Assembly: GCA_028692955.1 (NCBI GenBank)
Contig: JAQUWH010000011.1
Span: forward strand, 1 to 39,339
Source: Clostridia bacterium
GTDB lineage: Bacteria > Bacillota > Clostridia > TANB77 > CAG-465
Reading direction: 5' to 3'
DNA: 39,339 nucleotides
Position numbers and translations under genes: made by a program. Positions 1 to 39,339 of this stretch are shown piece by piece. A model generated the notes under the pieces. The model was not told the DNA's origin. It did no database searches and saw only the letters and a list, made by a program, of their open reading frames with translations. Numbering within the stretch: the stretch's first letter is position 1; each line of letters starts with the position of its first letter.

Positions 1-2
1 TA

Positions 3-1478
3 GTATATACAGGATCAGATACAAAAAGAGCACAAATGGTAGAGGAGATTGTAGGAAAAACAAGTACAGTAGAAGTAGGTGGATTAAAGTATAACAAACC
101 AAATCTATCGTATTTACCAAGCGCTACAACAAAAGCAGTAAAATGGGATGCAAGTAACGTAGAAACAGAAATGGAAATAACAGCAGCAGATAAAGATTCA
201 AGCTGGTATGACTATGCAAATAAGAAATGGGCAAATATATACACAAATAATAATGGAAACAAAGCATACTGGGTATGGATACCAAGATATGCGTACAAGA
301 TAGATCATCCACATACAACGACCGCAGAGAAAATTAACATCAAATTTTTAAGTGGAACAAGTAATGTAGCAAGTGATGGAAGCAGTCTAGAAGGATATAC
401 AATACATCCAGCCTTTACGTTTGGAGAAACACAATTAAGTGGAATATGGGTAGCAAAGTATGAAGCAAGTAGTTCAGATCCCAATAAAGTAACTTCAGAT
501 GGTTATACTGGAGGAGGAAACACTACAGCATTACAAGTAAGAGTTATACCAGATGTATACAGTTGGAGATCTATTTATATAGGAAATATGCAAACAGTAA
601 GTATGAATATGACAAGTAGTAATGGAAGTGTAGGAACTAGCACTAATATAGATACTCATCAAATGAAGAATATTGAGTGGGGAGCAGTAGCATATTTGTG
701 TCAAAGTATATATGGAGAAGAACCATGGAACAATCCATATGGAGATTGGACAGCAGGATCATATAAGTTAAAGACAGGATATGCAGGAGCAAGTAAAGAT
801 AGTGGGACACTTTCCGAAGGCAATGCAAATTTAGCAAAATATAACACAGTAAATGGAGTAAAAGCAAGTACAACAGGAAATATCTATGGCATCTATGATA
901 TGGCTGGAGGAGCATATGAATATGTAGCAGCTGTATTAAATAATGGAAATTCAAATATAGGATCACTTATGAAAGCAGAGCATGTACAAAGTAACAAAGT
1001 AAAAACAGAATATGCCAAATATTATGATGTATATGAACCAGGAGACGAAGAAAAAGAAGGCGGAGCGTATTACGGACAAGGAGGCGTAAATCTTTGGAAC
1101 TCAGGAAACGCGGAGTCACAAAATATCATCAGAAAAAGAATAACTGCAGCAACGTATGCAAATTTTAAAAATAAAAAAGGAGATGCACTGTGGGAGACAT
1201 CAAATGGGAATAGTTATTACGGAAGATATACATCAGGAACAGGAGACGTGGCATGGTTACAGGATACTGCAAGAGACTTTGCAAGTGGCAGTCAGTATGC
1301 CAGAGGATGGAATGCAGGTTACATGCTAGTCGGTCATGCCTATCTACCTTACCTGTTACGTGGTGACAATTTCAGCCTCGGTTCTAGTGTGGGTGTGTTT
1401 GCAGCTTATTCGCACGGCGGTTACGGCTACGTCGATATCGGATTCCGTCCCGTGCTTGCCGTGGGGTTGGCACTTTAA
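3..1478 (+). CDS. Surface-type protein, FGE/C-type-lectin-like C-terminal domain (5' partial)
   Basis: The reading frame is open from base 3, so the gene begins upstream of the window. The ATG at 36 has no ribosome binding site and is internal. The visible 491 codons resemble the sulfatase-modifying-factor (FGE/SUMF1) branch of the C-type-lectin fold: a YWVWIPRYAY block (267-296), GIWVAKYEAS, a WGAVAYL block (678-697), GIYDMAGGAYEYVA, and a terminal G-F-R-P-V-L before the stop. The protein is a paralogue of the complete gene at 36235-37959, which carries an N-terminal pilin-like membrane segment, so this one probably does too. Asn, Ser, Thr and Gly are abundant, as in extracellular proteins. 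The last 43 codons (1347-1475) are much more GC-rich than the rest and look like a DGR variable region. A catalytic FGE role is unlikely; ligand or surface binding is inferred. An alternative is an ordinary non-variable SUMF1-like protein. Confidence 0.8.
   Translation, partial: VYTGSDTKRAQMVEEIVGKTSTVEVGGLKYNKPNLSYLPSATTKAVKWDASNVETEMEITAADKDSSWYDYANKKWANIYTNNNGNKAYWVWIPRYAYKIDHPHTTTAEKINIKFLSGTSNVASDGSSLEGYTIHPAFTFGETQLSGIWVAKYEASSSDPNKVTSDGYTGGGNTTALQVRVIPDVYSWRSIYIGNMQTVSMNMTSSNGSVGTSTNIDTHQMKNIEWGAVAYLCQSIYGEEPWNNPYGDWTAGSYKLKTGYAGASKDSGTLSEGNANLAKYNTVNGVKASTTGNIYGIYDMAGGAYEYVAAVLNNGNSNIGSLMKAEHVQSNKVKTEYAKYYDVYEPGDEEKEGGAYYGQGGVNLWNSGNAESQNIIRKRITAATYANFKNKKGDALWETSNGNSYYGRYTSGTGDVAWLQDTARDFASGSQYARGWNAGYMLVGHAYLPYLLRGDNFSLGSSVGVFAAYSHGGYGYVDIGFRPVLAVGLAL
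1347..1475 (+). other. Candidate DGR-type variable region (VR1)
   Basis: These last 43 codons align without gaps to 37828-37956. Invariant framework residues are P1, LRG (4-6), S13, GVF (16-18), GG (24-25), Y28, FRPV (33-36), A38, L41 and L43. Between them almost every residue differs. In the block 1381-1440, 32 of 60 bases are G or C, against 19 of 60 in block 841-900 of the same gene. Many codons end in C (GAC, TTC, AGC, CTC, CAC, GGC, TAC, GTC, ATC), unlike the AT-ending codons upstream. This fits AAC-type template codons altered at adenines, but no template was found. Confidence 0.5.
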
Positions 1479-1520
1479 TAAGAACAAAATTATCAAAAAA
1501 TTATATGAATAAGAACAAAA

Positions 1521-1563
1521 AATACTTCTTATGATAAAGTAACTATCATAGGAAGTATTTTTG
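1521..1563 (+). terminator. Rho-independent terminator of the first surface gene
   Basis: A 16-bp stem pairs 1521-1536 with 1544-1559 through one G-T wobble, with a 7-nt loop. It is followed by a short T run (1558-1562) and lies 42 nt after the stop codon. Confidence 0.8.
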
Positions 1564-1650
1564 ATGAAAAGGTCAAATTTTTTTACTTAACAACTATTAT
1601 AATTCCTATTCATTTCCATATATTTTAAATATTTTTTCTCCTTGTTTTTG

Positions 1651-1679
1651 TTGACATGCAAACTTTTGTTTAGTATAAT
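1651..1679 (+). promoter_or_regulatory. Sigma-A-type promoter of priA
   Basis: TTGACA at 1651-1656 and TATAAT at 1674-1679 are separated by 17 bp, a perfect consensus. The priA start codon at 1697 is only 17 nt beyond the -10 box, so the leader is very short and holds just the AGGT ribosome binding site. Confidence 0.85.
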
Positions 1680-1696
1680 ATACATGAGGTAATAAG

Positions 1697-3958
1697 ATGA
1701 AAATAGCAAAAGTTTTAATCAATACATCTGTTAAAAACTTAAATAAAGTATACGATTATATTGTTCCAACCACATTAGAAAATGAGGTAGAACTCGGAAA
1801 ACGTGTGGTAGTGTCTTTTGGTAAAGGTCGCGCTAGTGAGGAAGCTATTGTTGTTAAAATGGAAGAAAAAACAGACAGTGAACTTGCTTCTTTAGGCTAC
1901 CGACTAAAAGAAATCATAGAAGTACTAGATGATATTTCATACATTGATGAAGAACGATTAAAACTTGCAAAATATATTTCCTTTTTGTATTTTTGTAATG
2001 TATACGATGCTTTAAAATTAATGTTGCCACCTGGTACTAAATCTAAAAGTAGTAGTAAAAGTTTGCAAACAAAACAAAATACTTTAGTGAAATTAACGAA
2101 AACATCAGAAGAAATCATGGAAGATATAGAAAATGAAAGTATTACCAGTGCAAAACATATTAAATTATTAACTTTTTTGATGTACAATGATTATGTTCTT
2201 ATCAATGATATTATTGATGGTTTAGAAATCTCTAGACAAATCATTACTACTGTAGAAAAAAAAGGATATATCACTTTAGAAAAAGTAGACCAAGAACCAG
2301 ACTTCCTATCTGAATTACATGTAGAAAGAACGGAAAAAAAAGAACCAACACCTGAACAAGAATATGCCATAGACAAAATAACAGAATACGTTGAAGCAGA
2401 AGAGTATAAACAATGTTTGCTATTTGGTGTTACAGGGAGTGGTAAAACGGAAGTATATTTACAAGTCATAGAGAAAGTATTAGCAAAAGGGAAAAACGCC
2501 ATTGTTCTTGTACCTGAAATTTCGCTTACCTATCAAACTGTCAATCGATTTGTTTCAAGATTTGGCAATAATATAGCAATTCTACATAGTAGGATGACAG
2601 TGGCAAAAAGAAAAGAAGAGTATAAACGAATTAAGAGTGGAAAGGTTAATATTGTAGTGGGAGCAAGATCTGCCATCTTTGCACCTCTTGATAATATTGG
2701 ACTTGTGATTATAGACGAAGAACACGATGGGAGTTATTATTCGCAAACAACACCAAAATATTCTACAAAAGAGGTAGCAGCCTATCTTTGTAAGCAAAAT
2801 AATGCTACTTTATTACTTGGTTCTGCAACACCAGAGATAACGTCGTATTATAAAGCACAAAATGGAATAGCCGAAATTATCACAATGGAAAATAGACCGG
2901 GAATTGCCATTATGCCAAGTATTGAACTTGTAAATATGAAACATGATAGAGTGATGGGCAATGTTAGTAATATTAGTTTGAGATTAAAGGAAGAAATAGA
3001 AAAGAATATACAAAACAAAGAACAGACTATGATTTTTTTAAATCGAAGAGGTTACCTTTCCTATTTGCGATGTAATGATTGTTCATATATCTTTAAATGC
3101 CCTAATTGTGATGTAGCAATGACCTATCATAAAACTAACAATTTATTGCATTGTCATTATTGTTCACATGTGGAAAGAAATATTAAGAAATGCCCTATAT
3201 GTAATGGTGAAAATATTTCAAGTACTACAATCGGCACACAAAGATTAGAAGAAGAATTAAAAGAAATATTTCCTAGTGTAAGTATTTTGAGAATGGATGC
3301 AGATACGACAATTACAAAAGATGCACATCAGAAAATATTGGACAAGTTTCGAAATGAAAATATCAATATTTTGATCGGAACACAGATGATTAGTAAGGGA
3401 CACGATATAGAAAATGTAACATTAGTTGGAATATTAGGTGTGGATACCATGCTTGGAATGGAAGACTATCTATCTAGTGAAAGAGCTTTTTCTAACATCT
3501 CGCAAGTTTCTGGTAGAGCTGGTAGAGCAAGTTTACCAGGTCGAGTGCTTATTCAAACCAATGATCCAGATAATTATATTTTAAATGCAGTTGTTCATAA
3601 TTCCTATCTTGAATTTTATGAGAAGGAAATTGAATATAGAAAAATATTTGGCTATCCGCCATTTATTGATATTGTGTTATTTGAGGTAGTAGGAAGAAAC
3701 TTTTATAACGTAAAATCAGAGATAGAAAGATTGTATACTATTTTAAGTAGTGAAAATTCTAACACTTACAAAGTTTTTAATCCAAAGGCACCCTTTATTC
3801 AAAAAATCAATAATAAATATAGAGTGAATATTATTGTAAAAACCAATTTGAATACGAATAGTTATAACAAGCTATATGAAAAGATTAAAATATTCAACAA
3901 AACCAAGAAAAATGATATCAACATGATTGTAACTAGAAATCCAATTTTTATAGGATAG
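1697..3958 (+). CDS. priA: Primosomal protein N' (PriA), replication-restart helicase
   Basis: Superfamily 2 DNA helicase that recognises stalled forks and reloads the replisome. At 753 residues the length is normal for Bacillota. The N-terminal 3'-end-binding domain is visible (about residues 1-100, VYDYIVP). The Walker A motif GVTGSGKTE is near residue 243 and the DEEHD Walker B box near 340. Eight zinc-binding cysteines lie between residues 459 and 502 in C-x2-C pairs. The helicase motifs GTQMISKGHD and QVSGRAGR follow. The start at ATG 1697 is supported by AGGT just upstream and a perfect promoter. The gene is transcribed alone and ends before the hairpin at 4026. The common def/fmt neighbours do not follow. 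No defect is seen. Confidence 0.97.
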   Translation: MKIAKVLINTSVKNLNKVYDYIVPTTLENEVELGKRVVVSFGKGRASEEAIVVKMEEKTDSELASLGYRLKEIIEVLDDISYIDEERLKLAKYISFLYFCNVYDALKLMLPPGTKSKSSSKSLQTKQNTLVKLTKTSEEIMEDIENESITSAKHIKLLTFLMYNDYVLINDIIDGLEISRQIITTVEKKGYITLEKVDQEPDFLSELHVERTEKKEPTPEQEYAIDKITEYVEAEEYKQCLLFGVTGSGKTEVYLQVIEKVLAKGKNAIVLVPEISLTYQTVNRFVSRFGNNIAILHSRMTVAKRKEEYKRIKSGKVNIVVGARSAIFAPLDNIGLVIIDEEHDGSYYSQTTPKYSTKEVAAYLCKQNNATLLLGSATPEITSYYKAQNGIAEIITMENRPGIAIMPSIELVNMKHDRVMGNVSNISLRLKEEIEKNIQNKEQTMIFLNRRGYLSYLRCNDCSYIFKCPNCDVAMTYHKTNNLLHCHYCSHVERNIKKCPICNGENISSTTIGTQRLEEELKEIFPSVSILRMDADTTITKDAHQKILDKFRNENINILIGTQMISKGHDIENVTLVGILGVDTMLGMEDYLSSERAFSNISQVSGRAGRASLPGRVLIQTNDPDNYILNAVVHNSYLEFYEKEIEYRKIFGYPPFIDIVLFEVVGRNFYNVKSEIERLYTILSSENSNTYKVFNPKAPFIQKINNKYRVNIIVKTNLNTNSYNKLYEKIKIFNKTKKNDINMIVTRNPIFIG

Positions 3959-4025
3959 AAAAATATAGAAAGATGTGTAAAAAATTTGACTTTCATGATA
4001 AATATAATCTCTTCAATCATTAAAC

Positions 4026-4062
4026 AAAACACCCTCTTTTTTTAAAAAGTTGGTGTTTTTAT
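4026..4062 (+). terminator. Rho-independent terminator of priA
   Basis: AAAACACC (4026-4033) pairs with GGTGTTTT (4052-4059). An inner CTTTTT/AAAAAG stem extends the hairpin, and a T-rich tail follows. Confidence 0.75.
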
Positions 4063-4244
4063 TTTATCATATAGTATGATGGAAAGCTACAATAGTAAGA
4101 GTTTCAACATTGTCGAGTTTTGTAACGTATTGTTTCTTCATATATGATACAATTTTTAATCATTAGTTTCAGTTTGCACCTGTAAAAAAATAGTTGAATA
4201 TCTTTTTAAATTACAAATTTAAGATGTAATTTTTGTAACTATAC

Positions 4245-4271
4245 TTGAAAAAAGTTTTAGTTTAGTATAAA
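4245..4271 (+). promoter_or_regulatory. Possible promoter of the beta-CASP RNase gene
   Basis: TTGAAA (4245-4250) and TATAAA (4266-4271) are separated by only 15 bp, so this is a weak match. It is the best candidate upstream of the start at 4315. Confidence 0.35.
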
Positions 4272-4314
4272 ATAAATAAAGTATAGCAATATATATTAAA
4301 AGGAGTTTGATAAT

Positions 4315-5931
4315 ATGAATATTACTTTTTACGGAGCTGCTAGAACGGTAACTGGTTCGTGCCATCTTGTAGAAGCTTGTGGGAAAAGATTTTTAGTAGA
4401 CTGTGGCATGTTTCAAGGTAGACTTACTGATCAAATTTTAAATTATGAAGATTTTCCATTTGAAATCAATTCGATTGATTTTGTGATATTAACACATGCT
4501 CATATTGATCATAGTGGTAGAATCCCAAAATTATATAAGCAGGGCTTTACTGGTACCATCTATGCTACTACCGCAACGATGGATTTGTGTAGCATTATGC
4601 TTGCGGATAGTGGGCATATACAAGAAAAAGAAATAGAATGGGTTAATAGAAAACGTAGAAGAGCTGGTAAGAAAGAAAATGAGCCGATGTATACCGCTCA
4701 AGATGGTATTGATTCCTTAAAACTGTTTAAAGGTGTAGATTATAATCAAACCGTGGCTATAAGTGATGATATCTCATTTAGATTAGTGGATGCTGGTCAC
4801 ATGCTTGGCTCGTCAATTGTTGAAGTGTTTGTCAATGAAGAAGGTAAGGAACAAAAAATAGTATTTTCTGGTGATCTAGGTAATACTGATATGCCCATAA
4901 TTAATGACCCTACCTTTATAAATGGTGCTGATTATTTAGTTATGGAGTCAACCTATGGAGATAGGTTACATGGGGAGCTAAAAGATCAATCAAGTGAACT
5001 CGTGCAAATTATGATTGATACTTTTGAAAGAGGTGGAAACCTAATTATACCATCTTTTGCAGTTGGTAGAACACAGGAAATATTATATGAGATTAACAAA
5101 TATGTAGGTGCTACAGAAATTGGAGCTAAATTAAAACAAATTCCTGTTTATGTAGATAGTCCTCTTGCTGTCAGTGCCACTAAAATATTCGAGGAAAATC
5201 CAGAATATTATGATGAAGATGCATTACGATATCTTTTGAAAGGAGATAATCCACTAGATTTTCCAAATTTACATTTTGTAGAATCTTCTGAAGAATCAAA
5301 AGCACTGAATGAAGATAATCATCCAAAAGTAATTATATCTGCTAGTGGTATGTGTGAAGTTGGTAGAATTAAACACCATTTGAAACATAATTTATACCGC
5401 CCAGAAAGTACTATACTATTTGTTGGCTTCCAAGCAGAGGGAACATTAGGAAAAAGAATACTTAGTGGTGAAAGAATTGTTAAAATATTTGGTGAAGAAA
5501 TAGCAGTGAATGCGGAAGTAAGATATTTAGACGCCTTTTCAGGTCATGCTGACAAAGTTGGTTTATTAAATTGGATTAAAAATATGAAACATAAACCAAG
5601 TAATATTTTTTTAGTTCATGGTGAATATACAGGTCAACAAGCATTAAAAGCTTCTATTGAAGAAGAATATAGTATAAAGACAATTATACCTGATTTTGAA
5701 GAGACATATACCTTTGATGGTAAAATATTGGATGGCAAAATGCCAAAATATCAATCTACTAGATTTGATATTCTTGAGATGTTATCATTCTTAAAGCAAG
5801 ATGTAGATGACGTATCTAATACGGTTAAATCAGAGATTAAGAATAATCCAGATCAAAATGATTTGCAGGATATCTTAAATAAATTAGAAGAAGTAAAGAG
5901 TGCTTTAATCAAAGTAAAAAACAAAAAATAA
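4315..5931 (+). CDS. MBL-fold beta-CASP ribonuclease/exonuclease (CPSF-73-like)
   Basis: Metallo-beta-lactamase plus beta-CASP protein of 538 residues, a family of RNA-processing nucleases distinct from RNase J. The zinc motif HAHIDH is at residues 61-66. The GHMLGSS, SGDLG and STYGDR blocks follow, then the beta-CASP motifs around SGMCEVGRIKHHL, AFSGHAD and LVHGE. These cover all the metal and catalytic positions expected for the family, so it should be an active Zn-dependent enzyme. The C-terminal 65 residues or so are charged and helical, with little conservation expected. AAAGGAG lies 9 nt before the ATG at 4315. The gene has flanking hairpins on both sides and is probably monocistronic. 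The assignment to RNA rather than DNA substrates rests on family knowledge. Confidence 0.92.
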   Translation: MNITFYGAARTVTGSCHLVEACGKRFLVDCGMFQGRLTDQILNYEDFPFEINSIDFVILTHAHIDHSGRIPKLYKQGFTGTIYATTATMDLCSIMLADSGHIQEKEIEWVNRKRRRAGKKENEPMYTAQDGIDSLKLFKGVDYNQTVAISDDISFRLVDAGHMLGSSIVEVFVNEEGKEQKIVFSGDLGNTDMPIINDPTFINGADYLVMESTYGDRLHGELKDQSSELVQIMIDTFERGGNLIIPSFAVGRTQEILYEINKYVGATEIGAKLKQIPVYVDSPLAVSATKIFEENPEYYDEDALRYLLKGDNPLDFPNLHFVESSEESKALNEDNHPKVIISASGMCEVGRIKHHLKHNLYRPESTILFVGFQAEGTLGKRILSGERIVKIFGEEIAVNAEVRYLDAFSGHADKVGLLNWIKNMKHKPSNIFLVHGEYTGQQALKASIEEEYSIKTIIPDFEETYTFDGKILDGKMPKYQSTRFDILEMLSFLKQDVDDVSNTVKSEIKNNPDQNDLQDILNKLEEVKSALIKVKNKK

Positions 5932-5936
5932 ATGTG

Positions 5937-5972
5937 TAGCTACTAGTGTATTTTAATATATACTAGTAGCTA
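5937..5972 (+). terminator. Hairpin after the beta-CASP RNase gene
   Basis: The 14-nt arms 5937-5950 and 5959-5972 are complementary except for one wobble pair. No T run follows, so termination is plausible but not certain. Confidence 0.45.
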
Positions 5973-5980
5973 AATTATGA

Positions 5981-6157
5981 TTAAAAAGTATTTATCATTT
6001 TACAAGAGAAACACTAGAAAAACATTATCCAAATTTTGATAAAATAATAAGTAAAGAAAAAGTAATTAGTAAGGATGGATTTAACCGTTATCTAGAAAAT
6101 ATGATGCAAGATAACGAATTTGTGAAGGAACAATTTGTTATTTTGTTTAATAAATAA
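5981..6157 (+). pseudogene. Unrecognised ORF remnant lacking a start codon
   Basis: This frame is open for 58 codons after an in-frame TGA at 5978 and ends with TAA at 6155. It encodes a charged, protein-like sequence (FTRETLEKHYPNFDK near the start, FVKEQFVILFNK at the end). It has no ATG/GTG/TTG with a ribosome binding site; the only ATGs are about 25 codons from the end. The reading looks like the 3' remnant of a small gene whose 5' part was lost or frameshifted. A different frame starts with ATG at 5977 but stops after about 20 codons. The family is not recognised, and it may be chance. Confidence 0.3.
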
Positions 6158-6191
6158 GGTCCCTAGATAATATAGTTAAGTAGGTGATGAT

Positions 6192-7121
6192 ATGATAATC
6201 GTAGATGGGCATTGTGACAGCTTAAGTGTTGCTTTTAAGGAAAAGATTAGTTTAGATGATACCGAGTTAATGTTTAACATAAAAGAGGCTAAAAAGCCAT
6301 ATGTGCAATTTTTAGCCACATTTGTAAATGACGATGTAGAAAAAAGTTATCAACTAGCAAGTGATATATTAGACAACTTTGATCAGCAATATAATTATTT
6401 AAAAGAAAAATATCACTTACAGCTCATAACAAAAAAAGATGAGTTAGAAACTATTGAAAAAAATAATCAACTTGGTATTGTTTTAACAACAGAAAATGGT
6501 GTTGTGATAGAAAAAGATGTAAACAATATTGCAAAGTTATATAACCGAGGCGTGCGAGTAATGGGGATTACTTGGAATGGAGATAATTTACTTGGCTGCG
6601 GTAGTGCTACCAAACATGATACAGGACTTACCAATTATGGTAGAGACTGCATCAAATTGATGAATGAACTTGGTATCATTATAGATGTCTCACATACTTC
6701 TTACAAAACATTTTACGATATTTTAAAGATAGGTGAGAAAGTAATAGCGACTCATTCAAATGCTTATTGCTTACGAAATCATGTTAGAAATTTACAGGAC
6801 GATCAAATCATTGAACTTGCCAAACGAAAGGGACTTATTGGTATTTGTTTTTACAAAGATTTTCTAACTGATAAGAAGACTGCTACTATAGAGGATATTG
6901 TAGCGCATATAGAATATATCTCTCATCTTGTAGGGGATGAATATATTTCACTTGGAAGTGATTTTGATGGTATCAAAAAAGATGAATTACCATGTGGGAT
7001 AGAAGGTGTAAAGGATATGGGAAAAATAGCTCTTGCTTTAAAAGAACATGATTTTAGCACCAATAGAATTCAAAAAATAATGGGTGGAAACTATTTAAAT
7101 TATTTAAAAGAGAATCTATAA
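6192..7121 (+). CDS. Membrane dipeptidase (peptidase family M19)
   Basis: Zinc dipeptidase of the renal-dipeptidase family, which hydrolyses dipeptides including D-amino-acid-containing ones. At 309 residues it is typical of bacterial forms. The binuclear zinc set is complete: H7 and D9 in DGHCDS, E101 in TTENG, H168 in DVSHTS, H188 in ATHSN, and D257 in GSDFDG. GVRVMGITWNGDN is the usual family block. No signal peptide is visible, so it is probably cytoplasmic despite the family name. AGGTGATG precedes the ATG at 6192. A bidirectional terminator at 7155 ends the unit. Role in peptide turnover is inferred; the substrate is unknown. Confidence 0.92.
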   Translation: MIIVDGHCDSLSVAFKEKISLDDTELMFNIKEAKKPYVQFLATFVNDDVEKSYQLASDILDNFDQQYNYLKEKYHLQLITKKDELETIEKNNQLGIVLTTENGVVIEKDVNNIAKLYNRGVRVMGITWNGDNLLGCGSATKHDTGLTNYGRDCIKLMNELGIIIDVSHTSYKTFYDILKIGEKVIATHSNAYCLRNHVRNLQDDQIIELAKRKGLIGICFYKDFLTDKKTATIEDIVAHIEYISHLVGDEYISLGSDFDGIKKDELPCGIEGVKDMGKIALALKEHDFSTNRIQKIMGGNYLNYLKENL

Positions 7122-7154
7122 AATACATGCAATGGAAAAAATTAATGAATAAAA

Positions 7155-7198
7155 TAAAGAAAGTTAAACTGCTGGAAAGTTTAACTCTCTTTTATTTT
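7155..7198. terminator. Bidirectional terminator between dipeptidase and SOD genes
   Basis: AAAGAAAGTTAAACT (7156-7170) pairs with AGTTTAACTCTCTTT (7178-7192) with one mismatch. T-rich sequence follows on the plus strand, and the A-rich left flank serves the convergent minus-strand gene. Confidence 0.75.
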
Positions 7199-7827
7199 TA
7201 TACAAAAAACTTATTGTACAATTCTTCTGCCTTTTCAAAATTGATAACATCAAAGAAATTATCGATATATTCATTTCTTCTATTGTTATATTTTAAATAG
7301 TAAGCATGTTCCCAGACATCAATTACTAAAACGGGGTAGAGATTTAGTTCTAATGGTGTATTTTGATTTGCAGTAGATATGATTTTTAAGTTTTGATTTC
7401 TATCAATGACAAGCCATGCATAACCTGAACCAAATTGTTTCAGTGCTGCCTCTTTAAACAAGTCTTTAAAGTTTTCATAAGAACCGAAATCTTTGTCAAT
7501 TTTTCCTGCAAGATTGCCAATTGGTACTGGCTTTTTTGCAGAACTATCTAGTAAACTAAAGAAAAGATTGTGGTTGTAGACCCCTCCTGCATTATTTCTA
7601 ACTGGTGTTTGTATTTCTTCTGGTAAACTAAATAAATTGCATAAAAAAGTTTCTAAATACCAATTATGAAATTTAGGATAGGGACTTATTGTTTCATTTA
7701 GCTTATCTACATAAGCCTTTAAATGCTTATCATGATGTAGTTTCATGGTTGCCTCATCAATATGTGGCTCTAATGCGTTATAATCATAAGGTAAAGGTTT
7801 TAGTTCAAACGGATATCTATTATTCAT
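7198..7827 (-). CDS. Superoxide dismutase, Fe/Mn family
   Basis: Converts superoxide to hydrogen peroxide and oxygen in the cytoplasm. From the ATG at 7827 the protein is 209 residues, close to the family norm. The metal ligands are H31 (in LHHDKH), H86 (GVYNHNLF), D170 and H174 (DVWEHAYY). The second-sphere Tyr of KAYV and the GSGYAWL block are present. This start was chosen because GGAG (7836-7839) sits 8 nt upstream; the ATG at 7833 would leave only 2 nt. The longer frame reaching 8037 would overlap the divergent gene and is not credible. Fe versus Mn preference cannot be decided from the sequence with confidence. Confidence 0.95.
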   Translation of the reverse strand: MNNRYPFELKPLPYDYNALEPHIDEATMKLHHDKHLKAYVDKLNETISPYPKFHNWYLETFLCNLFSLPEEIQTPVRNNAGGVYNHNLFFSLLDSSAKKPVPIGNLAGKIDKDFGSYENFKDLFKEAALKQFGSGYAWLVIDRNQNLKIISTANQNTPLELNLYPVLVIDVWEHAYYLKYNNRRNEYIDNFFDVINFEKAEELYNKFFV

Positions 7828-7882
7828 ATTCATCACTCCATAGTTAAAATATATGAAGGACAAGGAAGTCTTATGAAAAAAA

Positions 7883-7911
7883 TTGTGCAATAAAAAATAA
7901 TGTGGTAGAAT
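7883..7911 (+). promoter_or_regulatory. Possible promoter of the GDPD gene
   Basis: TTGTGC (7883-7888) and TAGAAT (7906-7911) are separated by 17 bp in the 107-bp region divergent from the SOD gene. Confidence 0.4.
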
Positions 7912-7934
7912 ATAAATAGTAATAAGGTGAGAGT

Positions 7935-8654
7935 ATGGATATGAATCAATATAAGTTGATAGCTCATAGAGGGCTATATCATAATGAAAAAGGAATTTAT
8001 GAAAATAGTATGAAGGCTTTTTATGAAGCAATTGCAAAGCAATATGCCATTGAACTTGATGTTCAAATTTTAAAAGATGGGACTATTGTTGTATTTCATG
8101 ATGAAAATTTGGAAAGGATGACTGGTGTAAACAAGCGAGTAAGAGATTGTACATTAGCAGAGATTAAAACATGTCATTTATTAAATAGTAATGAAAAAAT
8201 ACCAACATTAAGAGAGGTTTTAGAGCTAGTAGCTGGTAAGGTTGCTATTGTAATAGAAATAAAGAGGCGCTACAAATCTTATGGAATAGAGAAGGCAGTC
8301 TATGAAATTTTAAAAGAGTATAATGGTGAATATTGTATTGAGTCTTTTAATCCTTTTACTGTACTTTGGTTTAAAAATCATCATAAAGAGATTGCTAGAG
8401 GACTTTTATCCACTAAGGAACTTACTACTTTAAAAAAAATAATTGTTGCTACTACAAACAATTTACCTTTTTTGTATCCATTGTTGCAACTTGATTTTAT
8501 TTCTTATCGCTATACAGATATCAATGAGAGTATTAAAAATAGATGTCAAAAGAATCATGTTTATTTGATTGCATGGACGATTAAAAACAAAAAGGAATAT
8601 ATCAAAATAAAAGAAAAATGTGATGGTATTATATTTGAAAATTTTCTTCCTTAG
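7935..8654 (+). CDS. Glycerophosphodiester phosphodiesterase
   Basis: Cytoplasmic GDPD-family enzyme of 239 residues, releasing sn-glycerol-3-phosphate from phospholipid head-group diesters. The catalytic set is visible: H11-R12 (AHRG), E40 and D42 (IELDV), H55 (VFHD), and E-I-K in VIVIEIKRR near residue 104. The C-terminal barrel motif IAWTIKNKKE is typical. AAGGTGAGAG precedes the ATG at 7935; a second in-frame ATG two codons later is possible. It is divergent from the SOD gene. A larger, duplicated GDPD protein occurs at 29489, so the genome has at least two enzymes of this family. No membrane segment is present. Confidence 0.93.
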   Translation: MDMNQYKLIAHRGLYHNEKGIYENSMKAFYEAIAKQYAIELDVQILKDGTIVVFHDENLERMTGVNKRVRDCTLAEIKTCHLLNSNEKIPTLREVLELVAGKVAIVIEIKRRYKSYGIEKAVYEILKEYNGEYCIESFNPFTVLWFKNHHKEIARGLLSTKELTTLKKIIVATTNNLPFLYPLLQLDFISYRYTDINESIKNRCQKNHVYLIAWTIKNKKEYIKIKEKCDGIIFENFLP

Positions 8655-8770
8655 CAGATAAAAAGGATATATGTAAAATAACATGGTGAAGAGGGGTCAC
8701 AACTGTTTTTTTGTCATATTTTGTCGTATTTTTTGTAATAATTTTGTAAAGAAAATAACATATAATTTGC

Positions 8771-8799
8771 TTGAAAAGAGAAATGTATTGTAATATAAT
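8771..8799 (+). promoter_or_regulatory. Promoter of the DUF1846 gene
   Basis: TTGAAA (8771-8776) and TATAAT (8794-8799) are separated by 17 bp. The start codon is at 8826. Confidence 0.75.
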
Positions 8800-8825
8800 C
8801 ATAGTATCTTGTATGGGGTGAAGGT

Positions 8826-10298
8826 ATGGAAATTGGTTTTGATAATGATAAATATTTAAAAGTACAAAGTAAAAAGATTAAAGAAAGAATAGAGATGTTT
8901 GACAGCAAATTGTATTTAGAATTTGGTGGCAAACTTTTTGATGATTATCATGCTAGTAGAGTATTACCTGGTTTCAAACCAAATTCTAAAATAGAAATTT
9001 TAAAGCAGTTTAAAAATGATGTGGAAGTGATATTTTGCATTAATGCAAGGGATATAGAAAAGAAAAAAATAAGGGCCGATTATGGGATTACCTATGATAG
9101 AGACTTACTAAGGTTAATTGGTGAACTTAGGAATCTTGATATCTATGTTAGTAGCGTTGTTGTTACGTTATATAGTGGACAAGCTAGTGTAGAAAAATTT
9201 AGAGAAGAGCTAGAAAAAATGAAGATAAAGACATATCTTCATACACCAACCAAGGGATATCCAACAGAAATTGATACGATTGTTAGTGAAGAAGGCTATG
9301 GAATGAACGAGTATATTAAGACTACTAGGAAGCTTGTAGTAGTAACTGCTCCAGGCCCTAATAGCGGAAAACTTGCTACTTGCTTATCCCAACTATACCA
9401 TGAGTATAAAAGAGGTATAAAAGCAGGATATGCCAAATTTGAAACATTTCCAGTATGGAATTTGCCACTTCATCATCCAGTTAATGTTGCTTATGAAGCT
9501 TCAACGGCTGACTTAAAAGATGTTAATATGATTGATTCTTTTCATTTAGATAAATATGGTGTTAGTGCAGTTAATTATAACAGAGACATTGCAACTTATC
9601 CAATTCTTAAAAACATTTTATTTAAAATAACAGGTGAAGATATTTATCATTCACCAACTGATATGGGGGTAAATACAGTGAAAGATTGTATTGTAAATGA
9701 TGAAATCGTACAACAAGCTGCTTGTGATGAGATTATTAGAAGATATTATGCTGCTTTATGTGATCACAAACAAGAAAAAGTAGATGATGAAACACCTAAA
9801 ATTATTAAAGTGTTAATGAATGAATTAAACATTACAAGTGAAGATAGGGACGTGATTTTACCAGCACTTAGAAAAGCTGAATTGGAAGATAAGGAAGTAA
9901 TCTCCTTAAAACTGCCAAATGGAAAAATTATTACCGGTAAACAGACGGATATATTGAGTCCTTCTAGTTCATTAATTATTAATGCTATCAAGGAATTGAC
10001 AAAAATACCAGATGAGATGTATTTACTATCACCATCTGTGCTAGATCCGATTCTAAAGTTAAAAGAAAAAACAATTTATAAAAAATCGACTCATTTGAAT
10101 TTACAAGAAGTGTTAATCGCACTTAGTATTTGTTCTGTCACTAATTCGATTATTGTAAAAGCATTAAATAATATTGACAAACTAGAAGGTTGTGAAGCGC
10201 ACTCAACTTATATGGTAAAAGAGGATGAATTAAAAATTCTTAAGAATCTAAAAATCAATTTAACATGCGAACCAATTTTTCCAAGTGATTTATCTTAA
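8826..10298 (+). CDS. DUF1846 family protein of unknown function
   Basis: 490-residue soluble protein matching the DUF1846 family, which is widespread in Bacillota and uncharacterised. The N-terminal GFDNDKYLKVQSKKIKERI block is characteristic. A glycine-rich, P-loop-like stretch APGPNSGK (residues 175-182) is preceded by a hydrophobic strand (VVVT). It does not match the strict Walker A pattern because the spacing is short. Conserved-looking blocks FETFPVWNLPLHHPVN and SPTDMGVNTVKDCI lie mid-protein. GGGGTGAAGGT gives a strong ribosome binding site before the ATG at 8826. It is followed 74 nt later by a separate promoter and the response regulator gene. No reaction is assigned. Confidence 0.85.
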   Translation: MEIGFDNDKYLKVQSKKIKERIEMFDSKLYLEFGGKLFDDYHASRVLPGFKPNSKIEILKQFKNDVEVIFCINARDIEKKKIRADYGITYDRDLLRLIGELRNLDIYVSSVVVTLYSGQASVEKFREELEKMKIKTYLHTPTKGYPTEIDTIVSEEGYGMNEYIKTTRKLVVVTAPGPNSGKLATCLSQLYHEYKRGIKAGYAKFETFPVWNLPLHHPVNVAYEASTADLKDVNMIDSFHLDKYGVSAVNYNRDIATYPILKNILFKITGEDIYHSPTDMGVNTVKDCIVNDEIVQQAACDEIIRRYYAALCDHKQEKVDDETPKIIKVLMNELNITSEDRDVILPALRKAELEDKEVISLKLPNGKIITGKQTDILSPSSSLIINAIKELTKIPDEMYLLSPSVLDPILKLKEKTIYKKSTHLNLQEVLIALSICSVTNSIIVKALNNIDKLEGCEAHSTYMVKEDELKILKNLKINLTCEPIFPSDLS

Positions 10299-10314
10299 TT
10301 TGTAAAACAGAGAC

Positions 10315-10343
10315 TTTACATTATTTTGTTTTCGTGCTATCAT
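10315..10343 (+). promoter_or_regulatory. Promoter of the response-regulator gene
   Basis: TTTACA (10315-10320) and TATCAT (10338-10343) are separated by 17 bp, with an extended TGC just before the -10 box. Confidence 0.65.
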
Positions 10344-10372
10344 ATATAGTAATAATAGGGAGTTTGATATAA

Positions 10373-11404
10373 ATGGTAAAATATGAGGAAATTATAAAAA
10401 ATATAAATATACTACTTGCTGATGATGACGAAGACTATATGATGATGACATATGCCTTCTTAAAGCAATTAGGATACAATGTAGACAAAGCTTATGACGG
10501 AAAAAAAGCACTTGAAATGTTACAAACAAATAAGTACCAAATTACACTATTGGATTATTTTATGCCTGAATTAAATGGTGAAGAAGTAGTCAATAAGATA
10601 AGAGAAACCAATAAAGAAATCATTATCATATTACAGACTGGCTTTTCTGGTCAAAAACCACCAATAGATACTATGCAAAAATTAAATATACAAAATTATC
10701 ATGATAAAACAGAGGGAATTGATAGATTAAACCTTGAGCTAATATCAGCCGTAAAAATATTTAATCAACAAAGTGAAATTGAGCTAACTAAATATAAAAC
10801 AAAAGCAATCGGTGAACTGATTTATGGTGTAGCGCAAGAAATTAAATCAAATTTACTTTCTGTTGGAGCTAGCATGGAATATACGAATATGTTAATACAA
10901 AATAATGGAAAAGAAATCGACAATGATAAAATTGAAAAGCTAAATAAATTCTATACCAATAATAAGGAATCGTTATTAAGAGTAGATAAGGTACTTTCTT
11001 CTATTATTAATCAATCAACCGAAAATACAGATTACGTGATGACGGATAAAGATGTAATGGAAATTATTTCCTTAATATTAAAGAATGAGGCACAAGTAAG
11101 AGGAATTGAACTTGTAAGTAGAATTTCTTTGAAATCTGATAGTTATATTAAAGGTGGAATTAATGACACTATATTTATTGTTTGCGAAATTATAAAAGAA
11201 CTAATGGAGTTAGAAGCAAAAGGAAATAAAATTGAACTTGTTTTAACGGAAGATGAAGAATATTGGTACTTTAATATCACAAATGGTAAAGTTTCTGCTA
11301 TATCGCCATCACAATATTATATATTAAATAAAGTGGTTATTTCCATTGAAGGAACTAATATTTATAGAGATGATAATAAAATTGTGATATCTATTAAGAA
11401 ATAA
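10373..11404 (+). CDS. Response-regulator receiver fused to degenerate histidine-kinase-like half
   Basis: 343 residues. Residues 11-130 form a receiver domain with the acidic pocket D17-D19, phosphoacceptor D61 (LLDYFMPELNG), T89 and K112. Residues 143-175 (AIGELIYGVAQEIKSNL) match the dimerisation/phosphotransfer helix of histidine kinases, but the phosphoacceptor His of the usual AHEI is Gln155. The C-terminal part vaguely resembles a kinase ATPase domain without N- and G-box glycine motifs. The protein probably receives a phosphoryl group and does not autophosphorylate; it has no DNA-binding domain. No partner kinase is adjacent. GGGAG lies 10 nt before the ATG. Function unknown; a signalling adaptor is inferred. 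Confidence 0.85.
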   Translation: MVKYEEIIKNINILLADDDEDYMMMTYAFLKQLGYNVDKAYDGKKALEMLQTNKYQITLLDYFMPELNGEEVVNKIRETNKEIIIILQTGFSGQKPPIDTMQKLNIQNYHDKTEGIDRLNLELISAVKIFNQQSEIELTKYKTKAIGELIYGVAQEIKSNLLSVGASMEYTNMLIQNNGKEIDNDKIEKLNKFYTNNKESLLRVDKVLSSIINQSTENTDYVMTDKDVMEIISLILKNEAQVRGIELVSRISLKSDSYIKGGINDTIFIVCEIIKELMELEAKGNKIELVLTEDEEYWYFNITNGKVSAISPSQYYILNKVVISIEGTNIYRDDNKIVISIKK

Positions 11405-11413
11405 ATGGTTATT

Positions 11414-11444
11414 AAGAGTTAAAGGAAAGGCTTTAACTCTTTTT
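11414..11444 (+). terminator. Terminator of the response-regulator gene
   Basis: Perfect 11-bp stem AAGAGTTAAAG (11414-11424) with CTTTAACTCTT (11431-11441), a 6-nt loop, and a T tail to 11444. Confidence 0.85.
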
Positions 11445-11467
11445 CTATGGATAATATGCAATTTATA

Positions 11468-11496
11468 TTGAAAAAGCCAAACTTATATTATATAAT
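11468..11496 (+). promoter_or_regulatory. Promoter of the phosphoesterase/UDPGP unit
   Basis: TTGAAA (11468-11473) and TATAAT (11491-11496) are separated by 17 bp. Confidence 0.75.
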
Positions 11497-11532
11497 TATC
11501 TTACGATAATGTTAATGAAGTGTGGTGAATGA

Positions 11533-12354
11533 ATGGAAAAGATAGCGATTTTATCCGATGTGCATGGGAATATAACAGCTTTGAATGCCGTATTAGAGGA
11601 TATAGAAAAAAGAGAAATTAAAAAAATATTTTGTTTGGGAGATAGTACAGCAAAGTTACCAAATTCTGATTTAGTGATTGACTTATTAAAAGAAAAATGT
11701 GAGGTTGTATTAAAAGGAAATTGTGAGGTTGTATTAAAAGGAAATTGTGATGAAAATATAGCTCATCCTAATATTGCAAAAGGAAGATTTTGGACTAGAG
11801 ATAAAATAGGAGAAGAACGAGCTAACTATCTATATCATTTGCCTGTTATGCATGAATTTTACTTGAGTGGTTATTTGATAAGATTATTCCATGCTTCACC
11901 ATTTAGTTTATATCATATATTTAATCCCATTTTTAAGAATAGGTGTAATAGATATGAAAATAGGCAAATTGACGACTACAATTGCTTATTTGAAAATACA
12001 AAATTTATTGGTAGAAACCAAAATGATGAAATTCCTGATGTAGTTGGTTATGGTCATCTCCATACTCCTAATCTTTTTAGATATGGAGATAAAACTATTT
12101 TTAATCCTGGCAGTGTGGGAGCATCATCTGAAATGAAAAATAATAGTAATCAAACGAATACATCAAAGTTTTCTACAGTAGCATCATATATGGTATTAGA
12201 AGGTGAATACGGTGCAAAAGAATTATCAGCTTTATCGTTTCAACTGGTTCGACTTTCTTATGATATACAAAAAGAAATTGAAAATATAGAAAAATCCGAT
12301 ATGCCTGGTAAGGAAGATTCCATTAGAATGTTAAAAACAGCTTCGCCTTATTAA
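11533..12354 (+). CDS. YfcE-type metallophosphoesterase with duplicated active-site segment
   Basis: Calcineurin-like phosphodiesterase of 273 residues. Metal motifs: D9-x-H11 (SDVHGN), GD near residue 36, GNCD, a His in LFHASP, and GHLHTP near residue 175. The striking feature is a perfect 24-bp tandem duplication (11701-11748) that repeats EVVLKGNC at residues 57-64 and 65-72, so the GNC part of the GNCD metal motif occurs twice. The paralogue at 19173 has a single copy. GGTGA precedes the ATG at 11533. The pyrophosphorylase gene starts 20 nt after this stop, implying cotranscription. Substrate unknown; cyclic nucleotides or phosphomonoesters are typical of the family. The duplication may lengthen a loop and alter activity. 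Confidence 0.88.
   Translation: MEKIAILSDVHGNITALNAVLEDIEKREIKKIFCLGDSTAKLPNSDLVIDLLKEKCEVVLKGNCEVVLKGNCDENIAHPNIAKGRFWTRDKIGEERANYLYHLPVMHEFYLSGYLIRLFHASPFSLYHIFNPIFKNRCNRYENRQIDDYNCLFENTKFIGRNQNDEIPDVVGYGHLHTPNLFRYGDKTIFNPGSVGASSEMKNNSNQTNTSKFSTVASYMVLEGEYGAKELSALSFQLVRLSYDIQKEIENIEKSDMPGKEDSIRMLKTASPY
11701..11748 (+). repeat. Perfect 24-bp tandem duplication inside the phosphoesterase gene
   Basis: Positions 11701-11724 and 11725-11748 are identical. The repeat is a multiple of three and inserts eight residues next to the metal-binding GNCD motif. Confidence 0.97.
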
Positions 12355-12374
12355 GTAACAAAAGAGGGAGAAAA

Positions 12375-13619
12375 ATGAATAAATATAGAAAAGTCGTAAA
12401 ATTACTGAAAAAATATGACCAAGAGCATTTATTGTTATTTTATGATAGTTTAACAAGTGATGAGAAAAATATATTATTGGACCAAATTATTCGTATTGAT
12501 TTTGAAAAGCTACTTTTGTTATACCATGACTATCAAAAAGAGGTTCCATTTTCGAATTCCGTCATTGAACCTTTAGAATATATACAAGAAAATATGATTG
12601 AATCCGATATACAATTAAAATATATCAAAAAAGGAGAACAGATGATATCATCTGGTGAACTTGCTGTTGTGACTTTAGCTGGTGGACAGGGAACAAGACT
12701 TGGGTTGAAATTACCAAAAGGTTGTTTTGAAATTGAAACAGAACCAAGAAAATCGTTATTTCAAATACAATGTGAAAATTTACAAAGAGCAAATGCAAAA
12801 TATAACACAAAAATACATTGGTATATCATGACAAGCCCTGATAATGATGAAGTAACACAAAAATATTTTAATGATAAAAACTACTTTGGGTATCCAAAAG
12901 AAAAGATCACTTTTTTTAAGCAGAATACATTACCAGTAGTTGACTATCATGGAAAACTGATTTTAGATAAACTATACAAAGTAAAAGAAGTATCTAATGG
13001 AAATGGTGATGTATTTATCTCTTTGAAGGAAAACGGATTCATAAAAAAAATGGAATTAGAGGGAATAAAATATGTTCATATTTCTGGTATAGATAATGTG
13101 ATACTAAAAACAGTTGATCCGCTACTGATCGGTTTGTGTAGTAGTGGTAATTACAAGATTTCCTCTAAAACAGTGACAAAAAATGAAAATGAGTCAAATG
13201 AATGGGTATTTGCTAGAAAAGACGGGAAACCTTCTATTGTTTCAAGTAAAAGAATAACAGAAGAAATGAATGAATTAAAAGATGAAGAGGGAAGATACAT
13301 ATATAGAGAAACAAACATTTTATCACATTTGTTTTCATTAGAAGCCTTAAAATATTGTAGTAATTTAGAGCTACCATATCATTTGGCAGAAAAGAGAAAT
13401 GATTACATTAATGAAGAAGGCGTAAAAGTAATGCCAAGAATTCCCAATACATATAAATTTGAGCAATTTATATTTGATTCTTTTAGTTATTTTGATACCA
13501 TGCTTTTATTAAATGTTAAAAGAGAAGAAGAATTTGCTCCTATTAAGTCCTTTACCGGAGAACAAACTCCAGAAAAAGCATTAGAATTATATTTACAAAA
13601 AGAAAGAAATAGAAATTAA
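12375..13619 (+). CDS. UDPGP-family UDP-sugar pyrophosphorylase (UDP-GlcNAc type)
   Basis: Nucleotidyltransferase joining UTP with a sugar-1-phosphate. At 414 residues it resembles the eukaryote-like UDP-N-acetylglucosamine pyrophosphorylase branch rather than bacterial GalU or GlmU. The nucleotide-binding loop LAGGQGTRLG is at residues 101-110, followed by LPKGCFEI. Later blocks are YIMTSP, FFKQNTLPVVD, and a GNGDVFISL/GIKYVHISGIDNV pair around residues 215-240 that contacts sugar and metal. The usual VDN is here IDN. The start at ATG 12375 has AGAGGGAG upstream, 20 nt after the phosphoesterase stop. Choice between GlcNAc-1-P and Glc-1-P cannot be settled from the sequence. A cell-wall or glycan precursor role is inferred. 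Confidence 0.88.
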   Translation: MNKYRKVVKLLKKYDQEHLLLFYDSLTSDEKNILLDQIIRIDFEKLLLLYHDYQKEVPFSNSVIEPLEYIQENMIESDIQLKYIKKGEQMISSGELAVVTLAGGQGTRLGLKLPKGCFEIETEPRKSLFQIQCENLQRANAKYNTKIHWYIMTSPDNDEVTQKYFNDKNYFGYPKEKITFFKQNTLPVVDYHGKLILDKLYKVKEVSNGNGDVFISLKENGFIKKMELEGIKYVHISGIDNVILKTVDPLLIGLCSSGNYKISSKTVTKNENESNEWVFARKDGKPSIVSSKRITEEMNELKDEEGRYIYRETNILSHLFSLEALKYCSNLELPYHLAEKRNDYINEEGVKVMPRIPNTYKFEQFIFDSFSYFDTMLLLNVKREEEFAPIKSFTGEQTPEKALELYLQKERNRN

Positions 13620-13640
13620 ATTTTCTATTTCTCTTATTTT
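13605..13640. terminator. Bidirectional terminator, UDPGP and Smr genes
   Basis: AGAAATAGAAA (13605-13615) pairs perfectly with TTTCTATTTCT (13622-13632), overlapping the upstream stop codon. T-rich flanks occur on both strands. Confidence 0.75.
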
Positions 13641-14086
13641 AAATAAGCGATCGTAACACCATAACTTCCTTCGAAGTAGTCAGCAAGCTCATACTTTTGA
13701 ACATATGGACTTTCTTTTAAATATGTATGAACTGCTCTTCTAAGTATGCCGCCATGTCTTCCATGTATAATCCTAATTCTTTTTTCTTTGTGAGAAATTG
13801 CATCACTAACGAATTTATCTAGATTATCTAAGGCAATTTCAACTGTTTGATGCCTTAACATAATTTCATTATTAAAAGTATCATTGCTTAATGTATATTG
13901 TATGGCTATCGGCTCTCGAGTGGGAAGTACTCTTGAAGATAGTCTAATTTTATCTTTACTTATTACTAAAATATTATGGTTTGGCAATATTTCCACTGTA
14001 TATAATATATCTTTTTTATTTTTTCTTATAATTTTACCAATTAAATTAGTATCAATTATTTCAATTAAATCTCCATTTTTAAACAT
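13634..14086 (-). CDS. Stand-alone Smr-domain protein
   Basis: About 150 residues. The N-terminal half carries a KOW-like beta segment (FKNGDLIEIIDTNLIGKIIRK). The C-terminal half is an Smr (small MutS-related) domain with the LRHQTVEIALDNLDKFV helix and the IIHGRHGGILR nuclease/binding loop. It resembles the C-terminal end of MutS2 without the ATPase. Smr domains bind or nick branched DNA or RNA, including collided-ribosome mRNA. The leading LDLHG motif is here IMLRHQ, so catalytic competence is uncertain. Two starts are possible: ATG at 14098, nearly at the predicted transcription start, and ATG at 14086 with GGATGG 8 nt upstream, which is preferred. It may alternatively be a truncated mutS2. 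Confidence 0.82.
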   Translation of the reverse strand: MFKNGDLIEIIDTNLIGKIIRKNKKDILYTVEILPNHNILVISKDKIRLSSRVLPTREPIAIQYTLSNDTFNNEIMLRHQTVEIALDNLDKFVSDAISHKEKRIRIIHGRHGGILRRAVHTYLKESPYVQKYELADYFEGSYGVTIAYLK

Positions 14087-14106
14087 TTTTTTAACCATCC
14101 AAAATT

Positions 14107-14135
14107 ATTATACCACAAAATATATAATTTATCAA
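14107..14135 (-). promoter_or_regulatory. Promoter of the Smr gene
   Basis: On the minus strand, TTGATA (14135-14130) and TATAAT (14112-14107) are separated by 17 bp. The predicted transcript would start within a base or two of the ATG at 14098, which favours the internal ATG at 14086 or leaderless translation. Confidence 0.75.
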
Positions 14136-14160
14136 TTTTAAAAAAATGATATACATTAAG

Positions 14161-14200
14161 AAAAAAATAAATGATGCAATCGTTTATTGCACCATTTATT
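14161..14200 (-). terminator. Terminator of the WG-repeat gene
   Basis: On the minus strand, AAATGGTGCAAT and ATTGCATCATTT form a 12-bp stem with one wobble, a 5-nt loop and a run of T. The hairpin overlaps the stop codon. Confidence 0.8.
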
Positions 14201-14615
14201 CGTCTAAAAACCAATCATAACTGACTAAATTGCCATTGGTATCGATAAAATTCCAAAATCCGTATCTGTCTGAAACAATTGCTAAACCATTTTCAAAATT
14301 TTCAGCTTTGAAAAAATTCCGTTTTGAAATAAGCATACCCTCTTGATTAATAAAATTCCAAAGACCGTTTTTTCTTTTTACTTTATAGGGAGCTTTGGAT
14401 AAATCAGGAGTAGTACGATTTTTAACTACAATAAAATTTTCCTTACTAATCAATTCACCTTGTTCATTAATTAAATTCCAAAATCCTGATTTCGGTTCAA
14501 CATAGGCAAATCCATTTTTAAAAGAGTCAGCATAGTAAAACCAATCTGTTCCAATAAGAGAATTTTGATTGGAAAAATTAAATTTTCCGTCTGCCCTCTT
14601 TATCCGAGTATACAT
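14196..14615 (-). CDS. Small WG-repeat protein
   Basis: 139 residues built of repeated WG/KWG-type units: GFWNLINEQGELIS, GLWNFINQEGMLIS and GFWNFIDTNGNLVS, plus a degenerate first unit (KFNFSNQNSLIG). These are spaced by FKNGFAYV or FENGLAIV strands. WG repeats form beta structures thought to mediate binding; no catalytic residues are present. No signal peptide is visible, so it is probably cytoplasmic. AAGGAGG lies 9 nt before the ATG at 14615, and a near-consensus promoter lies upstream. WG proteins are usually longer, so this may be a short paralogue. The binding partner is unknown. Confidence 0.88.
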   Translation of the reverse strand: MYTRIKRADGKFNFSNQNSLIGTDWFYYADSFKNGFAYVEPKSGFWNLINEQGELISKENFIVVKNRTTPDLSKAPYKVKRKNGLWNFINQEGMLISKRNFFKAENFENGLAIVSDRYGFWNFIDTNGNLVSYDWFLDE

Positions 14616-14650
14616 ACTTGATGACCTCCTTATATATTATTGATATCAAC

Positions 14651-14678
14651 ATTATATCATGTTTTGAAATTATGTCAA
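14651..14678 (-). promoter_or_regulatory. Promoter of the WG-repeat gene
   Basis: On the minus strand, TTGACA (14678-14673) and TATAAT (14656-14651) are separated by 16 bp, with an extended TGA before the -10 box. Confidence 0.8.
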
Positions 14679-14784
14679 TATTTGTGCTTGTATAGCCATA
14701 TATTAAAACTTTGCCTTCAACTCATCGTATCTTATCATACTAATAAAGTGTATCGTATTTTCACAAAAATTTCACATAAAAGTA

Positions 14785-14817
14785 TTTACTTTTAAATATT
14801 TCTGTGTTAGAATATTT
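14785..14817 (+). promoter_or_regulatory. Promoter and possible MarR operator
   Basis: TTTACT (14785-14790) and TAGAAT (14808-14813) are separated by 17 bp, with an extended TGT before the -10 box. The arms AAATATTTCT (14794-14803) and AGAATATTT (14809-14817) form an imperfect inverted repeat over the -10 region. That is a plausible autoregulatory operator for the MarR protein encoded next. Confidence 0.45.
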
Positions 14818-14848
14818 CTTATTGCGAAATAATTTGTCAGGAGGTAAA

Positions 14849-15310
14849 ATGATGCAAAATAATAATCTAGCCAATGAATTAATGAATTTATTTACTAGTA
14901 TAAAAACACAAGAATTTCATAAAATGATAAAAGTTGATAGTTATACGCATAATGAAAAATTGGTGTTATTTATTCTATACGATTTATATAAAGAATCAGG
15001 TGAAAACAAAATTATGTTATCTGCTTTAAGGGATAAAATAAGGCTGGCACCCTCTACAGTGACGCCATTAATTGCCACACTAGAAAAAGATGGTTTAATT
15101 GAAAGAGTGATTGTAGAAGAAGATAGAAGAAATATATACTTAAAACTATCGAAAAAAGGTATCAAATATACCAATGAAGCCCATACCAATTTATATAATA
15201 CGATTAATGAATATATTATTTATATGGGTGAAAATGATACCAAGGAGTTTATAAGATTGTTATTAAAAACGCAAACCTATTTCAAAGAAAGGATTGAAAA
15301 GAATATATGA
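14849..15310 (+). CDS. MarR-family transcriptional regulator
   Basis: Winged-helix regulator of about 153 residues. The DNA-binding part is clear: LRDKIRLAPSTVTPLIATLEKDGLIERV, then the wing EEDRRNIYLKLSKKG. N- and C-terminal helices form the dimer interface. The start at 14849 (or ATG at 14852) was chosen because AGGAGG (14839-14844) lies 4 or 7 nt upstream; the longer frame from 14804 begins inside the promoter. Its stop overlaps the ATG of the ABC exporter by 4 bp (ATGA). Such MarR-exporter units are normally repressed by the regulator and induced by a drug or ligand. The ligand is unknown. Confidence 0.92.
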   Translation: MMQNNNLANELMNLFTSIKTQEFHKMIKVDSYTHNEKLVLFILYDLYKESGENKIMLSALRDKIRLAPSTVTPLIATLEKDGLIERVIVEEDRRNIYLKLSKKGIKYTNEAHTNLYNTINEYIIYMGENDTKEFIRLLLKTQTYFKERIEKNI

Positions 15311-17052
15311 AAAAAACATTTAAATATTTAAAACCATTTATACCTATGATTATAATTGGCGTTGTATTAACTTTTGCACAATCAATGCTTAGCCTAAATT
15401 TACCTACTTTAATGTCAGATATAGTCAATAATGGTATTGTTGGTCAAAGTATAGACGAAGTATTAAAATATGGTAGTTATATGCTGTATGTAACGATTGG
15501 ATTTATGGTATGCGCTATTGGAGCAACATTCATCGCTTCAAAAGTTTCTGCTGGATTTGCTAATAAATTAAGAAATGCAGTATACAGTAAAGTTCAAAAA
15601 TTTTCTTTATCAGAATATAAAAAAATATCTACTTCATCATTAATTACAAGAACTACAAATGATGTAACGCAAGTTCAACAATTAACTTTGATGTCAATGC
15701 GTATGATGATACAAGCTCCACTGATGTGTATTGGTGGTATTATTATGGCATTATCTATGAATAAACAATTATCGTTGTTATTTATCGTAGTTATTCCATT
15801 ATTGTTAGTTGCAATCGTAATGCTTGCTAAAAAAATACTTCCTTTATTTACAAGTTTACAAAAGTTTACAGATAGAATTAACCAAGTAATAAGAGAAAAA
15901 TTAACTGGTGTTAGAGTAATACGTGCTTTTGGTTCACAAGCATATGAAGGAAAAAGATATGATAAAGCAAATAAAGACATATATGATGTTTCTTTAAAAG
16001 CATCTTATAGAATGGCAATCCTTATGCCAGTAGTGTTATTTGTAATTAACGTATCAAGTGTTGCTGTTGTTTGGTTTGGTGCTCATTTAATTGGTGACGG
16101 AGCTATGCAAATTGGTGACATGATGGCATTTATGCAATATGCAATACAAGTATTATTTTCAATACTTGCTGTAACAATGTTATTTGTAATGATACCTAGA
16201 GCTATGGTTTCAGTAAAGAGAATTAATGAAGTATTAGGAACAGAATCTAGTATTGAGGATAAAATAGAACTTGTTCCAAATGAAAAATTTACAAATCCTG
16301 GTGAAATTGAATTTATTAATGCCACTTTCCAGTACTTAGATGGTGATGAACCGGTTTTAAGTGACATGAACTTTAAGATAAAAAAAGGAGAAACAGTTGC
16401 TATATTAGGGGGAACTGGTTCAGGTAAAACAAGTCTTTTAAGTTTGATTATGAGATTCTATGATATTACGAGTGGAACAATCAAAATTGGTGGTGTTGAT
16501 ATCAAAGAAATACCACTTGAGCAATTAAGAGATATGATGGGATATGTTCCACAAAAAGCAATGTTATTTTCTGGAACAATTGAAAGTAATATTAAATATG
16601 GTAAGCAAAATGCAACTGAAGAAGAGATGATAAGAGCTGCAAAAATATCACAAAGCTATGATTTTATCAGCTCATTAGAAGAGCAATTTAATGCTCCTGT
16701 TTCACAAGGTGGAACTAACTTCTCTGGTGGTCAAAAACAAAGGTTATCTATTGCAAGAGCAATTGTAAAAGACCCAGCAATTTACTTATTTGATGATAGT
16801 TTTTCTGCACTTGATTTCCAAACAGACAAAAAATTAAGAGATGCACTTTCTGAAAATGTAAAAGGTGCCACTATTGTTATCGTAGCACAACGTGTTAGTA
16901 CTGTTTTGAATGCTGATAAAATATTATTTATTGATGAAGGAAAAATAATCGCACAAGGTACCCATAAAGAACTATATAATTCTTGTGAAGAATACAAAGA
17001 AGTCGTTCTGTCACAGATTACAGAAGAGGAGGCGATAAACGGTGGAAAATAA
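15307..17052 (+). CDS. Heterodimeric ABC exporter, degenerate-site subunit (BmrC/EfrA-like)
   Basis: 581 residues: six transmembrane helices (about 1-300), then a nucleotide-binding domain. Walker A is GGTGSGKTS near residue 369, the signature is FSGGQKQR near 471, and Walker B is IYLFDDSFSALD near 492. The catalytic Glu after Walker B is Asp, which is the hallmark of the subunit carrying the non-canonical ATP site in type IV heterodimeric exporters. Its intact FSGGQ motif would complete the active site of the partner. It overlaps the marR stop by 4 bp, and the partner gene starts 11 bp before its own stop, so translation is probably coupled. Multidrug or lipid-like substrate export is inferred from the family. 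Confidence 0.93.
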   Translation: MKKTFKYLKPFIPMIIIGVVLTFAQSMLSLNLPTLMSDIVNNGIVGQSIDEVLKYGSYMLYVTIGFMVCAIGATFIASKVSAGFANKLRNAVYSKVQKFSLSEYKKISTSSLITRTTNDVTQVQQLTLMSMRMMIQAPLMCIGGIIMALSMNKQLSLLFIVVIPLLLVAIVMLAKKILPLFTSLQKFTDRINQVIREKLTGVRVIRAFGSQAYEGKRYDKANKDIYDVSLKASYRMAILMPVVLFVINVSSVAVVWFGAHLIGDGAMQIGDMMAFMQYAIQVLFSILAVTMLFVMIPRAMVSVKRINEVLGTESSIEDKIELVPNEKFTNPGEIEFINATFQYLDGDEPVLSDMNFKIKKGETVAILGGTGSGKTSLLSLIMRFYDITSGTIKIGGVDIKEIPLEQLRDMMGYVPQKAMLFSGTIESNIKYGKQNATEEEMIRAAKISQSYDFISSLEEQFNAPVSQGGTNFSGGQKQRLSIARAIVKDPAIYLFDDSFSALDFQTDKKLRDALSENVKGATIVIVAQRVSTVLNADKILFIDEGKIIAQGTHKELYNSCEEYKEVVLSQITEEEAINGGK

Positions 17053-19048
17053 AGGAAATACAAAAAAACAACATTCAGGTCCAATGGGTGGAGGTCCAAG
17101 ATTTGGTGGTGTGGCAGATAAGCCAAAAGAATTCTCTAAAACATTGAAAAGATTAATCAGATATATTGGAAAATATAATAAAGTGATTATTTTAGTAATT
17201 GTTGTATTAATCTTTTCTACTGTACTATCTACGCTATCCCCTAAAGTATTAGGTAAAGCAACTACTGAACTTGGAAATAATGTAATACAAAAAGTTGCCT
17301 ATTCCCAAATGAAAGGCTATCTTGCTGCTATACCTGAACAAATGAAAGTAGCAATACCAGAAAATGCAACAATTCAGACATTAATTGATATGAAAGTGAT
17401 TCCACAAGAAGCAGCAGATAAATTACCTGAAATGGTAAAGAGCGTTTCACTTACTGTAGAGCCAACTATAAATTATGATTACATTGCAAAGATTCTATTA
17501 ATTATACTTGCTATGTACTTTACTAGTGCATTATTTTCTTACATTTCGACAAGAAGTATGGCATATATTGCACAAAAAGTTACTTATGGTTTAAGAAAAG
17601 AAATAGATGAAAAATTAGATAGATTACCACTTAAGTTTTTTGATAAACATACACATGGTGAAATACTTAGTCGTGTTACCAATGATGTAGATACTGTAAG
17701 TAGTACATTGGAACAGACTATTGTACAGATATTACAATCTGTATTTACGATTATTGGAATTCTTGTAATGATGATCTCGATTAGTTTAAGTATGGCTGGC
17801 GTTGCTATACTAATTGTTCCAGTTAGCCTTATATTTATTACTGCTATCATTAAAATGTCTCAAAAGTATTTTATGAGACAACAAAGAGTCATTGGTGAAT
17901 TAAATGGTCATGTAGAAGAAACATATTCGGGTAATTTAGTCATTCAAGCTTTTAATATGCAAAAAGAAGAAATTAATCAATTTAATTCTATTAATGGAGA
18001 ACTATATAGATGTGGATGGAAATCACAATTTTTATCTGGTCTTATGATGCCAATCATCAATGGTATTAGTAATCTTGGTTATGTGGGAATTTGTGTCCTT
18101 GGTGCAAAACTTGCTATTGAAGGTAAAATGACAATTGGTAATATTCAAGCATTTGTTCAATATACACATCAATTTACACAACCAATTGGTCAAACTGCTA
18201 ATATGTTAAATTTAGTTCAAGGTGCAGTAGCTGCAGCAGAACGTGTATTTGAAATATTAGATGAGACAGAAGAAGAACCAGATAAAGTGGATTCTATTAA
18301 AATTGGAAACGAAGCAAAAACAGTTACTTTTGACAAGGTAGCCTTTAGTTATGAAAAAGATCAAAAGTTAATTGAAAATTGGAGTTTAGAAGTAAATGAA
18401 GGCCAAACAGTTGCAATTGTTGGACCTACAGGAGCTGGTAAAACTACAATTGTAAATTTATTAATGAGATTTTATGAAATAAGTGGTGGACAGATTAAAA
18501 TTAATGGTGTATCGACAAAAGATATGTCAAGAAATGATTTAAGAACGATGTTTTCTATGGTTTTACAAGATACTTGGTTATTTAATGGTACAATCAAAGA
18601 AAATTTAAGATATGGAAGACAAGAGGCAACAGATGAAGAAATATATGAAGCTACAAAATTAGCACATGCTCATCACTTCATCAAAGCATTACCTGGTGGT
18701 TATGATTTCGTATTAAATGAAGAGGCAAGTAACATATCACAAGGAGAAAAACAATTATTAACCATTGCAAGAGCGATTGTAGCAAATTCTCCAATCTTAA
18801 TTCTTGATGAAGCAACAAGTAATGTTGACACCAGAACAGAAGAATTGATACAAAAAGCAATGAATAAATTGATGGAAGGAAGAACAAGCTTTGTGATTGC
18901 TCATAGACTTTCTACGATAAAGAATGCGGATGTTATATTATATATGGAGCATGGAAGAATCATAGAACGTGGTACACATGATGTGTTACTAAAAAAAGAC
19001 GGAGCCTATGCTAAATTATATAACAGTCAGTTTAGTGAAGATGCTTAA
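17042..19048 (+). CDS. Heterodimeric ABC exporter, catalytic subunit (BmrD/EfrB-like)
   Basis: 668 residues, starting at GTG 17042 with GAGGAGG 9 nt upstream. The N-terminal tail is Gly/Pro-rich (GPMGGGPRFGG). An unusually long loop of about 80 residues lies between the first two transmembrane helices (AIPEQMKVAIPENAT), as in BmrD/EfrB partners. In the ATPase domain Walker A is GPTGAGKTT near residue 460 and Walker B is ILILDEATSNVD near 585 with the catalytic Glu. The signature is altered to ISQGEKQ. The partner has Asp in place of this Glu but keeps FSGGQ. So one composite ATP site should be active and one degenerate, as known for this class. A hairpin at 19056 follows. Confidence 0.93.
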   Translation: MENKGNTKKQHSGPMGGGPRFGGVADKPKEFSKTLKRLIRYIGKYNKVIILVIVVLIFSTVLSTLSPKVLGKATTELGNNVIQKVAYSQMKGYLAAIPEQMKVAIPENATIQTLIDMKVIPQEAADKLPEMVKSVSLTVEPTINYDYIAKILLIILAMYFTSALFSYISTRSMAYIAQKVTYGLRKEIDEKLDRLPLKFFDKHTHGEILSRVTNDVDTVSSTLEQTIVQILQSVFTIIGILVMMISISLSMAGVAILIVPVSLIFITAIIKMSQKYFMRQQRVIGELNGHVEETYSGNLVIQAFNMQKEEINQFNSINGELYRCGWKSQFLSGLMMPIINGISNLGYVGICVLGAKLAIEGKMTIGNIQAFVQYTHQFTQPIGQTANMLNLVQGAVAAAERVFEILDETEEEPDKVDSIKIGNEAKTVTFDKVAFSYEKDQKLIENWSLEVNEGQTVAIVGPTGAGKTTIVNLLMRFYEISGGQIKINGVSTKDMSRNDLRTMFSMVLQDTWLFNGTIKENLRYGRQEATDEEIYEATKLAHAHHFIKALPGGYDFVLNEEASNISQGEKQLLTIARAIVANSPILILDEATSNVDTRTEELIQKAMNKLMEGRTSFVIAHRLSTIKNADVILYMEHGRIIERGTHDVLLKKDGAYAKLYNSQFSEDA

Positions 19049-19055
19049 AAAATAG

Positions 19056-19090
19056 AATCAATCCCGTTGATAAATTCAATGGGATTGATT
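19056..19090 (+). terminator. Hairpin after the ABC exporter operon
   Basis: The 15-bp stem 19056-19070 with 19076-19090 has one wobble and a 5-nt loop. No T run follows downstream, and its right arm touches the -35 box of the next gene. Confidence 0.5.
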
Positions 19091-19117
19091 GCACTTCTAA
19101 ATTAAATATGGTATAAT
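19089..19117 (+). promoter_or_regulatory. Promoter of the second metallophosphoesterase
   Basis: TTGCAC (19089-19094) and TATAAT (19112-19117) are separated by 17 bp, with extended TGG. Confidence 0.75.
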
Positions 19118-19172
19118 CAACAATAGGAAACATTGTAGTAGTAAATTTAACTAAATGACAAGGAGAATCAAT

Positions 19173-20012
19173 ATGAAATTTGCAATTATTTCTGACATTC
19201 ATTCCAATCTTGAGGCATTAAAAGCGACATTAAATGATATCAGCAAAAGAGACGTGGACAAGATTATCTGTATTGGTGATATTATAGCAAAGGGAACTCA
19301 TGTTAAAGAATGTTTAGATTTAGTGAGACAACATTGTGATATTGTTATACAAGGAAATTGTGATAGGCACTTTTCAGCAACTCATGATTTAACGGATCCA
19401 TTTTTTTCCGAACAAGAAAAAACGAGAATACAATATAACCAGTCACGACTAACAATGGAAGATAGAGAATACCTATCTAATTTACCCTTTTGTTTTGAAT
19501 TCTATATGAGTGGCAGCTATGTAAGGTTATTTCATGCTACCCCACAAAGGGATAATATACCACTGATTAATCTAGATAGTATACAAGATAAATATAACAT
19601 GTTTTTGCCTACTGAAAAAACAGTAACACAGAAAATAGCTGATGTGGTAATCTATGGACATATCCATCATCCTTATATGGATAGACTATATAATAAAACT
19701 TTAATTAATGTGGGGAGTGTAGGGAATTCTTTCGATGTTATTAGAAATGATATGAAAGATAGTGATATATTGGAAACGACAAGAAGTAATTACTTAATCA
19801 TTGAAGGCAAGTATGGAAGTACTGAGTACCATGATGATATTACTTTCCAATTTATTAGAGTGCCTTATGACATTGACAAGGAATTGAAAGATGAAAATTT
19901 GAATATTGAAAAGGAAAATCATCGTTGTGAACTTATTCAAGGAAAATATAGAGATATGAGCAAGATTAATGCTTATTATACAAAACTTGGCATAGATATT
20001 AATAAAATATAA
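19173..20012 (+). CDS. YfcE-type metallophosphoesterase (paralogue of 11533)
   Basis: 279 residues of the calcineurin-like phosphoesterase family. Metal motifs: D8-x-H10 (SDIHSN), GD near 35 (CIGDIIAKG), GNCD in VIQGNCDRH, an LFHATP His, and GHIHHP near residue 165. The start at ATG 19173 was chosen because AGGAG (19161-19165) is 7 nt upstream; the in-frame ATG at 19155 lacks one. It matches the protein at 11533 along its length, including the C-terminal YxIIEGxYG and PYDI blocks, but has only one copy of the segment duplicated there. It is monocistronic. Substrate unknown; the long C-terminal extension is shared only with its paralogue here. Confidence 0.88.
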   Translation: MKFAIISDIHSNLEALKATLNDISKRDVDKIICIGDIIAKGTHVKECLDLVRQHCDIVIQGNCDRHFSATHDLTDPFFSEQEKTRIQYNQSRLTMEDREYLSNLPFCFEFYMSGSYVRLFHATPQRDNIPLINLDSIQDKYNMFLPTEKTVTQKIADVVIYGHIHHPYMDRLYNKTLINVGSVGNSFDVIRNDMKDSDILETTRSNYLIIEGKYGSTEYHDDITFQFIRVPYDIDKELKDENLNIEKENHRCELIQGKYRDMSKINAYYTKLGIDINKI

Positions 20013-20013
20013 G

Positions 20014-20056
20014 AAAGAGGGCATTCTAATTTTTTAGTTAGAAATGCCCTCTTTTA
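20014..20056. terminator. Bidirectional terminator, phosphoesterase and ferritin-like genes
   Basis: AAAGAGGGCATT (20014-20025) pairs with AATGCCCTCTTT (20043-20054), extended by CTAA/TTAG with one bulge. T runs follow on the plus strand and A-rich sequence serves the other. Confidence 0.85.
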
Positions 20057-20058
20057 TC

Positions 20059-20595
20059 TTATTTTTGGGTAAGTGCATCAAGCATTGCATTAAACATAGC
20101 AAGATGTGATTCTTCATCTTCCACAATACGCATTAGTATGTCTTTAATACTAGTATCTTCTGTTGTATTGATAATATCATTATACATTTTGATAGTATCC
20201 TCTTCTAGGAATATGTTGTATTTAATAAATTCTATTGGATCTGTTATATATCTAATATTATTTGTTGACCAAGCGTTACAGATATTGATATTGTTATCTA
20301 TGTAAGTACAAAATTTTGGATTAACACCGAGTTGGATGAGAATACCAGAAAGTATTTCTAAATGGTGCATTTCTTTTATTGCTATTCTTTCTAGTATTTT
20401 ATAAAATATTTTATCGATTGGATTCATGATAAAACTCTGGTAAATATATTGAGTACTAGCAGTAAATTCACCTTTTGAACCAGCATAGGCATCGATTAAC
20501 ATTTTCCTTATGTTCGCTTCCTTTTTTATAACACTCACTTCTGGATAAGGTGTTTTTATCTCAAAGTTTTCATAATTTATATTTTCTAAATTCAT
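20059..20595 (-). CDS. Ferritin-like/rubrerythrin-type di-metal protein
   Basis: 178 residues forming a four-helix bundle. The di-iron or di-manganese ligands are visible: E43 (GSKGEFTA), E75-x2-H78 (IKEMHH), E131 (FLEED) and E161-x2-H164 (DEESH). No rubredoxin-like cysteines are present, so it is not a complete rubrerythrin. Candidates are a peroxide-detoxifying ferritin-like protein or a spore-coat manganese-catalase-like (CotJC-type) protein. The ATG at 20595 is preferred because AGGTG sits 6 nt upstream; an upstream GTG (20604) is part of that ribosome binding site. It converges on the phosphoesterase gene. Oxidative-stress or spore role is inferred. Confidence 0.8.
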   Translation of the reverse strand: MNLENINYENFEIKTPYPEVSVIKKEANIRKMLIDAYAGSKGEFTASTQYIYQSFIMNPIDKIFYKILERIAIKEMHHLEILSGILIQLGVNPKFCTYIDNNINICNAWSTNNIRYITDPIEFIKYNIFLEEDTIKMYNDIINTTEDTSIKDILMRIVEDEESHLAMFNAMLDALTQK

Positions 20596-20696
20596 TGGTA
20601 TCACCTAAAGAATCATATGACACAAAATAGCATATTATTACATCTATATATTGTATAATAATTGATAAGTTAAATATAATATTAATACATATCTAA

Positions 20697-20725
20697 TTGA
20701 CAAAATGGCGTATATAGAATATAAT
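20697..20725 (+). promoter_or_regulatory. Promoter of the AI-2E-family permease
   Basis: TTGACA (20697-20702) and TATAAT (20720-20725) are separated by 17 bp, a perfect consensus. Confidence 0.85.
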
Positions 20726-20760
20726 TGAAACATATATAATGAAAATGAGGAGAAAAATAA

Positions 20761-21915
20761 ATGAAAATAGAAGATAAGAAATTTGATTTTAAATTTTTGA
20801 ACTTTATGCTATATTTTGGATTTGCAGTTGCTATTTACTTTTTGCTAAAAAATATAGGTATTATGGATAAAATAGTTCAAGCAATAGGAGCGCTGGTACC
20901 AGTTTTTCTTGGTATTGTACTTTGCTGGATTTCGAGTCCACTTACCAATCGATTAAGAAAAATGGGATTTGGTAAGAATTTATCTGCCATACTTTCACTT
21001 GTGATTATATTTGGATTAATTATAGTAGTATTTTCAATCGTAGTACCCTTGTTTGTATCGGAATTTAGTAGTTTAGTAAAAGATTTTCCTAATATCTACG
21101 ATAATATAGTAGACAAAATAAATCCTTTCATGAATGAAAAATTGAACATTGAAAGTAATATAAAACACTTTAATGAAATTATTTCTAAAGATATGATTTT
21201 AGATAATTTAGATAATATACTCACATATTCAATATCAACATTACAAAGTGTGTTTTCATTCTTTGTAACAATTGGTACAACAATTGTGGTGTCTTTCTTT
21301 ATGGTAAAAGATATGGATAAATTTAAAGAAAGATTAATGATGTTCTTTTCTAGAAATGGAAAAGGTGGTAAGACATACAAGATGCTAACGCAAATAGATG
21401 GCGCTGTTATGTCTTATGTAAAAGGTACTATTTTAGATAGTATTATTGTTGGTATCCTAACAACAATTGCTTGTATGATACTTGGACTTGATTATGCGGT
21501 TGTGTTTGGTATTTTAATTACAATATTAAATTTAATACCATATATTGGGGCATTACTTTCAGAACTAATTGTTGCATTATATGCTTTAACAGTAGGTGGA
21601 CCAGTATTTGCTTTAATTACTTTTGCTTGTCTATTACTCGTACAATTAATCGATGCTAACATTTTACAACCTAATATTATAGGAAAATCTGTTAATCTAC
21701 ATCCAGTTGTGGTAATTGGAGGATTAATCGTATTTAATTTACTATTTGGTATTGTTGGTATGATTATTGCTATGCCAGTACTTGCAATTGGAAAAATTAT
21801 CATTGAATACAAATTTAGTGTACAATTTGATGAGATAGAAACAAAAGCTGATGTGGCAAAAAGCAAGAAAGAAAACAGAATTAAAAATAAAGAGGAAAAA
21901 GAAATTAAAAAATAA
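20761..21915 (+). CDS. AI-2E/PerM-family transporter
   Basis: 384-residue integral membrane protein of the AI-2E exporter superfamily (YdiK/PerM/YtvI-like). It has two N-terminal helices (about residues 15-60), a further helix pair near 75-100, and a soluble middle segment. A C-terminal helical cluster holds the family block ILNLIPYIGALLSE near 255-270 and the ILQPNIIGKSVNLHPVVV motif near 300-320. The cytoplasmic tail is highly charged (Lys/Glu). GAGGAG precedes the ATG at 20761, and the promoter is perfect. Members export autoinducer-2 or act as Na+/H+ antiporters; the substrate cannot be told here. It appears to be a single-gene unit. Confidence 0.9.
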   Translation: MKIEDKKFDFKFLNFMLYFGFAVAIYFLLKNIGIMDKIVQAIGALVPVFLGIVLCWISSPLTNRLRKMGFGKNLSAILSLVIIFGLIIVVFSIVVPLFVSEFSSLVKDFPNIYDNIVDKINPFMNEKLNIESNIKHFNEIISKDMILDNLDNILTYSISTLQSVFSFFVTIGTTIVVSFFMVKDMDKFKERLMMFFSRNGKGGKTYKMLTQIDGAVMSYVKGTILDSIIVGILTTIACMILGLDYAVVFGILITILNLIPYIGALLSELIVALYALTVGGPVFALITFACLLLVQLIDANILQPNIIGKSVNLHPVVVIGGLIVFNLLFGIVGMIIAMPVLAIGKIIIEYKFSVQFDEIETKADVAKSKKENRIKNKEEKEIKK

Positions 21916-22057
21916 AGGTATTAGCTTAATATCCTTGGCTATAAAATATAAAACCAACTGATTAAATTTAGAACGAAAACAGATAATCATGTGACTTGCA
22001 ATTTAATCATTTATTAGAAATATTACAACTAAAAACAAAAGAGGGAGGAGCATATAA

Positions 22058-22495
22058 GTGAATAAAAGAAATAATGGTATTAGTTTAATCGTTTTGGTTA
22101 TCACAATAGCTATTATGGTCATTATAGCTGCTGCTGTAATTATAACACTCAATAACCAAAATCCTATTGAAAATGCAAAGGAATCAACATTTAAATCAAA
22201 CATACGACAAATGTATGAGGAATTAAATATATATATTTCTGATATGAATTCTACCACCTATGGAGAATTTGATTCCACAAAATTATCTGCAGATGCTACC
22301 AGTGTAACCTATACGGGTAGAGGTGTAGAAATCAAGGAACAAAACATTAAGGAAATCATCACAGTTTTACATCAATTACCTAAATATGATGGTATTGTTT
22401 CAATTGTTAACGGAAAATTAACATTAGCTCAAAACAAATTTTCTGATAATGAAAAAAAATGGTTTGAGGAAGTATTAGGAAATGAAAAACTGTAA
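22058..22495 (+). CDS. Short pilin-like anchored protein
   Basis: 145 residues starting at GTG 22058, with GGGAGGAG 7 nt upstream. The N-terminus NNGISLIVLVITIAIMV followed by Ala/Ile-rich residues matches the pilin-like segment of the protein at 36235, including the NNxNPI motif just after. A prepilin-peptidase-like G-I-S-L junction is present, but the Glu normally at +5 of type IV pilins is missing. The remainder is a short globular or helical region without recognised domain (QMYEELNIYISDM). The stop is followed at once by an out-of-frame remnant of a lectin-like domain (22484-22593), so this may be the truncated front end of a longer surface protein. Function unknown. Confidence 0.75.
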   Translation: MNKRNNGISLIVLVITIAIMVIIAAAVIITLNNQNPIENAKESTFKSNIRQMYEELNIYISDMNSTTYGEFDSTKLSADATSVTYTGRGVEIKEQNIKEIITVLHQLPKYDGIVSIVNGKLTLAQNKFSDNEKKWFEEVLGNEKL

Positions 22496-22593
22496 TCCGA
22501 TACAGAATAGGAATGAATGGTGCTACTGCATTAAACGGTAAAATATATTCTATGAGGATATACAATGTAGATAAGAAACGATTTGGAATATAA
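22484..22593 (+). pseudogene. Remnant of a LamG/concanavalin-like domain C-terminus
   Basis: In a frame different from the preceding gene, about 36 codons read RIGMNGATALNGKIYSMRIY and end at TAA 22591. The GKIYSMRIYN phrase is the usual last strand of LamG/ConA-like domains, which often follow pilin-like anchors in this group of bacteria. There is no start codon or ribosome binding site. A frameshift or internal deletion after the anchor would explain it. The segment is short, so confidence is limited. Confidence 0.45.
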
Positions 22594-22603
22594 ATTAAAT
22601 AGG

Positions 22604-22645
22604 CAAAAGGAATAGTAAAATAGAGTACTATTCCTTTTGTTTTAT
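22604..22645. terminator. Bidirectional terminator, pilin-like and SDR genes
   Basis: CAAAAGGAATAGTA (22604-22617) pairs perfectly with TACTATTCCTTTTG (22626-22639), with an 8-nt loop and a T-rich tail. Confidence 0.85.
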
Positions 22646-23538
22646 ATGATTGTTCCGCCATTGACGTGTATTGTTTGACCAGTAACATACTTTGAATCTT
22701 CTTCACAAGCAAGATATAAATAGGCAGGAGCAACTTCAAATGGTTGACCCGCTCTTTTTAATGGGGTATTGTATCCAAATGTTTCTACCTCTTCTTCAGT
22801 CATGCCACTAAAGATAAGTGGCGTCCATATCGGACCTGGTGCAACTTCGTTGACACGTATTTTTTGCGCTACCAAGGATTTTGCAAGTGATCTAGTAAAA
22901 TTGCTAATTGCACCTTTTGTTGCTGAATAATCAATTAGTCTCTCATTTCCCTGAAAGGCTGTTATAGAAGATGTATTAATAATAGAGCAACCTCCTTTTA
23001 AATAAGGTAGAGCTGTCCTTGTTAAATAGAAATAAGAGAAAAAATTTGTTTCAAAAGTGCGTAATAGTTGTTCTGTCGTAATATCTAATAAACTATTTTG
23101 TGGCATTTGAAAGGCACAATTATTCACTAGTATATCGATTTTATGATATTCATTTATTACTTTAGTTATGATATTCTTTGAAGTTTCTTCTTGTCTTAAA
23201 TCACCTGGTAGTAATAGACAACGTCTTCCATAATCTTCAATACATTTCTTTGTTACATTAGCATCTTCATTTTCTTCTAAATAGGATAGTGCAATATCAC
23301 ATCCTTGCTTGGCAAATAGGATAGCAACTGCTTTACCAATGCCACTATCGCCACCAGTAATGAGCGCTACTTTATTTTGCAATTTATTACCTCTTTCTTG
23401 CTCTGTATTATCAAAAATGGGTAATGGATGAATCGCTTGTTCTATCCCTGGTTGTGATTCTTGTGTTTGTTTTGGGAATTGTATGGGTATTTGTTCTTTT
23501 TTTTCTTTATTACCTAAAACTGGAATTTCTGGATACAT
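22642..23538 (-). CDS. SDR-family oxidoreductase (GSP39/YhdF-like)
   Basis: 298-residue short-chain dehydrogenase. The NAD(P) motif TGGDSGIG is at residues 61-68. NNCAFQ lies near 139, catalytic Ser191 in NTSSITAF, and Tyr204/Lys208 in DYSATKGA. The C-terminus YVTGQTIHVNGG is typical. A 50-residue N-terminal extension rich in Pro/Gln (IPIQFPKQTQ) is characteristic of the general-stress-protein 39/glucose-dehydrogenase-like subgroup. AGGAGG lies before the ATG at 23538. It is divergent from recD2 and convergent with the pilin-like gene. The natural substrate is not known; stress-linked alcohol or sugar oxidation is inferred. Confidence 0.92.
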   Translation of the reverse strand: MYPEIPVLGNKEKKEQIPIQFPKQTQESQPGIEQAIHPLPIFDNTEQERGNKLQNKVALITGGDSGIGKAVAILFAKQGCDIALSYLEENEDANVTKKCIEDYGRRCLLLPGDLRQEETSKNIITKVINEYHKIDILVNNCAFQMPQNSLLDITTEQLLRTFETNFFSYFYLTRTALPYLKGGCSIINTSSITAFQGNERLIDYSATKGAISNFTRSLAKSLVAQKIRVNEVAPGPIWTPLIFSGMTEEEVETFGYNTPLKRAGQPFEVAPAYLYLACEEDSKYVTGQTIHVNGGTII

Positions 23539-23611
23539 ATATATTTACCTCCTTGTACAAAATTAGTATGTGATGTTTTAGTAAAATTATGAAAGTAATC
23601 AAACATTTGTA

Positions 23612-23640
23612 TTGAAAAAACGTTCTTTTTGTAATATAAT
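23612..23640 (+). promoter_or_regulatory. Promoter of recD2
   Basis: TTGAAA (23612-23617) and TATAAT (23635-23640) are separated by 17 bp. Confidence 0.8.
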
Positions 23641-23666
23641 AATGCTAGCAATTTAAGGGAGAAAAT

Positions 23667-25853
23667 ATGAAAATAGAAGGAAAAGTAGCAACGATAATCT
23701 TTAAGAACTCTACTAATTCGTGGACAGTCATGCTATTAAAAAGAGATAAGGGATACATCACTGCTGTAGGGGAAACACAAGATTTAGAAGTAGGAGATGA
23801 ACTGGAATTAGAGGGAGAAGAAACGACACATAAGGTATATGGAGAACAATTTCAATTTACTACTTACAAAAAACTATTACCAAAAACAGATGCGGCTTTA
23901 ATACAATATATTGCAGAGAATATAAAAGGAGTGGGTAAGAAGACTGCTGCTTTAATTGTTGATTTATTTGGTGAAGAAACGGTGAATACCATTCGTTATA
24001 CCCCTAGTAAGTTAAACGATATTAAAGGGCTAAATGAAACAAAAATAGATGATTTAAATCGCTTTTTTAATGAAGAATGGGAAAAATGGAATGTCATTGA
24101 ATATTTGAGTAGTTTTAATATATCAGTTGTTACGGCTAATAAAATATATCAAACATTAGGTAGTGATACTGTCAAGATTGTAAAAGAAAATCCATATAGT
24201 TTAATTGATTTTGTAAAAAAACTTGATTTTAAAACCGTAGACGAAATTGGTAAAAGTTTAGGTGTTAATTTAGATAGTGATCAAAGGGTGGATACTGGAA
24301 TTGTCTATGCTATTAATAAAGTAACTGAATTTGGGCATACTTGTGTAGAAGAAGAAAATTTAATAAAATTTGCTTCTGATATATTAGAAGTGGGGACCAA
24401 AGAGATAAAAAATGGAATCACACGCCTCATCCTAAATAGTAAGCTATATATGCAAACGATTGATGAGAAAAATTATATCTTTAAAAGAAGTTTCTATCTT
24501 GCAGAAGAAAATATTGCAAGTAACATTCTACTTCGTGCCAAAGATAAACCATTGGGAGTGGATTATACAAAACAAATTGAAAATGTTAGTAAAAGAAATG
24601 CAATAGAATTATCAAAAGAACAAAAAGAAGCTATTTCAAACTCGTTAAATAACAAATTAACTATCATTACTGGTGGACCTGGAACTGGTAAAACTACGAT
24701 TATTAAATGTATCATTGATATATTAGAAGAAATGAAAAAAGAGTATGTTCTTTGTGCACCAACTGGTAGAGCTGCAAAAAGGATTAAGGAAACTACTGGT
24801 AAAGAGGCAAAAACTTTACATAGATTGCTTGAAATTACAAAGGTAGATGACAATGATGTAGATATGTTCTATGAACTTCCTGTTACACCGATTGACACGG
24901 ATGTAGTAATTGTAGATGAAGCTTCTATGATTGATTGCATGTTAATGAATAATCTATTTAAAGCTTTGAACTCTTCTACACAGGTTATTATGGTAGGGGA
25001 TGTAAACCAATTACCTTCGGTAGGTGCTGGTAATGTGTTAAAAGATATTATTCATTCAAATGTCATTAATACTGTGTATTTAAAACATATTTATAGACAA
25101 AGTGCAATGAGTGATATTATTGTGAATGCTCATAGAGTCAATGAAGGAGAGTATCCGGAATTTAAAACAAAAGATACAGATTTATTCTATATCAAAACAG
25201 ATAGTATAGAGTCAACACTTGCTGAAATATCATCCTTGATTTCTTATAGAATTGAAAGCTTTGCTACGCTTAACGTATTAAAAGATTTACAAGTACTAAC
25301 ACCTATGAAAAAGACACAATTAGGTACGATTGAATTGAATACATTAATACAAGAAGTGTTAAATCCAAAAGCAACGACTAAAAAAGAGAAAGAATTTAAT
25401 GGGAAAATATATCGTGAAGGAGATAAAGTCATGCAGATAATCAATAATTACGATAAAAAGTTTGCGATTAATGGTGATTTTTTTGATGGAATCTATAATG
25501 GGGATATAGGATATATCAAATCAATTGATAATGTAAATCAAAAATTAATAGTGTTATTTGATGAAGAAAAAGAAGTAGTCTATGAATTTGATGAACTTGA
25601 TCAATTAGAGCATGCCTTTGCCGTAACGATTCATAAGTCACAAGGTAGTGAATTTGATTACGTGATACTTCCTTTATACACTGGTTATCAAAAGCTATTT
25701 ACTAGAAATTTGTTATACACTGCTATGACAAGAGCAAAAAAAATGCTAGTAATTGTTGGTAGTACTAACATTATCAATTATATGGTAGATAATATTGAAT
25801 CAAAAAATAGGATAACAGGACTGACGGCAAAAATAGTGGCTAAAAAAGGATAA
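23667..25853 (+). CDS. recD2: ATP-dependent DNA helicase RecD2
   Basis: Superfamily 1B 5'-3' helicase of 728 residues, used in DNA repair in bacteria without a RecBCD partner. The long N-terminal region carries helix-hairpin-helix-type sequence (IKGVGKKTAALIVDLF near residue 90) that separates RecD2 from RecD1. Walker A GGPGTGKTT is near residue 335, VDEAS near 415, GDVNQLPSVGAG follows, and the C-terminal motif VTIHKSQGSEFD is near 650. AGGGAG lies 7 nt before the ATG at 23667. No recB or recC homologue is adjacent. The gene ends at a bidirectional hairpin. All helicase motifs appear intact. Confidence 0.95.
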   Translation: MKIEGKVATIIFKNSTNSWTVMLLKRDKGYITAVGETQDLEVGDELELEGEETTHKVYGEQFQFTTYKKLLPKTDAALIQYIAENIKGVGKKTAALIVDLFGEETVNTIRYTPSKLNDIKGLNETKIDDLNRFFNEEWEKWNVIEYLSSFNISVVTANKIYQTLGSDTVKIVKENPYSLIDFVKKLDFKTVDEIGKSLGVNLDSDQRVDTGIVYAINKVTEFGHTCVEEENLIKFASDILEVGTKEIKNGITRLILNSKLYMQTIDEKNYIFKRSFYLAEENIASNILLRAKDKPLGVDYTKQIENVSKRNAIELSKEQKEAISNSLNNKLTIITGGPGTGKTTIIKCIIDILEEMKKEYVLCAPTGRAAKRIKETTGKEAKTLHRLLEITKVDDNDVDMFYELPVTPIDTDVVIVDEASMIDCMLMNNLFKALNSSTQVIMVGDVNQLPSVGAGNVLKDIIHSNVINTVYLKHIYRQSAMSDIIVNAHRVNEGEYPEFKTKDTDLFYIKTDSIESTLAEISSLISYRIESFATLNVLKDLQVLTPMKKTQLGTIELNTLIQEVLNPKATTKKEKEFNGKIYREGDKVMQIINNYDKKFAINGDFFDGIYNGDIGYIKSIDNVNQKLIVLFDEEKEVVYEFDELDQLEHAFAVTIHKSQGSEFDYVILPLYTGYQKLFTRNLLYTAMTRAKKMLVIVGSTNIINYMVDNIESKNRITGLTAKIVAKKG

Positions 25854-25861
25854 GATATATG

Positions 25862-25893
25862 AATGAAGAGCAAAAAACTTTGCTCTTCATTTT
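25862..25893. terminator. Bidirectional terminator, recD2 and 186-residue gene
   Basis: AATGAAGAGCAAA (25862-25874) pairs perfectly with TTTGCTCTTCATT (25879-25891) through a 4-nt loop. The right arm overlaps the stop of the minus-strand gene. Confidence 0.8.
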
Positions 25894-26447
25894 GAAATTC
25901 CCTCAACAGTCGTAGAAATTTCTTGGATGCTGTTGAGTGTTTTTTTGTAATGAGAATATATCCTTGATATATCAATATCATCTTTATTTTTTTTGTGTGA
26001 TGCTTTTTTAAGTGAATTATACAACTCGACATTGAGTTGTTTCTTTAGCCTGTTTAGATATTGAAGATTTCTAGATGGCCAATTTTGAAGGAATTCAATT
26101 AACTCACTCCGCTTATTTATCTTAGATAAGATACATAAAATTGAATTAAAGTCTGTTATATCGTAATTTAAACTTTGTTTTACTTTTTTTGCTTCTATCA
26201 CTAGTAGAAGTTTTTCCATGTCAAGACCACGCAAAACTTCTTGGTAAGAATTAAATGCATCAAAAATGCCAAAAGAAAAATATAACTTATCAAGTCCCCA
26301 TTCCGTTGCTAATTCTTGTGGTGAGTCATTCTCCTTTTCGTTTTGTATCATTAATTCTTTGACTAATGCAATCTTTCTGTCAATTTGTTTGTAGCTATAT
26401 TGTAATACTTCAACATTTCTGCACAGATCTATTTCTGTCATGTTCAC
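25887..26447 (-). CDS. Hypothetical helical protein, divergent from KAP NTPase
   Basis: 186 residues, not recognised. It is strongly helical and charged (QIDRKIALVKELMIQNEKEN near the N-terminus, YLNRLKKQLNVELYNSLKKA near the C-terminus). No signal peptide, transmembrane segment or metal motif is seen. The start at GTG 26447 is preferred because AGGAGG (26456-26461) lies 8 nt upstream; the ATG at 26441 would be 14 nt away. It is divergent from the KAP NTPase with 180 bp between them and has its own promoter. It may be functionally linked to that NTPase, but that is inferred only from position. Confidence 0.75.
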   Translation of the reverse strand: MNMTEIDLCRNVEVLQYSYKQIDRKIALVKELMIQNEKENDSPQELATEWGLDKLYFSFGIFDAFNSYQEVLRGLDMEKLLLVIEAKKVKQSLNYDITDFNSILCILSKINKRSELIEFLQNWPSRNLQYLNRLKKQLNVELYNSLKKASHKKNKDDIDISRIYSHYKKTLNSIQEISTTVEGISK

Positions 26448-26506
26448 TCTTTTTTCCTCCTCTATATTGCAATCGCATTATTGATTATTTAATATTTCCA
26501 TCATAC

Positions 26507-26536
26507 ATTATATAACATAAAAACGTTTTTGTAAAG
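26507..26536 (-). promoter_or_regulatory. Promoter of the 186-residue gene
   Basis: On the minus strand, TTTACA (26536-26531) and TATAAT (26512-26507) are separated by 18 bp. Confidence 0.6.
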
Positions 26537-26574
26537 AGTAGCGTATAAATATACATAAATTGCCATAAAAGATT

Positions 26575-26603
26575 TGAATATTTTTTATGGATATGTTACA
26601 ATT
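26575..26603 (+). promoter_or_regulatory. Promoter of the KAP NTPase gene
   Basis: TTGAAT (26575-26580) and TACAAT (26598-26603) are separated by 17 bp, with extended TGT. It is back to back with the promoter at 26507-26536. Confidence 0.6.
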
Positions 26604-26627
26604 ACAATATATGTTTGAGGTGATATA

Positions 26628-28631
26628 ATGGAAGAGTTAATCGAGTGTATATGCGATTATATTAGAAAGCCATATACAGATTACGCTGTCATGTTAAATG
26701 GTGAGTGGGGTAGTGGTAAAACATACTTTTGGAATAATAAATTAAGAAGTAGAATTGAATCTATAAAGAATGTAGAAGGGAAAAACTATAAAACAATCTA
26801 CATGTCGTTATATGGAATTAATAGTTTGGAAGAAATTAGTAAAAAAATATTTATTGAGACGAATCCTATGATTAACAAAACGCTTAAAAAATTTGTAGAT
26901 ACTAGGGAAGGAAATGTCATTCCTGAATATGTAAAAACTGGTCTTGATATGGCTAATCTATTTGGTTCTACTAGTTTTAGTTCTGATAAAGTAGATTTTT
27001 CAAAGATGTTTGCTATTGATGATAAAATCTTATGCTTTGATGATCTTGAAAGAGCTAATGTAGATGTTATTGATATTTTAGGATATATCAATAACTTTGT
27101 TGAACATGATGGTATTAAAACAATCCTTATTTGTAACGAAAAAGAGCTTGCTACTAAGTTTAAAAATAACAACGTAGAAATGAAAACTTTAATTGCAACG
27201 TACATTTTAGATAAAGAGGGGAGTTTATCTCCAAAAACTAAGAAGTTACTTGCATTAAAAGAAGAAGACGTAACTAAAGTAAATGATAAGCCTCTGGCTA
27301 ATTTAATTGAAGATAAAATATCAGATATTTTTGATAAAGCCAATGCTTATGAGAGAATCAAAGAAAAACTAATAGGTGAAACCTTTGAGTACGTACCTGA
27401 ATATTCGTATATTTTAAGTGGTATGATTATGAAATATGCATATAATGATGAATTATCAGACTTTTACAAAAGGAATACATCGCAAATCATTTCTGCTTTT
27501 AAACAATCAAATACAAGGAATTTAAGAATATTAAAACATGCTTTAAATGACTTTGAAAAAATTTTTAATGAAGTGATGAAAAATCATCCAACAATAGATA
27601 AGGATATTTTAAAAACTATGTTAACCTTTACTATTGCCGTTTCTTTTGAAATTAAAGCGGGAAATGTCAGCAAAGAAAAGTTAAAGTCTATCTCTAATAA
27701 TGATGAATATAACTCTGTTATCTTTACCTCTAAGATATTAAATGATAATAGTCAGTTTTATTTAAGAGAATTTGATAATCGATATTTTTTGAATGATTTT
27801 TCTAAATATAAATTTTTCAAATTTGTTGAAGTATATGTCCGCACTAGATTTTTTGATGATAAACTATTTAATGAAAATATGGAATCAGCAAAAAATATTT
27901 CTAGATTAAGAAGAAGTGGAGAAACAAAACGCTATTTAAAACTACTAAATGGTGACTATTGGAAACTTTCTGATTTTGATTTTGATTTATTGTGGAATCA
28001 AGTATTAGAAGAAATTAAAACTGGTAAAGTTGAATTCAAAGAACATGTTAAACTATTTGCCATCATTAAATATTTAATGAATTTAGCTTTAATTGAATAT
28101 CCTATTAGTGAGTTAAAACAAAATTTTATTCTTGGTATGCAGCTTTCTGCCTCTGAAAATATGGGCGCTATTGAAGTATTACAAGATAGTAAAGTAGATA
28201 GCGATGTTGATTATGATATTGACGATAAGGATATTGAAGAAATTAAAAACGAATATATTAATATTAAAAACAAGGCTATTTGTGAACTTGCTACTTCAAA
28301 AGCATCTGAATTGTTTAAAAATTTACCTGATAATTTATCTGAATTTTATAGACAAATTGTAGGTGATTACAAAGATTTACCTGTATTTTCTAGATATGAT
28401 ATGGAAAATTTATATGAAAAGTTATTACTGACACCAAATTATGATATTTACAATATTATTAATATGATACAAATACGTTATAAAGAAAATAGAGAACTTT
28501 TAGAGGCCGATAGTAAAAATTTAAGAAAATTAACTGAAATCATAAAGAAGAATAAAGCAAATAAAGAAAAAACAATTAAATATGCATTACTAGATAATTT
28601 AGCGGTTAACATTGAAAAAATCATAAAATAA
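26628..28631 (+). CDS. KAP-type P-loop NTPase
   Basis: 667-residue soluble protein. The N-terminal KAP-like STAND NTPase domain has Walker A GEWGSGKT (residues 25-32) and Walker B KILCFDDLER (134-143), followed by a sensor-like strand TILICNEKELA near 165. The remaining 450 residues or so are helical, charged and not assignable to a domain. No transmembrane helices are inserted in the NTPase, unlike classical membrane KAP proteins. KAP-like NTPases are common in accessory and anti-phage loci, but the function here is unknown. AGGTGATATA precedes the ATG at 26628. It is divergent from the unknown gene at 25887 and ends with its own terminator. Confidence 0.85.
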   Translation: MEELIECICDYIRKPYTDYAVMLNGEWGSGKTYFWNNKLRSRIESIKNVEGKNYKTIYMSLYGINSLEEISKKIFIETNPMINKTLKKFVDTREGNVIPEYVKTGLDMANLFGSTSFSSDKVDFSKMFAIDDKILCFDDLERANVDVIDILGYINNFVEHDGIKTILICNEKELATKFKNNNVEMKTLIATYILDKEGSLSPKTKKLLALKEEDVTKVNDKPLANLIEDKISDIFDKANAYERIKEKLIGETFEYVPEYSYILSGMIMKYAYNDELSDFYKRNTSQIISAFKQSNTRNLRILKHALNDFEKIFNEVMKNHPTIDKDILKTMLTFTIAVSFEIKAGNVSKEKLKSISNNDEYNSVIFTSKILNDNSQFYLREFDNRYFLNDFSKYKFFKFVEVYVRTRFFDDKLFNENMESAKNISRLRRSGETKRYLKLLNGDYWKLSDFDFDLLWNQVLEEIKTGKVEFKEHVKLFAIIKYLMNLALIEYPISELKQNFILGMQLSASENMGAIEVLQDSKVDSDVDYDIDDKDIEEIKNEYINIKNKAICELATSKASELFKNLPDNLSEFYRQIVGDYKDLPVFSRYDMENLYEKLLLTPNYDIYNIINMIQIRYKENRELLEADSKNLRKLTEIIKKNKANKEKTIKYALLDNLAVNIEKIIK

Positions 28632-28641
28632 TAAAAATAGG

Positions 28642-28668
28642 AGATACTTTTAATAAGGTATCTTTTTT
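28642..28668 (+). terminator. Terminator of the KAP NTPase gene
   Basis: AGATACTTT (28642-28650) pairs with AAGGTATCT (28655-28663) with one wobble, followed by six T. Confidence 0.8.
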
Positions 28669-28804
28669 GTGCTTAAAAAATGTAAAAAATTTCCTGTGAC
28701 TTATTTGCCTTTATACTATAAACTAATAATAAATATAAAGTTATAGTATAAAACAAATTTATACAACTAATAATAGTATTAAATTATCGTTTAGGAGGTT
28801 AAGG

Positions 28805-29350
28805 ATGAAAGCCACAGGTATTGTTAGAAAAATTGATGATTTAGGTAGAGTTGTTATTCCAAAAGAAATCAGAAAGGGACTTAGAATTAGAGAAGGAGAT
28901 CCACTAGAGATATTTATTGAAAAAACAGGAGAAATTGTATTAAAGAAATATGCCCCTCTTGGAGATATGTTAGAAATAGCTACACAATATGCTGAGGCAT
29001 TGGCAAGTACTTCTGACTTTGTTGCTTGTATTACAGATATGGAAACTATTATAGCTATATCTGGTGCTCCAAAATCAGAATATTTAGCAAGAAGTATTAG
29101 TGAACACATTATTAATGTAATGGAAGATAGAGCAATTTGGTCAACATCGAATGATATTCCAATGCCTATCATTGATGGAGAAAATGCTTCCAAATATGGA
29201 GCACAAATTATCGCACCTATTATTTCGGATGCAGATGCTATCGGCACTGTTATTCTATTTTCACTAGATAGAAATAAAAAAATAGGCAATATAGAACAAA
29301 AATTAGTACAATCAGCAGCAAGTTTCCTTGGTAAGCAGATGGAACCGTAA
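28805..29350 (+). CDS. spoVT: Stage V sporulation protein T (AbrB-family regulator)
   Basis: 181 residues, the exact SpoVT architecture. The N-terminal swapped-hairpin AbrB domain (residues 1-50) has TGIVRKIDDLGRVVIPKEIR and GDPLEIF. It is followed by a GAF-like domain (55-180) ending in FLGKQME. SpoVT modulates sigma-G-dependent forespore genes, so its presence argues for endospore formation. AGGAGG lies 6 nt before the ATG at 28805. No clear sigma-A or sigma-G promoter was identified in the 170-nt upstream region. The terminator at 29365 ends the unit. In many Bacillota spoVT sits near mfd or yabM genes, but not here. Confidence 0.95.
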   Translation: MKATGIVRKIDDLGRVVIPKEIRKGLRIREGDPLEIFIEKTGEIVLKKYAPLGDMLEIATQYAEALASTSDFVACITDMETIIAISGAPKSEYLARSISEHIINVMEDRAIWSTSNDIPMPIIDGENASKYGAQIIAPIISDADAIGTVILFSLDRNKKIGNIEQKLVQSAASFLGKQMEP

Positions 29351-29364
29351 AGAATAATAAAATT

Positions 29365-29393
29365 AAGTAGTCATGAGACTACTTTTATTTTTT
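29365..29393 (+). terminator. Terminator of spoVT
   Basis: AAGTAGTC (29365-29372) pairs with GACTACTT (29377-29384) through a 4-nt loop, followed by a T-rich tail. Confidence 0.85.
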
Positions 29394-29406
29394 ACTATAA
29401 TTTTAT

Positions 29407-29435
29407 TTGTAATATGATATAAAGTGTGGTATAAT
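29407..29435 (+). promoter_or_regulatory. Promoter of the tandem-GDPD gene
   Basis: TTGTAA (29407-29412) and TATAAT (29430-29435) are separated by 17 bp, with extended TGG before the -10 box. Confidence 0.7.
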
Positions 29436-29488
29436 ATGTCGAGTTATGTCATAAATCTTTTTAATAATTTAAGAAAGGAGGCTACCAG

Positions 29489-31153
29489 ATGAAATATCTA
29501 GTTTTTTCGGCAGTTACTATTTTTGTTTTTATTTGCTTACTAATTGCTTTTACACTGTGGTATATTCTATACAGGAATCATATGGTTTCTTTTGGGTATA
29601 TACCCAAGAAATCTAAAGAAATTTATGAAGAAAAATTGGCTCATCGTGGACTTCATCTTTGTAGCCCAGAGAATACACTCAAAGCGGTCGATCTTGCTAT
29701 CAAAAATAATATCGGAGTTGAGATTGATGTCCGGCTAACCAAAGATGAAGAAATTGTCTTGTTTCATGATAGATATACAAAACGTTTACTTGGTATTCCT
29801 GGTAAACTTTCTATAATGAAATTTGACAAACTAATGAAATACTCTGTTTTGGGAAGTAATGAAAAAATTGCTACATTGCAAGAAGTTTTTGAAATTGTAG
29901 ATGGAAAGCAAACTATCTTAATTGAAATAAAATGCAAAATGAATAGACAATTTATCTCTACTTTGCTTGGACTCTTGTATGAATATCGGCATTATGATAA
30001 GGTATATTTCCATACAAAAAATATGCGAAACTATCTTAAGCTTCGACATGTCTTTGGTGATAGAGTGTTTTTAGTCTGTAATCCTTTCCGTAAAAGGTTT
30101 AATTTTATCAAAGGAAGAGATTATAAAAAAGTAGTAAAGCACTTAAATGGCTATGCAAGTATGGTAAATGAAGAGTATGTTGAGACAAAGCTTTTGGAAC
30201 CATTTTCATTGGACGATATCGCACAAGTATTAACTGAAAGTGTAGAAGAAAATGACACTGTGCAAGAAATCATTGCTAAAATTTCTGGAGCGTTGAATCA
30301 TCAAAATTCTAGAATTTGTCATGATGAACCAATTAGAAAATGGCCAATTGCACATAGAGGAATTGTTTCAAGTAAGTATCGCGAAAACTCCAGAGAATCA
30401 ATTGAAGAATGTATTCAATTTGCTATTTCACGTAATACAGGCATTGTCATTGAACTTGACATGCAAATGTACAAAGGAGAAGTAATTCTTTATCACGATG
30501 ATACAAAGAGTAATATACTTGGTCAGAAAACCTCATGCAGCGATAAACTTCCTATCAATGAAGCAATGAGATTAGAGGAATTGTTTAATATCGAATTGGT
30601 CAAGAAATATAAAGACCGAATTGCTTTTATATTTGATGATAAATCAACAAGAAGAGGAAAGACTGAATTACAAATCAAGGCAAAAAGTGTTTTTGAAAAA
30701 ATACAAGAGCAAGGGTATCTTTTTTATGTACAGGCGGCTAATCCATTTGTATTAAATTGGTATCATCAAAATATTCCAAGTGTAAAACGTGGAATGGTTG
30801 GAAATAGTATACCAAGTATTAAAACAACGATATTGCGGATGAAGAATACAGCCAAAACAAGAGTATTTACTGATATGCTACGACAAGCAATTGCATTTTT
30901 GTGGTTTGATTTAGCAGAGTCAGATTATTGCGTGTATGATTATAGTAACTATATTTATATCTTCATGAAATATTGCAAAGGCTTTAGGGGAAAACCAATT
31001 CTTATCTATGCACCAAAATCTTTAGGAGAAATAGAGAGTATGGTCGGAAATGAATTGGTAGATGCTTATGTCATGGAAGATATTGCCAATGAATCTTCCT
31101 GGCCTATCGAGTATATGAAGGAAAGATTCAAACCATTTGACAGCGTAAATTAA
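29489..31153 (+). CDS. Membrane-anchored protein with two GDPD domains
   Basis: 554 residues: one N-terminal transmembrane helix (about 4-28), then two glycerophosphodiester phosphodiesterase-type TIM barrels in series. Domain 1 (about 48-230) keeps H52-R53, E78, D80, H93 and an IEIK block. Domain 2 (about 285-545) begins AHRGIVSS with H289 and keeps E/D in IVIELDM and H in LYHDD. The later IEIK glutamate is replaced (AFIFDDKS), so this domain may be altered or inactive. AAAGGAGG lies before the ATG at 29489. The anchor suggests action at the membrane on glycerophosphodiesters or lipoteichoic-acid-like polymers, by inference. A small single-domain paralogue is at 7935. It is unrelated in operon terms to spoVT or rny. 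Confidence 0.88.
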   Translation: MKYLVFSAVTIFVFICLLIAFTLWYILYRNHMVSFGYIPKKSKEIYEEKLAHRGLHLCSPENTLKAVDLAIKNNIGVEIDVRLTKDEEIVLFHDRYTKRLLGIPGKLSIMKFDKLMKYSVLGSNEKIATLQEVFEIVDGKQTILIEIKCKMNRQFISTLLGLLYEYRHYDKVYFHTKNMRNYLKLRHVFGDRVFLVCNPFRKRFNFIKGRDYKKVVKHLNGYASMVNEEYVETKLLEPFSLDDIAQVLTESVEENDTVQEIIAKISGALNHQNSRICHDEPIRKWPIAHRGIVSSKYRENSRESIEECIQFAISRNTGIVIELDMQMYKGEVILYHDDTKSNILGQKTSCSDKLPINEAMRLEELFNIELVKKYKDRIAFIFDDKSTRRGKTELQIKAKSVFEKIQEQGYLFYVQAANPFVLNWYHQNIPSVKRGMVGNSIPSIKTTILRMKNTAKTRVFTDMLRQAIAFLWFDLAESDYCVYDYSNYIYIFMKYCKGFRGKPILIYAPKSLGEIESMVGNELVDAYVMEDIANESSWPIEYMKERFKPFDSVN

Positions 31154-31172
31154 TTTTTACGCTGCCTTTTTC
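31141..31172 (+). terminator. Terminator of the tandem-GDPD gene
   Basis: CAGCGTAAA (31141-31149) pairs perfectly with TTTACGCTG (31156-31164), then a T-rich tail. The stem includes the last codons and abuts the stop. Confidence 0.85.
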
Positions 31173-31218
31173 TACCTTAATAACTTCTTATGTATCCATA
31201 TAAATTTCGAAAAATCAC

Positions 31219-31247
31219 TTGATATATTGCTCGAGATAATGTATAAT
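31219..31247 (+). promoter_or_regulatory. Promoter of rny with long leader
   Basis: TTGATA (31219-31224) and TATAAT (31242-31247) are separated by 17 bp. The leader of about 105 nt contains a small hairpin (GTATAAA 31254-31260 with TTTATAC 31267-31273), which could protect or regulate the rny mRNA. Confidence 0.7.
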
Positions 31248-31359
31248 TAAAGTGTATAAATATTGTTTTATACGTAATATAATCTAAAATTGAATATGTT
31301 ATTCATATCAGTTATATAGATAGTAGTACTTTGAAAATTAAATATAAGGAGGATAAAAA

Positions 31360-32907
31360 ATGTTAATTGCAGTAATTGCTGGCGTTGTCGGTTTAGCTGT
31401 AGGTGGCTCTGTATTTTTTTATGCTGGTATAAAGTATAGAAAAAAAGTAGCAGAGGCAACTATGGAGTCTGCTGAACAACAAGCAAAAAAAATAATTGAA
31501 GATAGCAAGCACGATGCGGAACGTATCAAAAAAGAAGCTATATTACAAGCTAAAGATGAAATGTTAAAGCAAAAAGATGAATTTGAAAGAGATGCTAAAG
31601 GAAGAAAGAAAGAATTACAAGAAGTAGAAAACAGAATAAATCAAAGGCAAGATTTGGTTGATAAAAGAGCCGCTCTTATTGAAGAAAAGGAAAATAACAT
31701 TATCAGAAAAAATGATGAATTAGTCAAAAAAGAAGAAGACCTAGCAAAAGCAAAGGAAAGAGAATTGCAAGAATTAAGTAAGATTTCTCGCATGACAATT
31801 GATGAAGCAAAAAATACAATGATGGTAAAATTGCAAGATGATATGAAGATGGAGATTGCTACTTATATCAAATCAGAACAAGATAAGGCAAAATATGAGG
31901 CTGATAAGAAGGCAAAGGAAATTTTGGTAGGTGCTATTCAAAAATGCGCTACTGATCATACTTCTGAAGCAACTGTTACCGTAGTTCAACTACCAAATGA
32001 TGATTTAAAAGGTAGAATTATTGGTAGAGAAGGTAGAAACATCAAAACAATAGAAACGTTAACTGGTATCGATTTAATTATTGATGATACACCAGATGTC
32101 ATCGTATTATCAAGCTTTGATCCAATCAGACGTGAAGTTGCAAGAATTGCTCTTGAAAGATTGATTGCTGATGGTAGAATCCATCCGGGCAAAATCGAAG
32201 AGATGATTGAAAAAGCAAAAGTTGAAGTTGAAAACACAATTAAAGAAGAAGGAGAAAGAGCATTATATGAAACAGGTGTTATTAATGTTCATCCTGATTT
32301 AATTAACCTACTTGGTAAATTAAGATTTAGAACAAGTTATGGCCAAAATGTGTTAAATCATTCTATTGAAGTTGCCAATATTGCGGGTACTTTAGCTGTT
32401 GAATTAGGGCTTGATCCAACCATTGCTAAAAGAGCTGGTTTATTTCATGATATCGGTAAATCTTTTGATCATGATGTAGAAGGTACACATGTAAGTTTAG
32501 GCATAGAATTACTGAAAAAATACAAAGAAAAAGATGAAATTATATGGGGTATGGAAGCTCATCATGGAGATACAGATCCAAAAACAATAGAAGCTATATT
32601 AGTACAAATTGGCGATATTGTATCTGCCTCTAGACCTGGTGCAAGAAGAGAGACTGTTAGCACATATATCAAGAGATTACAAAAGTTAGAAGAAATTTGT
32701 GATTCGTACAAAGGTGTTGATAAATCTTATGCAATACAGGCTGGCCGTGAAGTTAGAATTATTGTTAAACCTGAACAAGTTGATGATGCTTCAATGGTTA
32801 TTTTGGCTAGAGACGTCGCTAAACAAATTGAAACTGAAATGGTTTATCCAGGACAAATTAAAGTAAATGTTATTCGTGAAAGTAGAGCAATTGAACTTGC
32901 AAAATAA
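31360..32907 (+). CDS. rny: Ribonuclease Y
   Basis: Membrane-anchored endoribonuclease that initiates mRNA decay in Gram-positive bacteria; 515 residues, the normal length. It has an N-terminal transmembrane helix (about 2-22), then a long Lys/Glu-rich coiled coil (about 25-175). A KH RNA-binding domain follows ([15 protein letters not shown] near 222) and an HD hydrolase domain with HSIEVAN near 333 and LFHDIGKS near 361. AAGGAGG is 6 nt before the ATG at 31360. In many Bacillota rny is followed closely by ymdB; here ymdB is about 5 kb downstream with four genes between. It is monocistronic with a strong terminator. No defect is seen. Confidence 0.97.
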
Positions 32908-32963
32908 CAAAGATAAAATTAATTAATGGTAAGAACAAGATTTACTAACTTGCCAATTAATTT

Positions 32964-33002
32964 AAAAAGAGAGAAACTCAAAAAAGTTTCTCTCTTTTTT
33001 TG
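32964..33002 (+). terminator. Terminator of rny
   Basis: AAAAAGAGAGAAACT (32964-32978) pairs perfectly with AGTTTCTCTCTTTTT (32985-32999), followed by more T. Confidence 0.9.
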
Positions 33003-33046
33003 TATAATTTTGGAAATTTAACCAATAATAACATTAGGTGATGAGG

Positions 33047-33976
33047 ATGAAAATTGGTATTCCAAAAGCAATGATTACTTATGAGTATCCAGTTTTGTAT
33101 CATAAATTTTTTGAATTACTTGGTGTTCAAGTAGTATATAGTGATGAAACAAATTCTAACATATTAAATGATGGGATTATTTACTCTATAGATGAAACTT
33201 GTCTTGCAAATAAAATATATATGGGTCATGTTGCAAATTTAGTAAAAAGAAGTGACAAGGAGAATATAGATTATATTTTTATTCCAAGGGTGGCATTTTT
33301 TGATAAAAAGGAAACAGTATGCGTGAAATTTTACGCTCTGTATGATATTTGTAAAAATATATTTGATGCTCATTTTATTACTGTAAATATTGATTATTCT
33401 TGCCATGAAACTGAATTCAAAGCCTTTGTTAACTTAGGAATAAAATTAGGTTTTTCATTTTCTAAAACGATACTAGCATATAAAAAAGCAAAAAAACTTC
33501 AACAAGAATATGATAAGGCAAATTATGAAAAACAAATCAAAGCATTATCAAATAAAAACATATTATTAGTAGCTCATCCGTATATAGAACATGATCAATA
33601 TATGGGCTACCCAGTGGTCAAATTTCTAAAAGATAATCAATTTAATGTGATATATTCAGATATCAATAATGGCATGCAAACAAATAATGAAAGTTATAAA
33701 GAGTTATCAAAGTATCTATATTGGAAATATAATAAAAACCTATTAAATGGAATTATTGAATATAGTGAAAAAGTAGATGGCATCATATTTATCTCAACTT
33801 TTCCATGTGGACCGGATGCTATGGTAAATGATTTAGTGATAAGAAAAGTAAAAGATAAACCAATTCTTAATTTAGTGGTAGATGAACAAGATGGCAGCGC
33901 TGGATTATATACAAGATTAGAAAGTTTTATTGATATTTTAGAACAAAATAAAGAAGAAATGGGTGAAAGAATATAA
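33047..33976 (+). CDS. 2-hydroxyacyl-CoA dehydratase-like (DUF2229-type) subunit, first
   Basis: 309 residues related to the N-terminal part of acyl-CoA-dehydratase-activase-related proteins (IGIPKAMITYEYPVLYHKFFELLG is the family opening). Cysteines potentially for an Fe-S cluster occur at SIDETCLANKIY and STFPCGPDAM, and near the middle (TVCVKFYAL, DYSCHETE). The start at ATG 33047 is preferred (AGGTG 6 nt upstream); GTG 33038 overlaps that ribosome binding site. The next gene starts 1 nt after its stop. Related proteins often occur as one very large fused protein with the activase; here the parts are separate genes. The reaction is unknown, and a role in fermenting 2-hydroxyacyl-CoA is not proven. 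Confidence 0.8.
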   Translation: MKIGIPKAMITYEYPVLYHKFFELLGVQVVYSDETNSNILNDGIIYSIDETCLANKIYMGHVANLVKRSDKENIDYIFIPRVAFFDKKETVCVKFYALYDICKNIFDAHFITVNIDYSCHETEFKAFVNLGIKLGFSFSKTILAYKKAKKLQQEYDKANYEKQIKALSNKNILLVAHPYIEHDQYMGYPVVKFLKDNQFNVIYSDINNGMQTNNESYKELSKYLYWKYNKNLLNGIIEYSEKVDGIIFISTFPCGPDAMVNDLVIRKVKDKPILNLVVDEQDGSAGLYTRLESFIDILEQNKEEMGERI

Positions 33977-33977
33977 G

Positions 33978-35096
33978 ATGAAGAAGAAATATATTGTTGG
34001 ATTTCCGATGTTAGGAAATTATTATATTCCTATTTATAATTTTTTAAATAATATAGTGGATCAAGAAATAGTAGAAGTGTTAATGCCAAATAAAATGAGT
34101 AATGAAACGATTGTGGAAGGTAGCAAATTTAGCCCAGATTTTGCTTGTATTCCATTTAAATATAATATGGGTAATTATCTGTCTGAATTAAAAAAAGGTG
34201 CTAATGTCCTTATACAGGCCGGAGGAGGATGTAGATATGGTTACTACTTTGAAGTACAAGAACAAACACTAAAAGATATGGGCTATGATTTCACATTTAT
34301 ATCTTTGCTAGGTGAAAATGGATTAAATATTAAGGAGTTATATCATAAATTTAAATTATTAAATGCAAAATTAAGTTTCAGTACTTTTTGTTATCAAGGA
34401 GCACTTGCAATAGCAATTATTAAAATAATGGATGATTTTGAAACATATATGAGAGATAAGTATAATTTACAAATTGATTCTAAAAGTTTTGATACTATTC
34501 ATAAAAAAATGTTACAAGATATTCTACAAATTAATACTCTTGCTAAATTATACCAATTTAAAGATGAGTATATAAAAAAATTAAAAGCTGTTGCATTAAG
34601 GAAAATAACAAAAGATGATATTAAGATAGGAATTGTAGGAGAACTTTTTACTTCTATGGAACCTTTTTCAAGTTTCTATTTAGAAAAAGAACTATTAAAT
34701 TATAACTGTATTGTAAAAAGATATACTACTGTCACTTATTTATTACTACAAAAACGTTTTTCAAGAAAAAAAGTAATGAAAAAAGCAAGCGAATATATTG
34801 ATTATCACTTTGGTGCTGACGGTGCTGAAACAATTGCACATACACTTGAATTAATAGAAGAGGAGTACGATGGCATTATTCATATTAAACCATTTGGCTG
34901 TTCACCTGAAATTAATGCTATGCCAATATTGCAAAAGATAAGCAGACAAAAAAATATTCCCATCATGTATCTTACATTTGATGAGCAGACAACGGCAACA
35001 GGTGTAAAAACCAGAATTGAAGCGTTTTATGATATGTTAAAGATGAAAAAAGAACAAGAAAAGGAAAGTAGGGAAGAAGCATATGAATCATATTAA
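33978..35096 (+). CDS. 2-hydroxyacyl-CoA dehydratase-like subunit, second
   Basis: 372 residues from the ATG at 33978, one base after the previous stop. It is related to the dehydratase/DUF2229 family. The pattern FPMLGNYYIPIYNFL at the start and conserved cysteines in FACIPFKYN, GGGCRYGYY and KPFGCSPEINAMP are typical of Fe-S cluster ligands. The DEQTTATGVKTRIEAFYDML block at the end mirrors DEQDGSAGLYTRLESFIDIL of the preceding protein, so the two genes are ancient paralogues that probably form a heterodimer. An in-frame GTG at 33963 is a possible alternative start. The activase ORF overlaps its end by 14 bp, implying coupled translation. Substrate unknown. Confidence 0.8.
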   Translation: MKKKYIVGFPMLGNYYIPIYNFLNNIVDQEIVEVLMPNKMSNETIVEGSKFSPDFACIPFKYNMGNYLSELKKGANVLIQAGGGCRYGYYFEVQEQTLKDMGYDFTFISLLGENGLNIKELYHKFKLLNAKLSFSTFCYQGALAIAIIKIMDDFETYMRDKYNLQIDSKSFDTIHKKMLQDILQINTLAKLYQFKDEYIKKLKAVALRKITKDDIKIGIVGELFTSMEPFSSFYLEKELLNYNCIVKRYTTVTYLLLQKRFSRKKVMKKASEYIDYHFGADGAETIAHTLELIEEEYDGIIHIKPFGCSPEINAMPILQKISRQKNIPIMYLTFDEQTTATGVKTRIEAFYDMLKMKKEQEKESREEAYESY

Positions 35097-36063
35097 GGGG
35101 TATATTGGAATTGATATTGGTTCCATTTCTACAAAAGGTGTTATTATGGATGAAGAAAATCACATGATCGCCAGTGAATATATTTGGACTGAAGGAGATC
35201 CAATTAAAGCTACTAAAAATATCATAGAAACATTTAAAAAAACATTAGAGGAGAAAGAAATAAAAGTAGATATATATGGTATTGGGACAACCGGATCTGC
35301 TAGAAATTTGATTGGAACAATCTTAAATGCCAATGTCATCAAAAATGAAATTACGGCACATGCTATTGGAACCTTAAATACTTTTCCAGATGCTAGAACT
35401 ATTTTGGAAATAGGAGGACAAGATTCAAAATTAATTATCATTCGAAATGGAATTGTTGTAGATTATGCAATGAATACATTATGTTCTGCAGGGACAGGAT
35501 CTTTTCTCTCTTCACAAGCAAAGAGACTTGGAGTTACAATAGAAGAAATAGGGGATATCGCACTAACTTCTAGGAATCCATCTAAAATTGCTGCAAGATG
35601 TACTGTTTTTGCGGAATCTGATTTAGTTCATAAAGCACAAATTGGTCATAGTAAAGAGGATTTGATTGCTGGTATTTGTAATAGTGTTGTAAAAAATTAT
35701 TTAAATAATTTAGCAAAAGGAAAAGTTCTGGAAGATAAAATTGTATTTCAGGGTGGCGTAAGTAAGAACAAAGGTGTTGTAAAAGCATTCGAAGATATAC
35801 TGAACAAGAAAGTTCATGTTGATAAAAATTCACATTTAATGGGTGCTATTGGTATTGCAATCATCTCAAAAAATGTAAATAAAAATGGGAATAAACTTGA
35901 ATTTGATTTTAATCTACAAAATGTGGAATTTAAGACAATTGGAACGGAATGTAATGGTTGTAGCAATACTTGTGAAATCGTAAAAGTATACAAGGATAAT
36001 GAATTAATAGAAAAAATGGGCGGAAGGTGTGAAAAGGGAAATCAGATAAGCAATATAGTATAA
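35083..36063 (+). CDS. Acyl-CoA dehydratase activase (BadF/BcrA/HgdC-type ATPase)
   Basis: 326-residue ASKHA ATPase that transfers electrons from a [4Fe-4S] cluster to a dehydratase-like partner with ATP hydrolysis. Motifs: phosphate-1 GIDIGSISTKGVI (about 8-20), GTTGSARNLIG, the EIGGQDSK phosphate-2 block, CSAGTGSFL (cluster Cys), ARCTVFAESDLVH (second Cys), and FQGGVSKN. A C-terminal Cys group CNGCSNTC plus GGRCEKG resembles an additional cluster-binding tail. GGGAAG precedes the ATG at 35083, which overlaps the upstream gene by 14 bp. With the two upstream genes it forms a complete three-component cassette. The physiological substrate is unknown. Confidence 0.9.
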   Translation: MNHIKGYIGIDIGSISTKGVIMDEENHMIASEYIWTEGDPIKATKNIIETFKKTLEEKEIKVDIYGIGTTGSARNLIGTILNANVIKNEITAHAIGTLNTFPDARTILEIGGQDSKLIIIRNGIVVDYAMNTLCSAGTGSFLSSQAKRLGVTIEEIGDIALTSRNPSKIAARCTVFAESDLVHKAQIGHSKEDLIAGICNSVVKNYLNNLAKGKVLEDKIVFQGGVSKNKGVVKAFEDILNKKVHVDKNSHLMGAIGIAIISKNVNKNGNKLEFDFNLQNVEFKTIGTECNGCSNTCEIVKVYKDNELIEKMGGRCEKGNQISNIV

Positions 36064-36122
36064 GTTAACAATAAATTTATAATAAAAATGCCATATAAAA
36101 TAAAAAAACATGTCAAAAGCTG

Positions 36123-36151
36123 TTGCAAAAAGAAGTGGAATACGATAAAAT
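36123..36151 (+). promoter_or_regulatory. Possible distal promoter of the pilin-like/lectin gene
   Basis: TTGCAA (36123-36128) and TAAAAT (36146-36151) are separated by 17 bp. Confidence 0.45.
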
Positions 36152-36181
36152 ATAAGTAATGTTTATTATATAATACAGCTA

Positions 36182-36210
36182 TTGCAAATGCAAACAATCG
36201 TGAATATAAC
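36182..36210 (+). promoter_or_regulatory. Possible proximal promoter of the pilin-like/lectin gene
   Basis: TTGCAA (36182-36187) and TATAAC (36205-36210) are separated by 17 bp. It has the same -35 hexamer and spacer as the candidate 59 bp upstream. Confidence 0.5.
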
Positions 36211-36234
36211 AGCATTATATGGAGGATTTGTTAA

Positions 36235-37959
36235 ATGTATAAGAGTGAATTGACAATGAGGGAAAAAAAGGGCATCAGTCTTATCACACTAGTAATAACG
36301 ATAATCGTAGTAATCGTGCTGGCTGCTGCAGTGCTTTTAATACTAAATAATAACAACCCAATCTTTAACTCTAAGGAGGCTCGATATAGCTCAGATAGGA
36401 CAACTGTACAGTATTCTGTAATAACTACATTGCAAAAAATAATGCTTGATACAAAGGGAAATGTAACAGCAACTCCGGGTGAAATAACTGATAACAAGTT
36501 TACTTACACTTTAGAAAATGGAACAACTGGAGAAGTTGTATTCGATACTAAAGCTAATGAAGCAAATAAATACTATGCAGGTACAAAACTACCAAACTAC
36601 GGTAAGTGGTTAATTGATAGTAAAGGAAACATTGCTTTAGAAGTAGATGGCAAGATTTATGGAAGCGACATTTATTTTGGAACAAATGGAAACACAACAG
36701 CAAATGTAGCAAGTGTAAATAAACCAGTACTAAATGGAATGTCACCAGTAAAGTATATAAAGAATGGAGATACCTATACAGAAGTAACAGAAAATATCTT
36801 GGAAATAGACCCAGAATGGTATGCATATATAGCAGGAGATAATGTAACAGATACAAGAACAAGTATGTGGGCAAATGCACAAAGCGATGATGGAAGTTAC
36901 TGGGTATGGATACCAAGATATGCCTATAGAATAACAGAAAAACCAACTACAACAGAAAATTTAAGTGGGAAAATAGAAGTTGTATTTTTAGAAGGAACTA
37001 GTAATAATTATTATGAAAATGGAGTAAAGAAACAAGCTAAAAAAGCAACAGATACCACAATTATCAAAGGAAGAGACTATATAGTACATCCGGGATTTAC
37101 ATTTGGAACAGAAGAGTTAACAGGAATATGGGTAGCTAAGTTTGAGGCATCCCATGATGATGCTGCTAAAGTAGTAGATGAAACACTACCTTCAGAAGGA
37201 ACAAGCACGAAAGTAAAAATTCAACCGAATGTAACAAGCTGGCGAAATATAAATGTAGCAAATATATTTGATAGATGTTATGAAATGAGAAATAATGAAA
37301 GTTATGGATGGACAACAACACCAGATACGCATATGATGAAAAATGTTGAATGGGGAGCAGTAGCATATTTAACACATAGTCAATATGGAAGAAATAGAAA
37401 TGAAATAACAATGAATAATAACAGTAATTTTATTGTTGGAATGGCATGTGATACATTATCTGGAAATGGAACACCAGCAATAACAAATAATTACACTACA
37501 GCCAAGGGACAATTAGCTAGTACAACAGGAAACACGTCTGGAATATATGACATGTCTGGTGGATCATGGGAATATGTAGCCGGCAATTTAAATGGATATA
37601 TAGTTTCAGCGGGAAGTGCAACAGAGTTTAATAGAATATATAATGATGTCACATTAAGAAATAAATATTTTGATATATATGCAGTAGGAACTACAGTAAG
37701 TGATAGACAGTCAAATTACGAAGCAAATATAGATAGAAAAGGAGATGCAATAGCAGAGACATCAATAAATGAAACAATTACTAGCTCATGGTTTAGTGAC
37801 TATTCATATTATATTTATTCTACATATCCGTTTTTCCTTCGTGGTGGCGGTTGCTTCTATACCAGTCGTACAGGCGTATTTTGTTTTGGATACTACGGTG
37901 GTAATAATTATAGCCAGTACAGCTTTCGTCCGGTGATTGCTGCAAAGTTGGTACTTTAA
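36235..37959 (+). CDS. Pilin-like anchored surface protein with FGE/C-type-lectin-like domain
   Basis: 574 residues, complete. The N-terminal KKGISLITLVITIIVVIVLA (about 12-31) is a pilin-like hydrophobic segment with a G-I-S-L junction but no Glu at +5. A linker follows (about 40-200), then an SUMF1/FGE-like C-type-lectin fold: YWVWIPRYAY near 222, GIWVAKFEAS near 298, WGAVAYL near 373, GIYDMSGGSWEYVAG near 436, and FRPV near the end. The last 43 codons match the tail of the gene at 3-1478 in framework but not in the intervening residues (candidate variable region). GGAGG lies 9 nt before the ATG. It is probably surface-exposed with the variable tail outward; ligand unknown. Enzymatic FGE activity is doubtful. 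Confidence 0.85.
   Translation: MYKSELTMREKKGISLITLVITIIVVIVLAAAVLLILNNNNPIFNSKEARYSSDRTTVQYSVITTLQKIMLDTKGNVTATPGEITDNKFTYTLENGTTGEVVFDTKANEANKYYAGTKLPNYGKWLIDSKGNIALEVDGKIYGSDIYFGTNGNTTANVASVNKPVLNGMSPVKYIKNGDTYTEVTENILEIDPEWYAYIAGDNVTDTRTSMWANAQSDDGSYWVWIPRYAYRITEKPTTTENLSGKIEVVFLEGTSNNYYENGVKKQAKKATDTTIIKGRDYIVHPGFTFGTEELTGIWVAKFEASHDDAAKVVDETLPSEGTSTKVKIQPNVTSWRNINVANIFDRCYEMRNNESYGWTTTPDTHMMKNVEWGAVAYLTHSQYGRNRNEITMNNNSNFIVGMACDTLSGNGTPAITNNYTTAKGQLASTTGNTSGIYDMSGGSWEYVAGNLNGYIVSAGSATEFNRIYNDVTLRNKYFDIYAVGTTVSDRQSNYEANIDRKGDAIAETSINETITSSWFSDYSYYIYSTYPFFLRGGGCFYTSRTGVFCFGYYGGNNYSQYSFRPVIAAKLVL
37828..37956 (+). other. Candidate DGR-type variable region (VR2)
   Basis: 43 codons ending at the stop, in ungapped register with 1347-1475. 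About 18 residues are identical, clustered as LRG, GVF, GG and FRPV. The others are mostly unrelated and include aromatic, Asn, Ser and Gly residues typical of selected binding loops. In 37861-37920, 24 of 60 bases are G or C, modestly above the rest of the gene. Several framework codons differ from VR1 by silent C/T changes (GGT/GGC, GCC/GCT, TTC/TTT), so the two could not have been copied from one identical template. Confidence 0.45.
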
Positions 37960-37997
37960 GTGTAAAGAACAAAAAAGAAACTGAAATAATAATTTAG

Positions 37998-38027
37998 AAA
38001 TCATACATTTGACAATGTATGATTTTT
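37998..38027 (+). terminator. Terminator of the pilin-like/lectin gene
   Basis: AAATCATACATT (37998-38009) pairs perfectly with AATGTATGATTT (38014-38025), with a 4-nt loop and T tail. Its loop and right arm contain the TTGACA of the next promoter. Confidence 0.85.
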
Positions 38028-38037
38028 GATATATAAT
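38009..38037 (+). promoter_or_regulatory. Promoter of ymdB
   Basis: TTGACA (38009-38014) and TATAAT (38032-38037) are separated by 17 bp, embedded in the preceding terminator. Confidence 0.8.
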
Positions 38038-38067
38038 TTCATATATTATATGAAGGTGGAGATTATT

Positions 38068-38853
38068 TTGAAAATTTTAATAGTTGGAGACGTAGTGGGA
38101 AAGACTGGTTTAGACAGATTAAAAATTGAATTAAATGAAATAATAAATAAAGAAAATATAGATTTTTGTATTGTTAATGGTGAAAATTCTGCTAGTGGAA
38201 GAGGACTTAGAACACAAGAGTATGACAAAATCATGGAATATGGTGCCGATTGCATTACGATGGGGAATCATTTATACTATAGAAAAGAAATGGCTGAAGT
38301 TTATGATACTTTACCAAGATTATTAATACCAGCTAATATCACAAATTTACAAGGAAAAGGTAGTATGGTTATTGAAAAGAACAATGTGAAATTTGGTGTT
38401 ATTAACTTAATAGGTGCGGCTGAAATGGGTGAAATCATGCAAAAAAATATATCAAGTCCATTTAAAGAAGTCGAAAATGAAATTAAGAAACTTGAGAGTG
38501 AAAATGTAGATTATATATTTATTGATTTTCATGCAGAAGCTACAGCAGAAAAAATAGCAATGGGATACTTTCTAGATGGAAGAGTAACATGCGTGTTTGG
38601 CACTCATACACATGTACAAACTGCAGATGAGACAATTCTTGAAAATGGTACTGCCTATATTACTGATGTGGGAATGACAGGACCTAAAGACAGTGTGATT
38701 GGCTTAAAAAAAGAAATTGCACTTAGACGTTTTGTAAATGGTGAATATTTAAAATATGAATGTTCTACCAATGATGCTATATTTAATGGTATTATTGTAG
38801 AAGTGGATGAAAAAACAAATAAATCTATCAGCATTTCTAGAATAAACTCTTAA
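38068..38853 (+). CDS. ymdB: YmdB-family metallophosphoesterase
   Basis: Calcineurin-like phosphodiesterase of the TIGR00282/YmdB family. It is 261 residues from the TTG at 38068, matching the family length of about 264. Motifs: GDVVGKTGLDRL at the start, VNGENSASGRGL near 40, MGNHLYYRKEM near 70, IDFHAEATAEK near 152, and FGTHTHVQTAD near 178, which supply the di-metal site. TTG is preferred because AGGTGGAG lies 6 nt upstream and the protein then begins KILIVGDVVG as in homologues. The longer frame to 38026 would start inside the promoter. In Bacillus YmdB affects biofilm and sporulation choices and is encoded next to rny; here the two are separated by about 5 kb. Confidence 0.93.
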   Translation: MKILIVGDVVGKTGLDRLKIELNEIINKENIDFCIVNGENSASGRGLRTQEYDKIMEYGADCITMGNHLYYRKEMAEVYDTLPRLLIPANITNLQGKGSMVIEKNNVKFGVINLIGAAEMGEIMQKNISSPFKEVENEIKKLESENVDYIFIDFHAEATAEKIAMGYFLDGRVTCVFGTHTHVQTADETILENGTAYITDVGMTGPKDSVIGLKKEIALRRFVNGEYLKYECSTNDAIFNGIIVEVDEKTNKSISISRINS

Positions 38854-38864
38854 CAGTAACAATC

Positions 38865-38917
38865 AAAGTCTTCGTACAATATCATATAGCAGGTGATGTT
38901 GATGAAGACTTTTTTTT
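38865..38917 (+). promoter_or_regulatory. Inverted repeat spanning the cysE ribosome binding site
   Basis: AAAGTCTTC (38865-38873) is perfectly complementary to GAAGACTTT (38904-38912). The second arm includes the G of the cysE start codon and is followed by T to 38917. The 30-nt loop holds AGGTG, the ribosome binding site. It could act as an attenuator or translational control element, or be chance. Confidence 0.35.
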
Positions 38918-39339
38918 CTACTTTATATGAAGATGCTAAAAATATACAACAAAAAGATCCAGCAGCAAGGAATATCATAACAGTTATACTATTATATCCT
39001 GGCTTTCATGCATTAATTTGGCATAGAATTAACCATTTTTTATACAACAAACGTTTGTATTTTTTATCTAGACTGTTATCTCAATTTGCAAGATTCTTAA
39101 CTGGGATAGAAATACATCCAGGTGCAACTATTGGAAGAAGATTATTTATTGATCATGGAATGGGAATTGTCATTGGTGAGACTAGCAAGATAGGTGATGA
39201 TTGTACCATATATCATGGCGTTACATTAGGCGGTACGGGTAAAGTGCAAAAGAAAAGACATCCAACATTAAAAAATAACGTGATAGTTGGCTGCGGCTCA
39301 AAAATATTAGGTAATATTCTAATTGCAGATAATGTTAAA
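38902..39339 (+). CDS. cysE: Serine O-acetyltransferase, 3' partial
   Basis: 146 codons are visible to the window end; the gene continues beyond. The N-terminal helical part ([32 protein letters not shown]) is followed by the left-handed beta-helix of hexapeptide repeats. It carries the catalytic region [38 protein letters not shown] and [19 protein letters not shown]. These are diagnostic of CysE, which acetylates serine with acetyl-CoA to make O-acetylserine for cysteine synthesis. The short N-terminus is the EpsC-like form. The start is ATG 38902 with AGGTG (38891-38895) 6 nt upstream; ATG 38896 is too close. It is 48 nt after ymdB, with no terminator between except the inverted repeat noted above. 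Confidence 0.95.

Follow-up and report, generated by a model that had tools for sequence, protein, structure and literature searches.

Analysis of a 39,339-bp stretch of DNA from a Clostridia bacterium (hereafter the window) uncovered a calcineurin-like metallophosphoesterase gene (11533–12354, forward strand) that carries a perfect 24-bp tandem duplication beside its GNCD motif. We consider this, with a probability of roughly 85%, to be a lineage-private, in-frame slippage duplication in an ordinary gene of the family, tolerated by the enzyme and not acting as a switch.

Results

The unit, GAGGTTGTATTAAAAGGAAATTGT, lies at 11701–11724 and again at 11725–11748 on the forward strand, head to tail and identical at 24/24 bases. 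Both copies encode EVVLKGNC (residues 57–64 and 65–72, respectively), and the second runs into Asp73 of the GNCD motif. The perfect array extends over 11698–11750 (53 bp, 2.21 copies), and TRF delimits an array of 2.8 copies at 11684–11750 with a score of 120, against 71 for the runner-up array in the window. The predicted duplication is confirmed by this identity and by 100 shuffles, which contained no match to the unit even with up to three mismatches allowed, and the accompanying claim that the frame survives is borne out by an intact ORF of 273 aa.

The source genome is a 1.25-Mb draft of 25 contigs (97.67% complete), the window being part of contig 14. Across 240,916 of its bases (the window plus a 201,577-base sample), the array is the sole perfect tandem repeat with a unit longer than 12 bases; two other perfect tandem repeats have units of 10 and 12. 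A search of viral contigs with the 24-bp unit plus two bases gave no matches. One further array in the window, an imperfect 24/25-bp repeat at 21869–21917 that forms the lysine/glutamate-rich 3′ end of an AI-2E family transporter gene, was considered as a second comparable case and rejected on account of its imperfect copies in such a gene end. The window also encodes a RecD2-type helicase (23667–25853), and a scan of the whole window with Rfam at gathering thresholds found no RNA family.

The host protein belongs to PF12850 (Metallophos_2; E = 1.5e-16, 61.3 bits against a cut-off of 27) and to PF00149 (E = 8.5e-10, 39.8 bits against 21.5), and falls outside the NCBIfam family YfcE (TIGR00040), for which it scores 36.9 bits, below the cut-off of 56.25. 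It contains the full family motif set D-x-H, GD, GN[H/C][D/E], H, and GHxH, as listed in the excerpted text of PMC4320098, in the form of DVH (residues 9–11), GD (36–37), GNCD (70–73), H120, and GHLH (174–177). According to the same excerpt, YfcE is a Mn-dependent phosphodiesterase, and its subclass has GNCD as a variant of motif IV. The top solved relative is 3qfm (Streptococcus Spr1479/SapH), both by profile (E = 4.1e-21) and by fold (Z 22.0, rmsd 3.0, 216 aligned residues, 26% identity). Spr1479/SapH is an asymmetric Ap4A hydrolase and phosphodiesterase, and the window protein, which resembles it in sequence and fold, might likewise hydrolyze Ap4A; a literature search on SapH / Spr1479 matched no paper. 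In common with the YfcE/SapH type, the window protein has the PF12850 domain, 3qfm as its closest fold, and the GNCD variant of motif IV, but it is longer (273 aa versus about 183) and carries the eight-residue duplication. Within the GNCD motif, we take the Asn to be the metal ligand. The Asp, which the original prediction had included in a metal motif, is probably not a ligand, as the superfamily set consists of two Asp, one Asn, and four His (excerpted text of PMC4320098).

The eight extra residues are absent from all 32 aligned homologues and, among the matches listed, from the 28 nearest orthologues in the order; the two sets overlap, and some of their loci look like the same species. The alignment of 32 homologues left out loci whose match starts past query residue 5 (e.g., L017), and that of 28 orthologues comprises the newly fetched loci L070–L097 among the matches listed. 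At the DNA level, a degenerate pattern for GNC(D/E), four codons, and GNC(D/E) occurs in 1/287 genomes of the order, namely the source genome itself. With comparison genomes taken at one per species, protein searches found family matches in 18 of the 28 genus genomes (E 0.001) and matches in 85/287 order genomes (E 1e-45), and a scan of a public genome collection returned four relatives. Fixed presence in diverged homologues, which the original prediction had itself named as contrary evidence, was looked for and is absent from all those examined; an old, conserved two-copy form was rejected because every relative examined is without it.

In a tree from which three short or distant rows were omitted, the window gene groups with its nearest relative, the sister orthologue of genome G011 (71% protein identity; support 91/85), within a clade of single-copy orthologues. 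Together, the single-copy state of the relatives and this tree position indicate that the insert is derived and, within the data at hand, private to the window lineage. A diverged paralogue in the window (19155–20012, forward strand; 38% identity) has a single copy of the segment, as had been predicted. Gene conversion from this paralogue was rejected, since its segment differs and the source genome holds no extra copy of the 24-bp unit with two or fewer mismatches.

Eight genus genomes encode two genes of the phosphoesterase family head to tail (loci L034, L036, L037, L038, L039, L040, L011, and L041 in G002, G004, G024, G010, G016, G006, G001, and G014, respectively). In 8/8 of these pairs motif IV reads GNCE in the first gene and GNCD in the second; first and second genes form separate clades, so a conserved E/D division of labor between the paired genes is possible.

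The duplication was originally described as recent, and it is indeed younger than the split from G011, being absent from relatives and identical between copies, but its age is only loosely bounded. Each 24-base unit offers just 5.0 synonymous sites, so that 24/24 identity sets a loose limit; applying the rule of three to all sites caps the divergence at about 0.125 changes per site (95% bound). Recent therefore denotes a time after the G011 split (dS 1.41), not necessarily a matter of generations.

The array is preceded by an older imperfect copy that encodes LLKEKCE (11682–11702, forward strand), is 17/21 identical to 11706–11726 at the same 24-bp offset, and likely seeded the slippage. The five bases TGTGA occur three times on the forward strand (11698–11702, 11722–11726, and 11746–11750) and mark the ends of the perfect array. 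Among 33,816 ORF pairs at offsets of 12–60, the 11682/11706 pair ranks first, both as is and with copy 2 masked. This quasi-repeat is inherited: in 53 single-copy homologues the same 21-base pair averages 12.6/21 agreement, compared with a background of 6.8/21 (sd 2.3) when 15,109 codon-aligned positions in these genes are scored at the same offset. It follows an eight-codon period of the family, L-K-x-x-C-[DE] and then L-K-G-N-C-D, which amounts to a mild imperfect 24-bp direct repeat.

A quasi-repeat of 17/21 with threefold TGTGA, set against single-copy relatives (0/32 and 0/28), is the expected signature of slipped mispairing or microhomology-mediated duplication. In the proposed course of events, the LKxxCE/LKGNCD protein sequence would itself supply the imperfect direct repeat family-wide, and in the window lineage that repeat would have drifted to 17/21, with TGTGA shared across the junction. 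The nascent strand would then have mispaired once, a single replication-slippage (microhomology) event yielding the in-frame 24-bp duplication. Template switching of this general sort is described for tandem repeats in E. coli (excerpted text of PMC8378479), which serves as a precedent. The sister gene of G011 agrees at 14/21 at the matching place, and its better quasi-repeats lie elsewhere and are not duplicated, which counts against a simple slippage story.

The placement of the insert in the protein is ambiguous. EVVLKGNC directly before the Asp, as originally described, is correct as a sequence, but the placement is not unique, because CEVVLKGN before the strand (residues 56–63) gives the identical sequence and is equally valid. 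MAFFT, in the 28-orthologue alignment, puts the insert before the strand, and other alignments shift the gap by one to three residues. In one register, copy 1 gives the strand and a GNCE motif with the remainder after it; in the other, copy 2 gives the strand and GNCD, and CEVVLKGN bulges before them. AlphaFold2 places a helix at residues 45–56, a strand from copy 2 at 64–68, and the motif at 70–73 of the window protein, with a low-confidence loop at 58–62 (pLDDT <50), and in the single-copy control L051 a helix at 45–55, a strand at 58–60, and the motif at 62–65. These models were built from 6 and 5 sequences, respectively (mean pLDDT 72.9 and 75.1); because the gap stood before the strand in the input alignment, the modeled register may be biased.

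As modeled, one whole strand and GNCD motif would be retained, supplied by copy 2, and the spare eight residues would most simply bulge between helix 45–56 and the next strand. Since this bulge would lie outside the strand and motif, the two-copy enzyme would stay folded and is probably active. The original location of the duplication in an active-site loop is weak, as the insert may equally precede the strand, where the model puts it.

Discussion

A gene in early decay, in which the insert harmed the fold and the sequence is now drifting, is an unlikely alternative that nevertheless deserves some weight. The insert lies close to a catalytic motif, and the family is without a match in 10 of the 28 genus genomes at E 0.001, which indicates that the gene is dispensable. 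At positions where at least 90% of 29 orthologues have the same residue, the window protein is off-consensus at five (residues 161, 186, 198, 242, and 252) and its sister at one, which hints at slightly weaker constraint; the tree branch of the window gene is also the longer, at 0.27 versus 0.18 for the sister. The frame, however, is full-length with no stop, the DxH, GD, GNCD, H, and GHxH motifs are all kept, and dN/dS to the sister is low (dN 0.20, dS 1.41, the latter near saturation). None of the Tajima tests with eight outgroups is significant (p 0.058 to 0.75), and their direction varies. On this sequence evidence we take the gene to be functioning, though its constraint may be mildly relaxed. 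An assembly or library artefact is improbable, even though 25 draft contigs make up this metagenome-assembled genome: the duplication preserves the reading frame, and no second perfect array lies on the contig. Exact matches at the 24-bp offset reach no more than about 9 bp beyond the duplication itself, and a k-mer graph of usual size would not form a loop over so short a stretch. The 53-bp array is also shorter than common short reads.

The proposed slippage duplication has a close likeness in blaKPC, where 42 beta-lactamase variants have tandemly duplicated, in-frame segments of 3 to 84 bp, which the authors put down to slippage or microhomology (excerpted text of PMC12593533). Those duplications too are short, in-frame, perfect, and at or near functional loops of the enzyme, but the KPC variants are drug-selected with a proven change in activity, whereas the window case has no known selection or effect. 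By analogy with this precedent, an adaptive insertion that reshaped the enzyme under selection might be imagined, yet it is very improbable, as nothing points to selection and the modeled loop is disordered and precedes the strand, toward the helix. Still more improbable is the switch of the original prediction, in which slippage would toggle the gene between one-copy and two-copy enzymes. Tandem repeats are prone to deletion via template switching, as excerpted text of PMC8378479 describes for 101-bp repeats in E. coli; the frame would survive both ways, and each register yields a plausible motif, GNCE being native in paralogues of the genus. Low-rate reversion of the 24-bp repeat is on these grounds likely, as for any tandem duplication, but such possible reversion is no evidence of function, and a literature search found no figure for how fast a 24-bp repeat in two copies reverts. 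Only two copies are present, and no one- or three-copy variant of this gene was seen in comparison genomes taken at one per species. In excerpts of a review of hypermutable repeats, which deals with short units and not 24-mers (PMC4235727), the rate is tied to repeat number, and a table puts low repeat numbers in the proto-mutable and mutable classes. On/off switching needs non-triplet units there, and repeats in coding sequence whose unit is a multiple of three are stated not to switch expression. The window array resembles contingency (phase-variable) loci in being a tandem repeat within a coding gene and differs from them in that its 24-bp in-frame unit is present just twice, which is weak evidence for a phase switch; the proposed switch is unsupported. 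The native GNCE of the genus (first gene of 8/8 tandem pairs) means that the alternative register is not absurd. Two interchangeable strand-plus-motif segments, with the chain folding either way (GNCE or GNCD) into a two-state active site that reversion might also set, are nonetheless barely to be expected.

The duplication adds one more case to a well-known class of mutation, a class that is common and can matter under selection, to judge from the excerpted text of PMC12593533. A functional role for both folding registers, or for reversion in copy number, would be needed to give it greater weight. As it stands, it offers a clean small example in which a protein's own near-repeat, LKxxCE/LKGNCD, would seed an in-frame duplication beside a catalytic motif, and in which the fold may absorb eight extra residues.
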